In this document: positions 1 through 64,000 of the stretch, piece by piece
Layout of the letters: the number at the start of each line of letters is the position of its first letter
Numbering within the stretch: position 1 is the first letter of the stretch
Source of the DNA: Hylemonella sp.
GTDB taxonomy: Bacteria; Pseudomonadota; Gammaproteobacteria; Burkholderiales; Burkholderiaceae_C
Length of the DNA: 64,000 nucleotides
Direction: 5' to 3'
Assembly (NCBI GenBank): GCA_030680575.1
Contig: JAUXVI010000024.1
Location: forward strand, 1 to 64,000
Made by a program: the position numbers and the translations under genes
Notes under the pieces: generated by a model
The model's input: only the letters and a program-made list of their open reading frames with translations
The model's database searches: none
What the model was told of the DNA's origin: nothing

Positions 1-2
1 AG

Positions 3-1004
3 GTCGAGGACCAGGCCATCGCCGAGATCGTGAAATTCCAGGAGGACGTCGGCCTGCAGGCGATCACCGACGGCGAGTTCCGCCGCACCTACTTTCACAT
101 CGACTTCCTCGAGCAGATCGGCGGCGTCAAGACGGACATCCCGGTCACCATCATCCGCCCTGACGGCTCGCAGGAGCTGGCCCCGCCGGTGATGCGTGTG
201 ATTGACAAGGTGCGCCACGTCAAGGACATCCAGCGCGCCGACTTCGAGTACCTCAAGAGCCAGATCACCCCGGGTGGCGGCCGCGTGGCCAAGGTCACCA
301 TTCCCTCGCCCACCATGCTGCACTTCCGCGGCGGCCGTGCCGGCATCAGCAAGGAACACTACCCCGAGCTGGAACCCGCGTTCTATGACGACGTGGCCCA
401 GGCCTACGGCGACGAACTGCGCTCATTGGCTGCAGCCGGCTGTACTTATGTGCAGATGGACGACACCAACCTGGCCTACCTGTGCGACGAGAAGATGCGC
501 GAAGCGGCCCGCCAACGTGGTGATGACCCGAACGAACTGCCGCACCGCTACGCCAAGTTCATCAACAAGGTGGTGGCGCAGAAACCGGCCGGCATGACGC
601 TGGCCATGCACCTGTGCCGTGGCAACTTCAAGAGCACGCACGCCGCGTCCGGCAACTACGAGCCGGTGGCCGAAGCCCTGCTGTCGGAGATGAACCTGGA
701 CGCCTACTTCCTGGAGTACGACGACGACCGCAGCGGCGACTTCCGTCCCCTGCGTTTCCTGCCCAAGGGCAAGATCGTGGTGCTGGGCCTGGTGACCACC
801 AAGTTCGGCGCCATGGAATCCAAGGACGCTCTCAAGCGCCGCATCGACGAAGCCGCCCAGTACGCGCCGCTGGAACAGCTGTGCCTGTCGCCACAGTGCG
901 GCTTCTCCAGCACCGTGCACGGCAACGACATCGCCGTTGAAGCCCAGCGCGCCAAGCTGCGCCTGGTGATCGAAACGGCGCAGGAAGTCTGGGGCAGCGC
1001 CTAA
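3..1004 (+). CDS. MetE C-terminal-like methyltransferase family protein, 5' end missing
   Basis: The reading frame is open to the left edge, so the gene begins outside the window; the GTG at 30 is only an internal codon. The product matches the stand-alone C-terminal domain of cobalamin-independent methionine synthase (UROD/MetE-like barrel). It has the early family motif AITDGEFRR, a His-x-Cys pair (MHLCRGN, near base 609) and a late Cys in LSPQCGFSS (near base 897), which together match the zinc ligands of MetE. Such short proteins are often annotated as homocysteine methyltransferase but the true methyl donor and acceptor are usually unknown. It lies beside an aromatic-acid catabolic cluster, so a role in handling methyl groups is possible but is inference. 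Its TAA stop overlaps the stop of the next, convergent gene by 3-4 bases. Confidence 0.8.
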   Translation, partial: VEDQAIAEIVKFQEDVGLQAITDGEFRRTYFHIDFLEQIGGVKTDIPVTIIRPDGSQELAPPVMRVIDKVRHVKDIQRADFEYLKSQITPGGGRVAKVTIPSPTMLHFRGGRAGISKEHYPELEPAFYDDVAQAYGDELRSLAAAGCTYVQMDDTNLAYLCDEKMREAARQRGDDPNELPHRYAKFINKVVAQKPAGMTLAMHLCRGNFKSTHAASGNYEPVAEALLSEMNLDAYFLEYDDDRSGDFRPLRFLPKGKIVVLGLVTTKFGAMESKDALKRRIDEAAQYAPLEQLCLSPQCGFSSTVHGNDIAVEAQRAKLRLVIETAQEVWGSA

Positions 1005-1297
1005 ATCGCAGCCACCGCCACACCGCCTTTGGCGCTGCGGCGGCTGACCAAGGCAAAGGCATAGTCCAGGGCCGCTGCCATGGACTGCTCGATGGCGTGG
1101 CGCTCCTGCTCCGTCAGATAGAACACGAGATCCACATCGTGCCGGACATAGCGCGCGGGCAGACGATTCAACGCCACGCAGGCCACATCCAGCAGCATGT
1201 CGCTCGTGAAGTCCGGGTACCTCGCCGAGTGACGGACGACCTCCTCGAAAACCAGGCGTTCGTAGTAGTTGTGAACCTGCTCGAAGTTGCTGATCAT
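1001..1297 (-). CDS. Late competence protein ComFB family
   Basis: A 98-residue protein containing the typical ComFB signatures HNYYERLVFEEVV, DVACVALNRLPARYVRHDVD and a following FYLT segment. In other bacteria ComFB-like proteins are small single-domain proteins of poorly defined role; some cyanobacterial members bind cyclic dinucleotides. The start is placed at the ATG at 1297 because GGAGA lies about six bases upstream; a TTG at 1309 in the same frame would make the RBS part of the coding sequence. The gene is convergent with the MetE-like gene and the two stop codons overlap. No competence genes are nearby, so the competence name should not be taken as a function. Confidence 0.8.
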   Translation of the reverse strand: MISNFEQVHNYYERLVFEEVVRHSARYPDFTSDMLLDVACVALNRLPARYVRHDVDLVFYLTEQERHAIEQSMAAALDYAFALVSRRSAKGGVAVAAI

Positions 1298-1381
1298 GAA
1301 AGTCTCCAATCCATTGCCTGGAGACCTTAGCAGTTCCCGATCGGCCTGACAAGGGCGATGGCGCCCATGAACGTCAGACAG

Positions 1382-1400
1382 GGGGCCGCGCCCCGGCCCC
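1382..1400 (-). terminator. GC-rich hairpin after the amidohydrolase gene
   Basis: GGGGCCG (1382-1388) pairs with CGGCCCC (1394-1400) across a five-base loop just past the amidohydrolase stop. There is no T-run, so this is at most a weak terminator or an mRNA end-stabilising hairpin. Confidence 0.3.
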
Positions 1401-1409
1401 TCCTCCTTC

Positions 1410-2273
1410 TTACTTCAGCCCCAGCAGGCGCACCGCGTTGTCTTTCAGGATGCCGGGCATCACCTCGGGCTTGAAACCGGCTTCTTCAAAGTCCTTCATC
1501 CAGCGTTCAGGCGTGATCAGCGGGTAGTCGGAACCGAACAGGACACGGTCCTTCAAAAGCGTGTTGGCGTACTGCACCAGTTGCTTCGGAAAGTATTTCG
1601 GGCTCCAGCCGGAGAGGTCGATCCAGACGTTGGGCTTGTGCGTGGCCACGCTCAGTGCCTCGTCCTGCCACGGAAAGCTCGGGTGCGCCATGACGATCTG
1701 CATGTCGGGGAAATCGATCGCCACGTCGTCCAGGTGGATCGGGTTGCTGTACTCCAGGCGCAGACCGCCGCCGCAGCGCATGCCGCTACCAATGCCGCTG
1801 TGGCCGGTGTGGAAGATGGCTGGCATCTTGTACTCGGCAATCACTTCGTAGATCGGCCAGGCCATCTTGTCCTGCGGGTAGCAGCCCTGCACCGTGGGGT
1901 GGAACTTGAAGCCTTTGATGCCGTGTTCCTCGATCAGACGACGCGCCTCGCGCGCGCCCATCTTGCCCTTGTGCGGATCGATGCTGGCAAAGGCCATCAT
2001 CATGTCGCTGTTGGCCTTGGCCGCTTCGGCGATCTCCTCATTCGGAATGCGGCGGCGTCCGAGCTGCGATTCGCTGTCCACCGTGAACATCACCAGACCG
2101 ATCTTGCGTTCACGGTAATAGGCGATCGTCTCGGCAATGGTCGGGCGACGGCTGGAACGGAAATACTTGTCGGCCGCGCGGTCGTACTCCTCGCCGTAGT
2201 TGTCGAACGGATTCCAGCAGCTCACCTCGGCATGGGTGTGAATGTCGATGGCAATCAGGTTCTTGTGGTCCAT
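1410..2273 (-). CDS. Amidohydrolase family protein (amidohydrolase-2 type)
   Basis: A 287-residue TIM-barrel metal-dependent hydrolase or decarboxylase. It starts MDHKNLIAIDIHTHAEV, where HTHAE is the N-terminal metal-binding motif; later FKFHPTVQG, a central FHTGHSG, MAHPSFPW and a terminal LFGSDYPL carry the His and Asp residues usual for the ACMSD / resorcylate decarboxylase / 4-oxalomesaconate hydratase group. The start at 2273 has GGAG eight bases upstream. It is divergent from the crotonase-ligase operon and shares a 118-bp promoter region with a strong palindrome. This suggests joint control and a role with an aromatic or aliphatic dicarboxylic intermediate, but the substrate cannot be read from the sequence. 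Confidence 0.8.
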   Translation of the reverse strand: MDHKNLIAIDIHTHAEVSCWNPFDNYGEEYDRAADKYFRSSRRPTIAETIAYYRERKIGLVMFTVDSESQLGRRRIPNEEIAEAAKANSDMMMAFASIDPHKGKMGAREARRLIEEHGIKGFKFHPTVQGCYPQDKMAWPIYEVIAEYKMPAIFHTGHSGIGSGMRCGGGLRLEYSNPIHLDDVAIDFPDMQIVMAHPSFPWQDEALSVATHKPNVWIDLSGWSPKYFPKQLVQYANTLLKDRVLFGSDYPLITPERWMKDFEEAGFKPEVMPGILKDNAVRLLGLK

Positions 2274-2343
2274 GACCGTCTCCTTCAAAAAATGGGCAAG
2301 CCCTAGGGTAAACACCGAGAAAAATTCACCCCGGCGCGCTTGA

Positions 2344-2366
2344 TATGGTTATATTTGATAACCATA
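2344..2366. promoter_or_regulatory. Perfect inverted repeat, candidate MarR operator
   Basis: TATGGTTAT (2344-2352) and ATAACCATA (2358-2366) form a perfect 9-bp inverted repeat with a 5-bp spacer. It lies between the divergent amidohydrolase (start 2273) and crotonase (start 2392) genes, about 25 bp upstream of the crotonase ATG. The size and AT-rich arms fit MarR-family operators, and a MarR gene ends the same operon at 8771-9226. That this MarR binds here is inference. Confidence 0.6.
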
Positions 2367-2391
2367 ATCGATTCCAGAAAGAAACGCAACC

Positions 2392-3174
2392 ATGAGCCAT
2401 CCAGACATTCATTTCGAGCGCCGCGGCGAACAGCAGGAAGTCGCCATCATCCGCCTCACCCGTCCCGCCAAGCGTAACGCGCTCAACGACGGCCTGATTC
2501 TCGCCATTCGCAACCTGTTTGAAACCATGCCCGAAGGCGTGCGTGCCGCCGTCATTGACGGCGACGGCGAGCACTTCTGCGCCGGCCTCGATTTGAGCGA
2601 GCTGAAAGAACGCGACGCCGGCCAAGGCCTGCACCACTCGCGCATGTGGCACGCTGCGCTGGAATGCGTGCAGTACGGCCCGGTGCCGGTGATCGCGGCG
2701 CTCCACGGCGCTGTGGTTGGCGGCGGCCTGGAGCTGGCCAGTGCCTGCCACATCCGCGTGGCGGACGAGAGCACCTTCTACGCCCTGCCCGAAGGCTCGC
2801 GCGGCATCTTCGTCGGCGGCGGTGGCGCAGTGCGCATCCCGCGCCTGATCGGTGCCGCCCGCATGGCCGACATGATGCTCACCGGCCGCGTCTACAACGC
2901 GCAGGATGGCGAGAAGGTCGGCTTTGCCCAGTACCTGGTCCCGCAGGGCACCGCCTTCGACAAGGCCTTCGAGCTGGCCGTGCGCGTGGCGCAGAACGCG
3001 CCACTGACCAATTACGCCTTGATCCACGCTCTGCCGCGTATCGCCGAGCAGCCGGCCGACCAGGGCTTCCTGACCGAGGCCATGATGGCCGCCATTGCCC
3101 AGAGCGCGCCGGAAGCCAAGGAGCGCGTGCGCGCCTTCCTCGAAGGCAAGGCCACCAAGGTCAGCAAGGGCTGA
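2392..3174 (+). CDS. Enoyl-CoA hydratase/isomerase (crotonase) family protein
   Basis: A 260-residue crotonase. The oxyanion-hole segments HFCAGLDLSEL and HGAVVGGGLELASACH are clear. Both glutamates used by hydratases are kept: the one in GGGLELA and the one in ALPEGSRG. It therefore probably hydrates an enoyl-CoA rather than acting only as an isomerase. It lacks the look of classical feruloyl-CoA hydratase-lyase, so a beta-oxidative step on an aryl-acryloyl-CoA is more likely than direct vanillin release; this is inference. It is the first gene of a plus-strand run (crotonase, CoA ligase, SDR, Bug protein, acyl-CoA dehydrogenase, MarR) and sits just behind the candidate operator. Confidence 0.85.
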   Translation: MSHPDIHFERRGEQQEVAIIRLTRPAKRNALNDGLILAIRNLFETMPEGVRAAVIDGDGEHFCAGLDLSELKERDAGQGLHHSRMWHAALECVQYGPVPVIAALHGAVVGGGLELASACHIRVADESTFYALPEGSRGIFVGGGGAVRIPRLIGAARMADMMLTGRVYNAQDGEKVGFAQYLVPQGTAFDKAFELAVRVAQNAPLTNYALIHALPRIAEQPADQGFLTEAMMAAIAQSAPEAKERVRAFLEGKATKVSKG

Positions 3175-3223
3175 AACCAAGCAAGACAGCGACACCATGC
3201 CAACGATTGCAGAGAAAACACCC

Positions 3224-5092
3224 ATGAGTGAGACTTCCCCCACACCGCGCTATCGCCCGGTGAATTTCGGCGTCACGCGCGTCAATGTGCGCGAAGGTGC
3301 CCCCGGCGTGCGCTACGTTCAAGCCGAACTGCCGCTGGGCGCCTTTGCCCGGCGCCTGAGTGACTTCCTGGTGCACTGGGCCGAGACCGAACCGGACCGC
3401 ACCTTCATGGCACGCCGTGCCCAGTTGGGCAACGGCCGCACCGGCGACTGGCAGCGCATCAGCTACGCCCAGGCCCTGGACAGCGCACGCCGCATCGGCC
3501 AGGCCTTGCTCGACCGCAAGCTCACCCCCGAGCGCCCGGTGGTGATCCTGAGCGAGAACACACTGGAACACGCGCTGATGTCGTTGGGCTGTCTCTATGC
3601 GGGGGTGCCCTACTGCCCGGTCTCGCCGGCCTATGCCACGGTCAGCCAGGACTACGACAAGCTGCGCCATGTGTTGGACACGCTGACGCCGGGTCTGGTA
3701 TTTGCCGCCGACGGTGCGCGCTACGGCCGCGCGATCATGACCACCGTCGCCCCTGACGTGGCCGTGGTGCTGGCCCAGGGCACGCTGGAAGGCCGGGCGA
3801 GCACGCCGTTTGAGACGCTCCTCAACACCACGGCCACGGCAGCGGTGGATGACGCCATGCATGCGGTGCGACCGGACACCATTGCCAAGTTCCTCTTCAC
3901 CTCGGGCTCGACCAAGATGCCCAAGCCGGTGATCAACACCCACCGCATGTGGTGCGCCAACCTGCAGCAGATCACGCTGTCAATGCCAGTCGTCGCCGAA
4001 GCTCCGCCGGTGTTTGTCGACTGGCTGCCCTGGAACCACACCTTCGGCGGCAACCACAACGTCGGCCTGACCTTGCAGCACGGAGGCACGCTCTACATTG
4101 ACGACGGCAAACCCACGGCGGCCCTGATCCATGAGACGCTGCGCAACCTGCGCGAAATCGCCCCGACGCTGTACTTCAATGTGCCGACCGGCTTCGAGAT
4201 GATTGCGCAGGCCATGAAGACCGATGCCGCACTGCGCAGCAAGCTGCTGTCGCGCGTGCGCATGTTCTTCTATTCCGGTGCCGGCCTGGCGCAACCGGTG
4301 TGGGACAGCCTGCACGCAACGGCGGAAGCCGAAATCGGCGAACGCATCGTCATGGCCACCGGCCTGGGCATGACCGAATCGGCACCGTCAGCCATGTTCA
4401 CCAACAGCCCCGATGTGAAAGCCGGCGACATTGGCGCCCCCGTGCCAGGCATGACGCTCAAGCTGGTCGATGTGGACGGCAAGATCGAAGTACGCTATCG
4501 CGGCCCCAACGTGACACCGGGTTACTGGCGCTCGGAGCAAGCGACGCGCGACGCCTTTGACGACGAAGGTTATCTGTGCACCGGCGACGCCGTGCAGTGG
4601 ATCGATCCGGCCAACATTCACCGTGGCCTCAAGTTCGATGGTCGCATTGCAGAAGATTTCAAACTCGCGACCGGCACCTTTGTCAGCGTCGGACCGATGC
4701 GAGGCAAGGTCATCGTGGCTGGCGCGCCTTACGTGCAGGACGTCGTGCTGACCGGTCTGAACATGAAGGAAGTGGGCGCGCTGATTTTCCCCTCGCCCGC
4801 CTGCCGCGAAGTCAGCGGCCTGCCAGCCGATGCCCCGTGGGCCGAGGTGCTGGCCAGCGCGCCGGTGCGCCTGCGCATGCAGGCCGTCATTGACGAACTG
4901 GCGCGCCAGGCCACCGGCAGCGCCAACCGTATCGCGCGTGCGCTGCTGCTGGCCGAGCCGCCTTCGATCGACAAAGGCGAGGTCACTGACAAGGGCTCGA
5001 TCAACCAGCGCGCCGTGCTCAAGCACCGCGACGCCCTGGTACAGGCCCTGCACGACGACAGTGCGCCCGGCATCATCAAACCTGGCGCATGA
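3224..5092 (+). CDS. fcs: Feruloyl-CoA synthase-like AMP-dependent CoA ligase
   Basis: An adenylate-forming ligase of 622 residues, the size usual for feruloyl-CoA synthases. The opening segment RYRPVNFGVTRVNVRE is typical of that subgroup. The AMP-binding P-loop reads LFTSGSTKMPKPVINTH, followed by VDWLPWNHTFGGNHN, the A5-type ATGLGMTES and the hinge motif YLCTGD. It would convert ferulate or a related hydroxycinnamate or aryl acid plus ATP and CoA to the acyl-CoA in the cytoplasm, the entry step for the neighbouring enzymes. I chose ATG 3224, with a weak purine-rich RBS; ATG 3197 (nine residues longer) is an alternative. Longer in-frame starts overlap the crotonase gene and are unlikely. 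Confidence 0.85.
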   Translation: MSETSPTPRYRPVNFGVTRVNVREGAPGVRYVQAELPLGAFARRLSDFLVHWAETEPDRTFMARRAQLGNGRTGDWQRISYAQALDSARRIGQALLDRKLTPERPVVILSENTLEHALMSLGCLYAGVPYCPVSPAYATVSQDYDKLRHVLDTLTPGLVFAADGARYGRAIMTTVAPDVAVVLAQGTLEGRASTPFETLLNTTATAAVDDAMHAVRPDTIAKFLFTSGSTKMPKPVINTHRMWCANLQQITLSMPVVAEAPPVFVDWLPWNHTFGGNHNVGLTLQHGGTLYIDDGKPTAALIHETLRNLREIAPTLYFNVPTGFEMIAQAMKTDAALRSKLLSRVRMFFYSGAGLAQPVWDSLHATAEAEIGERIVMATGLGMTESAPSAMFTNSPDVKAGDIGAPVPGMTLKLVDVDGKIEVRYRGPNVTPGYWRSEQATRDAFDDEGYLCTGDAVQWIDPANIHRGLKFDGRIAEDFKLATGTFVSVGPMRGKVIVAGAPYVQDVVLTGLNMKEVGALIFPSPACREVSGLPADAPWAEVLASAPVRLRMQAVIDELARQATGSANRIARALLLAEPPSIDKGEVTDKGSINQRAVLKHRDALVQALHDDSAPGIIKPGA

Positions 5093-5182
5093 AGCACCCC
5101 CGAATCGCCTTCGGCGCTCCCCCTCAAGGGGGCGCACCCAGCAGCCCGGCCAAGCCGGTTCTGCAGGCGTCCCCGGATTGCA
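5093..5182 (+). repeat. Extragenic GC-rich repeat, copy A
   Basis: The gap between the ligase and SDR genes contains CGCCTTCGGCGCTCCCCCTC and AAGGGGGCGC followed by a segment with CCCGGCCAAGCCGGTTC. Close relatives recur at 30112-30185 in the same orientation and 28015-28080 in reverse. It contains short hairpins and no ORF. Such dispersed sequences are common in Comamonadaceae genomes. Confidence 0.6.
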
Positions 5183-5233
5183 CCCTCTCTTTCTTGCGTC
5201 ACAGCTGACGCGCCGCACCCAAGGATCACTGAC

Positions 5234-5998
5234 ATGGACATCAAAGGACAAGCCGCTCTCGTCACGGGTGCCGCCTCCGGACTGGGCGAGGCCACCGCGC
5301 GCGAACTGGCGCGCCTGGGCGCCAAGGTCGCCGTGCTGGATGTGAATGCCGCACTGGCTGAAAAAGTGGCCGCCGAAATCGGCGGCGTCGCCTGCGTCTG
5401 CGACATCACGAACACCGACAGCGTGAACGCCGCACTGGCCAAGGCAGCTGCCGCGCATGGCCCGGCCCGCATCCTGATGAACATTGCCGGCATCGGCACG
5501 GCCAAGCGCGTTGTCGGCCGCGATGGCTCACCGGCCCCGCTGGAAGACTTCGCGCGCGTCATCAACGTCAACCTGGTCGGCAGCTACAACATCAGCCGCC
5601 TGTTCGCTGCCGAGTGCGTCAAGCTCAGCCCCCTGGAAGACGGCGAACGCGGCGTGATGATGTTCACCGCTTCGGTTGCCGCCTTTGACGGTCAGGTCGG
5701 TCAGCAGGCCTACAGCGCCTCCAAGGGCGGCCTGGTCGGCATGACGCTGCCCATGGCACGCGATCTGGCGCAACACGGCATTCGCGTCTGTACCGTGGCA
5801 CCCGGCCTGTTTGCCACGCCGCTGATGAAAGAGCTGCCAGAGGCGGTGCAGGCCTCGCTGGCCGCGTCCATCCCCTTCCCGTCGCGGCTGGGCAAGCCCG
5901 AGGAGTTTGCCCAGCTGGCCTGCCACATCGTGACCAACGGCCACCTCAATGGCGAGGTGATCCGGCTGGACGGTGCCTTGCGCATGGCGCCGCGCTGA
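5234..5998 (+). CDS. SDR-family 3-hydroxyacyl-CoA dehydrogenase (HSD10-like)
   Basis: A 254-residue short-chain dehydrogenase. It shows the NAD-binding TGAASGLGEATA motif at the N terminus, the D after the second strand that favours NAD(H), NIAGIG, a serine in MMFTASVAAF and the catalytic YSASK. The pattern with ASGLG, ECVKLSP and GVMMFTASVAAFDG matches type II 3-hydroxyacyl-CoA dehydrogenases (HSD17B10 group). In this operon it would oxidise the 3-hydroxyacyl-CoA made by the crotonase to the 3-ketoacyl-CoA. RBS AAGGAT lies upstream of the ATG. The C-terminal RLDGALRMAPR is typical of the group. No thiolase is adjacent; the nearest thiolase-like gene is near 44 kb. Confidence 0.85.
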   Translation: MDIKGQAALVTGAASGLGEATARELARLGAKVAVLDVNAALAEKVAAEIGGVACVCDITNTDSVNAALAKAAAAHGPARILMNIAGIGTAKRVVGRDGSPAPLEDFARVINVNLVGSYNISRLFAAECVKLSPLEDGERGVMMFTASVAAFDGQVGQQAYSASKGGLVGMTLPMARDLAQHGIRVCTVAPGLFATPLMKELPEAVQASLAASIPFPSRLGKPEEFAQLACHIVTNGHLNGEVIRLDGALRMAPR

Positions 5999-6042
5999 TC
6001 TTTTTTCTTTCCCTTCCCCAACCACCACAAAAGGAGACAACC

Positions 6043-7032
6043 ATGACAACACGTCGCAACTTCGTCCAAGCCGCTGCCGGTGCCGCCGCGCTCGGCGCCC
6101 TCAGCCCGTTCTCGGCCTTCGCCCAGGCCATTGAGCAGGTCAAGATCCTCTACGGCTTCCCTGCCGGCAGCTCCGGTGACAGCGTGGCGCGCCGCGTCGG
6201 CGAAAAGCTGGCCGGTTCTGCCTTCACCAAAAATGCCGCCGTGGTCGAGAACAAACCCGGCGCCGGCGGCCGCATCGCGCTGGAAACGCTCAAGGCGGCT
6301 CCCGCAGACGGTTCAGTGCTGGCACTGGCCCAGGTTTCAGCGCTGGCCAACTACCCGCACATCTACAGCAAGATGAACTACGTCCCGCAGGACTTCGCTC
6401 CGATCTCCATCGGCGCCGTCATGCACCATGGCCTGGCTGTGGGCCCGCTGGTGCCGGCCAACGTCAAGACGGTGAAGGACTTCCTGGCCTGGGCCAAGGC
6501 CAATCCGAAGGACGCCAGCTACGGCTCGCCCGGTGCCGGCTCCACGCCGCACTTCCTGGGCGCGCTGCTGGGCATCAACAGCGGCGTGGAACTCAAGCAC
6601 GTGCCCTACCGCGGCTCGGTGCCGGGTGTGACCGACGTGGTCGGCGGCCAGATCGCCGCCATGGTCACGCCGCATGGCGACTTCATTGCCAACTACAAGG
6701 CCGGCAAGCTGCGCATTCTGGCCACCTCCGGCCCGAAGCGCTCGCCTTACGTGCCTGAAGTGCCGACCTTTGCGGAACAAGGCTTCCCGGAGCTGACCAC
6801 CGAAGAATGGTTCGGTTTCTACGCACCGGCCAAGACACCGAAGAACGTGCTGCAGGCTGCCAACGCCGCCATCAATGCCGCGCTCAAAGACAAAGCGGTC
6901 ATCGACAGCCTGGCCATCGTCGGCCTGATCCCGCGTGGCTCGAGCATGGAGGAAATGGCGGCCTCGCAGGCGGCAGAGTCCAAGCACTGGGGCCCGCTGA
7001 TCAAGAAGATCGGCTTCACCGCGGAGTCCTGA
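6043..7032 (+). CDS. Bug/TctC-family periplasmic solute-binding protein
   Basis: A 329-residue member of the Bug (Bordetella uptake gene) family, the periplasmic binding proteins linked to tripartite tricarboxylate-type uptake and greatly expanded in Burkholderiales. The N terminus MTTRRNFVQAAAGAAALGA carries a twin-arginine-like export signal ending near AFAQ. Family motifs include YGFPAGSSGD, VENKPGAGGRIA and PYRGSVPGVTDVVGGQIA. RBS AAGGAGA is ideal. No membrane subunits (TctA/TctB) are nearby, as is common for orphan Bug proteins. Its place between aromatic-degradation enzymes suggests that it binds the pathway substrate; that is inference. Confidence 0.88.
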   Translation: MTTRRNFVQAAAGAAALGALSPFSAFAQAIEQVKILYGFPAGSSGDSVARRVGEKLAGSAFTKNAAVVENKPGAGGRIALETLKAAPADGSVLALAQVSALANYPHIYSKMNYVPQDFAPISIGAVMHHGLAVGPLVPANVKTVKDFLAWAKANPKDASYGSPGAGSTPHFLGALLGINSGVELKHVPYRGSVPGVTDVVGGQIAAMVTPHGDFIANYKAGKLRILATSGPKRSPYVPEVPTFAEQGFPELTTEEWFGFYAPAKTPKNVLQAANAAINAALKDKAVIDSLAIVGLIPRGSSMEEMAASQAAESKHWGPLIKKIGFTAES

Positions 7033-7038
7033 TCGGCC

Positions 7039-8745
7039 ATGGACTTCCAACCGCGTCTTGACGACATCCAGCACATCCTGACGGCGGTGCTGGACACACC
7101 GGCCCAGCTGCAAGCCCTGCCGCCCTTCGCTGAAGTCGATGCCGACCTCATGCAACAGGTGCAGGAAGAAGCCGGGAAATTCGTCGCCAGCGAGATTGCG
7201 CCCTTGCAGCGCATCGGTGACGAAACCGGTTGTCGTTTCGACGCGGGGGTGGTCACGGCACCGCCTGGCTTCCGCCAAGCCTACCAGGCCTTCTGGCAAG
7301 GCGGCTGGCCCTCGCTGGCCTGCGCAACGGAAGACGGCGGCCAGGGGCTGCCCGCCGTGCTGGAGGCTGTTCTCTACGAAATGCTGAGCGCGGCCAACCA
7401 TGGCTGGACCATGGCGCCGGGCCTGCTACACGGCGCTTACGAGTGCCTCAAGCACCACGGCAGCGAGGAACTGAAGGCACGCTACCTGGGCAAGATCGCC
7501 ACCGGCGAATGGCTGGCCACCATGTGCCTGACCGAACCGCACGCCGGCAGCGACCTGGGGCTGGTGCGCACCAAGGCCACGCCGCAGGGCGACGGCTATC
7601 GCGTCAGCGGCACCAAGATCTTCATCTCTGGCGGCGAACATGATCTGACCGACAACATCGTGCATCTGGTGCTGGCACGCCTGCCCGATGCACCGGCCGG
7701 CCCCAAGGGCCTGTCGCTGTTCCTGGCACCGAAGTTTCTGCCGGACGGCAGCCGCAACCCGATTGTTTGCGAGCGCATCGAGGAAAAAATGGGCCTGCAC
7801 GGCAGCCCGACCTGCGTCATGCGTTTCGATGACGCCACCGGCTGGCTGGTGGGTGAACCCAACCGCGGCCTGAATGCGATGTTCGTCATGATGAACGCCG
7901 CACGCATGCATGTGGGCTTGCAAGGCATCGGCCTGCTGGAAGCAGCCTGGCAGAAAGCCAGCGCCTATGCGCAGGAGCGGCGCCAGATGCGTGCGCCTGG
8001 CGCCAGCGGCACCAGCCTGATTGCAGAACACCCGGCCATCCAGCGCATGCTGGACACGCAACGTGCCTGGATCGATGGCGGTCGTGTGCTGGCCTACCGC
8101 ACGGCGGTGGAGCTCGACATCGCCAAACACCATGCCGATGCCACACGCCGCGAAAGCGCGCAGCGCTGGTGCAGCCTGGTCACGCCGGTGCTCAAGTCCG
8201 CCTGGACCCACCAGGCTTTCCATGGCGGCAGCGAATGCCTGCAGGTGTTCGGCGGCCACGGGTATGTGCGTGAATGGGGCATCGAGCAGATCGTGCGCGA
8301 CGCGCGCGTGGCCATGATTTACGAAGGCACCAACGAGATCCAGGCGATCGACCTGCTGGTGCGCAAGGTGCTGCCTGACGGCGGTGCCGCGCTGTCTGCC
8401 CTGCTGCAGGAGCTGACTGAGGCGCTGGATGCCCAGCAACCGGCCCAGGCCGCGGTGCTGCAACGTTTTGGCGCTGTTCGCGACTTGGCCGCCCAGCTGT
8501 CGCGAGCCAACGCGCAGCAGGCCGAACTGGCCTACTGGGTGGCTGACGATTTCCTGCGCGCTGTGGCGCTGGCTCTGCTGGGCTGGGCCTGGACCCGCAT
8601 CGAAGCCGCCAGCCCAGTCGACACGGCGGCGACTCGCTGGACGGCACCGGCGCGCGCCCTGAAAGACTGGATACTGCCCGAATTCGACATGCGTCTGCAG
8701 ATCATCCGGGGCCAACTGGAACGGGTTCATCCCGCACAGGCATAG
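7039..8745 (+). CDS. Acyl-CoA dehydrogenase with extended C-terminal domain
   Basis: A 568-residue flavoprotein longer than the usual 380-residue acyl-CoA dehydrogenase; the extra C-terminal part matches the extension seen in DmdC-like/FadE-like members. Motifs: MCLTEPHAGSDLGLVRTKA (FAD/substrate site), FGGHGYVREWGIEQIVRDAR and IYEGTNEIQAIDLL. It would introduce a double bond in an acyl-CoA, passing electrons to ETF (etfAB is at 19.3-21 kb). The ATG is only six bases past the Bug-protein stop, so the two genes are probably co-transcribed and translationally coupled; the RBS is weak. Confidence 0.88.
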   Translation: MDFQPRLDDIQHILTAVLDTPAQLQALPPFAEVDADLMQQVQEEAGKFVASEIAPLQRIGDETGCRFDAGVVTAPPGFRQAYQAFWQGGWPSLACATEDGGQGLPAVLEAVLYEMLSAANHGWTMAPGLLHGAYECLKHHGSEELKARYLGKIATGEWLATMCLTEPHAGSDLGLVRTKATPQGDGYRVSGTKIFISGGEHDLTDNIVHLVLARLPDAPAGPKGLSLFLAPKFLPDGSRNPIVCERIEEKMGLHGSPTCVMRFDDATGWLVGEPNRGLNAMFVMMNAARMHVGLQGIGLLEAAWQKASAYAQERRQMRAPGASGTSLIAEHPAIQRMLDTQRAWIDGGRVLAYRTAVELDIAKHHADATRRESAQRWCSLVTPVLKSAWTHQAFHGGSECLQVFGGHGYVREWGIEQIVRDARVAMIYEGTNEIQAIDLLVRKVLPDGGAALSALLQELTEALDAQQPAQAAVLQRFGAVRDLAAQLSRANAQQAELAYWVADDFLRAVALALLGWAWTRIEAASPVDTAATRWTAPARALKDWILPEFDMRLQIIRGQLERVHPAQA

Positions 8746-8770
8746 ACTGACCCGCTTCTATCCATGAGTT

Positions 8771-9226
8771 ATGAGTGACAAGAACACCGAGCCTGCCGTC
8801 GACAAGGTCGACACCAGCTATCTGGAGGGCCTGGTCGGCTACAACGCGCGCCGCGCCACCCTGGTCATTGCCGAGTCCTTCCTCAAGCACATGGCCGTGC
8901 ACGAGCTGCGTCTGGTCGACTTCTCGGTGCTGTCGCTGATTGCGCACAACCAGGGCATCACCTCGCGCCAGTTGTGCGCCACCCTGAACATCCAGCCGCC
9001 CAATCTGGTGGGCATGGTCAATACGCTGGAAAAACGCGAACTCATCACGCGCCGCCCCCATCCGCACGACGCCCGTGCTGTGGGGCTGCACCTGACACCC
9101 ACCGGGAAGAAGCTGGTGCGTCAGGCCGAACAGACGGTCACCCAGCTGGAAGATGATGCCACCGCGCGCCTGAGTGCCGCCGAGCGCAGAACCCTGATGC
9201 AACTGCTGCGAAAAATCTACGCCTGA
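8771..9226 (+). CDS. MarR-family transcriptional regulator
   Basis: A 151-residue winged-helix regulator. The HTH region spans ITSRQLCATLNIQPPNLVGMV and the wing is RRPHPHDARAVGLHLTP, the typical MarR D-x-R wing. It is the last gene of the aromatic-acid operon. MarR regulators of hydroxycinnamate genes (CouR, FerC and similar) respond to the CoA thioester made by the ligase; by analogy this one may bind the palindrome at 2344-2366 and be released by an aryl-CoA. An upstream ATG at 8764 is followed by an in-frame stop and is not the start. Confidence 0.85.
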   Translation: MSDKNTEPAVDKVDTSYLEGLVGYNARRATLVIAESFLKHMAVHELRLVDFSVLSLIAHNQGITSRQLCATLNIQPPNLVGMVNTLEKRELITRRPHPHDARAVGLHLTPTGKKLVRQAEQTVTQLEDDATARLSAAERRTLMQLLRKIYA

Positions 9227-9289
9227 ACCCAACTTTTTCAGCCGCGTGGCCTGATACTGTTGTATGTCAGCCATCATCAGCTATGAAAC

Positions 9290-9318
9290 TTGTAGCAGGC
9301 AAAAAACTACGCTATAGT
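9290..9318 (+). promoter_or_regulatory. Sigma70-type promoter for the HxlR gene
   Basis: TTGTAG (9290-9295), a 17-bp spacer and TATAGT (9313-9318) form a good vegetative promoter, about 98 bp ahead of the HxlR ATG. Confidence 0.5.
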
Positions 9319-9340
9319 CGGCGCTCGCGTCGGCCATAGC

Positions 9341-9359
9341 TCCGGTCTCTAGAACCGGA
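9341..9359 (+). promoter_or_regulatory. Inverted repeat in the HxlR leader
   Basis: TCCGGT (9341-9346) and ACCGGA (9354-9359) flank a 7-base spacer just downstream of the predicted promoter. It may be a leader hairpin or the binding site of the regulator encoded next. Confidence 0.4.
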
Positions 9360-9415
9360 CCTGGCACAGGGTGACCCGCCCGGCGCCCGATTCACGCTTT
9401 GAGGAGTGCTGTTCA

Positions 9416-9727
9416 ATGAGTTCCAAAGAAAACGCCGCCATCGGTCAGCTGCTTGGCCTGCTCGAGTCCCGCTACGCGATTCGCGTGCTGTGGGCTCTGC
9501 GCGACGGTCATGCCCAGACCTTCCGGCTGCTGCAGGACAGTGTGGGCGGCATCACCCCCAACACATTGAACACCCGTATCAAGGAATTGCGCGAAGCCGG
9601 CCTGCTCAACCACGGCAGCGACGGCTATCTGCTCACCAGCACCGGCCTCGATCTGCTCAAGCGCCTGGGCGACCTGCAGGCGTTCGCCAGCAAATGGGCC
9701 ACCAGCCAGGCGAAAAAAGCCCGCTGA
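9416..9727 (+). CDS. HxlR-type winged-helix transcriptional regulator
   Basis: A 103-residue single-domain protein. The segments SRYAIRVLWALRDG, FRLLQDSVGGITPNTLNTRI and KELREAGLL are the HxlR helix-turn-helix layout, ending in a wing with GYLLTSTGLDLL. No ligand domain is present. I start at ATG 9416, which has GAGGAG about nine bases upstream; a GTG at 9371 would add 15 residues lacking family similarity. Its target is unknown. The inverted repeat in its own leader is a candidate self-regulation site. Confidence 0.75.
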   Translation: MSSKENAAIGQLLGLLESRYAIRVLWALRDGHAQTFRLLQDSVGGITPNTLNTRIKELREAGLLNHGSDGYLLTSTGLDLLKRLGDLQAFASKWATSQAKKAR

Positions 9728-9768
9728 GATCCGGCCCCGCCACCTGGGGCTGCTGGCATAATTTGCGG

Positions 9769-9824
9769 TTTTCTGGATGTTGCGCCTTGTCCATCAGGCG
9801 CCACCAGCTATCAAATCAATAGCA
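9769..9824 (+). repeat. 56-bp palindromic repeat (copy 1), upstream of the FKBP gene
   Basis: The right half contains AGCTATCAAATCAATAGC, a short hairpin, preceded by GCGCCTTGTCC and AGGCGCC. The same plan is found at 32142-32197, 41745-41800, 42491-42547 and 57986-58041. The left half of this copy is more diverged. It ends next to the RBS of the FKBP gene, so it may affect the leader. Confidence 0.6.
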
Positions 9825-9838
9825 AAAAGGACCGCATC

Positions 9839-10192
9839 ATGATCACCACCCCTTCCGGCCTGCAATTCGAAGACACCGTCATCGGCACCGGCGCTGAAGC
9901 CACACGCGGCCAGAACGTCACCGTCCACTACACCGGCTGGCTCTACAGCAATGGTGTGCAAGGTGCCAAGTTCGACTCCAGCAAGGACCGCAACGATCCG
10001 TTCCAGTTCTCCCTTGGCGCCGGCATGGTGATCCGCGGCTGGGACGAGGGCGTGGCCGGCATGAAGATCGGCGGCACCCGTACCCTCATCATCCCGGCCG
10101 AGCTGGGTTATGGCGCTCGTGGCGCCGGCGGCGTGATCCCGCCCAACGCCACCCTCAAGTTCGACGTCGAACTGCTCGGCCTGTCGGGCTGA
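9839..10192 (+). CDS. FKBP-type peptidyl-prolyl cis-trans isomerase
   Basis: A 117-residue minimal FKBP domain with no signal peptide, so cytoplasmic. It carries VTVHYTGWLYSNG, FDSSKDRNDPFQFSLGAGMVI-type active-site segments, the Trp in RGWDEGVAGM, TLIIPAELGYGARG and VIPPNATLKFDVELL. These supply the usual aromatic pocket residues. It speeds proline isomerisation during protein folding and sits just ahead of grpE-dnaK-dnaJ. RBS AAAAGGA is eight bases upstream. The gene is short and complete, with a length typical of bacterial single-domain FKBPs. Confidence 0.92.
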   Translation: MITTPSGLQFEDTVIGTGAEATRGQNVTVHYTGWLYSNGVQGAKFDSSKDRNDPFQFSLGAGMVIRGWDEGVAGMKIGGTRTLIIPAELGYGARGAGGVIPPNATLKFDVELLGLSG

Positions 10193-10248
10193 GCCGGTTC
10201 GGACCGACTCGCGGCGGGGCCCAGCGCCCTGCCATGCTGAGCCACCCT

Positions 10249-10276
10249 CTTGAAACGGTCGCGGCTGTCCCCATCT
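10249..10276 (+). promoter_or_regulatory. Sigma32 heat-shock promoter for grpE
   Basis: CTTGAAA (10249-10255), a 13-bp spacer and CCCCATCT (10269-10276) match the sigma32 consensus almost perfectly. It is 35 bp upstream of the grpE ATG and fits heat induction of the grpE-dnaK-dnaJ locus. Confidence 0.85.
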
Positions 10277-10310
10277 CCGCGCATGAACCCCGTATCCACG
10301 ACTTATTCGC

Positions 10311-10853
10311 ATGTCTGACACCACCCCTACCCCTCCCCAAGCCGGCGAACCCAATGGCGAAGACATCGTCGCTGCCCATGAGGCCGATCTGCTGAGCCAG
10401 GCGCAGGCCGAATTGGCCGAACTCAAGGCCAAAAGCGCCGACCTGGCCGACCAGTTCCTGCGCGCCAAGGCAGAAGCCGAAAATGCCCGCCGCCGCGCCG
10501 AAGACGAAATCTCCAAGAGCCGCAAATTCGCCGTGGAAAGCTTTGCCGACAGCCTGCTGCCCGTGGCCGACAGCCTGGAAGCCGGCCTGGCCATCAAGGA
10601 CGCCACACCGCAGCAGATCCGCGAAGGTGCCGAGGCCACCCTGCGCCAGCTCGTCGCCGCGCTGGAGCGCAACAAGGTGATGGCCATCAACCCGGCCCCC
10701 GGCACCAAGTTCGACCCGCACCAGCACCAGGCCATCAGCGTGGTGCCAGCCGAGCAGGAGGCCAATACCGTGGTGGGCGTGCTGCAAAAGGGTTACCTGA
10801 TCGCCGATCGCGTGCTGCGCCCGGCCCTGGTGACCGTGACCGCCCCCAAATAA
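10311..10853 (+). CDS. grpE: Nucleotide exchange factor GrpE
   Basis: A 180-residue GrpE. The N-terminal third is acidic and low-complexity, followed by a long coiled coil (roughly residues 25-75) containing [20 protein letters not shown] and [13 protein letters not shown], and then the C-terminal beta domain with [22 protein letters not shown] and [11 protein letters not shown]. It releases ADP from DnaK. A near-perfect sigma32 promoter lies just upstream; there is no obvious Shine-Dalgarno motif before the ATG. A second, weaker sigma32-like site follows before dnaK, so dnaK can be made from both transcripts. Confidence 0.96.
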
Positions 10854-10866
10854 GACCTGCCGGATA

Positions 10867-10894
10867 CTTGAAATTGCTCAGGTTATCCACACGT
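10867..10894 (+). promoter_or_regulatory. Second, weaker sigma32-like promoter before dnaK
   Basis: CTTGAAA (10867-10873) and a 13-bp spacer are perfect, but the -10 part CCACACGT (10887-10894) fits poorly. It lies in the 81-bp gap between grpE and dnaK, 41 bp ahead of the dnaK ATG. Confidence 0.45.
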
Positions 10895-10934
10895 TACGAA
10901 TATCTGAATTTTTCAAAATACCAGGAGTAGAAAC

Positions 10935-12887
<1,953 letters not shown>

Positions 12888-12912
12888 GGCGCAGACGGTG
12901 TTTCACCCTGCG

Positions 12913-12956
12913 CGCCGCGTCCGGATGATCCGCCAGGATCATCGGCGCGGCGTTTT
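12913..12956 (+). terminator. Hairpin between dnaK and dnaJ
   Basis: Arms CGCCGCG/GGATGATCC and GGATCATC/CGCGGCG pair with a two-base bulge, followed by TTTT. It looks like a partial terminator or attenuator that would lower dnaJ relative to dnaK expression. Confidence 0.6.
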
Positions 12957-12981
12957 GCGTCACTGACTCCTGAGAACCCCA

Positions 12982-14115
12982 ATGGCAAAAAGAGACTTTT
13001 ACGAAATCCTGGGCGTGCCAAAGAATGCGTCCGAGGATGACATCAAGAAGGCCTATCGCAAGCTGGCGATGAAGCACCACCCTGACCGCAATCAGGGGGA
13101 CAGCGCCAAGGTGGCGGAAGAGAAGTTCAAGGAGGCCAAAGAGGCCTACGAGATGCTGTCCGATGCGCAAAAGCGCGCCGCCTACGACCAGTACGGCCAT
13201 GCCGGCGTCGACCCCAACATGCGCGGCGGCCCCGGTGAAGGTTTCTCCGGCGGATTCGCCGAGGCCTTCGGCGACATCTTCGGCGACATGTTCGGCCAGC
13301 AGCGCGGACGCGGTGCCGGCGGACGCCAGGTCTACCGCGGCAGCGACCTGAGCTACGCGATGGAGATCACGCTGGAGGAAGCCGCGCGCGGCAAAGATGC
13401 GCAGATCCGCGTGCCGAGCTGGGACAACTGCAGCACCTGCCATGGCAGCGGTGCCAAGCCCGGTACCCAGGTCAAGACCTGCTCGACCTGCCACGGTTCG
13501 GGCTCGGTGCAGATGCGCCAGGGCTTTTTCAGCGTGCAACAGACCTGCCCGCATTGCCATGGCAGCGGCAAGATCATTCCCGAGCCCTGCACCAGCTGCC
13601 AGGGCCAGGGCCGCATCAAGCGCCAGAAGACGCTGGAAGTGAAGATTCCGGCCGGTATCGACGACGGCATGCGCATTCGCAGCGCCGGCAACGGCGAGCC
13701 CGGCACCAATGGCGGCCCGCCGGGCGATCTCTACATCGAGATCCGCCTGCGCAAGCACGACATCTTCGAGCGCGATGGCGACGACCTGCACTGCGCGGTG
13801 CCGATCAGCATCGTGACCGCGTCACTGGGTGGCGAGATCGAGGTGCCCACGCTGGCCGGCAAGGCAGCGATCGACATCCCGGAAGGCACCCAGACCGGCA
13901 AGCAGTTCCGCCTGCGCGGCAAGGGCATCAAGGGTATCCGCTCAAGCTACCCGGGCGACCTGTACTGCCACATCACGCTGGAGACGCCGGTCAAGCTCAC
14001 CGAGCATCAGCGCAAGCTGCTGCGCGAACTCGACGAGTCGCTCAAGAAAGGCGGCGCCAAGCACTCGCCCAGCGAAGACAGCTGGACCGACCGACTGAAG
14101 AGCTTTTTCAGCTGA
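12982..14115 (+). CDS. dnaJ: Molecular chaperone DnaJ (Hsp40)
   Basis: A 377-residue class I DnaJ. The J domain (residues 1-70) has [15 protein letters not shown] with the essential HPD. A Gly/Phe-rich linker follows, then four zinc-binding CxxCxGxG repeats (CSTCHGSG twice, [16 protein letters not shown]), and a C-terminal substrate-binding region with the usual GDLYIEI and GDLYCHI segments. It delivers clients to DnaK and stimulates ATP hydrolysis. RBS is weak (GAGAACCCC before ATG). A strong rho-independent terminator follows, ending the heat-shock locus. Confidence 0.97.
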
Positions 14116-14143
14116 CCGCCCAACGGATCTGCACACCCCATCA

Positions 14144-14176
14144 GCCGCGGAGTTTTGCCAACTCCGCGGCTTTTTT
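14144..14176 (+). terminator. Rho-independent terminator after dnaJ
   Basis: GCCGCGGAGTT (14144-14154) pairs perfectly with AACTCCGCGGC (14160-14170), followed by six T. Confidence 0.92.
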
Positions 14177-14221
14177 CATATCTGACGCGCTAACATGGCA
14201 GCCACAACGGAGTTCTTCTGC

Positions 14222-15586
14222 ATGAGCGTCAACATCACCTTCCTCGGCGGTGCCGATACCGTTACCGGCTCCAAATACCTGGTCCGCCATGACAAACAGA
14301 GCCTGCTGGTGGACTGCGGCCTGTTCCAGGGCTACAAGCAGCTGCGCCTTCGCAACTGGAGCCCGTTGCCCGTGGCACCCAATCAGATCGATGCCGTGGT
14401 CCTGACCCATGCCCACCTCGACCACAGCGGCTACCTGCCGCTGCTGGCACGCGAGGGTTTCGAAGGCCATGTCTACGCCACGCCCGGCACGCGCGATCTG
14501 TGCGCCATCCTGCTGCCCGACAGCGGCCACATCCAGGAAGAAGACGCGGCCTTCGCCAATCGCCACGGTTTCTCCAAGCACACACCAGCGCTGCCGCTGT
14601 ACACGCGCCAGGATGCGCTGAACAGCCTGTCGCTGATCAAGACCACGGACTACGGCCACACCTTCCAGCCCATCCCGGGCTGGCGCGCCACCTTCTCGCG
14701 TGCCGGCCACATCCTGGGCGCGGCCAGCCTGCTGCTCGAAGTGGCAGGCCGACGCATCCTGTTCTCGGGCGATCTCGGCCGCAGCGATGACTTCCTCATG
14801 AACCCGCCCGACCGCGCGCCGGCAGCCGACACGGTGCTGATCGAATCGACCTACGGCGACCGCGAGCACCCCGAAGAAGACGTGCTGGCCGAACTGGGGC
14901 CTGCCCTGCACCGCGTCGCCGCGCGCGGCGGCGTGGCCGTGCTGCCGGTGTTTGCCGTCGGCCGGGCACAGGCCATCCTGCATGCGATTGCCGAACTGAA
15001 GGCACGGGGCGACATCCCCACTTCGCTGCCGGTGTTCCTGGACAGCCCGATGGCCATCCACAGCACGCATCTGGTCGAACACTACCCGCATGAACACCGG
15101 CTGACCAACAAGCAGGTGCGCGCCCTGACCCACTGCGCCACCATGGTGAACACACCCGACGAGTCCAAGGCCCTGGGGCGCCGCCACGGCCCGATGGTGA
15201 TCCTGGCGGCCAGCGGCATGGCCACCGGCGGCCGTGTGCTGCACCACCTGGCGCTGCATGCCGGCAACCACCGCAACATGATCATCCTCACCGGCTTCCA
15301 GGCCCCCGGCACCCGCGGCGCCACTCTGTCCAGCGGCGCCAAGTCGGTCCGTATCCACGGGCAGGATGTCAGCGTCAACGCTGAGGTGGTGCAGTTGCAG
15401 TCGGCCTCAGCCCATGCCGATGCCAGCCAGTTGATGGACTGGCTGCGCACCATGCCGGAGCGACCGGATCAGGTCTACATCGTGCACGGTGAAATGGGCC
15501 CCTCCGATGAACTTCGCAAGCGCATCAAGCATGAACTGGGCTGGCGTGCCATGGTGCCGGAGCACGGCGCCACCTGGCCGACTTGA
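14222..15586 (+). CDS. MBL-fold / beta-CASP metallo-hydrolase (RNA-processing type)
   Basis: A 454-residue two-domain enzyme. The metallo-beta-lactamase core shows FLGGADTVTGSKYLV, the zinc motif THAHLDHSG, GHILGAASLL and LFSGDLGR. The inserted beta-CASP domain has IESTYGDREH, VLPVFAVGRAQ and VFLDSPMA, and the C-terminal end shows ASGMATGGRVLHHL, LSSASAHAD-like SASAHADAS and the last His in YIVHGE. This set matches the CPSF73/YsaH-like exonuclease group, whose members cut or trim RNA; RNA as substrate is family knowledge, not shown here. ATG 14222 has CGGAG nine bases upstream; an earlier in-frame ATG at 14195 overlaps the region just after the dnaJ terminator and is less likely. Confidence 0.85.
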   Translation: MSVNITFLGGADTVTGSKYLVRHDKQSLLVDCGLFQGYKQLRLRNWSPLPVAPNQIDAVVLTHAHLDHSGYLPLLAREGFEGHVYATPGTRDLCAILLPDSGHIQEEDAAFANRHGFSKHTPALPLYTRQDALNSLSLIKTTDYGHTFQPIPGWRATFSRAGHILGAASLLLEVAGRRILFSGDLGRSDDFLMNPPDRAPAADTVLIESTYGDREHPEEDVLAELGPALHRVAARGGVAVLPVFAVGRAQAILHAIAELKARGDIPTSLPVFLDSPMAIHSTHLVEHYPHEHRLTNKQVRALTHCATMVNTPDESKALGRRHGPMVILAASGMATGGRVLHHLALHAGNHRNMIILTGFQAPGTRGATLSSGAKSVRIHGQDVSVNAEVVQLQSASAHADASQLMDWLRTMPERPDQVYIVHGEMGPSDELRKRIKHELGWRAMVPEHGATWPT

Positions 15587-15670
15587 TGTCAATTGGAGGC
15601 CATTGGCATCGACTGGCGCCAGTTACGGCCAGTTACGCCAGATGGCCGTAATCGATCACAATGCAAAGCC

Positions 15671-16342
15671 ATGACGCTCAAGCTGTTCCACATCACCGAG
15701 TTCGCAGAATCAGCCTATCTCTCGCCGGAAACTCAAAGGGAGGCGATTCATCCTGTCACGGTCCTCAGTCTGGCCAGTCTCTGGCTGACACTCGCCTGCA
15801 ACGTCCCGTTGTGGCGGGAACTCTCCCACCTGCCACTGGAAAGTGCCCAACGCTGGTGGCTGGGGCTGCGCCTGGCGCTGCTTCTGGGCTTCGCGCTCAC
15901 CGCCCTGCTGAGCCTGCTGTGCTGGCGCAGGACCTTCAAGCCCGCAATCCTGCTGTTGCTGTTGCTGGCGGGGCTCAACCTGCCGCTGATGCTGGAGCAG
16001 GCCAGCTTCCTCGACCTCAGGGCAGGCCCGTCGAGCTGGGGCATGCAACTGCGTCACGCATTCAGCTGGCAGTCGGCGGGATGGTTCCTGGCCTTGGGCC
16101 TGTTACCCGCACTCTGGCTCTGGCGTCTGCCGATTAGGCGCGTTCCCCTGCTGGCCAATCTGCGGCAGAACATGGCCCTGTTGGCGCTGTCCTGCGTCTT
16201 GCTGGCGGGCACGTGGTGGTTCAGTGCGCCAGACGTCACGGCACTGATGAGCAGCCAACCTCAGCTGGCCCGGCTGCTCAACCCCATCAGCTCCTTCCAA
16301 GCTCAGGCGCCAGAACTGCTGGGCCAACTCGTCCCACGCTGA
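15671..16342 (+). pseudogene. Truncated EptA-like membrane protein (N-terminal domain only)
   Basis: A 223-residue protein with about five hydrophobic segments. Its order (short N terminus, TVLSLASLWLTLACNVPLWREL, three more membrane segments, then GLLPALWLWRLPIRR and ARLLNPISSFQA) matches the N-terminal DUF1705 membrane domain of lipid A phosphoethanolamine transferases (EptA). The whole catalytic sulfatase-like domain that normally follows is absent: the frame stops at 16342 and no trace is seen in the next gene. It is either a decayed eptA or a small membrane protein kept for another reason. It starts at ATG 15671 and directly abuts a 20-bp tandem duplication. Confidence 0.55.
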
Positions 16343-16349
16343 ACGGCGC

Positions 16350-16389
16350 CAGCATCGCGCTGGCCTGGCCAGCATCGCGCTGGCCTGGC
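16350..16389. repeat. Two perfect tandem copies of a 20-bp unit
   Basis: The 20-bp unit CAGCATCGCGCTGGCCTGGC occurs at 16350-16369 and again at 16370-16389, between the EptA-like remnant and the stop of the nitronate monooxygenase gene. It may mark a small slippage or recombination event. Confidence 0.85.
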
Positions 16390-16390
16390 A

Positions 16391-17359
16391 TCACACCGCG
16401 TAAGGCAACGCCAGCAAACGCTCGCGCGCGGCGCGGTATTCGCGCCGCAACTGGGCCACGAAGTCGGCCGTGCTCTGGATCTTGTTGATGGCGCCGATAC
16501 CCTGGCCACAGCCCCAGATGTCTTTCCAGGCCTTCTTGGCATCACCGCCGAAATTCATCTTGCTCGGATCGCTCTCGGGCAGGTTGTCCGGGTCCAGCCC
16601 GGCGGCACGGATGCTGGGCGCCAGGTAGTTGCCGTGCACGCCGGTGAACAGGTTGCTGTAGACGATGTCATCGGAATCGCCATCGACGATGGCCTGCTTG
16701 TAGGCTTCGGCCGCACGCGCCTCTTCGGTGGCGATGAAGGCCGAGCCCATGTAGGCGAAGTCCGCCCCCATGGCCTGTGCCGCCAGCACGCCACCACCGC
16801 TGGCAATCGAGCCACTCAGCGCCAGCGGGCCATCGAACCACTGACGAATTTCCTGCACCAGGGCGAAGGGGCTCTTCACGCCCGCATGGCCGCCGGCCCC
16901 GGCCGCCACCGCGATCAATCCGTCAGCGCCCTTCTCGATCGCCTTGTGGGCAAACTTGTTGTTGATGATGTCGTGCATCACCACCGCGCCATAACTGTGC
17001 GCCGCCTGGTTGATTTCCTCGCGTGCCCCCAGCGAGGTGATGATCACCGGTACCTTGTACTTCACGCACAGCGCCATGTCGTGCTCCAGTCGGTCGTTCG
17101 ACTTGTGCACGATCTGGTTGATGGCAAAGGGAGCAGCCGGGCGGTCGGGGTTGGCCTGGTTGTGTGCGGCCAGCGCCTCGGTGATCTCGGCCAGCCACTC
17201 ATCGAGCTGGGAAGCCGGGCGCGCGTTGAGCGCCGGCATGGAGCCCACCACGCCGGCGATGCACTGGGCAATGACCAGCTTCGGGTTGCTGATGATGAAC
17301 AGTGGCGAACCAATGATGGGCAGTGGCAGGTTCTGCAGCGTCGAAGGGAGCTTGGACAT
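16391..17359 (-). CDS. Nitronate monooxygenase (2-nitropropane dioxygenase family)
   Basis: A 322-residue FMN-dependent TIM barrel. It begins with the family segment LPIIGSPLFIIS, followed by VVGSMPALNARP, the glycine-rich phosphate-binding AAGAGGHAG and SGSIASGGGVLAAQAMGADFAYMGSAFIAT. Enzymes of this family oxidise toxic propionate-3-nitronate and alkyl nitronates; many homologues have unproven substrates. GGAGA lies five bases before the ATG. It is followed (upstream on the minus strand) by the acyl-CoA dehydrogenase at 17451; the 91-bp gap contains a possible promoter, so it may be transcribed on its own. Confidence 0.88.
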   Translation of the reverse strand: MSKLPSTLQNLPLPIIGSPLFIISNPKLVIAQCIAGVVGSMPALNARPASQLDEWLAEITEALAAHNQANPDRPAAPFAINQIVHKSNDRLEHDMALCVKYKVPVIITSLGAREEINQAAHSYGAVVMHDIINNKFAHKAIEKGADGLIAVAAGAGGHAGVKSPFALVQEIRQWFDGPLALSGSIASGGGVLAAQAMGADFAYMGSAFIATEEARAAEAYKQAIVDGDSDDIVYSNLFTGVHGNYLAPSIRAAGLDPDNLPESDPSKMNFGGDAKKAWKDIWGCGQGIGAINKIQSTADFVAQLRREYRAARERLLALPYAV

Positions 17360-17411
17360 CTTGTCTCCAGTAATTGACTGAATAATATTAATGAAAAACG
17401 GCTGCAGCCCT

Positions 17412-17417
17412 TGTCAA
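17412..17417 (-). promoter_or_regulatory. Possible -35 element for nitronate monooxygenase
   Basis: On the minus strand a perfect TTGACA is followed, about 18 bp later, by the AT-rich CATTAATATTATT. The -35 is exact but the -10 is poorly defined. Confidence 0.35.
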
Positions 17418-17450
17418 TCGGGCGACATCCGCTATTCTTTTTATAGTGAT

Positions 17451-19235
17451 TTAGAAAGCATCCAGCGCCAGCGCCGTCACGCTGGCGGCACCGTCCACGA
17501 TGCTGTCGCGCACGCCCGCTGCCTTGCTCAACATATGGTCGGCATAGAAGCGCGCCACCGTGATCTTGGCCTGCATGAAGGCAGCGTCTTCGCCCTTCGC
17601 CAGTTCCTGCTGCGCCACCAGCAAGGCGCGCGCCAGTTGCCAGCCAGCCATCAGGTTGCCGGCCAGCATCAGGTAGGGCACGCTGCCGGCATAGACGTCG
17701 TTCGGATTGCTTTGGCCAGCCATGAAGTCGACCACATCGATGAACGCCAGGCGGGCCGCCGTCAAGCGCTTGGCCACGGCCAGTGCATCGGCACTGCCCT
17801 GCTTCTTCAACTCGGCCTCGGTGGCCTCGATCTGTTTGGCGATGGCCTTGGCGGTCTGGCCGCCGTCGCGCGCTGTCTTGCGCCCCACCAGATCGTTCGC
17901 CTGGATGGCGGTGGTGCCCTCATAAATGGTCAGTATCTTGGCATCGCGGTAGTACTGGGCCGCGCCGGTTTCCTCGATGAAACCCATGCCACCGTGCACC
18001 TGCACACCCAGCGACGTGACTTCCAGGCTCATCTCGGTGCTGTAGCCCTTGACCAGCGGCACCATGAATTCGTAGAAAGCCTGGTTCTGCTTGCGCACCT
18101 CGGCATCCGGGTGGTGGTGTGCGGCGTCATAGGCCGCCGCGGCGACGGACGCCATGGCACGGCAGCCCTCGGTGTAGGCGCGCATAGTCATCAGCATGCG
18201 GCGCACGTCCGGGTGATGAATGATGGGCGCGCTGGCCTTGATGGAGCCATCCACCGGGCGGCTCTGAACGCGGTCGCGTGCGTAGGCCACGGCCTTCTGG
18301 TAGGCGCGCTCGGCAATCGCAATGCCCTGCATGCCCACGGCGTAGCGTGCCGCGTTCATCATGATGAACATGTACTCGAGACCGCGGTTTTCCTGGCCCA
18401 CCAGGTAACCGACGGCACCGCCGTGGTCGCCATACTGCAGCACGGCAGTCGGGCTGGCCTTGATACCCATCTTGTGCTCGATGCTGACGCAATGCACGTC
18501 GTTGCGCGCACCCAGACTGCCGTCCTTGTTCACCAGGAACTTCGGCACCACGAACAGGCTGATGCCCTTGACGCCGTCCGGCGCACCCGTCACACGCGCC
18601 AACACCAGATGCACGATGTTGTCGGCCATGTCGTGCTCACCGTAGGTGATGAAGATCTTGGTGCCGAACACCTTGTAGCTGCCGTCGGGTTGCGGCTCGG
18701 CACGGCTGCGCACCAGCGCCAGGTCGGAGCCGGCCTGGGGTTCGGTCAGGTTCATGGTGCCGGTCCACTCGCCGCTGACCAGTTTTTCCAGGTAAGTGGC
18801 CTTGAGCTCGTCGGAGCCGGCCGTCAGCAGTGCCTCGATGGCACCGTCGGTCAACAGCGGACAGAGCGCAAAGCTCATGTTGGCGCTGTTGCACATCTCG
18901 ATGCAGGCGGCACCGATGGTCTTGGGCAGGCCCTGGCCGCCAAAATCCGTCGGGTGCTGCAGGCCTTGCCAGCCGCCTTCAGCAAACTGATGAAACGCTT
19001 CCTTGAAACCCGGCGTGGTCGTGACCTGGCCGTCTTTCCAACTGGAGGGATTCTTGTCACCGTCCCAGTTGAGCGGGCTCAGGACCTGCTCGTTGAACTT
19101 GGCGGCCTCTTCCAGCACGGCCTGGGCCGTGTCGAACCCGGCATCCTTGAATGCAGGAATACGAGCGATCTCGTCAATCTGGGCGAGGTGCTTGATGTTG
19201 AACAGCATGTCCTTGACAGGCGCGACATAGCTCAT
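17451..19235 (-). CDS. Acyl-CoA dehydrogenase, long form (DmdC-like)
   Basis: A 594-residue acyl-CoA dehydrogenase of the long type with a C-terminal extension. It opens [18 protein letters not shown], typical of the DmdC/FadE-like group, then shows [52 protein letters not shown] and [13 protein letters not shown]. It should oxidise an acyl-CoA and pass electrons to EtfAB, encoded just upstream. I start at ATG 19235 because GGAGA lies seven bases upstream; TTG 19247 would include that RBS. A terminator between this gene and etfA suggests at least partly separate transcription. Confidence 0.9.
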
Positions 19236-19269
19236 GGTGGTCTCCAACCAAATTCAGAAACAAAAAGTC

Positions 19270-19300
19270 AAAAAAAAGGCACCGCACGCGATGCCTTTTT
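19270..19300 (-). terminator. Rho-independent terminator after etfA
   Basis: On the minus strand AAAAAGGCA and TGCCTTTTT pair around a GC-rich loop, ending in a T-run at 19277-19270. It sits between the etfA stop and the acyl-CoA dehydrogenase start. Confidence 0.8.
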
Positions 19301-19309
19301 GTCCGGCAC

Positions 19310-20242
19310 TCAGAGCGCTGCGACGAGCTCCGGCACCGCCGTGAAGAGGTCGGCTTCCAGGCCGTAGTCCGCCACGCTGAAGATCGGTGCTTCGGGGTCC
19401 TTGTTGATGGCCACGATCACCTTGGAATCCTTCATGCCGGCCAAGTGCTGGATGGCACCGCTGATACCGCAGGCAATGTAGAGCTGCGGCGCGACGATCT
19501 TGCCGGTCTGACCGACCTGCAGGTCGTTGGCGGCATAACCGGCATCCACTGCGGCACGGCTGGCGCCGATGGCAGCACCGAGCTTGTCGGCCAGCGGCGT
19601 CATCACTTCGTTGAACTTCTCGCTCGAACCCAGGGCGCGACCACCGGAGACGATGATCTTGGCCGCGGTCAGTTCAGGACGGTCATTCTTGGCAATCTCG
19701 CTGCCGACGAAGGACGACTTGGCATTGGCTGCCACGGCGGCCAGCGTTTCCACCGCGGCCGAGCCACCGCTGGTGGCTGCGGCGTCAAAACCGGTGGTCC
19801 GCACCGTGATGACCTTGACCGCATCGGCGCTCTGCACCGTGGCGATGGCGTTGCCGGCGTAGATCGGACGCTCGAAGGTGTCCGGGCTGTCGACCTTGGT
19901 GATGTCGGAGATCTGGCCGACATCGAGCTTGGCCGCCACGCGCGGCGCGATGTTCTTGCCCGAGGCAGTCGCCGGGAACAGGATGTGGCTGTAGTTGCCG
20001 GCCACGGCCAGCACCTGGGCCGCCATGTTCTCGGCGAGGCCGTGGGCGAAGGCTTCGCTGTCGGCGTGCAGCACCTTGGCCACACCAGCGATCTGGGCGG
20101 CAGCGGCAGCAGCAGCAGCAGCATTGCTGCCGGCCACCAGGACGTGAACGTCACCACCGCAAGCAGCGGCAGCCGTCACGGTGTTGAGGGTAGCGCCCTT
20201 GATGGACGCGTTGTCGTGTTCGGCAATAACGAGTGCAGTCAT
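19310..20242 (-). CDS. etfA: Electron transfer flavoprotein subunit alpha
   Basis: A 310-residue ETF alpha subunit. The C-terminal FAD-binding domain is clear: [51 protein letters not shown] and [21 protein letters not shown]-type segments in the canonical order. With EtfB it accepts electrons from acyl-CoA dehydrogenases and passes them to ETF:ubiquinone oxidoreductase. The start codon is one base past the etfB stop, so the two are translationally coupled. It is followed by a strong terminator and then by an acyl-CoA dehydrogenase that is a natural electron donor. Confidence 0.96.
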
Positions 20243-20243
20243 G

Positions 20244-20993
20244 TCAGATCACCTTCGCTTCATTCTTGAGTTTCGCAACCAGGGTGGCGACGTCGGGCAC
20301 CTTGATGCCGGCGCTGCGCTTCGGGGGTTCGCTGACCTTGAGGGTCTTGATGCGCGGTGCGACATCGACGCCCAGGTCTTCCGGCTTGACGGTGTCGAGC
20401 TGCTTTTTCTTGGCCTTCATGATGTTGGGCAGCGTCACATAACGCGGCTCGTTCAGGCGCAGGTCGGTGGTGATGACGGCCGGCAGGGTGATGGACAGGG
20501 TCTCCAGACCGCCGTCGACTTCACGCGTGACGCTGGCCTTGCCGTCGGCCACTTCGACCTTGGAGGCGAAGGTGGCTTGCGGCAGGTCAGCCAGCGCCGC
20601 CAGCATCTGGCCGGTCTGGTTGCAGTCGTCGTCGATCGCCTGCTTGCCCAGGATCACCAGGCCGGGCTGTTCCTTGTCCACCAGGGCCTTGAGCAGCTTG
20701 GCCACGGCCAGCGGCTGCAGTTCTTCGGCGGTTTCGACCAGAATGGCACGGTCGGCACCAATGGCCATGGCGGTGCGCAGGGTTTCCTGGCACTGGGCCA
20801 CGCCGCAGGAGACGGCGATGACTTCGGTCACGACACCCTTTTCCTTCAGGCGCACGGCTTCTTCCACAGCGATCTCGTCAAACGGGTTCATGCTCATTTT
20901 GACGTTGGCGATGTCTACACCGGTGTTGTCCGACTTGACGCGGACCTTCACGTTGTAGTCCACCACGCGTTTGACGGCTACTAGGACTTTCAT
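20244..20993 (-). CDS. etfB: Electron transfer flavoprotein subunit beta
   Basis: A 249-residue ETF beta subunit with [19 protein letters not shown] at the N terminus, [35 protein letters not shown] (AMP-binding region) and [16 protein letters not shown], all typical of the family. It binds AMP and forms the heterodimer with EtfA. ATG 20993 has GGAG upstream; an earlier in-frame start at 21017 would cover this RBS. A perfect 18-bp palindrome 39 bp upstream may be an operator. Confidence 0.96.
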
Positions 20994-21031
20994 TTCTGCC
21001 ACTCCAGCTAGTTGCAAATTCGGTTGTTGTG

Positions 21032-21049
21032 ATTGACGTGCACGTCAAT
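21032..21049. promoter_or_regulatory. Perfect 18-bp palindrome upstream of etfB
   Basis: ATTGACGTGCACGTCAAT is its own reverse complement. It lies 39 bp upstream of the etfB ATG. The TTGACGT/ACGTCAA half-sites resemble those reported for LiuR-type (MerR-family) regulators of branched-chain amino acid and fatty acid degradation; the regulator is not in the window. Confidence 0.6.
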
Positions 21050-21100
21050 GACAGGATTCTATTCGGCACGGCCTTCGTCTCCCGGCACACGGGCGACATT

Positions 21101-21126
21101 AAAAAAGAACGATCGTGCTTTTTTTG
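21101..21126 (-). terminator. Terminator-like hairpin after the ABC operon
   Basis: A-run plus G and T-run plus C pair around the palindromic core ACGATCGT, with one mismatch. Reading on the minus strand it ends with T-rich sequence about 80 bases past the livF-type stop. Confidence 0.6.
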
Positions 21127-21203
21127 ATTATAAACGGATCGAGCACCTGCTCGCTGCTTTATTTCAAAGGTCCGGGAAAGTTGCCACCGCGAGGGCGGCC
21201 ACC

Positions 21204-21974
21204 TCACTTGGCGCGGCTCAGGCCCAGGTAGGTCTCCACCACCTTCGGGTCGCGCGCCAACTGGTCGGCCGGGCCTTCCAGCATGACGTCGCCGGTCTCC
21301 AGCACATAGGCCCGGTCGGCCACCTGCAGCGCGGCGCGCGCGTTCTGCTCGACCAGCAGAATCGTGACGCCGGTCTGCTTGAGCTCGCGGATGATGTGAA
21401 AGATTTCCTTCACGATCAGCGGCGCCAGCCCCAGACTGGGTTCATCGAGCATCAGCAGGCGCGGCTTGGCCATCAACGCACGGCCAATGGCCAGCATCTG
21501 CCGCTCGCCGCCCGACAGGGTGGCGGCCAGTTGCTCGCGCCGCTCCTTCAGGCGGGGAAACAGTTCAAACACGGTTTCCAGCTGGTCGGCCGGGTTCGGC
21601 TCGCGCAGCCGGTAACGGCGGTAGCTGCCCAGCAACAGGTTGTCCAGCACGCTCATGCTGCCGAACAGCTCACGCTTCTCCGGCACCAGCGACATGCCCA
21701 AGGCCACCCGCTTCTCCACCGGCATGCGGCTGAGCTCATGGCCCAGAAACCGGATCTGGCCGCGCGTGTTGCCGGTCAGCGGCAGCGTGCCGCCCAGGGC
21801 ATTGAGCAGCGTGGACTTGCCGGCGCCATTGGGGCCGATCACGGTCACGATCTCACCCACCTCGGCGCGCAGATGCACACCGTGCAGCGCCGCCACCTTG
21901 CCGTAGCCGGCGTGCAGCTCACTCACTTCCAGCACCGCCGAAGGTGCCGCCACAGATAACGGTTCGGTGCTCAT
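21204..21974 (-). CDS. livF: ABC transporter ATP-binding protein, LivF type
   Basis: A 256-residue ATPase of branched-chain amino acid-type ABC importers. Walker A is [11 protein letters not shown], the LivF-like ARTF-equivalent region SLVPEKRELFGSMSV, signature LSGGERQMLAIGRAL and Walker B LLMLDEPSLGLAP with H-loop ILLVEQN. Its ATG at 21974 overlaps the stop of the permease-ATPase fusion (ATGA), so it is translationally coupled; longer starts would run far into that gene. It forms a heterodimer with the ATPase half of the fusion protein. It is the last gene of the transporter operon. Confidence 0.93.
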   Translation of the reverse strand: MSTEPLSVAAPSAVLEVSELHAGYGKVAALHGVHLRAEVGEIVTVIGPNGAGKSTLLNALGGTLPLTGNTRGQIRFLGHELSRMPVEKRVALGMSLVPEKRELFGSMSVLDNLLLGSYRRYRLREPNPADQLETVFELFPRLKERREQLAATLSGGERQMLAIGRALMAKPRLLMLDEPSLGLAPLIVKEIFHIIRELKQTGVTILLVEQNARAALQVADRAYVLETGDVMLEGPADQLARDPKVVETYLGLSRAK

Positions 21975-23737
21975 AGGCCTCCCAGATACGCTTCCAGCAC
22001 CGCCGGATCTTGCTGCACCACTGACGGCACGCCCTCGGCAATCAGGGTGCCGAATTCCATCACCACCAGGCGGTCGCACAGATTCATGACGAAGTCCATG
22101 TCGTGCTCCACGATCAGGATGCTCATGCCCTCACCACGCAGTCGGGCCAGCAGTTCCGCCAGCGCCTCTTTTTCCTTGTAGCGCAGACCGGCCGCCGGCT
22201 CGTCCAGCAACAGCAAGGCCGGGTCGCAGCACAGGGCGCGGGCGATTTCCAGAATACGCTGCTGGCCCAGCGCCAGGCTGCCCGCCGGCTCGTGCATCAA
22301 ATGGGCCAGCCCGACGCGCTCCAGTTGCCGTTGCGCCTCGGCCAGCAGCCGGGCTTCCTCGCCACGGTTCAAGCGCAACATGCTGCGCAGCACGCCGGCC
22401 TGGCCGCGCAAATGAGCGCCCAGCGCCACGTTCTCCAGCACCGACATGTTCCCCAGCAGCTTGACGTGCTGGAAGGTGCGCGCGATGCCGCGGCGCACGA
22501 TCTCGCGCGACGGTAGTCCCTGGATGTCTTCACCCAGGTAGCGCACGGTACCGCGCGTGACATCCAGCACGCCGGTGATCAGGTTGAACATGGTGGACTT
22601 GCCGGCGCCGTTGGGACCGATCAGGCCCACAACCTCGCCGGCCTTGACCTCGAAGCGCATGTCATTGACCGCCACCAGGCCGCCGAACTCCTTGCGCGCG
22701 CCCTCCACCACCAACAGGCTCTCGCCCGCTGCCGGCCGCGCGCGCACCGGCAGCGACTCCGCCTGCGCCGGTGGCTGCACCAGCGCCTGACGACGCCAGC
22801 GACGCGGCATCAGTTCGGCCAGATAAGGCCAGAGGCCGTTACGGGCATGCTGCAGCAGCAGCACCAGCAGCACGCCCAGCACGATGGTTTCGAAACTGCC
22901 GGTCTCACCGAACAGGCGCGGCAGCAGTGACTGGAGCTGGTCCTTGAGCAGGATCACCAGGCCGGCACCGAAGATGGCACCCCAGACATGCCCGGCCCCA
23001 CCGATCACCGCCATGAACAGGTACTCGATGCCAGCATTCAGGCCGAAAGGTGTGGGATTGACCGAGCGCTGCATGTGCGCATACAGCCAGCCCGACAGGC
23101 TGGCCAGTACCGCGGCAAAGACAAAGCACACCAGCTTGAGCCAGACGGTGCGCGCGCCCATGGCTTCGGCCATCACCACCCCGCCCTTGAGCGCGCGGAT
23201 GGCTCGCCCGGGACGCGAATTGAGCAGGTTCTGCGTGGCCACCACGGCCAGCACCACCACCGCCCAGATCAGGTAAAAAATATCCTGACCGGCACGCAAT
23301 GAGTAACCGAACAGTTCCAGCGGCGGAATGCCGCTGAGGCCGTCGAACCTGCCCAGGAACTCCATGTTGCCAAACAGGAAGAAGAACGACAGCCCCCAGG
23401 CGATGGTGCCCAGCGGCAGGTAATGGCCGGACAGCCGCATGGTCAGCGCGCCAAGGATGAAGGCGACCGCCATGCTGACCGCCACACCGGCCAGCAGGCC
23501 AAGCCAGGGTGACACGCCCAGGGTGGTACTGAGGTAGGAGGTGGCATAGGCGCCCAAGCCGACGAAAGCCGCCTGACCGAAGGAGGTCATGCCACCGACG
23601 CCGGTCAGCAAGACCAGGCCGATCGCCACGATGGCAGACAGGCCGATGTAGTTGGCCTGCGTGATCCAGAACTCCGGCGTGGGCAACACCGGCAGCAAGG
23701 CCAGCAGCGCGATGAAAACCAGGAAGAGCCGGTTCAT
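21971..23737 (-). CDS. Fused LivM-type permease and LivG-type ATPase
   Basis: A 588-residue fusion. Residues 1-320 are a LivM-like permease with about eight membrane segments, including [19 protein letters not shown] and the conserved [11 protein letters not shown] loop. After a linker rich in Pro and Ala, residues about 345-588 form a LivG-like ATPase: Walker [37 protein letters not shown], signature [16 protein letters not shown], Walker [12 protein letters not shown] and [12 protein letters not shown]. In most bacteria these are separate genes. The ATG overlaps the stop of the LivH-type gene and its stop overlaps the LivF start, so the whole set is coupled. Confidence 0.93.
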
Positions 23738-24786
23738 GCTTCTTCCTCCTCATCATGGTGCGGCGCCGCCAAGGAGCGCCAGAGCAGCACCGGCAGGATG
23801 AGCGTGAACACGATCACCTCCTTGTAGGCACTGGCCCAGAACGAGGCATAGGACTCGAGCAGCCCCACCAGCAAGGAGCCTGCCGCCGCCAGCGGGTAGC
23901 TGGCCAGGCCGCCGATGATGGCCGCCACAAAACCCTTGAGACCGATCAGGAAACCACTGTCGTAATAGATGGTGGTGAAGGGGGCAATCAGGATGCCGCA
24001 CACCGCACCCATGGCTGCCGCCAGCAGAAAGGAAGCGCGCCCGGCCTGCGTGATGCCGATGCCCACGATCTGCGCGCCAACACGGTTGACCGCCGTGGCA
24101 CGCAAGGCCTTGCCCGGCAGCGTGCGTTCGAAGTAGACATACAACAGCAGGATCATCAGCAGCGCGGCGACCACCACGGCCAGGCTCTGACCGGAAATGG
24201 ACAAGGCACCGACCTCAAAGCGCAGGTCGGTGAACGGCTCGGTGCGCACGCCTTCCGCACCAAAGGCCAGCAGGCCAATGCCCGTCAGCGCGTAATGCAC
24301 ACCCACCGACACGATCAGCAGCACCAGCGTGGACGCGCTGGCCAGCGGCTGGTAGGCAATGCGGTAGACCAGCGGCCCCATGGGCACCACAATGGCCAGG
24401 GTAAAAGCCACCTGCAGCAGCATGGGCCAATTCGTCAATGGCAGCGACAGGGCAGCGCCCCAGACCAGCACGGGCAGCAAGAGGATCTGCCAGGCCGCCT
24501 GCGCCACCTCGCGCAGGCTGCGGCGCTCAGGCAGGCGCGCAATCGCCGCCAACTCCATCAGAAATGCCGTGACCCCCAGCCCCAGCAACAGCCAGGATGC
24601 CGAGGGGAACTTGCCGCCTTGCAATGCGGCCATGGTGAAGGCACCAAATGCCACAAACTCGCCCTGTGGAATGAAGATCACACGCGTGACCGAAAACACC
24701 AGCACCAGCGCGAGTGCCAGTAGGGCGTAAATTGCACCGGAGGTCAGGCCATCCTGTGCCAGGATGGCCGCTATCGATAAATCCAT
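23734..24786 (-). CDS. livH: Branched-chain-type ABC transporter permease, LivH type
   Basis: A 350-residue integral membrane protein of about eight to nine segments. Typical LivH features are [33 protein letters not shown] near the N terminus (split here by family practice into several short motifs such as SGAIYAL and IPQGEF), [15 protein letters not shown] and [15 protein letters not shown]. It is longer than the usual 290 residues because of an extra segment near residues 60-110. I choose ATG 24786; the ATG at 24825 lies in the loop of a perfect hairpin and is unlikely. The acidic tail DEEEE is unusual. Confidence 0.88.
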
Positions 24787-24812
24787 CTCGTTCCCATCTA
24801 TCGGGATAACAA

Positions 24813-24835
24813 GAGGGGCGGCCATGCCGCCCCTC
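24813..24835 (-). terminator. Intercistronic hairpin between binding protein and permease
   Basis: GAGGGGCGGC and GCCGCCCCTC form a perfect 10-bp stem with a CAT loop. It lies directly after the binding-protein gene and before the permease. It probably allows partial termination or protects the 3' end so that binding protein is made in excess. Confidence 0.65.
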
Positions 24836-24868
24836 GGGTCATCCTAGGTTGCTTGCCAATTCAAGAAC

Positions 24869-26026
24869 TTACTTGGCGTCGCCGATCAGCTTCCAGGTAC
24901 CACCCTTGACCTCCACCATCACGCGCGCACGCTGGTCGAAACCGAGGTGATCATTGGGCGTCATGTTCATGACGCCATGCGAGACGGTCAGATCGGTGGT
25001 TTTTTCGATGGCATCACGCAAGGCGGCGCGAAACTGCTTGGTTCCGGGTTGCGCCGACTTCAACGCCAACGGAATGGCTTTCTCCAGCAGCAGACCGCTG
25101 TCCCAGGCATGGCCACCGAACGTGGAGAAGGTGCCGACACCGAAGGCCTTTTCATACTTGCCGATGTAGTCCAGCGCCACCTTGCGGATCGGGTTGGACG
25201 CCGGCAGCTGGCTGGCCACCAGAATCGGGCCGGCCGGCAGGAAGGTGCCTTCGCAGTCCTTGCCGCACACGCGCAGGAAGTCCGGGTTGGCCACACCGTG
25301 CGTCTGGTAGATCTTGCCTTTGTAGCCGCGCTCCTTCAGGGTCTTCTGCGGCAATGCGGCCGGGGTACCGGAGCCGGCAATCAGCACCGCATCCGGGTTG
25401 CTGGCCATGATCTTCAGGATCTGGCCGGTGACGGAGGTGTCATTGCGTGCAAAGCGCTCGCTGGCGACGATCTTGAGGCCACGCAGGGCGGCGAACTTGA
25501 CCATCTCGTCGGACCAGCCGCTGCCGTAGGCATCGTTGAAACCGATGAAGGCCATGGTCTTGATACCGGTATCGGCCATGTGGCCGGTGATGGCGCTGGC
25601 CATGTGGCTGTCGTTCTGCGGCGTCTTGAACACCCAGCGGCGCTTGGCATCCATCGGCTCGATGATGCGGCTCGAAGCAGCCATCGAGATGATCGGCGTT
25701 TCGGTTTCGGCGGCCACATCGATCATGGCCAGCGCATTGGGTGTGACGGTGGAGCCGATGATGATGTCCACCTTGTCTTCGGCCGTCAGCTTGCGCGCGT
25801 TCTTGACCGCGGTCGTGGTGTCGGACGCATCATCCAGCACGATGTACTCGACCGTCTTGCCCGCGATGGTCTTGGGCATGACGGAGAACGTGTTCTTCTC
25901 GGGAATACCCAGCGATGCCGCCGGCCCGGTGGCGGACACGGTCACACCAACCTTGATTTGAGCCTGCGCCAAGCCCGCGCTGAACAGCGCTGCCGCCAAT
26001 AGCGAGAACGTGAGAGTTTTCTTCAT
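24869..26026 (-). CDS. ABC transporter substrate-binding protein (LivK type)
   Basis: A 385-residue periplasmic binding protein with a Sec signal (MKKTLTFSLLAAALFSAGLA, cut near AQA). Family motifs are VGVTVSATGPAASLGIPEKN, TPIISMAASSRIIEP, FIGFNDAYGSGWSDEM and PDAVLIAGSGTPAALPQ. It has the general Leu/Ile/Val-binding fold, but relatives bind amides, aromatic acids and other acids, so the ligand is open. RBS GGAGA is clear. First gene of the operon; a perfect palindrome at 26081-26100 in its promoter region suggests TetR-type control. Nearby acyl-CoA dehydrogenase and EtfAB suggest an organic acid as cargo. Confidence 0.92.
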   Translation of the reverse strand: MKKTLTFSLLAAALFSAGLAQAQIKVGVTVSATGPAASLGIPEKNTFSVMPKTIAGKTVEYIVLDDASDTTTAVKNARKLTAEDKVDIIIGSTVTPNALAMIDVAAETETPIISMAASSRIIEPMDAKRRWVFKTPQNDSHMASAITGHMADTGIKTMAFIGFNDAYGSGWSDEMVKFAALRGLKIVASERFARNDTSVTGQILKIMASNPDAVLIAGSGTPAALPQKTLKERGYKGKIYQTHGVANPDFLRVCGKDCEGTFLPAGPILVASQLPASNPIRKVALDYIGKYEKAFGVGTFSTFGGHAWDSGLLLEKAIPLALKSAQPGTKQFRAALRDAIEKTTDLTVSHGVMNMTPNDHLGFDQRARVMVEVKGGTWKLIGDAK

Positions 26027-26080
26027 GACGATGTCTCCTGAGTAATTAATGGTTTTAGGTCGCCAAGCTGATTATGAATT

Positions 26081-26100
26081 AACCGACCGATCGGTCGGTT
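26081..26100. promoter_or_regulatory. Perfect 20-bp palindrome, candidate TetR-family operator
   Basis: AACCGACCGATCGGTCGGTT is its own reverse complement. It lies 55-75 bp upstream of the binding-protein ATG and touches the last base of the mscS-type gene. ACCGACCG/CGGTCGGT arms are typical of TetR-family sites. No TetR gene is in the window. Confidence 0.65.
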
Positions 26101-27362
26101 TAGGGTTTTCCACGGGGCGGCTCAGGCCCCTGTCGCAATTCGACCACCCGTTGCGGGTACGGAATCTCGATGCCGGCGGCTCGCAAGTCGCGCAGGATGT
26201 TGAGGTTGATCTCCGAGCGCAGGCCCTGCTGTCCCTTGTCCGGGTCGACGATCCAGACCGACAGGGTGAACTCCAGCCCGTCGGCGCCAAAATTGGTCAG
26301 GAGCGCCGCCGGCGCCGGATCCTTCAGCACCCGTTCGCAGGAAGCGGCCGCCGCACACAGAATGGCCTGAACCTGATCCACATCGCTGTCGTAGCCCACC
26401 GACACGGTGAGCGACAGCGACACCTTGGGGTCGGCCAGCGACAGGTTTTCAACCCGCTGGGTGATGATGAACTCGTTGGGAACGATGGACTCCCGGCCAT
26501 TGAGCGCGCGAATCAGCGTGTAGCGCGTCTTGATGTCGGTCACCATGCCCTCGAAGCCGTCGACACGCACCATGTCCCCGATACGCAGGGAGCGTTCGAT
26601 CAGGATGACAAAGCCGCTGACATAGTTGGCTGCCAGCTTCTGCAAGCCAAAGCCGATGCCGACACCCAGCGCGCCGCCCAGCACCGAGAGTGCCGTCAGA
26701 TCCACACCGACCGCCGACAACGCAAACAACAAGCCCAGCAGCAGCAGGACGGCGCGGATGGTGTTGGCCGCCACCTTGCGCATCGACAGATCACCCACCG
26801 CTTCGCGCAGAATGCGCCGCTCCAGCGTGGCCGAAATCCACAATGCCAGCACCAGCACCACACCCGAGGACAGCGCACCCTCGATCAAGGTGCGCAGGCT
26901 GACGCGCGTCTTGCCGAAAGCCAGCGTGATGGATTCAAGCTCCGCCTGCACCGCCGGCAGCAGGCCGGTGATCCAGAGCACCGCAAAGCCCCAAGCCAGC
27001 CATGACACCAGCCGCTCCAGAAGATGGACGGCCGGCGACGCCGGAAAGGACGCACTCAGGACCTGTGCAAACAGGCGGATGGCCGCCAGCGACATGAAGA
27101 TGGGAATCGCGACCTTGAGCACAGCCACCGGCTGGTATTGGGCCAGCGCATAACGGGCGGCATAAATCAGCACCAGCGCCAGCACCGGGAACAGCAGGCC
27201 GTCGAAGGTGCGCCGGCCGAACCAGACCGATTCCGCCGGATGGCCACGCCCGGCCAGCCGCGCCACGCCGTAGGCCAGCACGAGGCAGGCCGCCAGTACC
27301 AGGCCTTCGACCCAGACCCGGGCACCGCCCAGGTCATGCAGGAGGTTTTGCAGTTCACCCAT
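26100..27362 (-). CDS. MscS-family mechanosensitive ion channel
   Basis: A 420-residue membrane protein. About five to six hydrophobic segments occupy residues 15-210; the last is the pore-lining helix with VLGGALGVGIGFGLQKLAANYVSGF-type small residues (ALGVGIGFGLQ), followed by the MscS beta domain (ILIERSLRIGDMVRVDG, TRYTLIRALNGRESIVPN) and an alpha-beta cytoplasmic end. It opens under membrane tension to release solutes during osmotic downshock. The length places it with the multi-segment YbdG/YnaI-like group and not the minimal E. coli MscS. Its stop lies at the edge of the palindrome that precedes the ABC operon. Confidence 0.88.
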   Translation of the reverse strand: MGELQNLLHDLGGARVWVEGLVLAACLVLAYGVARLAGRGHPAESVWFGRRTFDGLLFPVLALVLIYAARYALAQYQPVAVLKVAIPIFMSLAAIRLFAQVLSASFPASPAVHLLERLVSWLAWGFAVLWITGLLPAVQAELESITLAFGKTRVSLRTLIEGALSSGVVLVLALWISATLERRILREAVGDLSMRKVAANTIRAVLLLLGLLFALSAVGVDLTALSVLGGALGVGIGFGLQKLAANYVSGFVILIERSLRIGDMVRVDGFEGMVTDIKTRYTLIRALNGRESIVPNEFIITQRVENLSLADPKVSLSLTVSVGYDSDVDQVQAILCAAAASCERVLKDPAPAALLTNFGADGLEFTLSVWIVDPDKGQQGLRSEINLNILRDLRAAGIEIPYPQRVVELRQGPEPPRGKP

Positions 27363-27508
27363 GGTTCACAAATTTCTCTTGGGCAGCCATCGCTGCGATG
27401 GATTGATTCTCACCGAATTGCCGTCTCCCCCCGCAAGGGCCAACCGGGTCAGGAACTTCCCGTGTTTTGGGCTAATCTACGCCCAAGCGCAACCCCACCC
27501 ACATCCCC

Positions 27509-27991
27509 ATGCCCACCTCCTCGTCCCTCCCCCGTCGTCAATTGCTGACCGCCATGGCCGCAGCCACGGCGGGTGCCGCCACCTCAGCCCAGGCCGCACC
27601 GGCCCAACCGGCTCCCGCAAACGATGGCCCGCCGCACAAGATCGTCTACCAGCTCAATCACTTTGAGCCCGAATACCAGGAAGCGGTGCTGAATTCGATC
27701 GGCGCCATGCTCAAGAAATACGTCGATGACGTCAGCATCGTGGTGGTGGCCTGGGGGCCGGGCATCCACCTGCTGGCCAAAAAGCCCAAACGCCCCATTT
27801 CGAAAACGCACCAGCAACGCGTGCGCGACATGAACCAGTCCTACGGCATCGAGTTCATCGCCTGCGGCAATACCATGCACACCATCGGCTGGGAAAAGGC
27901 CGACATGCTGGACTTCATCAAGGTCGAAGACGTCGGCGCCGCCGCCGTGATGGAGCTGCAGGAAAAAGGCTACGCCTACATTGCTTGGTGA
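27509..27991 (+). CDS. Tat-exported DsrE/DsrF-like protein
   Basis: A 160-residue protein with a twin-arginine signal (LPRRQLLTAMAAATAGAATS, likely cut after AQA). The mature part HKIVYQLNHFEPEYQEAVLNS, SIVVVAWGPGIHLL and GIEFIACGNTMHTIGW has the DsrE/F-like fold pattern, with a cysteine (FIACGNTM) at the place of the conserved sulfur-carrying Cys. Proteins of this type are often encoded with thiosulfate or respiratory genes, but none is adjacent here. The ATG has no clear Shine-Dalgarno site. Role unknown; a periplasmic sulfur or thiol function is a guess from the fold. Confidence 0.7.
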   Translation: MPTSSSLPRRQLLTAMAAATAGAATSAQAAPAQPAPANDGPPHKIVYQLNHFEPEYQEAVLNSIGAMLKKYVDDVSIVVVAWGPGIHLLAKKPKRPISKTHQQRVRDMNQSYGIEFIACGNTMHTIGWEKADMLDFIKVEDVGAAAVMELQEKGYAYIAW

Positions 27992-28006
27992 GGCCAGAAT
28001 GGCTTC

Positions 28007-28187
28007 ACCGGGAAACGCCGTGGAACCGGCTTAGCCGGGCCACTGGCGTTGCCCCCTGCAAGGGCGCTGAGGCCTGCGGCTCCGAGCCTGCCTGCGCAGG
28101 CTTGGACAGGCCGAAGAGCCACAGCCTCTGGCGCGGGCCTGTCTGGCGTAGCGAACGTAGGGAGCGAAGCCTGGGGGTGATCAACCA
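28007..28187 (-). repeat. Extragenic repeat block, copy B plus a second repeat type
   Basis: Bases 28018-28075 contain GTGGAACCGGCTTAGCCGGG and a GGCGTTGCCCCCTGCAAGGG segment, the reverse of copies A and C. The rest (28076-28187) is another GC-rich sequence with hairpins such as GCCTGCGCAGGC. No credible gene is present between the DsrE-like gene and the deacetylase stop. Confidence 0.55.
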
Positions 28188-29141
28188 CTAAACATCCGCT
28201 AAAACGCGGATGTGCGCCTCCACGCTGCGCGCCAGCGCACTGAGGTTGTAGCCCCCCTCCAGGCACGAGACGATGCGCCCCTTGCTGTGGCGGCGTGCCA
28301 CGTCCTTGAGACGCTCGGTGATCCACGCGTAGTCGGACTCGACCAGGCCGAGCTGGCCCATGTCGTCCTCGCGATGGGCATCGAAGCCGGCACTGATGAA
28401 GATCATCTCGGGTTTGTGGGCTTCCAGGCGCGGCAACCACAGCATCTCGATCAGCTCGCGCACATCCATGCCCTTGGTGTAGGCCGGCACCGGTACGTTG
28501 ACCATGTTGTCGGTATCCGGCCGTGCGCCGCCGTGCGGGTAGAACGGGTGCTGGTAGATGCTCACCATCAGGATGCGCCGATCGTCGGCCACGATGTCCT
28601 CGGTGCCATTGCCGTGGTGCACGTCGAAGTCGGCGATGGCCACGCGCTTCAGGCCATGCCGCTCCACCGCGTACTTAGCCGCCAGCGCCACGTTGTTGAC
28701 AAAGCAAAAACCCATGGCCTTGTCGCGGCAGGCATGGTGACCGGGTGGGCGGATGGCGCAGAAGGCATTCTCCAGCTCGCCGGCCATCACGGCATCGGTG
28801 GCGGCCATCGCGGCACCCGCACTGCGCAGAATGGCATTCCACGAGTTCACATTCAGGGCCGTATCGGGATCGATGTGCGCATAACGCGGGCCGCCGGCCT
28901 TGATTTCCTCACTCAAGGTGTCACTCAGGCCACGCAACGCGGCCACGTGCATGCGGCCATGCGCGAGCTCCATCTCCTCGACCGAGGCCACCGGTGCCTC
29001 CAGCCGTGTCAGCGCGTCGCCGACGCCGGAGATCAGCAAGCGGTCTTCGATGGCATCGAGCCGCTCAGGACACTCCGGATGACCCGGCCCCATTTCATGT
29101 TTGCGACAGTCACTGTGGGTAAAGTATCCGGTCTTGCTCAC
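28188..29141 (-). CDS. Histone deacetylase-family protein (acetylpolyamine/acetoin deacetylase type)
   Basis: A 317-residue zinc-dependent deacetylase of the arginase-like fold. Catalytic signatures are AIRPPGHHA (double His), FCFVNNVALAA, the zinc motif DFDVHHGNGTEDI and FISAGFDAHREDDMG (zinc Asp), ending with SCLEGGYNLSAL. It starts with the substrate-binding region TGYFTHSDCRKHEMGPGHPECPERL. Bacterial members remove acetyl groups from polyamines, acetoin-pathway proteins or small amides; the substrate here is not clear. The start is GTG 29141 with AGGAA upstream. Confidence 0.9.
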   Translation of the reverse strand: MSKTGYFTHSDCRKHEMGPGHPECPERLDAIEDRLLISGVGDALTRLEAPVASVEEMELAHGRMHVAALRGLSDTLSEEIKAGGPRYAHIDPDTALNVNSWNAILRSAGAAMAATDAVMAGELENAFCAIRPPGHHACRDKAMGFCFVNNVALAAKYAVERHGLKRVAIADFDVHHGNGTEDIVADDRRILMVSIYQHPFYPHGGARPDTDNMVNVPVPAYTKGMDVRELIEMLWLPRLEAHKPEMIFISAGFDAHREDDMGQLGLVESDYAWITERLKDVARRHSKGRIVSCLEGGYNLSALARSVEAHIRVLADV

Positions 29142-29181
29142 GGTCGGTTCCTGCCTCTGCGATTTCGGTTAAGGTCATGCC

Positions 29182-30102
<921 letters not shown>

Positions 30103-30111
30103 TCTCATGGC

Positions 30112-30185
30112 TCCCCCCAGAAGCGCCTTTGGCGCCTCCCCCTCAAGGGAGCGCCACCAGAGGCCCGACCAAGTCGGTTCCACAG
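30112..30185 (+). repeat. Extragenic GC-rich repeat, copy C
   Basis: GCGCCTTTGGCGCCTCCCCC and TCAAGGGAGCGCCACC, followed by CCGACCAAGTCGGTTCCAC, match copy A (5093-5182). It occupies the start of a long reading frame leading into the DUF58 gene, which argues that the real start of that gene is further downstream. Confidence 0.6.
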
Positions 30186-30211
30186 TGGCCCGCGAATGGA
30201 ACCCGGTGGCC

Positions 30212-31147
30212 ATGGTGCGTGCCAGATTTCGCCGATGGTGGCACAACCGGTTGCCGCGGCAAGACGTGCTGCTGTTGACGCAGCGCAACGTCTACATCCT
30301 GCCCACCCGCGCCGGCCTCATGCTGGCGGCCACGCTGCTGGTGCTGCTGGTGGCTGCCATCAACTACCAGCTCAACCTCGGCTACCTGTTGACCTTTCTG
30401 CTGGCCGGCTGTGCCATCGTCAGCATTCCCGTTTCGCACGGCACGCTGCGCGGCCTGACCTTGAGCCTGCAGCCCCCCGAGTCGCGCTTTGCTGGCAGCC
30501 CCACGCCGCTGCACATCAGCCTGAACAACAGCCGCAAGAGCCCGCGCTACGGCATCGGCCTGAGCCTGCCCGGCAGCGGCCACTGGGTCTGGAGCGACGT
30601 GCCGGCGCAAGGCAGCAGCACCATCGAGTTGCTCCTGCCCGGCGGGCCGCGCGGCCGGCACCCGATCTCCACCCTCACCGCCGAAACCCACTTTCCGCTC
30701 GGCCTGTTCCGCGTCTGGACCGTGTGGCGCCCGGCCTCATCCCTGCTGACCTACCCCCAGCCCGAAGCCCACCCGCCACCCCTGCCGGTGGGCGAACCGC
30801 ACAGCACCGGCGCGGCCGTGCGGCAGACACCCAGCGGGGAATTCGACAGCCTGCGCCCCTACCGGCGCGGCGACCCGCTCAAGGCCATCGTCTGGAAGAA
30901 GGCCGCCAAGACCGACGAACTGGTAAGCCGCGACAGCCAGCAAAGCCAAGCGGTTGAACTCTGGCTTGATCTGGCATTGGCGGGTGGCGGCGGTTTGGAG
31001 CAACGGTTGTCGCGGTTGTGTGCTTGGGTGCTGGAGGCGGAAGAGGCTGAGGTGGATTACGGATTGCGGCTTGGACCTCTGGAGTTGTCGCCTTCTCATG
31101 GGGAGGTGCACAAGCGGCGCTGCCTTGAGGCATTGGCTTTGCATTGA
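30212..31147 (+). CDS. DUF58 domain protein, partner of MoxR
   Basis: A 311-residue protein with two N-terminal membrane segments (AGLMLAATLLVLLVAAINYQ and LGYLLTFLLAGCAIVSI), an outside beta domain, and the DUF58 core QTPSGEFDSLRPYRRGDPLK followed by IVWKKAAKTDELV. The pair with MoxR is one of the most conserved gene pairs in bacteria and is thought to act in assembly of metal centres or envelope complexes. The frame is open from 30107, but the first 80 bases are repeat copy C, so I place the start at ATG 30212 (weak RBS); GTG 30206 is an alternative. The region beyond about 30960 is slightly different in base use but reads as one protein. Confidence 0.85.
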   Translation: MVRARFRRWWHNRLPRQDVLLLTQRNVYILPTRAGLMLAATLLVLLVAAINYQLNLGYLLTFLLAGCAIVSIPVSHGTLRGLTLSLQPPESRFAGSPTPLHISLNNSRKSPRYGIGLSLPGSGHWVWSDVPAQGSSTIELLLPGGPRGRHPISTLTAETHFPLGLFRVWTVWRPASSLLTYPQPEAHPPPLPVGEPHSTGAAVRQTPSGEFDSLRPYRRGDPLKAIVWKKAAKTDELVSRDSQQSQAVELWLDLALAGGGGLEQRLSRLCAWVLEAEEAEVDYGLRLGPLELSPSHGEVHKRRCLEALALH

Positions 31148-31200
31148 CTTCTGCTATGCCTGACTTGGCAAGGGTGTCGGGATGTGTGCCCAACTGCACA

Positions 31201-31285
31201 CTCACTTTCTTTGCTTCGCCAAAGAAAGGCGAGCCGGATTCGTCGGCTCTGCGAACACTCTGCGTTGTTCGAGTGCAGCCGGGGG
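31201..31285 (+). repeat. Inverted-repeat arm, left, next to an orphan gene
   Basis: CTCACTTTCTTTGCTTCGCC, AAAGAAAGGCGAGCCGGATT and CGTCGGCTCTG form a block that recurs in reverse complement at 31990-32081. The left arm lacks 13 bases found in the right arm. It resembles the CTTTCTTTTGCTTCGCCAAA family of dispersed repeats in Comamonadaceae. Confidence 0.65.
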
Positions 31286-31349
31286 CTGGCTAAACTTGAC
31301 CTCAATTCCCGAGGTCGAGTCACGAGACACTTAGGGGGAACGCTTAATC

Positions 31350-31793
31350 ATGTCATTTTCCAGTTTCGCAATCAAATCACGTTACGCCGCAATCAAAATA
31401 GGCGCTGCGATCTACTTTGTATTGTTTGCATGTTCCGCATATACCGCCGAATTTCCCTGTGGCATTGTTTCCCTTAGGAAAGAGGTAGACGGAATCGCCC
31501 TGCGATTTGATAAGACATTTTTTTGGCGCTTCAGCCACTCAAATGGAGATTGGGGAGTGATTGGCTTGTCCGGAATTGCGATCCTCGAACGCAACGGTGT
31601 ATCGCTTCAAGATCCCATAGAACAGCCAGAACTACGAATTCAGTTGAATGAGCACGTAAAGTTAATCGATCACCATCAAGGGTGTCGCTTACTTCTGGTC
31701 CTTGAAAAAGAGATGTTGACCTTGAAAGCATCTGGAGAATTTTCTTTCCCAGGTTCCAAACTCAAGTCATTTGAAGCCACCTTGAATCCATAG
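31350..31793 (+). CDS. Orphan hypothetical secreted protein in AT-rich island
   Basis: A 147-residue protein I do not recognise. It has a short basic N terminus and a hydrophobic stretch (IGAAIYFVLFACSAYTA) that looks like a Sec signal with cleavage near AYTA. The mature part is about 110 residues with two Cys, mixed charge and probable beta strands (ALRFDKTFFWRFS, GCRLLLVLEKEML). RBS GGGGGAA is good and a perfect terminator follows at 31853, so it is a complete transcription unit. It is visibly AT-richer than all neighbours and lies between inverted copies of a repeat, which suggests acquisition from elsewhere. No function is assigned. Confidence 0.6.
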   Translation: MSFSSFAIKSRYAAIKIGAAIYFVLFACSAYTAEFPCGIVSLRKEVDGIALRFDKTFFWRFSHSNGDWGVIGLSGIAILERNGVSLQDPIEQPELRIQLNEHVKLIDHHQGCRLLLVLEKEMLTLKASGEFSFPGSKLKSFEATLNP

Positions 31794-31852
31794 ATAAGAC
31801 TTTGTGCTTACCTAGTACTTGTCAAATCAAAAGTACGAATCCTTCGCTCAAG

Positions 31853-31883
31853 CAGGACGCGCCACGGCGCGTCCTGTTGTTTT
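31853..31883 (+). terminator. Rho-independent terminator of the orphan gene
   Basis: CAGGACGCGCC and GGCGCGTCCTG are perfectly complementary around AC, followed by TTGTTTT. Confidence 0.88.
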
Positions 31884-31989
31884 CGGTATTTGGTTTCCCC
31901 CGCCGTTATGAGGAGGCGAGTAGCGCAGGGGCAAGCGGATCAAGAGCCGTGCATGTCTGAGCGCAGCGAGTTTGCGCGGCTCCCGCTTG

Positions 31990-32081
31990 GCCCGAGCAAC
32001 GCAGCGTGCCCGTAGGGCCGACGAATCCGGCTCGCCTTCTCTTTGCTTACTTTCTCTTGGCGAAGCAAGAGAAAGTGAGTC
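31990..32081 (-). repeat. Inverted-repeat arm, right
   Basis: On the minus strand it reads ACTCACTTTCTCTTGCTTCG, then an internal hairpin (CTTTCTCTTGC and GCAAGAGAAAG around GGCGAA), then GGCGAGCCGGATTCGTCGG. It is the reverse of the block at 31201-31285 and encloses the orphan gene with it. Confidence 0.65.
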
Positions 32082-32141
32082 GCCCGCCGGGGCGAGACCC
32101 GGCTAGCCGGCCCCGTCAGGCACCCAAGCGAACCACCGAAA

Positions 32142-32197
32142 TGCTATAAATTCAATAGCTACCCGCGCATGAATGACAAGGCCAAAAGCCCAATTTC
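32142..32197 (-). repeat. 56-bp palindromic repeat (copy 2), at the 3' end of dnaE
   Basis: TGCTATAAATTCAATAGCTA followed by CCGCGCATGAATGACAAGG and CCAAAAGCCCAATTTC matches the plan of the other copies. The dnaE stop codon lies at its edge. Confidence 0.65.
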
Positions 32198-35100
32198 ATT
32201 CATAAACAATCAAAGCCTTGCCTTGGTCAGCCTGCGCCATCCACCCCGCCAGCGCCGCATCCGTAGGAAAGAACTTCGCATCCTCCCCCAACTGCAATTC
32301 AGCCGCTGCCGCAACACCCGGCCCCTGACGCTGCAACGTCAACCGCACCCCCAGCCCACGCAACAACTCCCCCTGCTCCGTCATCTCGCGCTGCGGCGGA
32401 AAGTCGGCCACCAGGCGCTGGATGTCGGGCGCTCGGCTGTTCACGGCCACACGCAGGTACTTGCCGAAGCGGCAACGCGCCGCCGCCAGGTCCCACACCT
32501 GATTCACGGTGAGCTGCAGGCCACCGGAGAAGCGGTCGGGCTGCACCTTGCCCATGACGATGATGAGTTCGTCTTCCTTGAACAGGTGCTTGTTGGCGTT
32601 CATCAGCGCCTCGTCCACGCGGGCGTCGATCACGGCGCTCTTGTCGTCGAGCTTGAACAGGCCGAGCTTGCCGCGCTGGCCGTTGATGACGCGGAAATCA
32701 CTGATGATGCCGGCCAGCAGTTGCGGCTCGCGCGTGTCGATCAGGTCATCCAGCGAGCGCTTGACGAAACGGCGCACCTCCAGCGTCACCTCGTCGAACA
32801 GATGGCCTGAGAGGTAGAAGCCGACCGCCGTCTTCTCGTTGGTCAGGCGTTCTTTCACGCCCCAGGGCATGGCCTCCACCAGCTCGGGCTCCTGCGTGCT
32901 GGAGCCGTGGCTGTCGTCGCCCATCATGTCAAACAGGCCACCTTGGTTGGCATTGGCGGCGGTGGCGGCGGCAAAGTCGAAGGCACGGTCGATCGAGGCG
33001 ATCAGGGAGGCACGGTTGAGCTGCAGTGAATCAAAAGCGCCCGCCTTGATCAGCGCCTCGACCGTGCGCTTGTTCAGGCGCGAGCGGTCCACGCGCACGC
33101 AGAAGTCGTACAGGCTCGTGAACGCCCCGCCCTCCTGCCGCGCCGCCACGATGGCGGCAATCGCCTGCTCGCCGGTGCCCTTGACGGCGCCCAGGCCATA
33201 GCGGATAGCTTTGTCGGAGATCGGTTCGAAACGGTAGTTGCCGCGGTTCACGTCCGGCGCTTCGAAGGTCATGCCCATCTTGAGGGCGTCCTCGAACAAG
33301 ACCTTCAACTTGTCGGTGTCGTCCATTTCCACCGTCATGTTGGCGCAGAAGAACTCGGCCGTGAAGTGCACCTTGAGCCAGGCCGTGTGGTAGGCCAATA
33401 GCGAGTAGGCGGCGGCATGCGACTTGTTGAAGCCGTAGCCGGCAAACTTCTCCATCAGGTCGAAAACTTCGTCAGCCTTCTCTTCGCTGATGTTGTTCTT
33501 GGCCGCACCGGCGCGGAAGATGGCGCGGTGCTCGGCCATCTCCTCGGCCTTCTTCTTGCCCATGGCGCGGCGCAGCATGTCGGCGCCACCGAGCGAGTAG
33601 CCTCCCAGGATCTGCGCGGTCTGCATCACCTGCTCCTGGTAGACCATGATGCCGTAGGTTTCGGAGAGCATCTCGGCCACCATCGGGTGCGGGTACTCGA
33701 TCTCCTCGCGCCCGTGCTTGCGCGCCACGAAGCTGGGGATCAGGTCCATCGGGCCCGGGCGGTACAGCGCGTTCAGCGCAATCAGGTCTTCCAGCCGCGT
33801 CGGTTTGGCGTCGCGCAGCATGCCCTGCATGCCGCGGCTTTCAAACTGGAACACGGCCTCGGTCTTGCCTTCCTGGAACAGGCGGTAGGTCGCCTTGTCG
33901 TCCAGCGGGATGGTTTCGAAGGTGAAGTTCTCCTGGCCCTTGTGCCGCGCCATGATGAACTCGCGCGCGATCTCCAGGATGGTCAGCGTGGCCAGGCCCA
34001 AGAAGTCGAACTTCACCAGGCCGATGGCCTCCACGTCGTCCTTGTCGTACTGGCTCACCGCCGAGTCGCTGCCGGGCTGTTGGTACAGCGGGCAGAAATC
34101 GGTCAGCTTGCCGGGCGCGATCAGCACGCCACCGGCATGCATGCCGATGTTGCGTGTCATGCCTTCGAGCTTTTGTGCCAGCGCCAGCAGGGTCTTGACC
34201 TCGTCTTCCTTCTCCAGCCGCTCAGCCAAAATAGGTTCGGCCTCCAGAGCGCCGGCGATGGTGATGTGCTGGCCCGGCTTGTTCGGAATCAGCTTGGAGA
34301 TGCCGTCGCAGAAGGTGTAGCTCATGTCGAGCACACGGCCGACGTCTCGGATGGCGGCACGCGCCGCCATGGTGCCGAAGGTGGCAATCTGGCTCACCGC
34401 CTCCTTGCCGTATTTCTCTTTCACGTAATCGATCACGCGGTCGCGGTTGGCCTGGCAGAAGTCGATATCGAAGTCAGGCATCGAGACGCGTTCCGGGTTC
34501 AGGAAACGCTCGAACAGCAGGTTGTACTGCAGCGGGTCGAGGTCGGTGATCTTCAGCGCATAGGCCACCAGCGAACCGGCACCCGAACCCCGGCCCGGCC
34601 CGACCGGGCAGCCGTGCGTCTTGGCCCACTGGATGAAGTCGCCCACGATCAGGAAGTAGCCGGGGAAACCCATCTTCAGGATGGTGTTGATCTCGAACTC
34701 CAACCGTTCCAGGTAGCGCGGACGCTGGGCATCGCGCTCAGCCTCATTCGGGTAGAGCAGTTGCAGGCGGTCTTCCAGCCCCTCCAGCGACACCTTGCGG
34801 AAGTAGTCCTCGATGCTCAGGCCGCCGGGAATCGGGAAGTTGGGCAGCTGCGGTTTGCCCAGCACCAAGGTGAGGTTGCAGCGCTTGGCGATTTCCAGCG
34901 TGTTGGCGATGGCGCTTGGCACATCGGCGAACAGCGCTTCCATCTGCGCGGCGTTTTTGAAATACTGCTCGCGCGTGAACTTGCGCACACGCCGCGGGTT
35001 GCCCAGGATCTCGCCCTCGGAGATGCAGACGCGCGCCTCATGCGCCTCGTAGTCGTCAACGGTGGCGAACTGTACCGGGTGCGTCGCCACCACCGGCAGC

Positions 35101-35669
35101 TTCATGCGCGCGGCCAGCTGCACCGCCGCCGTCACATGGGCTTCGTCATCGGCGCGGCCGGCGCGTTGCAGCTCGATGTAGAAGCGGTGCGTGAAGATGG
35201 AGCCCAGTTGCAGCGCCAGCTCGTGGGCGCGTGCGTCATCGCCCTGCACCAAGGACTGCCCGACGGCACCCGCCTGCGCGCCGGACAAGGCAATCAGCCC
35301 CTCGTTCAACTCCTTCAGCCAGTCCAGCTTGATCACGGCCTGCGCCTTGTGCACGTTCTGCGTCCAGGCGCGCGCCAGGATTTCGGACAGGTTCAGGTAA
35401 CCCTGCTTGTTCTGCACCAGCAGCAGCATTTTGGAGAAAGCTGTCGGGTCCTGCCCCAGCCCTTCGAGCAGGATCTCCACGCCGATGACCGGCTTGACGC
35501 CCTTGCCGCGTCCTTCCTTGTAGAACTTGACGGCACCGAACAGGTTGTTCAGGTCGGTGATCGCCAACGCGGGCTGGCTGTCCGCCGCGGCCGCCTTGAC
35601 GATCTCGTCGATGCGGTTGGTGCCGTCGACGACGGAGAATTCGGTGTGAAGGCGCAGATGGACAAACAT
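32196..35669 (-). CDS. dnaE: DNA polymerase III subunit alpha
   Basis: Replicative polymerase of 1157 residues, the usual length for DnaE1. The PHP domain opens FVHLRLHTEFSVVDG; the polymerase core shows VGPGRGSGAGSLVAYAL, the catalytic metal-binding aspartates in MPDFDIDFCQ and a later Asp in YDKDDVEAIGLVKFDFLG; then GYGFNKSHAAAYSLLAYHTA (helix-hairpin-helix region) and an OB fold near the C terminus. It makes most of the chromosome with DnaQ and the beta clamp. The start at 35669 is the only fitting one; the promoter must lie in or next to a 236-bp inverted-repeat structure. Its stop lies at a 56-bp palindromic repeat. Confidence 0.98.
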   Translation of the reverse strand: MFVHLRLHTEFSVVDGTNRIDEIVKAAAADSQPALAITDLNNLFGAVKFYKEGRGKGVKPVIGVEILLEGLGQDPTAFSKMLLLVQNKQGYLNLSEILARAWTQNVHKAQAVIKLDWLKELNEGLIALSGAQAGAVGQSLVQGDDARAHELALQLGSIFTHRFYIELQRAGRADDEAHVTAAVQLAARMKLPVVATHPVQFATVDDYEAHEARVCISEGEILGNPRRVRKFTREQYFKNAAQMEALFADVPSAIANTLEIAKRCNLTLVLGKPQLPNFPIPGGLSIEDYFRKVSLEGLEDRLQLLYPNEAERDAQRPRYLERLEFEINTILKMGFPGYFLIVGDFIQWAKTHGCPVGPGRGSGAGSLVAYALKITDLDPLQYNLLFERFLNPERVSMPDFDIDFCQANRDRVIDYVKEKYGKEAVSQIATFGTMAARAAIRDVGRVLDMSYTFCDGISKLIPNKPGQHITIAGALEAEPILAERLEKEDEVKTLLALAQKLEGMTRNIGMHAGGVLIAPGKLTDFCPLYQQPGSDSAVSQYDKDDVEAIGLVKFDFLGLATLTILEIAREFIMARHKGQENFTFETIPLDDKATYRLFQEGKTEAVFQFESRGMQGMLRDAKPTRLEDLIALNALYRPGPMDLIPSFVARKHGREEIEYPHPMVAEMLSETYGIMVYQEQVMQTAQILGGYSLGGADMLRRAMGKKKAEEMAEHRAIFRAGAAKNNISEEKADEVFDLMEKFAGYGFNKSHAAAYSLLAYHTAWLKVHFTAEFFCANMTVEMDDTDKLKVLFEDALKMGMTFEAPDVNRGNYRFEPISDKAIRYGLGAVKGTGEQAIAAIVAARQEGGAFTSLYDFCVRVDRSRLNKRTVEALIKAGAFDSLQLNRASLIASIDRAFDFAAATAANANQGGLFDMMGDDSHGSSTQEPELVEAMPWGVKERLTNEKTAVGFYLSGHLFDEVTLEVRRFVKRSLDDLIDTREPQLLAGIISDFRVINGQRGKLGLFKLDDKSAVIDARVDEALMNANKHLFKEDELIIVMGKVQPDRFSGGLQLTVNQVWDLAAARCRFGKYLRVAVNSRAPDIQRLVADFPPQREMTEQGELLRGLGVRLTLQRQGPGVAAAAELQLGEDAKFFPTDAALAGWMAQADQGKALIVYE

Positions 35670-36055
35670 GCTGCCATTGTAGGAAACCGGCTGTTCCTGA
35701 CTGCCTGATATTTGGGCAATTTGAACGATTTATTTCTTTTTCCAGGGTGGTTGATTTCCCCCACTCACTCCCCCCCGCCCCTCTCCCGCCCCGCCGGGCG
35801 GAAGAGGGGAGCCTCATTTGGTTACTTCGACTCAATACGGCTTCTACGGCTCCACCGTTATGGCGTCTAGTGTGTGCGGCCGGGCCTTGCCGCCGTAGAA
35901 GCCTTGTCGGAGACAAGTAACAAAATGAGGCTCCCCCTTTCCGCCCCGGCGGGGGTGGAAAGGGGGCTGGGGGGATAGGGGGGGGAAAGCACAGACAGAG
36001 AAAAAGCACAAACCCTTGAGAAAAGTAAAAAGAACATGTCTTTTAAAATCGGGCA
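35670..36055. other. Non-coding region between dnaE and trhO
   Basis: No gene supported. Most of it is the long inverted repeat (35755-35990). The first 80 bases (35670-35750) are AT-richer and probably hold the dnaE promoter; the last 60 hold the leader of trhO. Confidence 0.7.
35755..35990. repeat. Long imperfect inverted repeat, about 95-bp arms
   Basis: The left arm (35755-35852) and the right arm (35888-35990) are reverse complements with scattered mismatches: GGGGAGCCTCATTTGGTTAC against GTAACAAAATGAGGCTCCCC, ACGGCTTCTACGG against CCGTAGAAGCC, and C-rich against G-rich ends with CCCCGCCGGGCGG-like hairpins. The 35-bp centre is not repeated. A transcript would fold into one long hairpin. 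It separates divergent dnaE and trhO. Confidence 0.8.
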
Positions 36056-36793
36056 GTGAACACCATCCTCAACATCTCCGCCTACAAATTCGTCCCCCTG
36101 CCCGACGCACCGGAACTGCGCGCGCAGCTTCAAGCGCTCACGCTTGACCTGGGTCTGAAAGGCACGATTTTGCTGGCCGAGGAAGGGATCAACCTGTTTC
36201 TGGCTGGCCCCGCTGATGCGGTGCGCGCCCTGGTGGCACACCTGCACGCGGATGCGCGTTTTGCCGACATCGTGCCGAAGGAAAGCTGGTCAGCGCACCA
36301 GCCTTTCAAGAAAATGCTGGTCAAGGTCAAGCCCGAGATCATCCGCATGAACCATCCCACCATCCGTCCGGCCGAAGGGCGCGCGCCGGCGGTGCCGGCA
36401 GCCACCGTACGCCGCTGGCTCGACCAGGGCTTTGACGACGAAGGCCGCCCGGTGGTGACGTTGGACACGCGCAACGACTTCGAAGTCGATCAGGGCACGT
36501 TCGACAACGCGATCGACTGGCGCATCACCAAGTTCTCCGAGTTCCCGCAAGCGGTGCTGGCGCACAAGGCCGAGCTGGAAGGCAAGACTGTGGTGAGCTT
36601 TTGCACCGGTGGCATCCGCTGCGAAAAGGCTGCCATCTTCATACGCGAAGCCGGGCTGGACCACGTCTACCAGCTCGAAGGCGGCATCCTCAAGTACTTC
36701 GAGGAAACCGGTGGCGCCCATTACCACGGCAACTGTTTCGTGTTTGACGAGCGCCGGGGAGTGGACGCCGATCTGGCGGCGTTGAAGAGCTGA
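36056..36793 (+). CDS. trhO: tRNA uridine(34) hydroxylase, rhodanese family (TrhO)
   Basis: A 245-residue protein of the YceA/TrhO family. An N-terminal ferredoxin-like domain ([27 protein letters not shown]) precedes a rhodanese domain with [20 protein letters not shown] and the active-site loop [12 protein letters not shown], whose Cys is the catalytic residue. TrhO makes 5-hydroxyuridine at position 34 of some tRNAs. The start is GTG 36056 in CGGGCAGTGAAC; translation initiation from GTG is usual here, though the RBS is weak. C-terminal [12 protein letters not shown] is typical. Confidence 0.92.
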
Positions 36794-36809
36794 CGCGACA
36801 GCCTGCGAT

Positions 36810-37691
36810 TCAGGGCAGGAAGCGCTGCTCGGGCAGCGGAATGAACTCGGTTTCGCCCGGCACCTGCCCGATGCGCTGGGCCTGCCAGTCGTCGGCTGCC
36901 TGGGCAATGCGTTCCTTGCGACTGGAAACGAAGTTCCACCACATGTGGCGCGGCCCATCCAGCGGCGCACCGCCTATCACCACCAGCCGTGTGGCATCAC
37001 TGGCAAACAGAGACACCGACTCGGAGCCCAACACCGCCATCTGCTGCGTCGGTACAGCCTGTCCATCGACCAGCAACTCGCCCTGCACCGCGTAGAGCGC
37101 CATTTCCGGCATCAACGGTGGCAGCTCAAACCGGCCACCAATCGGTAGCTGGATATCGAGATACAGCGTAGGTGCCAGGGTGTGCACCGGCGAGCGTCGA
37201 CCAAAGGCCTCGCCCACCAGCACGCGCAGCGTGGCATCGCCCACCTGCAGTTCGGGGATGGCAGCGGCCGGCGTGTGCTCGAACGAGGGTTCAACCTCCT
37301 CGGCTTCGCGCGGCAGAGCCACCCACAGCTGCAGGCCATGGTTGACGTAGGCCGTGTCACGCAGCGACTCGGGGCGCCGTTCAGAATGCACAATGCCGCG
37401 CCCGGCCGTCATCCAGTTGATGGCACCCGGCTCGATCAATTGATGCGAGCCGATGCTGTCACGGTGCAGCATGGCGCCTTCGAACAGGTAGGTGACCGTG
37501 GCCAGGCCAATGTGCGGGTGTGGCCGCACATCGTGGTTGACACCGGGTTCTTCGCGGGACGGACCGAAGTGGTCGAAGAAGATGAAAGGCCCGACCGAAC
37601 GGCGGGCCGCGGCCGGCAACAGGCGCCGTACCAGGAAACCGCCACCCAGGTCCTTCTGGTGACCCGCAAGCATTTGCAGTGACGGATTCAT
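36810..37691 (-). CDS. Pirin family protein
   Basis: A 293-residue bicupin. The first cupin has the metal-site residues in FFDHFGP, VRPHPHIGLATVTYLFEG and IVHSERRP, and the second is the C-terminal cupin with VQGELLVDGQAV. Bacterial pirins are iron-binding proteins, some with quercetin dioxygenase activity; physiological role unknown. ATG 37691 has an excellent AGGAGG. The gene is last of a minus-strand group: short pirin, flavodoxin-like protein and this one, with a gap of about 37 bases. Confidence 0.88.
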   Translation of the reverse strand: MNPSLQMLAGHQKDLGGGFLVRRLLPAAARRSVGPFIFFDHFGPSREEPGVNHDVRPHPHIGLATVTYLFEGAMLHRDSIGSHQLIEPGAINWMTAGRGIVHSERRPESLRDTAYVNHGLQLWVALPREAEEVEPSFEHTPAAAIPELQVGDATLRVLVGEAFGRRSPVHTLAPTLYLDIQLPIGGRFELPPLMPEMALYAVQGELLVDGQAVPTQQMAVLGSESVSLFASDATRLVVIGGAPLDGPRHMWWNFVSSRKERIAQAADDWQAQRIGQVPGETEFIPLPEQRFLP

Positions 37692-37728
37692 GGCGACGGC
37701 CCTCCTAGTGTTGGACTGCCGGACTGTA

Positions 37729-38283
37729 TCAGCCGCGCAATTTGGCAGCGACGTCGGCCACGCGCTTGCCGTAGCGGCGCGCGGTTTCGAAGTCGCCGTC
37801 AATCATCTCAGCCGGTGCGGCATCCGACGGGGTGTGGCCCAGCAGGCCGACCGAACCACCCAGGTTGTTGACGTCGTTGCGACCAGAGGCCTTGGCATTG
37901 GACGGCAGCATGCCCAGGCTGACCCACAGGCCGCCGTGCTGCGACGCCAGCGTGGCGAGGTACAGCAGAGTGGTGCCCTTGTCGCCGTTCAGGCTGGCGC
38001 TGTTGGTGAAACCACCGAACACCTTGTCCTGCCAGGCGCGGGTGAACCAGGCCTTGCTGGAGGCGTCGGCGAACTTCTTGAACTGCCAGCTCACGTTGCC
38101 CATGTAGGTCGGGCTGCCCATGATGATGGCGTCGGCCTCGGCCAGCGTCTCCCAGCCGCCCTCGGGCAGATTGCCCTCGGCGTCAATCGCTACCAGCTCG
38201 GCGCCGGCACCTTCCGCCACGGCTTGCGCCAGGCGCTGGGTATGGCCATAACCCGAATGAAAAACAACAGCAACTTTAGACAT
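37729..38283 (-). CDS. Flavodoxin family NAD(P)H-dependent quinone reductase (WrbA-like)
   Basis: A 184-residue flavodoxin-like protein. FMN phosphate-binding loop VVFHSGYGHTQRLAQAVAEG, then MGSPTYMGNVSWQFK and a loop with FTNSASLNGDK. Such proteins reduce quinones with two electrons and protect from oxidative stress. RBS AAGGAG is strong. It lies between two pirin genes and downstream of a divergent LysR gene, consistent with an electrophile or quinone response set. Confidence 0.88.
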   Translation of the reverse strand: MSKVAVVFHSGYGHTQRLAQAVAEGAGAELVAIDAEGNLPEGGWETLAEADAIIMGSPTYMGNVSWQFKKFADASSKAWFTRAWQDKVFGGFTNSASLNGDKGTTLLYLATLASQHGGLWVSLGMLPSNAKASGRNDVNNLGGSVGLLGHTPSDAAPAEMIDGDFETARRYGKRVADVAAKLRG

Positions 38284-38316
38284 GAAGAACTCCTTAGATC
38301 AATGGAACAAAAAAAC

Positions 38317-39018
<702 letters not shown>

Positions 39019-39090
39019 GGTGGGTGCTCCTTCTGGGTTGGCAGGGTTTGTCCTGCGATGAGATGAACTTTAGGCTTTCACTCGGCTTTT

Positions 39091-39102
39091 GCGATGCATC
39101 GC
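39091..39102. promoter_or_regulatory. Palindrome GCGATGCATCGC in the LysR-pirin gap
   Basis: A perfect 12-bp palindrome in the divergent promoter region, about 73 bp from the pirin start. It could be a second binding site for the LysR regulator. Confidence 0.35.
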
Positions 39103-39116
39103 GTTTGATGGCATGA

Positions 39117-39131
39117 TTCAAAATATTTGAA
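39117..39131. promoter_or_regulatory. LysR-type box upstream of the lysR gene
   Basis: TTCAAA-ATA-TTTGAA contains T-N11-A with dyad symmetry and lies 17 bp before the LysR ATG. It suits auto-regulation and control of the divergent pirin group. Confidence 0.55.
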
Positions 39132-39147
39132 GCAAAAGAGTCACACC

Positions 39148-40089
39148 ATGCAAACTGCCCGTGATGTCCTGACCCCGGACGCGCTCGCCATGCTGCAGGC
39201 GATCGAGAGCGCTGGCAGCTTTGCCGCCGCCGCACGCGAACTCGGCGTGGTGCCCAGCGCCCTGACCTACCGGGTGCGCCAGATCGAGGATGCGCTGGAC
39301 GTGCTGCTGTACGACCGCAGTTCGCGCCAGGCCAGGCTCACCGCCGCTGGCACCGAACTGCTGCGCGAGGGCGGCCGCCTGCTGAGCGAGATCGATGCCG
39401 TGGCCAACCGCGTCAAGCGCGTGGCCACCGGCTGGGAGTCGCAGCTCACGCTGGCAGTGGACAGCATCATCGCCAAGTCCACGGTGATGGAACTGTGCGA
39501 GAGTTTCTTCACCCTGGGTGCGCCAACCCGCCTCAAACTGCGCGACGAAGCCCTGGCCGGCACGCTGGAGGCCCTCACATCCGGCCAGGCCGATCTGGCC
39601 ATCGGCGGGGTGCTGGACCCCACCACCAGTGCCGGCATCCAGGGCAAACCGCTCGGCTCGGTCAGCTTCATCTATGCCGTGGCACCGCACCACCCGCTGG
39701 CCACCGCCCCCGAACCGCTGACCGACGAACTGCTGCTTCAGCACCGCGCCGTGGCGGTAGCCGATTCAGCACAACGCGGCAACAGCCTGACGTATGGTCT
39801 GCTGGCCGGGCAGGACGTGTTCACCGTGGCCAACATGTCAGCCAAGCTTGATGCCCAACTGCGCGGCCTGGGCGGCGGCTTCCTGCCCGAGTGCATGGCG
39901 CGCAGTTATGTCGAGGCCGGCCACCTGGTGGTGAAGAAGACCGAACGCCCCGCGCGCGTGGTGCGCGTCAGTTATGCCTGGCGCGGCGGCAGCGCACGCA
40001 GCCAGGGCCGTGCCCTGCAGTGGTGGCTCAAGCAGCTGGAAAGCCCGGCCACGCGGGCCGCTCTGCTGGACCAGCAGCACAACAGGTAA
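39148..40089 (+). CDS. LysR-family transcriptional regulator
   Basis: A 313-residue LysR regulator. The HTH is LAMLQAIESAGSFAAAAREL, then VVPSALTYRVRQIEDAL and LYDRSSRQARLTAAG; the C-terminal part is a type 2 periplasmic-binding-like effector domain. I take ATG 39148 (AAAGAG upstream); TTG 39127 would overlap the dyad that looks like its operator. It is divergent from a pirin-quinone reductase-pirin group and probably controls it, as seen for similar LysR-pirin pairs. Inducer unknown. Confidence 0.9.
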   Translation: MQTARDVLTPDALAMLQAIESAGSFAAAARELGVVPSALTYRVRQIEDALDVLLYDRSSRQARLTAAGTELLREGGRLLSEIDAVANRVKRVATGWESQLTLAVDSIIAKSTVMELCESFFTLGAPTRLKLRDEALAGTLEALTSGQADLAIGGVLDPTTSAGIQGKPLGSVSFIYAVAPHHPLATAPEPLTDELLLQHRAVAVADSAQRGNSLTYGLLAGQDVFTVANMSAKLDAQLRGLGGGFLPECMARSYVEAGHLVVKKTERPARVVRVSYAWRGGSARSQGRALQWWLKQLESPATRAALLDQQHNR

Positions 40090-40134
40090 AGTGTGAGACA
40101 TCACGTGAGACATAACCCTTAGGAGACCGAGCCC

Positions 40135-41178
40135 ATGAGCGCATCGAAACACTTCGCCATCATCGGCGCCGGCATGGCCGGCGTGGCCTGTGCCCGCACC
40201 CTGGTGCAAGCCGGCCACCAGGTGACGCTATTCGAGAAAAGCCGCGGCCCCGGCGGTCGCATGTCCACGCGCAACACCGAGTTCGGCAGCTTCGACCACG
40301 GCACACAGTACTTCACGGTACGCGACGCGCGCTTTGCCAAGGCACTGGACACCGTGCCCGGCCTGTGCCGCCCCTGGAGCGCTAATGCCGTGCGCGTGCT
40401 CGACGCCTTCGGCCATGTGGTCGCAGCCGCCCTGCCGACGCGCGAATCGCATTGGGTGCCGGTGCCCGGAATGAATGCGCTGGTCAAGCGCTGGGCCCAG
40501 CCGCTGCTGCAGGCCGGCCGGGTGGAACTGGAAACCCGGGTGGTGCGCATCGAGCGCGACGCGCTCAACGCCCGGCAGTGGCAGTTGCAGACCGAAGGGG
40601 CGGACGATGCCCGCCACGTTTACTCCGGCTTCGACGCCGTGCTGCTGGCCATTCCCGCCGCCCAAGCGCATGAATTGCTGAAAAAATCGAAGCAGGCGCA
40701 GGAGCTGGTGCAACGCATCGACAAGGTCGAGGTGGCGCCGTGCTGGACACTGCTGGCCGCCTTCCCGCAGGCCATGCAGCCGGGCATGTCGTCGCTGGGG
40801 CCGCAATGGAATGCGGCGCGCAGCACGCACCACCGCATTGCCTGGGTGGCTCGCGAGTCGAGCAAGCCCCAGCGCGAAGCGCTGGAACGCTGGACGGTGC
40901 AGGCCAGCCCAGTCTGGTCGCAGGAGCATCTGGACGACAACCCACTGCGCGTGCAGGACAAATTGCTGAAAGCCTTCTCCGAGGTCACCGGCATCCGCGC
41001 CGCACCCTCCTTTGCCACCGTGCACCGCTGGCACTACGCCAAGACCACCAAGCCGCTGGGCACCAGCCACCTGTGGGATGCCAAGGCCAACATCGGCGTC
41101 TGCGGCGACTGGTGCCTGGGCCACCGCGTTGAGGACGCCTTTCTCTCCGGACTGGAACTGGCACTGAAAGTGGCTTGA
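40135..41178 (+). CDS. FAD/NAD(P)-dependent amine oxidase-like oxidoreductase
   Basis: A 347-residue flavoprotein. It has the N-terminal dinucleotide-binding motif FAIIGAGMAGVACARTL and VTLFEKSRGPGGRMSTR, and the C-terminal GVCGDWCLGHRVEDAFLSG that closes the FAD site. This layout matches the renalase-like group (short amine oxidase fold). RBS AGGAG is strong. Substrate unknown. It lies 45 bases past the LysR gene on the same strand and could share its transcript. Confidence 0.85.
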   Translation: MSASKHFAIIGAGMAGVACARTLVQAGHQVTLFEKSRGPGGRMSTRNTEFGSFDHGTQYFTVRDARFAKALDTVPGLCRPWSANAVRVLDAFGHVVAAALPTRESHWVPVPGMNALVKRWAQPLLQAGRVELETRVVRIERDALNARQWQLQTEGADDARHVYSGFDAVLLAIPAAQAHELLKKSKQAQELVQRIDKVEVAPCWTLLAAFPQAMQPGMSSLGPQWNAARSTHHRIAWVARESSKPQREALERWTVQASPVWSQEHLDDNPLRVQDKLLKAFSEVTGIRAAPSFATVHRWHYAKTTKPLGTSHLWDAKANIGVCGDWCLGHRVEDAFLSGLELALKVA

Positions 41179-41276
41179 TGGCCCCCACGGTCGCTCACTG
41201 CGTGTGCTCCCTGCCCCCCGAGGGGGCCGCGTTTCGCCTTGGGGCGGCCCGGCGGCGAAACATCCTCGCTTGTTGA
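41179..41276 (+). repeat. GC-rich extragenic repeat, copy D
   Basis: CCCCCACGGTCGCTCACTGC, CTGCCCCCCGAGGGGGCCGC and CTTGGGGCGGCCCGGCGGCG form a common Comamonadaceae-type extragenic sequence filling the gap before gluQ. Confidence 0.55.
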
Positions 41277-42248
41277 ATGCCTGCAACCTACGTTGGACGA
41301 TTCGCGCCTTCCCCGACCGGCCCGTTGCACGCCGGCTCCCTGGTGGCCGCCTTGGCCAGCTGGCTCGACGCCCGTGCCCACGCCGGGCGCTGGCTGGTGC
41401 GCATCGAAGACGTGGACCTGCCGCGCTGCGTGCCAAGCGCTGACCGCCTCATCCTGCAACAGCTGGCCGACTGCGGCCTGCGCCCGGACGCTCCGCCGCT
41501 GTACCAGTCGCAGCGCAGCGCGCTGTACCAGCAGGCGCTCGATGATCTGGTGGCACGCGGTCTGGCCTACCCCTGTGCCTGCACGCGGCGCGACATTGAA
41601 CTCGAACTGGAGCGGCTGGGCCGCCCCAAGACCCGTCATGGTGAACTGGTCTATCCCGGCACCTGCCGACCGGAGCAAGGCGGCCTGCAGGGCAAGACGG
41701 CTCGCGCCTGGCGCCTGCGCACCGACATCCCTGCCGATTCAGAACAAAATCAGCCTTTAGCCCTCGCCCCTATTGCGCCAAAAGCTATCAATTCAGGAGC
41801 ACATCAGAGTGCACGGCAACCCCTTGGCTGGTTTGACCGCCGCCTGGGCGCCCATGCGCAGGACGTGGCCACTGACGTGGGCGACTTCGTGCTCAAGCGC
41901 GCCGATGGCCTCTTTGCCTACCAGCTGGCGGTGGTGGTGGACGACGGCGCGCAAGGCATCACCCACATCGTGCGCGGCGAGGACCTGGCCGACAACACGG
42001 CGCGCCAGATCCTGCTGCAGCGCGCCTTGGGTTTGCCCACGCCGGCCTACCTGCACACGCCGCTGGTGCTGGGTCCGAACGGCGAAAAACTGAGCAAACA
42101 AAACGGCGCCCAGGCGCTCGACACACACGACCCGCTGGCCGCGCTCAACGCCGCAGCCACGGTGCTCAGCCTGCAGGTGCAGGCCACCACGCTGAGCGAC
42201 TGGCTGGCGGCTGCCACGGCGCAGTGGGCGGCCGCTTGGCGCCGTTAG
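41277..42248 (+). CDS. gluQ: Glutamyl-Q tRNA(Asp) synthetase
   Basis: A 323-residue GluRS-like enzyme that adds glutamate to queuosine-34 of tRNA(Asp). It has [20 protein letters not shown] (HIGH-type motif), the zinc cysteines in YPCACTRRD and [17 protein letters not shown] and the KMSKS-like EKLSKQNGA. Around residues 157-175 a segment rich in Gln, Ala and Pro replaces the usual short linker; it is the translation of a 56-bp dispersed palindromic repeat (41745-41800) read in frame. The insert lies on the surface loop between the zinc region and LGWFDR, so the enzyme may stay active. Confidence 0.92.
41745..41800 (+). repeat. 56-bp palindromic repeat (copy 3), inside gluQ
   Basis: CAAAATCAGCCTTTAGCCCT followed by CGCCCCTATTGCGCC and AAAGCTATCAATTCAGGAGC aligns over its full length with the intergenic copy at 57986-58041. 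It is read in frame as part of GluQ. Confidence 0.7.
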
Positions 42249-42281
42249 CGTCACCCAAGGGCCGGCCGGTAAAATCGGGGC

Positions 42282-43079
42282 GTGACTGACACGACCCCCA
42301 CTCCCCTCCCCCAAGATTCAGCAGCCCCTATTGAGGCCGCGCCCAAAGACCGGCGCCGCCTGCCGCCGCCCGGTGTGGAATTCCCCAAGACCATCAAGAG
42401 CTTCGTCAAGCGCGCCGGTCGCACCACCACCGGCCAAGCCAAAGCCTTCGAAGAATTCGGCCCGCGCTTCGTGCTGCCCTATGCACCGAATGCTATCGAT
42501 TTCGAAGCTGCTTTCGCAGATTCCACGGGCGCTACAGGCCAAAAAGGCACTCAAACCCGGCCCGTGATCCTGGAAATCGGCTTCGGCATGGGTGACGCCA
42601 CGGCGCACATTGCCGCGTTGATGCCGGAAAAGAACTTCCTCTGCTGCGAAGTACACGAGCCCGGCGTGGGCGCGCTGCTCAAGCGCATCGGCGAGCAGAA
42701 CCTGAGCAACATCCGCATCCTGCAGCACGACGCGGTGGAAGTCATCGACCACATGCTGCCGCTGCAAAGCCTGGACGGCATCCACATCTTCTTTCCCGAC
42801 CCCTGGCACAAAACCAAACACCACAAACGCCGCCTGATCCAGCCGCTGCTGGTAGCCAAACTGGCCGCGCGCCTGAAACCCGGTGCTTACCTGCACTGCG
42901 CCACCGACTGGGAACCCTACGCGCAGCAGATGCTGGAAGTGCTGCAGGCCGAGCCGCTCTTGAAGAACACGGCCGAAGGCTACGCCCCCAAGCCCGACTA
43001 CCGGCCGCTGACCAAGTTTGAAAAGCGCGGCCTGCGCCTGGGCCATGGCGTGTGGGATCTGGTGTTTACCCGGGTCTGA
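42282..43079 (+). CDS. trmB: tRNA (guanine-N7)-methyltransferase TrmB
   Basis: A 265-residue SAM-dependent methyltransferase that makes m7G46 in tRNA. Motifs: [17 protein letters not shown] (SAM), [38 protein letters not shown] (the FPDPWxKxKHxKRR signature) and a C-terminal [22 protein letters not shown] start 42282 with CGGGG upstream. The N-terminal 40 residues are Pro-rich. Just before the SAM motif, about 19 residues come from an in-frame copy of the 56-bp palindromic repeat, in the opposite orientation to the one in gluQ. Confidence 0.94.
42491..42547 (-). repeat. 56-bp palindromic repeat (copy 4), inside trmB
   Basis: TGCTATCGATTTCGAAGCTG, CTTTCGCAGATTCCACGGGC and GCTACAGGCCAAAAAGG match the reverse orientation of the element (AGCTGCTT...GCGCTA.AGGC.AAAA). 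It keeps the trmB frame open. Confidence 0.6.
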
Positions 43080-43136
43080 TACCCACCTGAGACGCGGGAT
43101 CGCTCGCATCAGCGCACCACTTGCACCACTTGCACC

Positions 43137-44054
43137 ATGAGCCGCCCGCCGCACCGCGTCACCCCGCCCATGCTGGAAGGCGTGAGCGCCAGTTGTGTCG
43201 CGCTGCCGGCCGGGCCCTGGCCGCTCTTGGTGGACTTTCTGGCGCAGCGCCTGCCCGCCGTGTCGCAAGCCCAGTGGCAACAACGCATGGCCCAGGGCCG
43301 CGTGCTCGACGAGCATGGCCAGCCGCTGCCGCCCGATGCCCCGTTCCAGCCGCAAACGCGCGTCTACTACTACCGTGAACTGAACGCCGAGCCGGTGATT
43401 CCGTTCGAAGCTGCCGTGCTCTACCAGGACGAGCACCTGCTGGTGGCCGACAAGCCGCACTTCCTGCCGGTCACGCCCACCGGCCGCTTCGTGCAGCAGA
43501 CGTTGCTGGTGCGCCTCAAGCGTCAGCTGGGCATCGAGACCTTGAGCCCGATCCACCGCATCGACCGCGAGACTGCCGGGCTGGTGCTGTTCAGCGTGCG
43601 CCCGCAGGACCGCGGCACCTACCAGGCCCTGTTTCGCGACAAGGTGGTGGAGAAGAGCTACGAAGCGATTGCACCGCTGCGCCCGGACCTGCCCTTGCCC
43701 GAAGTTCACCGCAGCCGCATCGAGCCCGACGAACAGTTCTTCCGCCAGCGCGAAGTACCCGGCGAGCCCAACAGCGAAACCCACATCGCGTTGCTGCAAG
43801 CCCGTGGCGACTTGGCACGCTACAGCCTCTCGCCCGTAACCGGCCGCACGCACCAGCTGCGTGTCCACATGCATGCGCTGGGTCGCCCCCTCGTCGGCGA
43901 CCTGTTCTACCCCGAGGTGGTGCACGGCCCCGGCCACACCAACGAAGACTACGACCACCCGCTGCAGCTGCTGGCGCGCTCCATCGCCTTCACCGATCCC
44001 GTGACCGGCCAGCCGCGGCGTTTCGAGAGCCAGCGCAGCCTGGCTTGGGACTGA
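43137..44054 (+). CDS. RluA-family pseudouridine synthase
   Basis: A 305-residue pseudouridine synthase. The catalytic motif is SPIHRIDRETAGLVLFS with the essential Asp, followed by FRDKVVEKSYEAIA and the closing VTGRTHQLRVHMHALGRPL. The N-terminal 90 residues carry a degenerate S4-like region. It modifies uridine in rRNA or tRNA; which site cannot be told. No clear RBS precedes ATG 43137. It follows trmB by 57 bases, forming a small RNA-modification cluster with gluQ and trmB. Confidence 0.92.
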   Translation: MSRPPHRVTPPMLEGVSASCVALPAGPWPLLVDFLAQRLPAVSQAQWQQRMAQGRVLDEHGQPLPPDAPFQPQTRVYYYRELNAEPVIPFEAAVLYQDEHLLVADKPHFLPVTPTGRFVQQTLLVRLKRQLGIETLSPIHRIDRETAGLVLFSVRPQDRGTYQALFRDKVVEKSYEAIAPLRPDLPLPEVHRSRIEPDEQFFRQREVPGEPNSETHIALLQARGDLARYSLSPVTGRTHQLRVHMHALGRPLVGDLFYPEVVHGPGHTNEDYDHPLQLLARSIAFTDPVTGQPRRFESQRSLAWD

Positions 44055-44145
44055 GCGCCCCGGGTCGCGCACGCAACACCGCCGGCCCGACGGGTGCCGC
44101 AAATGACGTACGCTATCGCCTGCACCATCTGTTCTGGAGAGCGTC

Positions 44146-45330
44146 ATGAGTCGCGATGTCTTTGTTGCCGGTGTCGGCATGATTCCCTTCACCAAACCGG
44201 GCGCCAACCTGCCCTACCCGCAAATGGCCGCGCAGGCCACGCAAGCCGCGTTGACGGACGCCGGCATCGGCTACGAGCACATGCAGCAGGCCTATGTGGG
44301 CTACGTCTATGGCGACTCCACAGCCGGCCAGCGTGCGCTGTACGAGGTCGGCATGACCGGCATCCCGGTGATCAACGTCAACAACAACTGCTCAACCGGT
44401 TCCACCGCGCTGTTCCTGGCCCGGCAAGCCGTGGCCAGCGGCGCGGCCGACTGCGTGCTGGCATTGGGCTTCGAGCACATGAGCCCGGGCGCCTTGGGCG
44501 CGGTGTTCACCGACCGCCCCTCGCCCTTCGACCGTTTTGACGAAGCCACCGACGTGCTGGTCGGCCGCAACGAGATTCCGCTGGCGCTGCGTTACTTCGG
44601 CGGCGCCGGCTTGGCGCACATGCAGCAGTACGGCACCAAGCTGGAGACCTTTGCCGCCATCCGCGCCAAGGCCAGCCGCCATGCAGCCAACAACCCGCTG
44701 GCGCTGTTCCGCAAGGAAGTGACGACAGAAGAGGTGATGGCCTCGCCCATGCTGTGGGATGGCGTGCTGACGCGCCTGATGGCCTGCCCACCCACCTGCG
44801 GCGCGGCAGCGGCCGTGATCTGCTCGGACGCCTTCGCGCAAAAGCACAAGCTGAATCGCTCGGTGCGCATCAAAGCCCAGGCCATGACCACCGACAAACC
44901 CGTCACCTTCGAAGCGCAGGACATGCGCGAGGTGGTGGGCTTCTCCATGGCGCGTGACGCCGCGCAGCAGGTTTATGCGCAAGCTGGCATCGGCCCGCAG
45001 GACGTGGACGTGGTGGAGCTGCACGACTGCTTCGCCCAGAACGAACTCATCACCTACGAAGCGCTGGGCCTGTGCCCGCTGGGTGGCGCAGAGAAGTTTG
45101 TATTGGATGGCGACAACACCTACGGCGGCCAGGTGGTCACCAACCCGTCCGGCGGCCTGCTGAGCAAGGGCCACCCGCTGGGCGCCACCGGGCTGGCACA
45201 GTGCACCGAGCTCGTGCAGCAACTGCGCGGCCAGGCTGGCGCGCGCCAGGTGGCTGAGGCCCGACTGGCACTGCAACACAACCTGGGCTTGGGCGGCGCT
45301 TGCGTCGTCACCCTGTACGAACGCGTCTGA
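44146..45330 (+). CDS. Thiolase-fold lipid-transfer (SCP-x-like) protein
   Basis: A 394-residue thiolase superfamily protein. NNNCSTGSTALFLARQAVASG holds the nucleophilic Cys at the usual place, VVELHDCFAQNEL the catalytic His and GGLLSKGHPLGATGLAQ the C-terminal His region. The usual second catalytic Cys of thiolases near the C terminus is replaced (LGLGGACVVTLYE retains a Cys). Such proteins are annotated as lipid-transfer or acetyl-CoA acetyltransferase and usually accompany acyl-CoA dehydrogenases; one follows 10 bases downstream. RBS GGAGAG is good. It could supply the thiolysis step for the first catabolic operon, but that is a guess. Confidence 0.85.
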   Translation: MSRDVFVAGVGMIPFTKPGANLPYPQMAAQATQAALTDAGIGYEHMQQAYVGYVYGDSTAGQRALYEVGMTGIPVINVNNNCSTGSTALFLARQAVASGAADCVLALGFEHMSPGALGAVFTDRPSPFDRFDEATDVLVGRNEIPLALRYFGGAGLAHMQQYGTKLETFAAIRAKASRHAANNPLALFRKEVTTEEVMASPMLWDGVLTRLMACPPTCGAAAAVICSDAFAQKHKLNRSVRIKAQAMTTDKPVTFEAQDMREVVGFSMARDAAQQVYAQAGIGPQDVDVVELHDCFAQNELITYEALGLCPLGGAEKFVLDGDNTYGGQVVTNPSGGLLSKGHPLGATGLAQCTELVQQLRGQAGARQVAEARLALQHNLGLGGACVVTLYERV

Positions 45331-45340
45331 AGGAACCCCC

Positions 45341-46489
45341 ATGCTGCCCCAGCTTTACCGCCACCAGTGGATGGACGCCGACATCGAGGCCTTCCGTGAC
45401 CAGCTCCGCCGCTACATCAACGCCGAACTGGTGCCGCACCTGGCTGACTGGCGCCGCCAAGGTTACATCCCGCGCGAGGTCTGGCGCCCGTTTGGCGAAA
45501 TGGGCTTCCTGCTGCCCGAACTGCCAGAGGCCTACGGCGGCGCCGGTGCCAGCCTGGCCTACCAGCTGGTGGTGGCCGATGAGCTGGCGCGTGTCGAGAT
45601 TCCCGGCACGGTGGCGGTGCACACCATTGCCGCGCACTACATCCTGGGCTACGGCACCGAAGAACAGAAACAACGCTGGCTGCCCAAATTGGCCAGCGGC
45701 GAGCTGATTGCCGGCATCGCCATGACCGAACCCGGCGCCGGCTCCGACCTCAAGGCGGTGCGTACACGCGCGCGCCGCGAGGGCGACGACTACGTGATCG
45801 ACGGCAGCAAGGTCTTTATCACCAACGGTTTCACGGCCAACCTGCTGGTGGTGGTGGTGCGCACCGGCGAAGCCGGTGCCAAGGGCGTCTCGCTCGTCGT
45901 GCTGGAGACCGAAAACCTGCCGGGCTTTCGCGTCAACATCCTGGAGAAGATCGGCCTGCATGCCTCCGACACCTGCGAGCTGTTCTTCGACGGTGTGCGT
46001 GCCCCGGTGGCCAACCTGCTGGGCGGCGTGGAAGGCCAGGGTTTTGCCCACCTGATGAGCCAGCTGCCCTTCGAGCGCATGCTGCTGGCCGTGGCCGCAG
46101 CGGCGGTGATCGAACGCGCGGTGGAACTGACGGTGGACTACACGCAGCAGCGCAAGGCCTTCGGCCAGCGCGTGGTGGACTTCCAGAACACGCGCTTCAA
46201 GCTGGCCGAGTGCGCCACGCTGGCGCACGTGGTGCGCAGCTTCGTCAACGACTGCACGCAGCGCCTGCTCGACGGCACGCTGGACGTGGAGGCCGCCTAC
46301 ATGGCCAAGTGGTGGACCACCGAGCAGCAATGCAAGGTGACCGACGAGTGCCTGCAGCTGTTCGGCGGCTACGGCTACATGGCCGAATACCCGATTGCCC
46401 GCCTGTATGCCGACGCGCGCGTGCAGAAGATCTACGGCGGCACCAACGAGATCATGAAGGACCTGATCGCGCGCAAGGTGTGCGGATAA
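45341..46489 (+). CDS. Acyl-CoA dehydrogenase (standard length)
   Basis: A 382-residue acyl-CoA dehydrogenase. IAMTEPGAGSDLKAVRT (substrate/FAD), VFITNGFTANLLVVVVRT, the C-terminal FGGYGYMAEYPIARLYADAR and IYGGTNEIMKDLIAR are classic. The usual catalytic Glu in IYxGTxEI-type ending is Gly-Gly-Thr-Asn-Glu here, as in many long-chain members. RBS AAGGA. Co-transcribed with the thiolase-like gene. Electrons would go to EtfAB. Confidence 0.92.
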   Translation: MLPQLYRHQWMDADIEAFRDQLRRYINAELVPHLADWRRQGYIPREVWRPFGEMGFLLPELPEAYGGAGASLAYQLVVADELARVEIPGTVAVHTIAAHYILGYGTEEQKQRWLPKLASGELIAGIAMTEPGAGSDLKAVRTRARREGDDYVIDGSKVFITNGFTANLLVVVVRTGEAGAKGVSLVVLETENLPGFRVNILEKIGLHASDTCELFFDGVRAPVANLLGGVEGQGFAHLMSQLPFERMLLAVAAAAVIERAVELTVDYTQQRKAFGQRVVDFQNTRFKLAECATLAHVVRSFVNDCTQRLLDGTLDVEAAYMAKWWTTEQQCKVTDECLQLFGGYGYMAEYPIARLYADARVQKIYGGTNEIMKDLIARKVCG

Positions 46490-46658
46490 GACACTTGAAC
46501 CGCGAGGGTGAGGAAATCCGGGGCTGGATCGTCTGCGGCCCTCATAATGGGAAATTCCCGGGCGTACGCAAACCCGGGGCCACAGCCGACCAAACGCATC
46601 AGGGAGCTTGCGCTGGCGCTGCACCGCAGACCAGAATCCGAAGGAAGCGAATCTCGTC

Positions 46659-47837
46659 ATGAAACTGTTGCGGCTACCGCGCTCGAAAGTCCAGCTTGGC
46701 GCCCCCCTGCCTTGGAATGTGCGGGATGAAGAACGCCATCTCCTGCTGTCCAGAGGCCATGTCATCGAGAGCGAAGAACAGCTGGAGGCACTGCTGGAGC
46801 GCGGCGCCTTTGTGGATGCAGAAGAAGTCAGATCGTCGCTGCTGGTCGCGCATCCGGGACAGCAACAGGCGGTGGCTGCGCCACTCAATCTTTTTGCCTA
46901 CTGGGATCAAACCACCGAGGAGCTGAAGAAACTGCTGACCAACGTGGAGAAGCAGGCCGATTTCCCCGGCCATGCGGATCAGTTCGCACGTCATCTGGTG
47001 GAACTGGTTGATCTCAACCCCGACTACGGCATTTACCGCTGCGTGCGCCAGGACCACCACGACCAGCATTTCTATTACGGCTATCGCCACTGCGTGCATG
47101 TCGCCACGCTAGCCATCCTGACGGCCCGCCACCTGCACTGGACCAGCGATCGCAGCATGAGTCTGGTCAAGGCAGCGCTCACCATGAATCTGCACATTCT
47201 TGGCCTGCAGGGCCAGATCGCCGCACAAGAAGACCCCGCCACCGAAAAACAGCGCGCCGTGATCCGCCAGCATCCCACCGAGTCGGTGGCGCTGCTGGAG
47301 AAAGCTGGCGTCAAGGATGCCGACTGGCTTTCAGCCATCGCGCAGCACCACGAACGCAGCGATGGCACCGGCTACCCCACCGGCACGACGGATATCTGCG
47401 AAATCGCGGCCGCGTTGCGGGTGATGGATGTCTTCATGGCAAAAATCAGCCCGCGCGTCATCCACCCGGCGCTGTCGCCGCAAGAGGCGTTCCGGGAGCT
47501 TTACCGGGAGGACAAAGGCGGCCCCATCTCCACGGCGGTCATCAAGGAGTTCGGCATCTATCCGCCCGGTGATTTCGTGAAGCTCGCCTCGGGCGAACTG
47601 GGCATCGTGGTTCAAAGAACCGAGAACGCGCGTGCCCCCATCGTCGCCTCGATCACGGACACGAACGGTCATCCTGTGACGCGGACATTGCGGCACGACA
47701 CGGGCCAGGCTGAATTTGCCATCATGGGCAATGTCACGGACAAGGCGCTGTTGAAGCATCTAGCGCCGGAACGCCTGTACGGTTTCTCCAAGGTCCAGCC
47801 CATGACGTATGAGCCGCTCGCGGCGTCGCATTCCTGA
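46659..47837 (+). CDS. Degenerate HD-GYP-type protein (c-di-GMP related)
   Basis: A 392-residue protein. The N-terminal 70 residues (QLGAPLPWNVRDEERHLLLS) resemble the DUF3391-like region of HD-GYP proteins. The GYP half is intact: AIAQHHERSDGTGYPTG. But where active HD-GYP enzymes have the H-D metal pair (AALLHDIGK), this protein reads AALTMNLHILG, so the HD dyad is lost. It may bind cyclic-di-GMP without cutting it. ATG 46659 has AAGGAAG upstream; the longer start at 46608 lacks family similarity. It faces a diguanylate cyclase across a 55-bp gap. Confidence 0.8.
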   Translation: MKLLRLPRSKVQLGAPLPWNVRDEERHLLLSRGHVIESEEQLEALLERGAFVDAEEVRSSLLVAHPGQQQAVAAPLNLFAYWDQTTEELKKLLTNVEKQADFPGHADQFARHLVELVDLNPDYGIYRCVRQDHHDQHFYYGYRHCVHVATLAILTARHLHWTSDRSMSLVKAALTMNLHILGLQGQIAAQEDPATEKQRAVIRQHPTESVALLEKAGVKDADWLSAIAQHHERSDGTGYPTGTTDICEIAAALRVMDVFMAKISPRVIHPALSPQEAFRELYREDKGGPISTAVIKEFGIYPPGDFVKLASGELGIVVQRTENARAPIVASITDTNGHPVTRTLRHDTGQAEFAIMGNVTDKALLKHLAPERLYGFSKVQPMTYEPLAASHS

Positions 47838-47892
47838 GGCGCCATCACCGGCCACAGGCCGGGCCAGGGCGCATGCACAAGGTGCCTCGTAG

Positions 47893-49536
47893 TCAGTGCG
47901 CCGGTTCCGCCAGATGCACTCGATTCCGACCGGCCTTCTTGGCCTGGTACATGGTGGCATCGGCCAGATCCAGGATGGCGTCGAGATCAGTTTCCCGGGC
48001 GGCAAACAAGGTGACACCCACACTGGCCGTGCAGTGATGTTCCACCACCGTGTCCAACTGGCCTTCCGCCTGAATGGAGAGGATGTAGGGTTCGGCCAAT
48101 CTGGCACGAATCTTTTCGGAAATTCGCATGGCCTCCGAGATGGCGACGGCTTCATCGCTGTCCAGATCCATCACCAAAACGACGAACTCATCGCCGCCAA
48201 AGCGGGCAACGGTATCCACTTCACGCACACTCTGCTTCAATCGGGCCGCGACTTCGACCAGCAGCAAGTCGCCGGCCGCGTGCCCCTGTGAATCGTTCAA
48301 TGACTTGAAGTTGTCAAGATCCAGAAAAATCAGTGCGCCGCGGTGTTCCGTGCGCTTGTTGCTGGCAATGGCCTGATGGAGACGATCCACAAGCAAACGG
48401 CGGTTGGCCAGCGACGTGAGCGGGTCGTGAAACGCCATCTGACGAATCTTCGTCTCCAGCTTTTTCTGCGCTTCATGCATGGCGTTGAATTGCCCGGCCA
48501 ACCGGTCAATCTCGTGGATTCCCGAGGTCGTCGGCGCATGAATATCTTGCTCTTGCAGGGTGGCGGCATCGGCTGCAGCACCCAGTGCCTTGAGGGCTTG
48601 CCGCACGTGACCGCTGAATAGCCATGCCAGGACCACGCCAGAGCCAATAAAACCGACCAGAGACAGCGCCACCAGGGTCAGCAATCGATAAAGGTCTCGG
48701 TACAGAACATCCTTGGTCATCGCCACCACAACGGTCCATCCTGTGACGCTTGATTTTTCGTATGCCAAGAATGTGGGGCTGCCTTCGAGTGAACGGCTGG
48801 CCATCGTGCCTCGCCCATGGCTGGCAATCTGCTGCCGCAAATCATCCGTGGCTTTGCGGGCAATCATCTTTGCCTGGCTGAGATTTCTCGCCACGACCGT
48901 ATCTTGCGCATCAAGAACTGTCGCAATCCAGCCCCCAGGCAACTTCTGTTCAACCAGAAGGGTGTTGAACTGCTCCGGAAACAATCCGACACTGAGCACG
49001 TAAACAGGTTTCCCATCCTGCAAGACAGGCACGTCGATGCTGATCAGCGGACGTTTCAGCACCGATCCGATGAACAGATTGGAAATGGCCGGTAGACCGG
49101 TCTGGATCACTCGTTGGAGTTGCTCAGGATTGCTATGACGAGGCAAGGTATCGGTCAGGGGCCTTGCCGTATTGAATAGCTGCCACCCCTGAAGATCACT
49201 CAAGACGTAATTGTTTCCCGAGCCAACCGCCTTGGCCACCTCACTGGCCTGCCGATAGAAGGCCTCCAGGTTGTGGACCATGAGGCTCTCGGACCTCGAG
49301 AGCGCAATGGCGATGAACTGGGCTTTGATCAACTCCGCATCAATGGCGCTCAGAAGCGCGCGGGCCGTCCGTTGTGCATCTTGTTCCAGGCTATTTCGCT
49401 CGTTCTGATAGATAGCGTAAGAAAGCGCCAAGCCGATCAAGAGCCCAGGGATCAAGGCGATGATGAAAAACCAACTCAGACCTGGCATTGAATTTGCCAG
49501 TTTTGACAAGAAACCGCGAACTTGAGAAGGGGGCAT
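47893..49536 (-). CDS. Membrane-bound diguanylate cyclase (GGDEF)
   Basis: A 547-residue signalling protein. One membrane helix near residues 20-43 is followed by a periplasmic sensor domain (Cache-like, about residues 45-275) and a second helix with HAMP-like region; then MAFHDPLTSLANRRLLVDRL and the active GGDEF at residues 447-451. The inhibitory I-site (REVD five residues before GGDEF) is present, so product inhibition by c-di-GMP is expected. It makes c-di-GMP from two GTP in response to an external signal. It converges on the degenerate HD-GYP gene. Confidence 0.92.
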   Translation of the reverse strand: MPPSQVRGFLSKLANSMPGLSWFFIIALIPGLLIGLALSYAIYQNERNSLEQDAQRTARALLSAIDAELIKAQFIAIALSRSESLMVHNLEAFYRQASEVAKAVGSGNNYVLSDLQGWQLFNTARPLTDTLPRHSNPEQLQRVIQTGLPAISNLFIGSVLKRPLISIDVPVLQDGKPVYVLSVGLFPEQFNTLLVEQKLPGGWIATVLDAQDTVVARNLSQAKMIARKATDDLRQQIASHGRGTMASRSLEGSPTFLAYEKSSVTGWTVVVAMTKDVLYRDLYRLLTLVALSLVGFIGSGVVLAWLFSGHVRQALKALGAAADAATLQEQDIHAPTTSGIHEIDRLAGQFNAMHEAQKKLETKIRQMAFHDPLTSLANRRLLVDRLHQAIASNKRTEHRGALIFLDLDNFKSLNDSQGHAAGDLLLVEVAARLKQSVREVDTVARFGGDEFVVLVMDLDSDEAVAISEAMRISEKIRARLAEPYILSIQAEGQLDTVVEHHCTASVGVTLFAARETDLDAILDLADATMYQAKKAGRNRVHLAEPAH

Positions 49537-49719
49537 TTCCTACGGTGGGCAAAGAAGTGATTGACCTCAAGTGTCATTCTATGAGCTTGGGCCGTATGCG
49601 CCCGATAGACAGGCCCACCCCATGCTTGAGGCGATTGATCTCGTCTGTCTGTTGAATGTCAATGTCTGCCTGTGGCACCCAGCCGCCTAGCCTGGCTTCT
49701 CGTCAAACGCACTCACACG

Positions 49720-50997
49720 TCACGGCGTCAGCCCCTGGCTGCGCAGGATCGCTGCGTGCAAGCCTTTCAAGGTGGTTTTCAACGTCTCGGTCAGTGACGC
49801 CGGGCCATTGTCCGGGTCGATCGGCAGGCGGTTGTAGACCACCGCCCAGGTCAGGCCATCGGTGCGCCGCTCCAGAAAAGAATGGGTACCGGTGGACAGC
49901 GCGCCGGAATGGTTCCAGCCACTCGGGTCGACCACCCAGCCGAGTCCGCCGTTGGCATTCGGGATCTTCGGGTCTTTCGTGCTCATCAGCGCCACGGTGG
50001 CAGGCTGCAACAAACGCGGCACACCCGAGCGCCCATCAATCGCATCGGCAAAACGCACCATGTCGGCAGAGGTCATGACCCAGCCGCCATGCGCGTCCAT
50101 GGCAGCAAGGTGAAAGCCGTTGTAGGCCTCCGGTCCGCTGCCGCGTCCGGTTTGTGAAGGCACCGGGGGCCAGCGCGGATCGTCTTCATAGACCACCTCG
50201 CCGGGCCGGCGCTCGGCCAGCGTATCGCCGCCGATGCGGGGGCTCTGGCTGCCGATCGGATCGAACACCAGCCGGCGCATGGCCTCGTCATACGGCAGGC
50301 CGGTCTTTTGCTCCAGCACCCGGCCCAGGATGTTGTAGCCGAAGTTGCTGTAGCTGAAATGCGTTCCCGGCTCCCGTTGCAGCTCACGGAACTTCAACAT
50401 GTACTCGACCACATCGGCGGCACTGGCAGGGGCCGGCCGCTTGAGTGCCGCCGCGATCTGGACCAGATCGTATTGCGGCTCATAGACGTCCGAATCCCAG
50501 CCATTCGTGTGCTGCAGCAAATCACGCAGCGTGATCTTCAGCACGCGCGCATCCTTGACTTGCGCATAACGCGAACCGGTGAACAGACCACCCGGGCCAA
50601 AAACCGGGCGATCCAGTGCCGCGGGCAGCTCTGCCTCAAAAGCCTTGAGGACCGCCACCGCCGTCATCGGTTTGGACACACTGGCAATACGAAACAGCGA
50701 ATCAGGCTGCACCGCCTCGCGGGTCTCGCGGTTGGCCCAGCCAAAGCCGCGCTGGTAGATGATCTTGCCGTGGCGAGCCACCGTCAGGCTGGCTCCGGGA
50801 ATGTCCATGGTTTCAAGGATGTCGAGCATCGTCTCATCCACGTTGCGCATGGCAGCAACGGCGTTGCCGCTGACAGGCAGATGGACATCCGCCTTGCGTG
50901 GCTGAAACCAGCTACAGCCAGCCAACACCAGCGTGGCCAGTAGCAACAACAGATGCAAGCCACACCCCCGAACACCGCATGCTTGATTGCGTTTCAT
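49720..50997 (-). CDS. Beta-lactamase-family serine hydrolase, lipoprotein
   Basis: A 425-residue class C-like serine hydrolase. A lipoprotein signal (lipobox LVLAGC) anchors it in the envelope. The catalytic SVSK (IASVSKPMTAV) holds the Ser/Lys pair; YSNFGYNILG is the YxN motif; the third motif region is WNHSGALSTGTHS, where HSG stands for the KTG. Relatives are esterases or peptidases, not true beta-lactamases. I start at ATG 50997 because AAGGGGA is about seven bases before it; ATG 51003 sits right on that RBS. Divergent from the AAA+ gene. Confidence 0.85.
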   Translation of the reverse strand: MKRNQACGVRGCGLHLLLLLATLVLAGCSWFQPRKADVHLPVSGNAVAAMRNVDETMLDILETMDIPGASLTVARHGKIIYQRGFGWANRETREAVQPDSLFRIASVSKPMTAVAVLKAFEAELPAALDRPVFGPGGLFTGSRYAQVKDARVLKITLRDLLQHTNGWDSDVYEPQYDLVQIAAALKRPAPASAADVVEYMLKFRELQREPGTHFSYSNFGYNILGRVLEQKTGLPYDEAMRRLVFDPIGSQSPRIGGDTLAERRPGEVVYEDDPRWPPVPSQTGRGSGPEAYNGFHLAAMDAHGGWVMTSADMVRFADAIDGRSGVPRLLQPATVALMSTKDPKIPNANGGLGWVVDPSGWNHSGALSTGTHSFLERRTDGLTWAVVYNRLPIDPDNGPASLTETLKTTLKGLHAAILRSQGLTP

Positions 50998-51257
50998 GCC
51001 CATTCCCCTTCCGATTGCAGAACATCAAGCGCAACCTGGATAGTAGGCGCCCACGCAGGAATTATTAACGCTGCACACCACTGGCGCGACTTGCCGCCGT
51101 GGCCCATCGTGCTGCCGACGGAGCAGACATCGGCCAGGACTGGCGTGAACACGGGGTATCAACCCAAATGATCTTGCGTCAAAATTGATATATTCAGTAA
51201 AAATAATTGACACCAAGTTTCTTTCATGGGGGCTGTCGATTCCTAAGCTAACAAGGC

Positions 51258-53873
51258 ATGTCATCCAAGCGATTCGAAACACTGGCCATTGAGCAACTGC
51301 GCAAGCTGGCAGGTGGCAACCTGTTCATCAAGCCGGAGCCTGACGCCCAGTACCATCTGGGACAGCGTTACGCCCTGGGGACGGATGTCGAAAAAAACGA
51401 CCAGGAAGCGGCCTATTGGTTCCGCCGTGCTGCAGACTGTGGCCACGCCGAGGCGCAGCGCAACCTCGCGTTTGCGTATTTGCACGGCCGGGGCGTTCCG
51501 AAGAATGAAGCCGAAGGTATTCGCAGGCTGCGCATCGCCGCCGAATGGAACGATGCGCCCGCGCGGCGTCAACTCGGCTTCCACTATGCCACCGGCTCGG
51601 GTGTCCCCAAGGATGAAAACGAGGCAGTGCACTGGTTTCGCCTGGCGGCCGACCAGGGCGACTGCTTTGCGCAGTACAACCTGGCCTTTGCCTATGCCAA
51701 CGGCCGTGGCGTGTCCGCCAGCCCGCAGGACGCCGTGCGCTGGTACCAACTGGCCGCCGACCAGGGCATGCCGCAAGCCCAGTGTGAACTGGGACTGATC
51801 TACGAGCAGGGCCTCGGCGTGCCGGTGGACTATGAAAAAAGTGTCTACTGGAACCGGCTTGCCGCAGAGCAGAAGTATGCCGAGGCTTGCAGCAACCTGG
51901 GCTGGCTTTATGAGAATGGACTGGGCGTGCCCCAGGACCTGACGCAAGCGCAGCACTGGTACGAAGAAGCCGTACGACAGGATTTTGCGGAAGCGAAGGA
52001 GCGTTTGTCCAGGCTGCAAGAGCGGCGTACGCGTCTGCAGCCCATTCCTGAACACAACCTGCGCGCCGACGACTCCATTGCCGAGTACCTCGAATCCGCC
52101 TTCGCCGACTTTGTCGGGCTGGAAGTGGTCCGGCAGGAGGTCTTCCGCCAGGCCAGCTACATCCAGGTGCAGAAGCTGCGCGCACAGCAAGGCCTGCGCG
52201 TCCCCAGCTGGCCTTCACGCCATCTGGTGTTCCTGGGCAACCCGGGAACCGGCAAGACGACGATTGCCCGCATCATCGCCGGCCTCTACCAGCGGCTGGG
52301 CATCCTGAAGACCGACAAGGTTGTCGAAACCGATCGCTCCGGCCTGGTAGCGGCCTACATCGGCCAGACGGCGATCAAGACCCGGGCCGTGGTGGAGTCG
52401 GCGCTGGGCGGCGTGCTGTTCATCGACGAGGCCTATGCCCTGGCCCGCGAAGGAAGCCAGGACTTCGGACGGGAAGCCATAGAAACGCTGCTCAAGATGA
52501 TGGAAGACCATCGCGATGATCTGGTGGTGATTGTGGCCGGCTACACCGAGGAGATGGAGGGTTTCATCAACGCCAATCCGGGCCTCGCTTCGCGCTTCAA
52601 CCGTTACATCAATTTCCCGAACTACACCCCGGCCGAACTGCTGAAAATCTTCCTGAACTTCTGCAGCAAGCACTCCTACGTGCTGAGCGCATCGACGCAT
52701 CATGGCTTGCAGACCATCTTCAGCCGGGAAATTCAGGTCCAGCGCGAGCGCTTCAGCAACGCGCGTTACGTGCGCAACCTGTTCGAGAAGGTCATCGAGG
52801 CACAGGCCCAGCGCGTATTCGCCATGCCGAATGCCTTGAAATCGGACTTGCAGGCCATTCTTCCGGCCGATGTGGAGCTCGGACTGGGCGAGCCCCTGCC
52901 CGCTGACGACGGCATGTCATCCAACTACGAGGATGTACTGAAAAAACTCAATGGCCTGGTCGGACTGCGAAATGTCAAAAAACAGGTTCAGCGCCTGTTC
53001 GCTTTTGTCCGCCTGCAGCGCGCACGTGCCAAGGCCGGAAGCAAGGTACCCACCGGTTTCTCGCAACACCTGGTGTTCACCGGCAATCCCGGTACCGGCA
53101 AGACCGCGGTGGCGCGCATCGTCGCAGACCTGTACTGCAGCCTGGGGATCATTCCCTCCAACCACATCGTCGAGGTCGATCGCGCCGGGCTGGTGGCAGG
53201 TTATGTCGGCCAGTCGGCCATCAAGACCCTGGAAGTGCTGGAGTCGGCGCTGGGCGGCGTGCTGTTCATCGACGAGGCCTACGCGCTGGCGCATGGCGAC
53301 CATGGCAGTGACTTCGGCCAGGAAGTCATCGACACCCTGCTCAAATTCATGGAAGACCATCGCGATCAACTGGTGGTCATCGTGGCGGGCTACCCCGAGC
53401 CCATGAAGCTGTTCATTGACAGCAACCCGGGCCTGCGCTCACGCTTCAACCATTACATCGAGTTCGACGACTACGAACCGGACGACCTCCTCGGCATCTT
53501 CGATTCCTTCTGCCGTCATTCTGAATACACCCTCGACGCGCCAGCGCGCACCCTGCTGCGGGACAACCTGGCAGCGCTGTTCCAGGCCGGCCGAACCAGC
53601 GACAACGGCCGCTTCGTGCGCAACCTGTTCGAACGCTGCATCGAGGTACAGGCCGAACGGCTGGCACGCCTGGGCGAAAACCCGGGCGCCGATCTGAACG
53701 CCTTGACGGCCGACGATGTGTCGGACGCGCTCCGGGAGGTTCTCGCAGAACTGAACCGCCAGACGGTCGATACGGCCGAACTCACGCGCCATCATCCAGC
53801 AGGTGACGATTCTTTCGTCAGGGACCGTGCGCAAACGCGCCAGTCTCTTCAGACCTTGTCAAAACCTGAATAA
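51258..53873 (+). CDS. Sel1-repeat protein with two CbxX-type AAA+ domains
   Basis: A large 871-residue cytoplasmic protein. Residues about 28-250 form six Sel1/TPR-like repeats (FRRAADCGHAEAQRNLAFAY, FRLAADQGDCFAQYNLAFAY and relatives). Then come two complete AAA+ modules of the CbxX/CfqX/SpoVK group: Walker A GNPGTGKTTIARI near residue 327 and GNPGTGKTAVARI near 609; Walker B GVLFIDEAYALA near 384 and 667; each followed by SRFNRYINFPNY or SRFNHYIEFDDY and an arginine-rich sensor 2 stretch (NARYVRNLFEK, NGRFVRNLFER). The mix of helical repeats and CbxX AAA recalls EccA of type VII secretion. Partners are not evident; the ATG has only a close AAGG. Confidence 0.85.
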   Translation: MSSKRFETLAIEQLRKLAGGNLFIKPEPDAQYHLGQRYALGTDVEKNDQEAAYWFRRAADCGHAEAQRNLAFAYLHGRGVPKNEAEGIRRLRIAAEWNDAPARRQLGFHYATGSGVPKDENEAVHWFRLAADQGDCFAQYNLAFAYANGRGVSASPQDAVRWYQLAADQGMPQAQCELGLIYEQGLGVPVDYEKSVYWNRLAAEQKYAEACSNLGWLYENGLGVPQDLTQAQHWYEEAVRQDFAEAKERLSRLQERRTRLQPIPEHNLRADDSIAEYLESAFADFVGLEVVRQEVFRQASYIQVQKLRAQQGLRVPSWPSRHLVFLGNPGTGKTTIARIIAGLYQRLGILKTDKVVETDRSGLVAAYIGQTAIKTRAVVESALGGVLFIDEAYALAREGSQDFGREAIETLLKMMEDHRDDLVVIVAGYTEEMEGFINANPGLASRFNRYINFPNYTPAELLKIFLNFCSKHSYVLSASTHHGLQTIFSREIQVQRERFSNARYVRNLFEKVIEAQAQRVFAMPNALKSDLQAILPADVELGLGEPLPADDGMSSNYEDVLKKLNGLVGLRNVKKQVQRLFAFVRLQRARAKAGSKVPTGFSQHLVFTGNPGTGKTAVARIVADLYCSLGIIPSNHIVEVDRAGLVAGYVGQSAIKTLEVLESALGGVLFIDEAYALAHGDHGSDFGQEVIDTLLKFMEDHRDQLVVIVAGYPEPMKLFIDSNPGLRSRFNHYIEFDDYEPDDLLGIFDSFCRHSEYTLDAPARTLLRDNLAALFQAGRTSDNGRFVRNLFERCIEVQAERLARLGENPGADLNALTADDVSDALREVLAELNRQTVDTAELTRHHPAGDDSFVRDRAQTRQSLQTLSKPE

Positions 53874-53896
53874 GACTGCCGCGTTCCGCCTGGACA

Positions 53897-55009
53897 TCAG
53901 GCCTTGATCTCGCGCGCCGTGATCTGGTACTTGAAGGCGTCGGGTGCGTAGGAGTCAAGCCGCTCCTCAGCCGTCTCGCACACCGGGTACATCAGGAAGC
54001 CCAGCTTCGGCCCTTTGGCGCCGGGCAGTGCCACGTCGTGCGCCATGTTCCAGGCCAGCCAGTTGCCTTCCCAGCCGCCGAACAGCGCCTGGTTCACCGG
54101 TGCCACCACCGGGTGGCGGGTGTCCTTGATCCACTCTGCCGTCTCCAGGCGCATGACCTTGGCCACGTCGGCCGGGTCCATGGCCACCCAGCCGTAGTCC
54201 TTGAGGAACACTTCGGCGCGGCAGTGCTGCGCGCCCTTCAGGCTGGCCGGGTTGCCGCTCAACTCCTTGTAGCCGAAGGCTGAGGGCACCAGGCGCAGGC
54301 CGTACACATCGCGTGCCGGCAGGCCGACCGCGCGGCACAGGCCGACGAAGATGGCGTTGAGGTCAGCGCACTTGCCGCCCAGATTGCCGGTCTCCAGCAT
54401 GGTCTTGATGTCGCCTTCGCCGCAGCCGCGCGTTTTGGGTTCACGGTAGGTGTTGGCGACCACCCAGTCGTAGATCTTCTGCGCCTTCTCGACATCGGTC
54501 TTGGCGCCGCGCGTGGCTTCCAGTGCGGTCTTGCGCACGATGCCGTCGGTCGGCAGCAGCGCGGTGGAGCGGGTCCAGAACTTCAGGCTGGCAGCGTCTT
54601 CCTGCTCCGGCTTTTTGGCCGCCCAGTCGACTGCGCGGTTGCGGGTCTGGAGCCGGCTGGTGAGCTCGACCCAGGGCTTTTTCTCGCCGGCGGCGAATTC
54701 CACCGCCAGCAGCTTGGCGCCGTAGTGCGTGTCGCTGCCCATGCGGGCCTGGCCGTTGCTGGCGTAGGCGTTATCGAGCGACTGCTGCCAGTCACTGTCG
54801 ACCGACGGTATCGGCAGCCAGACGCGCGTGCTGCCCTCGGCGGCGAGGATATCGACCCGCGTGGTGACCTCGAAGGTGCGCCAGGCGCCGGGTTGGGGGT
54901 TGAACTGGCGCTGTGCCGGGGCGGACTGGGCGAAGCCGATGGCAGGCAGCGTGTAGGCGGCGGACAGGGTTGCCGCGTTCTTGAGGAATGTGCGACGCAC
55001 GGTGGTCAT
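53897..55009 (-). CDS. Exported transglutaminase-like cysteine protein
   Basis: A 370-residue transglutaminase-like (PF01841-type) protein with a twin-arginine signal (VRRTFLKNAATLSAAYTLPA). The catalytic triad is in place: Cys214 in NLGGKCADLNAIF, His262 in QHCRAEVFL and Asp278 in WVAMDPADV. The N-terminal domain before it is a beta sandwich. Bacterial members are mostly peptidases or of unknown role in the envelope. RBS GGAG. The stop converges on the AAA+ gene; upstream the gene is divergent from the Tgl-like gene, with 168 bp between starts. Confidence 0.85.
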   Translation of the reverse strand: MTTVRRTFLKNAATLSAAYTLPAIGFAQSAPAQRQFNPQPGAWRTFEVTTRVDILAAEGSTRVWLPIPSVDSDWQQSLDNAYASNGQARMGSDTHYGAKLLAVEFAAGEKKPWVELTSRLQTRNRAVDWAAKKPEQEDAASLKFWTRSTALLPTDGIVRKTALEATRGAKTDVEKAQKIYDWVVANTYREPKTRGCGEGDIKTMLETGNLGGKCADLNAIFVGLCRAVGLPARDVYGLRLVPSAFGYKELSGNPASLKGAQHCRAEVFLKDYGWVAMDPADVAKVMRLETAEWIKDTRHPVVAPVNQALFGGWEGNWLAWNMAHDVALPGAKGPKLGFLMYPVCETAEERLDSYAPDAFKYQITAREIKA

Positions 55010-55177
55010 AAAAGGACTCCGGATAGGTAGTAAAAACGCTGCCGGCGCAGGTCAAAATGCCCCGGAACCGCGTGCGACGTGCCCCTCGGGCACCGCGGGT
55101 GGATTATGACCCCGCCCACCCCTGTGTAATCCCCAAGTTTGCCCCCACATTTCCTGGGGTATATTGATCGACAAGTT

Positions 55178-56359
55178 ATGAGAATGCGGTTGGAGACATA
55201 CCACTCGATGATGCAGACGGACCTGCAGCAGGTGCCCGCTTGCCGCGGCATCGTGCTGCGCGGCACGGAAGGCATCTCGACCGCCCACATCCACCAGACT
55301 GCGCTGGAGCGGCTCGAAGCCAGCGAGCTGGCCACCCTGGTCCATGCCGAATCGGGTTGCGACAGCCAGGGCAGCTGGGTACGCCTGTGGCTGGACGCCG
55401 CCGCCGTGCAGGCCTGGGCCCCGGGTTTCAACACCCTGCAACTGGCACAAACACTGCAACTCGACACGGTGAACCAAGCGGCCGACCTGTTGCGCGAGAT
55501 CGTGCTCACCCTGCTGATGGGTCCGGTCGCCTTCGAATACCCGAGCATCGACGAACTGGTATCGGCCGTGCACATCCGCCGCAACATCGTGCAGGCGGCA
55601 CGCAAGACCACGCTGGCCTTCGACACCGCCGCTGCAGAGCGGCCTGAGAAATACTGGACCTACGACAAAGCCACCGGCTTCACCATCCTGCCCGGCGTGT
55701 CGCTGATCGACGCCCTGACCCAGGCTACCCAGCCGGAGATCTCCGGCACGATGTACGCCTTCTCCTGCTACCGCGCCACCGAGTACGTGACCCTGCTCGG
55801 CATCGCGCAGGAGTTGGCGCAGAGCAACCCGTCGCTGCTGGCGCAACTGCAGGAACTGTGGAGCCGGCGCGCCATCATGTCGGGCGAATTCCATGAGGTC
55901 TTCCTGCGCGAGCAGGGTTCGATGGAGGCGCCGCTGCCGCCTTTCTACTACGTCCCCGGCGACCGGACCTGGTTCCGCAACCCCGACGAGGCCTCCGCCA
56001 ACGCCTCGGGCTTTGAAGGCTCCTGGGTCATGTACAAGGGCGGCGGCCTGTTCACCAACTTCTGGAAGCACCAGCAGCCCTACACCCTGGTCAGCAAGTG
56101 CGTCGAGATCTACCACTGGCGCCATGGTCTGTACCAGGACGCGCAGGGCGAACACCGCATCGACGAGGTCCGCATCGAGCCGATGATCGAAGCCACGCTC
56201 AGCAACCCGGCCGAGCTGGCGCGCATCATGGCCCTGATGACACGCTACCGCGAACCGCGCGGTGTCTACACCGAAGCCGGTGGTGGCATCGACACCACGC
56301 GCGAGTTCGCACGCTGGGTCCGCCCCGGCACGGCCGACCTGCAACTGCCCACCGAATAA
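55178..56359 (+). CDS. Homologue of Bacillus transglutaminase Tgl
   Basis: A 393-residue protein that resembles the spore-coat protein-glutamine gamma-glutamyltransferase Tgl of Bacillus, as remembered. Shared blocks are VAFEYPSIDELVSAVHIRRN (Tgl has VQFDYHSIAEL then LKLRMN), KYWTYDKATG, YAFSCYRATEY (Tgl YAFECATA, with catalytic Cys) and VPGDRTWFRNPDEAS (Tgl LGDCLYFKNPEF). The Cys is kept (residue 197), but the Glu before it is Ser, and the Glu and His of Tgl active site (WRGEN, FAHG) read FEGSW and FTNFW. It is longer than Tgl (245) by an N-terminal 100 residues and a C-terminal tail. Start uncertain: ATG 55178, 55184 or 55208. Confidence 0.7.
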   Translation: MRMRLETYHSMMQTDLQQVPACRGIVLRGTEGISTAHIHQTALERLEASELATLVHAESGCDSQGSWVRLWLDAAAVQAWAPGFNTLQLAQTLQLDTVNQAADLLREIVLTLLMGPVAFEYPSIDELVSAVHIRRNIVQAARKTTLAFDTAAAERPEKYWTYDKATGFTILPGVSLIDALTQATQPEISGTMYAFSCYRATEYVTLLGIAQELAQSNPSLLAQLQELWSRRAIMSGEFHEVFLREQGSMEAPLPPFYYVPGDRTWFRNPDEASANASGFEGSWVMYKGGGLFTNFWKHQQPYTLVSKCVEIYHWRHGLYQDAQGEHRIDEVRIEPMIEATLSNPAELARIMALMTRYREPRGVYTEAGGGIDTTREFARWVRPGTADLQLPTE

Positions 56360-56368
56360 AATCCGGGG

Positions 56369-57421
56369 ATGCAAGCCCGGCAGACCCATATCGATGCGCT
56401 CAAGCTCATCGGCTCGCAACTGATCGTGCTGCATCACTTTGCCGCCTACGGCCCGCTGGCTGATGCCATGAGCCAGGCGGCCCCCACCCTGTCCGCCTGG
56501 CTGTACGACTATGCACGCATGGCGGTGCAGGTGTTCCTGGTGCTGGGCGGCTACCTGGCCGCGCGCAACCTGGCACCCGAAGGCCAGATCCGCATCGGCT
56601 CGCCCTGGCGCACGCTGTGGCGGCGCTACCAGCGCCTGGCCCTACCCTTCACCGTCGCCTTGCTGCTGGCCATGGTCGCGGCCATGCTGGCGCGCCACTG
56701 GCTGGCTGACGACTTCATCCCTGCCGCGCCCACCTGGGGCCAGACCCTGTCGCACGCCCTGCTGCTGCACAGCGTGCTGGATCAGGAATCACTCTCGGCC
56801 GGCGTCTGGTATGTGGCCATCGACTTCCAGCTCTTCGCCCTCATGACGCTGCTGCTCTGGCTGGGCCGGCGCCGCCTCTGGGCTGTGTTGCTGGTGCTGG
56901 GCCTGATGCTGGCCTCGCTGTTCTTCTTCAACCGCGATGCGGACTGGGACAACTGGGCGCTCTACTTCTTCGGCGCCTACGGCATGGGTGCCCTGGCCTA
57001 CTGGATCGGCAGCTCGCGCCATCCGGCCAAGCTGCTGGGGCTGTTGGCATTGGCCGGTCTGTTCGCGCTGATGCTGGATTTTCGTGGCCGCATTGCCCTG
57101 GCCCTGGTGGTGGCCCTGCTGCTGGCGCTGTTGCAGTGGCGCGATCACACCCGCCGATTCCAGTCGGTCATGCCGGCGCCGCTGTCGCGTGCCGTCGGCC
57201 TGTTGGGGCAAAGCTCCTACGCCCTGTTCCTGGTCCATTTCCCGGTGCTGATGCTGGGCAACGCGCTGTTTGCCAAACTGCTTCCGGCAGGCACCGCCAT
57301 GGCCATTGGGGTACTGCTGGCCAGTTGGGCGATCAGCCTGGGGCTGGCACTGCTGTTCGAGCGCTGGGTCGAAGCACCGCTCTCGCGCCTGGGTGGCTTG
57401 CGGCGCAAGTCAGCGCCGTAG
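56369..57421 (+). CDS. Acyltransferase 3 family membrane protein
   Basis: A 350-residue membrane protein with about ten hydrophobic segments. The N terminus THIDALKLIGSQLIVLHHFA carries the conserved His of acyltransferase 3 (OafA/WecH-like); RLALPFTVALLLAMV and SSYALFLVHFPVLML follow in the family order. Such proteins O-acetylate or acylate surface sugars or lipids. It starts 10 bases after the Tgl-like gene and is likely co-transcribed with it. It ends 3 bases before the convergent TlpA-like gene. Confidence 0.85.
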   Translation: MQARQTHIDALKLIGSQLIVLHHFAAYGPLADAMSQAAPTLSAWLYDYARMAVQVFLVLGGYLAARNLAPEGQIRIGSPWRTLWRRYQRLALPFTVALLLAMVAAMLARHWLADDFIPAAPTWGQTLSHALLLHSVLDQESLSAGVWYVAIDFQLFALMTLLLWLGRRRLWAVLLVLGLMLASLFFFNRDADWDNWALYFFGAYGMGALAYWIGSSRHPAKLLGLLALAGLFALMLDFRGRIALALVVALLLALLQWRDHTRRFQSVMPAPLSRAVGLLGQSSYALFLVHFPVLMLGNALFAKLLPAGTAMAIGVLLASWAISLGLALLFERWVEAPLSRLGGLRRKSAP

Positions 57422-57424
57422 ACA

Positions 57425-57952
57425 TCAGCGTCGTAGTAAAGGCTCGACCAGCGCCGTCGCTTCGCGCCCGGTCCAGTCCACCTCACCGCGCACACGCTGG
57501 CGCGGCCGGCCCTCGGCATCAATCAGGATGGTGGTAGGAAACACATTGGCACCCCACTGCTTGGCAATGTCACCGCTCTGATCGAGCAGCACCGGCAGGC
57601 TCATGCCGGTGGACTGCACGTACTGGCTGATGCGGCGCGGCCCCTCGCGGAAATTGATCGCCAGCACCACCAGTTTCTCGGGGCCATAGATCTCAGCCAG
57701 TTGCTGCAGCGTCGGCATCTCGTTGCGACAAGGCTCGCACCAGCTGGCCCAGAAATTCAGCAGCACGGCGCGGCCGCGCAGGTCGGCCAGCTTCCACACC
57801 TTGCCCTGCAGATCCATGGCCTGCAACGGCGGTACCGCCAGACTGGGCGGCCAGCGCGTCAGATCAAAGCTGGCGGCCCGAGCCGTCGGCAGCAGGCTGA
57901 CCGCGCCCGCCCAGACGGCCAGCCGCTGGAGCACCTGACGCCGCAGGCGCAT
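57425..57952 (-). CDS. TlpA-like thiol-disulfide oxidoreductase
   Basis: A 175-residue exported thioredoxin-fold protein. A signal-like N terminus (RQVLQRLAVWAGAVSLLPTARA) precedes the thioredoxin domain with LLNFWASWCEPCRNEMPTL (active CEPC), VVLAINFREG and the cis-Pro region FPTTILIDAEGRPRQRVRG. It reduces periplasmic disulfides, often in cytochrome c maturation. I use ATG 57952, with AGGAAG eight bases upstream; longer frames run into the 56-bp palindromic repeat. Confidence 0.9.
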   Translation of the reverse strand: MRLRRQVLQRLAVWAGAVSLLPTARAASFDLTRWPPSLAVPPLQAMDLQGKVWKLADLRGRAVLLNFWASWCEPCRNEMPTLQQLAEIYGPEKLVVLAINFREGPRRISQYVQSTGMSLPVLLDQSGDIAKQWGANVFPTTILIDAEGRPRQRVRGEVDWTGREATALVEPLLRR

Positions 57953-57985
57953 GGCGGAGGCTTCCTGCATTTCTCGATTTGGCAT

Positions 57986-58041
57986 CAAATCAGGCTTAAG
58001 CCCTTGTTTTATATGCGTCAACAGCTATTAAATTTATAGCA
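57986..58041 (+). repeat. 56-bp palindromic repeat (copy 5), between tlpA-like gene and alaS
   Basis: CAAATCAGGCTTAAGCCCTT, GTTTTATATGCGTCAACAGC and TATTAAATTTATAGCA; the end forms the hairpin GCTATTAAATTTATAGC. This intergenic copy looks the most intact and can serve as the reference for the family. Confidence 0.75.
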
Positions 58042-58042
58042 A

Positions 58043-60664
58043 TCAAAGCTTGTCCGCCACCCAGCCCTGCACGCTGGCCAGCGCCGCACCGAGTTTGCTG
58101 GCATCAGTACCGCCGGCCATGGCCATGTCGGGCTTGCCGCCGCCCTTGCCGCCAACTTGTTGGGCCACGAAGTTGACCAGCTCACCGGCCTTGACTTTGC
58201 CCACGCTGTCGGCGGTGACGCCGGCGGCCAGCTGCACCTTGTCGCCGTCCACCGCTGCCAGCACGATGGCCGCGGTCTTGAGCTTGTTCTTGAGCTGGTC
58301 CAGGGTGTCGCGCAGGGTCTTGGCATCGGCACCGTCGAGCTTCGCTGCCAGCACCTTGATGCCTTTCACGTCCACCGCCTGCGTCACCAGATCGTCGCCC
58401 TGGCTGGAGGCCAGTTTGCCCTTGAGGGCGGCGATTTCCTTCTCCAGCGCCTTGACCTGGTCCAGCACCTGGCCCAGGCGGGTGTTGAGTTCTGTCGCCG
58501 GTGCCTTGAGCGTGCTGGCGGCCTGCGTCACGGTGTCTTCCAGTTGCTGCAGGTAGGCCAGCGCGTTCTGGCCGGTGACGGCCTCAATACGGCGCACGCC
58601 AGCGGCCACGCCGCCCTCGGCCACCACCTTGAACAAACCGATGTCGCCGGTGCGCTGCACATGGGTGCCACCGCACAGTTCGCGGCTGCTGCCGATGTCG
58701 AGCACGCGCACGCTGTCGCCGTACTTCTCGCCGAACAGCATCATGGCGCCGGTCTTCTGCGCCGACTCGATGTCCATCACACGCGCCTGCGTGGCTTCGT
58801 TGTCCAGAATCTCGGCGTTCACCTGGGCTTCGATGGCGCGGATCTGCGCTTCGGTCACGGGTGCGTTGTGGGCGAAGTCGAAACGAGTGCGCTCGGCATT
58901 CACCAGCGAGCCCTTCTGCTGCACGTGGCTGCCCAGCACTTCGCGCAAGGCCTTGTGCATCAGGTGCGTGACCGAGTGGTTGCGCTCGGTGGCAGCACGT
59001 GTTTCCAGGTTCACCAGCGCAGTCACCTGGTCACCCACATTGAGCGTGCCCTGGGCCACGGTGCCGTGGTGGCCAAAGACATCGGCCTTGATCTTCTGCG
59101 TGTCGCCCACGTCGAAACGGGCCGAGCCGGCCAGCAGCAGGCCTTCGTCGCCAACCTGACCGCCGCTTTCGGCATAAAAAGGCGTGGTGTCCAGCACCAC
59201 CACCCCGTTTTGCCCGGCTTTCAGGGCTGCAACCGGCGTCCCGTCGGCGTAAAGCGCTACGATTTTTGCAGCAGCCTCCAGCGTCTCGTAACCGACGAAC
59301 TCGTTGCCGGCACCGCTGTACTCCAGCGCCTTGTCCATCTTGAACTTGCCGGCGGCGCGGGCCTGCGCTTTCTGCTTGTCCATGGCGGCGTGGAAGCCGG
59401 CCTCGTCCACGCTCAGGCCGCGCTCGCGGCAGACGTCGGCCGACAGATCGAGCGGGAAGCCGTAGGTGTCGTGCAGCTTGAAGGCCACCTCGCCCGGCAG
59501 CACCTTGGCGTTGGCCAAGGCCGCATCCAGAATCTCCATGCCGTTTTCCAGCGTCTCGAAGAAGCGCTCTTCCTCGGCCTTCAAGACCTCGGTGATGCGC
59601 TGCTCCTGTTCTTTCAGGCGCGGGTAGGCATCACCCATCTGGCGCACCAGCTCAGCCACCAGCTTGTGGAAGAAGGGTTTCTTCTGGCCCAGCTTGTAGC
59701 CGTGGCGGATAGCACGACGCACGATACGGCGCTGCACATAACCGCGGCCTTCGTTGCTCGGGATCACGCCGTCGCTCACCAGGAAGGCGGTGGCGCGGAT
59801 GTGGTCGGCAATCACGCGCAGCGAGGGGTTGGCCAGGTCTGTGGTGCCGACTTCACGGGCGGCCGCCTTGATCAGCGCATCGAACAGGTCGATCTCGTAG
59901 TTGCTGTGCACGTGCTGCAGGATGGCGGCCAGGCGCTCCAGGCCCATGCCGGTGTCGACGCAGGGCGCCGGCAGCGGCGTGACGGCACCGGTCTCGTCCA
60001 TATTGAACTGCATGAACACGTTGTTCCAGATCTCGATGAAACGGTCGCCGTCTTCATCGGGGCTGCCCGGGGGGCCGCCGGGAATGTGGTCGCCGTGGTC
60101 GTAGAAGATCTCGCTGCAGGGGCCGCAGGGGCCGGTGTCGGCCATCATCCAGAAGTTGTCAGACTTGTAGCGCCCGCCCTTGTTGTCGCCGATGCGGATC
60201 ACACGCTCGGGCGGCAGGCCGATCTCTTTCGTCCAGATGTCGTAGGCCTCGTCGTCCTCGGCATACACCGTGGCCAGCAGGCGCTCGGGCGGCAGCTTGT
60301 AGACCTCGGTCAGCAGCTCCCAGGCCCACTTGAGCGACTCACGCTTGAAGTAGTCGCCGAAGCTCCAGTTGCCCAGCATCTCAAAGAAGGTGTGGTGGCG
60401 CGCGGTGTAGCCCACGTTCTCCAGATCGTTGTGCTTGCCGCCGGCGCGCAGGCAGGCCTGCACCGAGGTGGCGCGCACGTAGCTGCGCTTGTCAGTGCCG
60501 AGGAACACGTCCTTGAACTGCACCATGCCGGAGTTGGTGAACATCAGGGTCGGGTCGTTGCCCGGCACCAGCGGGCTGGAGGCGACAACGGTGTGCCCCT
60601 TGGCGGCAAAGAAGTCCAGAAAGGTCTTGCGGATGTCGGCAACGGAGAAGGCGGGTTGGCTCAT
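58043..60664 (-). CDS. alaS: Alanyl-tRNA synthetase
   Basis: Full-length AlaRS of 873 residues. The aminoacylation domain begins [20 protein letters not shown] with [20 protein letters not shown] and [20 protein letters not shown]; the editing domain has [20 protein letters not shown] (zinc HxxxH) and [17 protein letters not shown] (CxxxH); the C-Ala domain ends with [12 protein letters not shown]. It charges tRNA(Ala) and clears Ser and Gly errors. The start is ATG 60664; eleven further N-terminal residues in the frame have no family match. The stop lies two bases from a 56-bp palindromic repeat. Confidence 0.98.
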
Positions 60665-60852
60665 GGTGTGTAGGTGGCCGCGCCGCCGATCCGACAAGAA
60701 TCGCTGCGGGCACGTAACTGCTTGATTTATTTGAACAAACGATTATAAGTTTTGCATGGCTTGGCGCGCCCTGTCGCCCCGGTGATGCCCCTTGGCAAAA
60801 CATGCTGGCAAAATCGTCTGCCATACCCATAACACCCTGAAGAGACACTCCC

Positions 60853-62337
60853 ATGGACATGAAAAGCTCCCCGCTTTCCCTGCTGAAAGACCCGACCCTG
60901 CTCAAGACCGACGCGCTGATCAACGGCCAATGGGTCAAGGGGGCAGCGGCCACGCGCTTTGACGTGCATGACCCGAGCAACGGCGCCAAGCTGGCCGACG
61001 TGGCCAACCTGGGGCCGGCCGATGCCGAGCTGGCCATCAAGGCCGCCAATGCCGCCTGGCCGGCCTGGCGTGCCAAGACGGCCAAGGAGCGCAGCATCAT
61101 CTTGCGCAAGTGGTTCGACCTGCTGATGGCCAACCAGGAAGACCTGGGCCGCATCATGACCGCCGAGCAGGGCAAACCCTTCCCGGAGGCCAAGGGTGAA
61201 GTGGCCTACGGCGCCAGCTTTGTCGAGTGGTTCGCGGAAGAAGCCAAGCGCGTCAACGGCGAAACCCTGCCTCCCTTCGACAACAACCGCCGCCTGATGG
61301 TAATCCGCCAGCCGATCGGCGTCTGCGCGGCCATCACGCCGTGGAACTTCCCGCTGGCCATGATCACGCGCAAGGTGGCGCCGGCACTGGCGGCCGGCTG
61401 CCCGGTCATCATCAAACCGGCCGAGCTGACGCCGCTGACCGCGCTCGCCGCGGCCGAGCTTGCCGTGCGCGCCGGCATTCCGGCCGGCGTGCTCAACCTG
61501 ATCACCGCCGACGGTGACAACTCGATCGCCGTGGGCAAGGTGTTCTGCGCCAGCGACGTGGTGCGCCACATCAGCTTCACCGGTTCCACCGAAGTCGGCC
61601 GCATCCTGATGGCGCAGAGCGCCCCGACGGTCAAGAAACTGTCGCTGGAACTGGGCGGCAACGCCCCCTTTATCGTCTTTGACGACGCCGACATCGACTC
61701 CGCCGTGGAAGGCGCCATGGCCAGCAAGTACCGCAACGCCGGCCAGACCTGCGTCTGCGCCAACCGCATCTATGTGCAAGACGGCGTGTACGACGAGTTC
61801 GTGCAGAAGTTCGCTGCCAAGGTCAAGGCGGTCAAGGTCGGCAACGGCTTCGAGGACGGCGTGTCGCAGGGCCCGCTGATCGAGGACGCTGCCGTGGACA
61901 AGGTGGTGCGCCACGTGGCCGACGCTGTGGCCAAGGGCGGCAAGATCCTGACCGGTGGCAAGAAGATGGGTGGCCAGTTCTTTGAGCCGACCGTGATTTC
62001 GGAAGCCAACGCCAGCATGCTGTGCGCCACCGAGGAAACCTTCGGCCCCTTCGCCCCGGTGTTCCGCTTCAAGACCGAGCAGGAAGCCATCGACGCGGCC
62101 AACGCCACCATCTTCGGCCTGGCCAGCTACTTCTACAGCCGGGACGTGGGCCGCATCTTCCGCGTCAGCGAGGCGCTGGAGTACGGCATGGTCGGCATCA
62201 ACGTTGGCATCCTGGCCACCGAGCATGTCCCGTTCGGCGGCGTCAAGCAGTCCGGCCTGGGCCGCGAGGGCTCCAGCCACGGCATGGAAGACTACGTCGA
62301 GATGAAGTACCTGTGTCTGGGCGACATCCTGAAATAG
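60853..62337 (+). CDS. gabD: NAD(P)-dependent succinate-semialdehyde dehydrogenase
   Basis: A 494-residue aldehyde dehydrogenase. ITPWNFPLAMITRKVAPALA, FTGSTEVGRILM, LELGGNAPFIVFDDAD (catalytic Glu) and YRNAGQTCVCANRIYVQ (catalytic Cys) define the family; DMTAEQGKP-like IMTAEQGKPFPEAKGE and GMEDYVEMKYLCLG at the end fit GabD/SSADH. It oxidises succinate semialdehyde to succinate in 4-aminobutyrate and related pathways. AGAGA precedes ATG 60853; it is divergent from alaS. No gabT is in the window, so it may instead serve another semialdehyde. Confidence 0.92.
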   Translation: MDMKSSPLSLLKDPTLLKTDALINGQWVKGAAATRFDVHDPSNGAKLADVANLGPADAELAIKAANAAWPAWRAKTAKERSIILRKWFDLLMANQEDLGRIMTAEQGKPFPEAKGEVAYGASFVEWFAEEAKRVNGETLPPFDNNRRLMVIRQPIGVCAAITPWNFPLAMITRKVAPALAAGCPVIIKPAELTPLTALAAAELAVRAGIPAGVLNLITADGDNSIAVGKVFCASDVVRHISFTGSTEVGRILMAQSAPTVKKLSLELGGNAPFIVFDDADIDSAVEGAMASKYRNAGQTCVCANRIYVQDGVYDEFVQKFAAKVKAVKVGNGFEDGVSQGPLIEDAAVDKVVRHVADAVAKGGKILTGGKKMGGQFFEPTVISEANASMLCATEETFGPFAPVFRFKTEQEAIDAANATIFGLASYFYSRDVGRIFRVSEALEYGMVGINVGILATEHVPFGGVKQSGLGREGSSHGMEDYVEMKYLCLGDILK

Positions 62338-62351
62338 CCACCTACGGCTAT
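62334..62351. terminator. Short hairpin between gabD and the lipoprotein gene
   Basis: ATAGCC and GGCTAT pair around a six-base loop, overlapping the gabD stop codon. No T-run follows, so it is a weak candidate for shared termination of the two convergent genes. Confidence 0.3.
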
Positions 62352-62989
62352 CAAGGTATCGTGGGCGATGGCGTTCCCGTGTCCACAGGCGGCGTGATGG
62401 TGTCCGAGGTCGTGCTGCCGGGATTCGTCGTCGAGCCGTCCACCGGATTGGGCTGAGGCGCCGCAGCTACCGGCTGTGGCAGGGCTGGCGCCATGGGCGT
62501 TGCCGCCAATGCCGCATTGCCGGTGGACACCTGTGTCTTGGAAATAGTGACGATCGCGTCCAGGAATTGCTGATAAATCCTCAACTCGGTCACAGGATCG
62601 GCATTGACGTTGGACGCCAGTTCGCACGCACGGTAAAGCAACTCGCGCGAAATCAGTACCGCCGGGTTGCGCCCGCCCAGATCGACCCCCCCTCTGGCGG
62701 AACTGCTGCCAATGGCGCCCACGCCACCCGATTGGGTTGGCACGCCCAGCTCGACCCCCGAACTGCTGGTCGTGATCGCGTCAGGTCCCGGCCCGCGGCA
62801 GTAACGCTCCTTCGTGCCATGCGCCTTGAAATAGGTGAACTGGCGCGCATAGTCAGCCGCCACCACGTCGATGCCCTGGCGATCGATCACCATTTCCGGC
62901 CGGGCATTCCTGTCTCCCGGGCCGGCGCAGCCCGCCAGCACCAGGCTTGCGGCAACGCCGCTGAATTGCAGAAGATTTCTTGTCCTCAT
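62351..62989 (-). CDS. Unknown lipoprotein next to cysteine-rich repeat protein
   Basis: A 212-residue protein with a lipoprotein signal (GVAASLVLAGC, modified Cys21). The mature part has a conserved-looking middle (VDLGGRNPAVLISRELLYRACEL, AIVTISKTQVSTGN in short pieces) and a low-complexity tail rich in Pro, Thr and Ala. I do not know the family. RBS GGGGGAGA is strong. It follows the cysteine-rich gene by 29 bases and is probably in its operon, so the two may work together on the cell surface. It converges with gabD. Confidence 0.7.
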   Translation of the reverse strand: MRTRNLLQFSGVAASLVLAGCAGPGDRNARPEMVIDRQGIDVVAADYARQFTYFKAHGTKERYCRGPGPDAITTSSSGVELGVPTQSGGVGAIGSSSARGGVDLGGRNPAVLISRELLYRACELASNVNADPVTELRIYQQFLDAIVTISKTQVSTGNAALAATPMAPALPQPVAAAPQPNPVDGSTTNPGSTTSDTITPPVDTGTPSPTIP

Positions 62990-63018
62990 GCCAATCTCCC
63001 CCTTTGTACTGGTTCAGG

Positions 63019-64000
63019 TCAGTATTGAGCCGCGACTGACGGGAAAGGCTCATCCACAAAGCATTTGGGTTGCGTATAGGCCTCGACCACGCCGGCCACG
63101 CCCGTAGGATCCAGCCCCGCCAGATCACGCAACGTCTGATCGGCCTGCGGCCCCTGTTGCTTGACCGCCATCTGGTATTCCAGCTTCACATACTCCTTGG
63201 CAACCCACTTGTAGGCATTGGTTGTGAACTGCTGCTTGAGCGTGTCTACCACTTCCTTGCTGGTCATCTCCTCCAGACGGACGGCGTAGCCCTCCAGCAG
63301 GCGCCCGAAGGCGGCACGTGTGGCCTTGAGGTCACGCGCGGCAGCTGCCGCCTTGACCTCCTTCATCGCCGCTTCGGTTTCCGAACTCTCCCCAAAGGTC
63401 AGGATGTTGACCGCCAACATCAACGGCGCGATGACCATATTAGCCGTGCTGGATACGCACTGCATCTTGCTGGAGGCACAGCCGGCTCCACACCCAACCT
63501 TGCCGTCTGGACAGTTTTGCCAGCACACGGGCCCAACGCCGTGGAAACCCGCCTTGCATTGCGAATAGCACAAGCCCGCATCTTCCTCCTGACCCGCCTC
63601 ACACTGCATCGATGAGCCCGCGCCGCGCGTGTAGGTTTTCTTGGCAAGCGTGTCGACCGGCCGGAAACAGCTGACGCCTGTGTTCGAATAGCCTTCCGGG
63701 CAGCTTTGATAGCAGAAGCCTCCCTTGCGGTACATGCCGGCAGGACAAGTCATGTGGCTCATGCTGATCGACTTGGGTGGCCACGCGCGGTAGCAGGATG
63801 CCCCCATGTTCCTGAAATGGCTGGGACAATTCGCCGCCTGATAGTGCAGATGAGTGGTGTCTGCGCCCCGTGTGCACAGCGCGCCGGTGTCGGTATAGCC
63901 GGAGGGGCAGTGCTCCCAGCACACCGGCCCTGCGCCGCCATAGCCTTCACGGCACTGCGGGTAGCACAGAGCACCGTTTTCCTGCTCACCCGGAGCACAC
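63019..64000 (-). CDS. Cysteine-rich repeat protein, 5' end outside the window
   Basis: The frame is open to the right edge (start lies beyond 64000); the GTG at 63924 is internal. The visible 327 residues begin with repeats of about 30 residues, each like GALCYPQCREGYGGAGPVCW, HCPSGYTDTGALC, MYRKGGFCYQSCPEGYSNTG and GLCYSQCKAGFHGVGPVCW: Gly-x-x-Cys-Tyr-x-x-Cys-x-x-Gly-Tyr-x-x-x-Gly-x-x-Cys. After the repeats a CSSKMQCVSS segment, a hydrophobic stretch (NMVIAPLMLAVNILTF) and a helical charged domain follow. The repeats resemble secreted, disulfide-bonded modules more common in eukaryotes. It is upstream of the lipoprotein gene and likely exported. Function unknown. Confidence 0.75.
   Translation of the reverse strand, partial: CAPGEQENGALCYPQCREGYGGAGPVCWEHCPSGYTDTGALCTRGADTTHLHYQAANCPSHFRNMGASCYRAWPPKSISMSHMTCPAGMYRKGGFCYQSCPEGYSNTGVSCFRPVDTLAKKTYTRGAGSSMQCEAGQEEDAGLCYSQCKAGFHGVGPVCWQNCPDGKVGCGAGCASSKMQCVSSTANMVIAPLMLAVNILTFGESSETEAAMKEVKAAAAARDLKATRAAFGRLLEGYAVRLEEMTSKEVVDTLKQQFTTNAYKWVAKEYVKLEYQMAVKQQGPQADQTLRDLAGLDPTGVAGVVEAYTQPKCFVDEPFPSVAAQY

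Follow-up and report, generated by a model that had tools for sequence, protein, structure and literature searches.

The gene at positions 55178 to 56359 (+ strand) of the window, i.e., the whole 64,000-nt stretch of Hylemonella sp. DNA analyzed here, encodes a cysteine protein, probably of the Tgl fold, for which we propose, with moderate confidence and from sequence comparisons, a function in cyanophycin metabolism that would depend on the chemistry of Cys197. In the genomes sampled, TGL genes occur almost only in cyanophycin-making bacteria, and their products may therefore modify or break down this polymer. A transglutaminase-family cysteine protein that follows the cyanophycin synthetase gene (cphA) in its distribution is a concrete candidate for the cyanophycinase gap described below or for a new granule function; if this is true, a transglutaminase would have kept its nucleophile while its catalytic partners were replaced.

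Family membership and active site

The reading frame starts with ATG and specifies 393 amino acids. A sequence-only reading had taken the product for a homologue of the Bacillus transglutaminase Tgl in a bacterium that does not form spores, on the basis of four sequence blocks, all of which are found in the protein. The homology is borne out by a match to the Pfam TGL family (PF20085; described as papain-like in PMC10318531), with an E value of 3.7e-33 and 115.3 bits against a gathering cut-off of 23.7, over residues 97 to 364 (55466 to 56269, +). Residues 1 to 96 (55178 to 55465, +) form an N-terminal extension outside the TGL model that has no Pfam match and is in part conserved in close relatives; its total length exceeds that of the Pfam model (245 positions) by 148 residues, in agreement with the about 150 extra residues noted previously. 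Single-sequence searches of the PDB retrieved 7c9j (E 2.1e-6) and 4p8i (E 0.03), the same entries being found at 1e-8 and 2.1e-4, respectively, with a ten-sequence profile. The nearest solved structure by sequence, 7c9j, is a protein-glutamine gamma-glutamyltransferase of 254 aa that aligns to residues 108 to 293 of the query, including the Cys and the GEN strand, but has Glu-Cys and GEN where the query has Ser-Cys and GSW. The Tgl equivalog PRK03187 (NF002869) was the sole NCBIfam family that matched the query at E values up to 10, and the score of 42.3 bits, far under the cut-off of 307, indicates that the protein is not Tgl proper. The nine named relatives found, with identities from 90 to 56%, are mostly from Curvibacter and Polaromonas, plus Sulfuricella and Castellaniella at 56%. 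Curvibacter and Polaromonas, which are the nearest of them, point to a betaproteobacterial host, and the named relatives likewise to Burkholderiales as its order.

According to PMC6490927, Tgl of Bacillus subtilis (BsTgl; 4p8i, PF20085) uses Cys116 as the nucleophile and either Glu187 or Glu115 as its partner; activity is undetectable in the E115A, H200A, and C116A mutants, about 60% of it is retained by E187A, and the tunnel entrances are lined by Trp149, Tyr171, Arg185, Asn188, Phe69, and Trp184. BsTgl numbering was transferred to the query from the PDB alignments and was partly carried over by hand. The two proteins share the TGL domain, the YAF-x-C motif with the Cys nucleophile, the PGD and NPD blocks, and the aromatic tunnel positions, which are apparently still aromatic in a register set partly by hand (F69 to F148, W149 to F238, Y171 to W265, and W184 to F279). 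They differ in the residues around the nucleophile and the tunnel entrance. Ser196-Cys197 (55763 to 55768, +; Cys197 codon, 55766 to 55768) aligns with BsTgl Glu115-Cys116, and Glu280-Gly281-Ser282 (56015 to 56023, +) corresponds to Arg185-Gly186-Glu187, the BsTgl numbers having been hand-counted along the 7c9j alignment. Asn188 is replaced by Trp283, and Phe295 (56060 to 56062, +) stands at the His200 position, in a register hand-counted past the alignment end. The sequence-only reading was thus right about the nucleophile, about Ser instead of Glu before it, and about the replacement of the Glu and His partners. Phe295 was placed with the help of the Tgl motif in that region, and Ser282 occupies the position where NlpC/P60 peptidases have their catalytic His. 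A homologue of Tgl that has altered partner residues and comes from a bacterium that is not a spore former needs a job other than spore-coat cross-linking, as had been argued.

The replacements extend across two subfamilies of relatives. In the main subfamily (57 sequences, query included), Cys197 and Tyr198 are present in 57/57 sequences and Ser196 in 56/57, and Glu280, Ser282, and Phe295 are each present in 56/56 covered rows, one row being cut off by a contig end. In a second subfamily (n = 9), Cys, Tyr198, Gly for Ser196, and Glu280 together with Ser282 are found in 9/9 sequences, with Tyr (seven) or Phe (two) at the BsTgl His200 position. With the later loci included, Cys plus the E-G-S pattern (EGS type, to which the query belongs) occurs in 80 of 90 aligned rows, 68 with Ser-Cys and EGSW and 12 with Gly-Cys and EGSN or EGSS; the remaining 10 rows comprise seven non-EGS relatives (L037, L104, L106, L054, L055, L056, and L057), the truncated L097, and the two-piece gene L156. 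Our own TGL profile missed L055 to L057, which were added to the alignments by hand, as well as L153, which Pfam recognized. In the tree, all EGS types fall into a single clade (82 tips; support, 0.996), within which the second subfamily (13 tips) is supported at 0.999 and the main one (69 tips) at 0.703.

The undetectable activity of BsTgl E115A and H200A (PMC6490927) means that the TGL protein could be inactive, and three residues important in BsTgl are replaced clade-wide. A noncatalytic protein of this kind would use Cys197 and the tunnel for binding, and would coat cyanophycin granules or regulate CphA. However, conservation of Cys and Tyr198 (57/57 and 9/9 each) and of the E-G-S strand (56/56 and 9/9) would be unusual in a dead site, and we regard this explanation as unlikely. 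The converse possibility is that the protein is active as a transglutaminase and joins granule proteins to one another, or proteins to cyanophycin that contains lysine, so that the granule would be hardened as the spore coat is by Tgl. Membership in the TGL family and the aromatic tunnel positions, which appear kept in the partly hand-set register, speak for it, and an accessory role would agree with the absence of TGL from many cphA genomes, but with Glu115, Glu187, and His200 all replaced such an activity seems improbable.

The query has no strongly hydrophobic stretch (top 19-residue mean hydropathy, 1.46; 0.36 within the first 40 residues) and is probably cytoplasmic. By simple hydropathy counts, which are distinct from signal-peptide prediction, a strongly hydrophobic N terminus is found in 0/55 members of the main subfamily and in 6/9 of the second. 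The latter proportion, together with non-EGS TGL proteins that are fused to eCIS_core or lie beside type III secretion-like genes, would favor the earlier suggestion of an envelope or capsule cross-linker or a toxin. Such a role is nonetheless hardly credible for the query, given the lack of that N terminus in it and throughout its own subfamily, a search of phage records for TGL that gave no match, and the genes around it, among which secretion genes were not recognized. Elsewhere, a TGL protein of the same class (L056:7863-9092, − strand) adjoins genes resembling a type III secretion apparatus, going by a visual inspection of the beginnings of the translated sequences, and could be a secreted substrate.

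Co-occurrence with cyanophycin synthetase

Of the 399 genomes sampled from the window's order, 40 (in 26 of 159 genera) had a TGL match, as did 22 of 60 relatives; orders and families are GTDB groups throughout. PF20085 matches numbered 5 among 274 genomes of the class and 4 among 398 of the phylum, each count including the window genome. A plasmid search for TGL yielded one weak Niallia match only. A Bacillus-type Tgl frame on the megaplasmid of Niallia taxi (L037:1342-2253) is missing as a gene from the incomplete PLSDB table and carries RGVN in place of the expected GEN with its Glu187.

The threshold for cphA was 850 bits to TIGR02068, except that fragments were counted in the genus test; the assignment to family strata and the cphA genome list were both compiled by hand. 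In the order sample, cphA exceeded the cut-off in 142 of 399 genomes, namely, in 38/40 with TGL versus 104/359 without it (Fisher test, 9.5e-17, unstratified, for the TGL/cphA pair alone). Stratification by family gave 38 observed versus 27.8 expected co-occurrences (P 1.2e-7). The corresponding values were 37/38 for the EGS type (stratified P 4.0e-8) and 34/36 for TGL genomes that are at least 90% complete (P 4.7e-7). The family sample (132 genomes from 131 genera of the window's family) had cphA in 77 genomes; 19/20 genomes with TGL carried it versus 58/112 without TGL (one-sided P 1.3e-4), as did 14 of the 15 TGL genomes new to the analysis (P 0.0015) and all 19 with the EGS type; G000 (the window genome) and G540 are common to this sample and the order sample. 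Among the 60 relatives, the 22 genomes with TGL had cphA over the cut-off in 18 cases and fragments or split copies in 4, and those without TGL had it over the cut-off in 12 of 38. Within the genus, with fragments counted, the proportions were 18/18 with TGL versus 5/8 without (P 0.02). The three samples overlap in part; the TGL-positive genomes involved are G000, G002, G027, G034, G038, G049, and G540.

Taxonomic hitch-hiking or a genome-size effect could produce such an association around a gene whose true role is unrelated. In two families (f15 and f8), nearly all sampled members have cphA, so that co-occurrence is uninformative there, and most TGL loci are not adjacent to cphA. Against this, the P value of 1.2e-7 is the one that remains after family stratification, and in three families (f213, f214, and f4) TGL is present in 9 of 10 cphA genomes and in 0 of 25 others. 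Moreover, the family sample agrees with the order sample, and cphA adjacency recurs in differing arrangements in several families (see below). We therefore give this explanation little credence and retain a function linked to cyanophycin.

The TGL genomes of the order without cphA over the cut-off are G460 and G616. In the former, the TGL gene is cut by a contig end, with the E-G-S motif beyond it, and is the sole main-subfamily member with Ala for Ser196. The gene in G616 is an eCIS_core-TGL fusion, likewise found in G1140, the exception in the family sample. These eCIS_core (PF13699)-TGL fusions (L106:6269-7621 and L153:2171-4066), from genomes of the same order and in one case of the same family, encode proteins that look like contractile injection system cargo. 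The second-subfamily genes of the order sample (L101, L053, L114, L102, L098, L100, L105, L099, and L103; Gly-Cys, EGSN or EGSS) are in cphA genomes in 9/9 cases.

Genomic neighborhood of TGL genes

Gene maps covered 72 loci, of which 69 came from nonredundant TGL frames and three were hand-picked additions; 18 later loci served for the alignment and the cphA-locus search. In six of the mapped loci, TGL lies near two tandem large genes, and a BLAST check found cphA in 6/69 loci, with an ABC gene in six and a DUF1854 gene in four. Representatives of the neighbors are cyanophycin synthetases, the NCBIfam cyanophycin-associated ABC transporter (NF052233), and a DUF1854 protein (NF052234). Like TGL, the latter two are found beside cphA in the adjacent loci, but they are other families that reside in the cphA locus itself, whereas TGL is usually elsewhere; cphA is absent beside TGL in 63/69 loci (53 of the 69 having at least 4.5 kb on either side) and in 18/18 later loci. 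In L119, the stop codon of cphA overlaps the TGL start codon (ATGA), and in L089 ABC, DUF1854, and TGL genes run in the same direction, with 22 bases ahead of TGL, so that TGL and cphA-locus genes are apparently in an operon twice. In the other four adjacent loci, TGL is convergent on the cphA cluster. With arrangements that differ and several families involved, the cphA-TGL adjacency is not a single block inherited without change. Of the two cphA pairs in the window genome (C26 and C51), neither is near its TGL gene, which is on contig C29. The pair on C51 (L132) is accompanied by the associated ABC transporter and DUF1854 genes, and that on C26 (L133) by an ABC gene up to the contig end.

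Within the window, an acyltransferase gene (PF01757; 56369 to 57421, +) begins 10 bases past the TGL stop in the same orientation, and a Transglut_core gene (PF01841; 53897 to 55009, −), with a leader-like start as judged by eye, is divergent, just as the sequence-only reading had described. The two genes are mostly local synteny: among the 72 mapped loci, 17 have the acyltransferase cluster and 13 that of Transglut_core, almost always in the window's genus and family, with L008 from Sulfuricella as an exception for the acyltransferase. As the clusters hardly extend beyond near kin, both genes were set aside as functional partners and lie outside the inferred system; the recurrent functional neighbor across families is cyanophycin synthetase. 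Farther upstream, the gene at 51258 to 53873 (+) encodes a protein with Sel1 repeats and two AAA domains. It exceeds the NCBIfam thresholds of SpoVK and of EccA alike, probably because the two domains add up. Its SpoVK score was rejected as a link to sporulation, given that EccA is over threshold too and CbbX nearly so.

Possible reactions on cyanophycin

A recognizable cyanophycinase is present in just 2.8% of 903 beta-proteobacterial cphA1 genomes, and cyanophycinase isozymes of unknown kind have been proposed for such genomes because a bacterium with stores of the polymer ought to be capable of using them, as stated in PMC10206079. In our order sample, a cyanophycinase over the cut-off was found in 20 of 142 cphA genomes, which is above the 2.8% of that paper. 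It was present in 2/38 cphA genomes with TGL versus 18/104 without, so that 36 of the 38 genomes with both TGL and cphA lack one over the cut-off; an anticorrelation between TGL and cyanophycinase was not significant (P 0.10). TIGR02069 (cyanophycinase) had no match in the query protein or in the window genome. The known cyanophycinases (CphB/CphE/CphI) act on the substrate that we propose for TGL and also occur with cphA, but they are a serine-nucleophile family unrelated to TGL. The dependence is one-way, since many cphA genomes have no TGL gene: it is present in 38 of 142 in the order (37 with the EGS type) and in 19 of 77 in the family. With TGL in only about a quarter of cphA genomes, it cannot be the sole cyanophycinase or fill the whole gap. 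A narrow literature search, which covered few subscription journals, found no printed link between cyanophycin and the TGL family; cyanophycin and transglutaminase are reported apart, with no link stated, in PMC7522526.

Hydrolysis or remodelling of cyanophycin, in bacteria that are mostly without a recognizable cyanophycinase, is the likeliest single reaction for the TGL protein, with hydrolysis alone being assigned at low confidence. Cys197 would attack an amide in a side chain or the backbone of cyanophycin (or of a granule protein), much as the Gln side-chain amide is attacked by Tgl, and the acyl group of the resulting thioester would then pass to water or to an amine. Transglutaminases act on side-chain amides and isopeptide bonds, which the beta-aspartyl-arginine amide of cyanophycin resembles. 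Glu280, which is Arg in Bacillus Tgl at the entrance for the Gln substrate, may replace the lost Glu as the base or may hold the cationic arginine side chains of cyanophycin; the change from Arg185 to Glu at this entrance would suit a cationic polymer. The idea of Glu280 as a displaced base comes from the exchange of residues between two positions in one clade, perhaps a single evolutionary event.

A more specific and rather speculative proposal is that EGS-type TGL proteins are cysteine-type cyanophycin hydrolases or side-chain isopeptidases, unrelated to the serine cyanophycinases, which would cover part of the missing beta-proteobacterial degradation, with one form in the cytoplasm acting on stores and another, exported, acting on polymer beyond the cytoplasm. 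The exported-looking N terminus that is frequent in the second subfamily fits a cytoplasmic granule badly and counts against a function in cyanophycin metabolism. One second-subfamily copy (L156, in G1139) has a TGA within its frame; the same genome also carries an intact main-type copy (L155).
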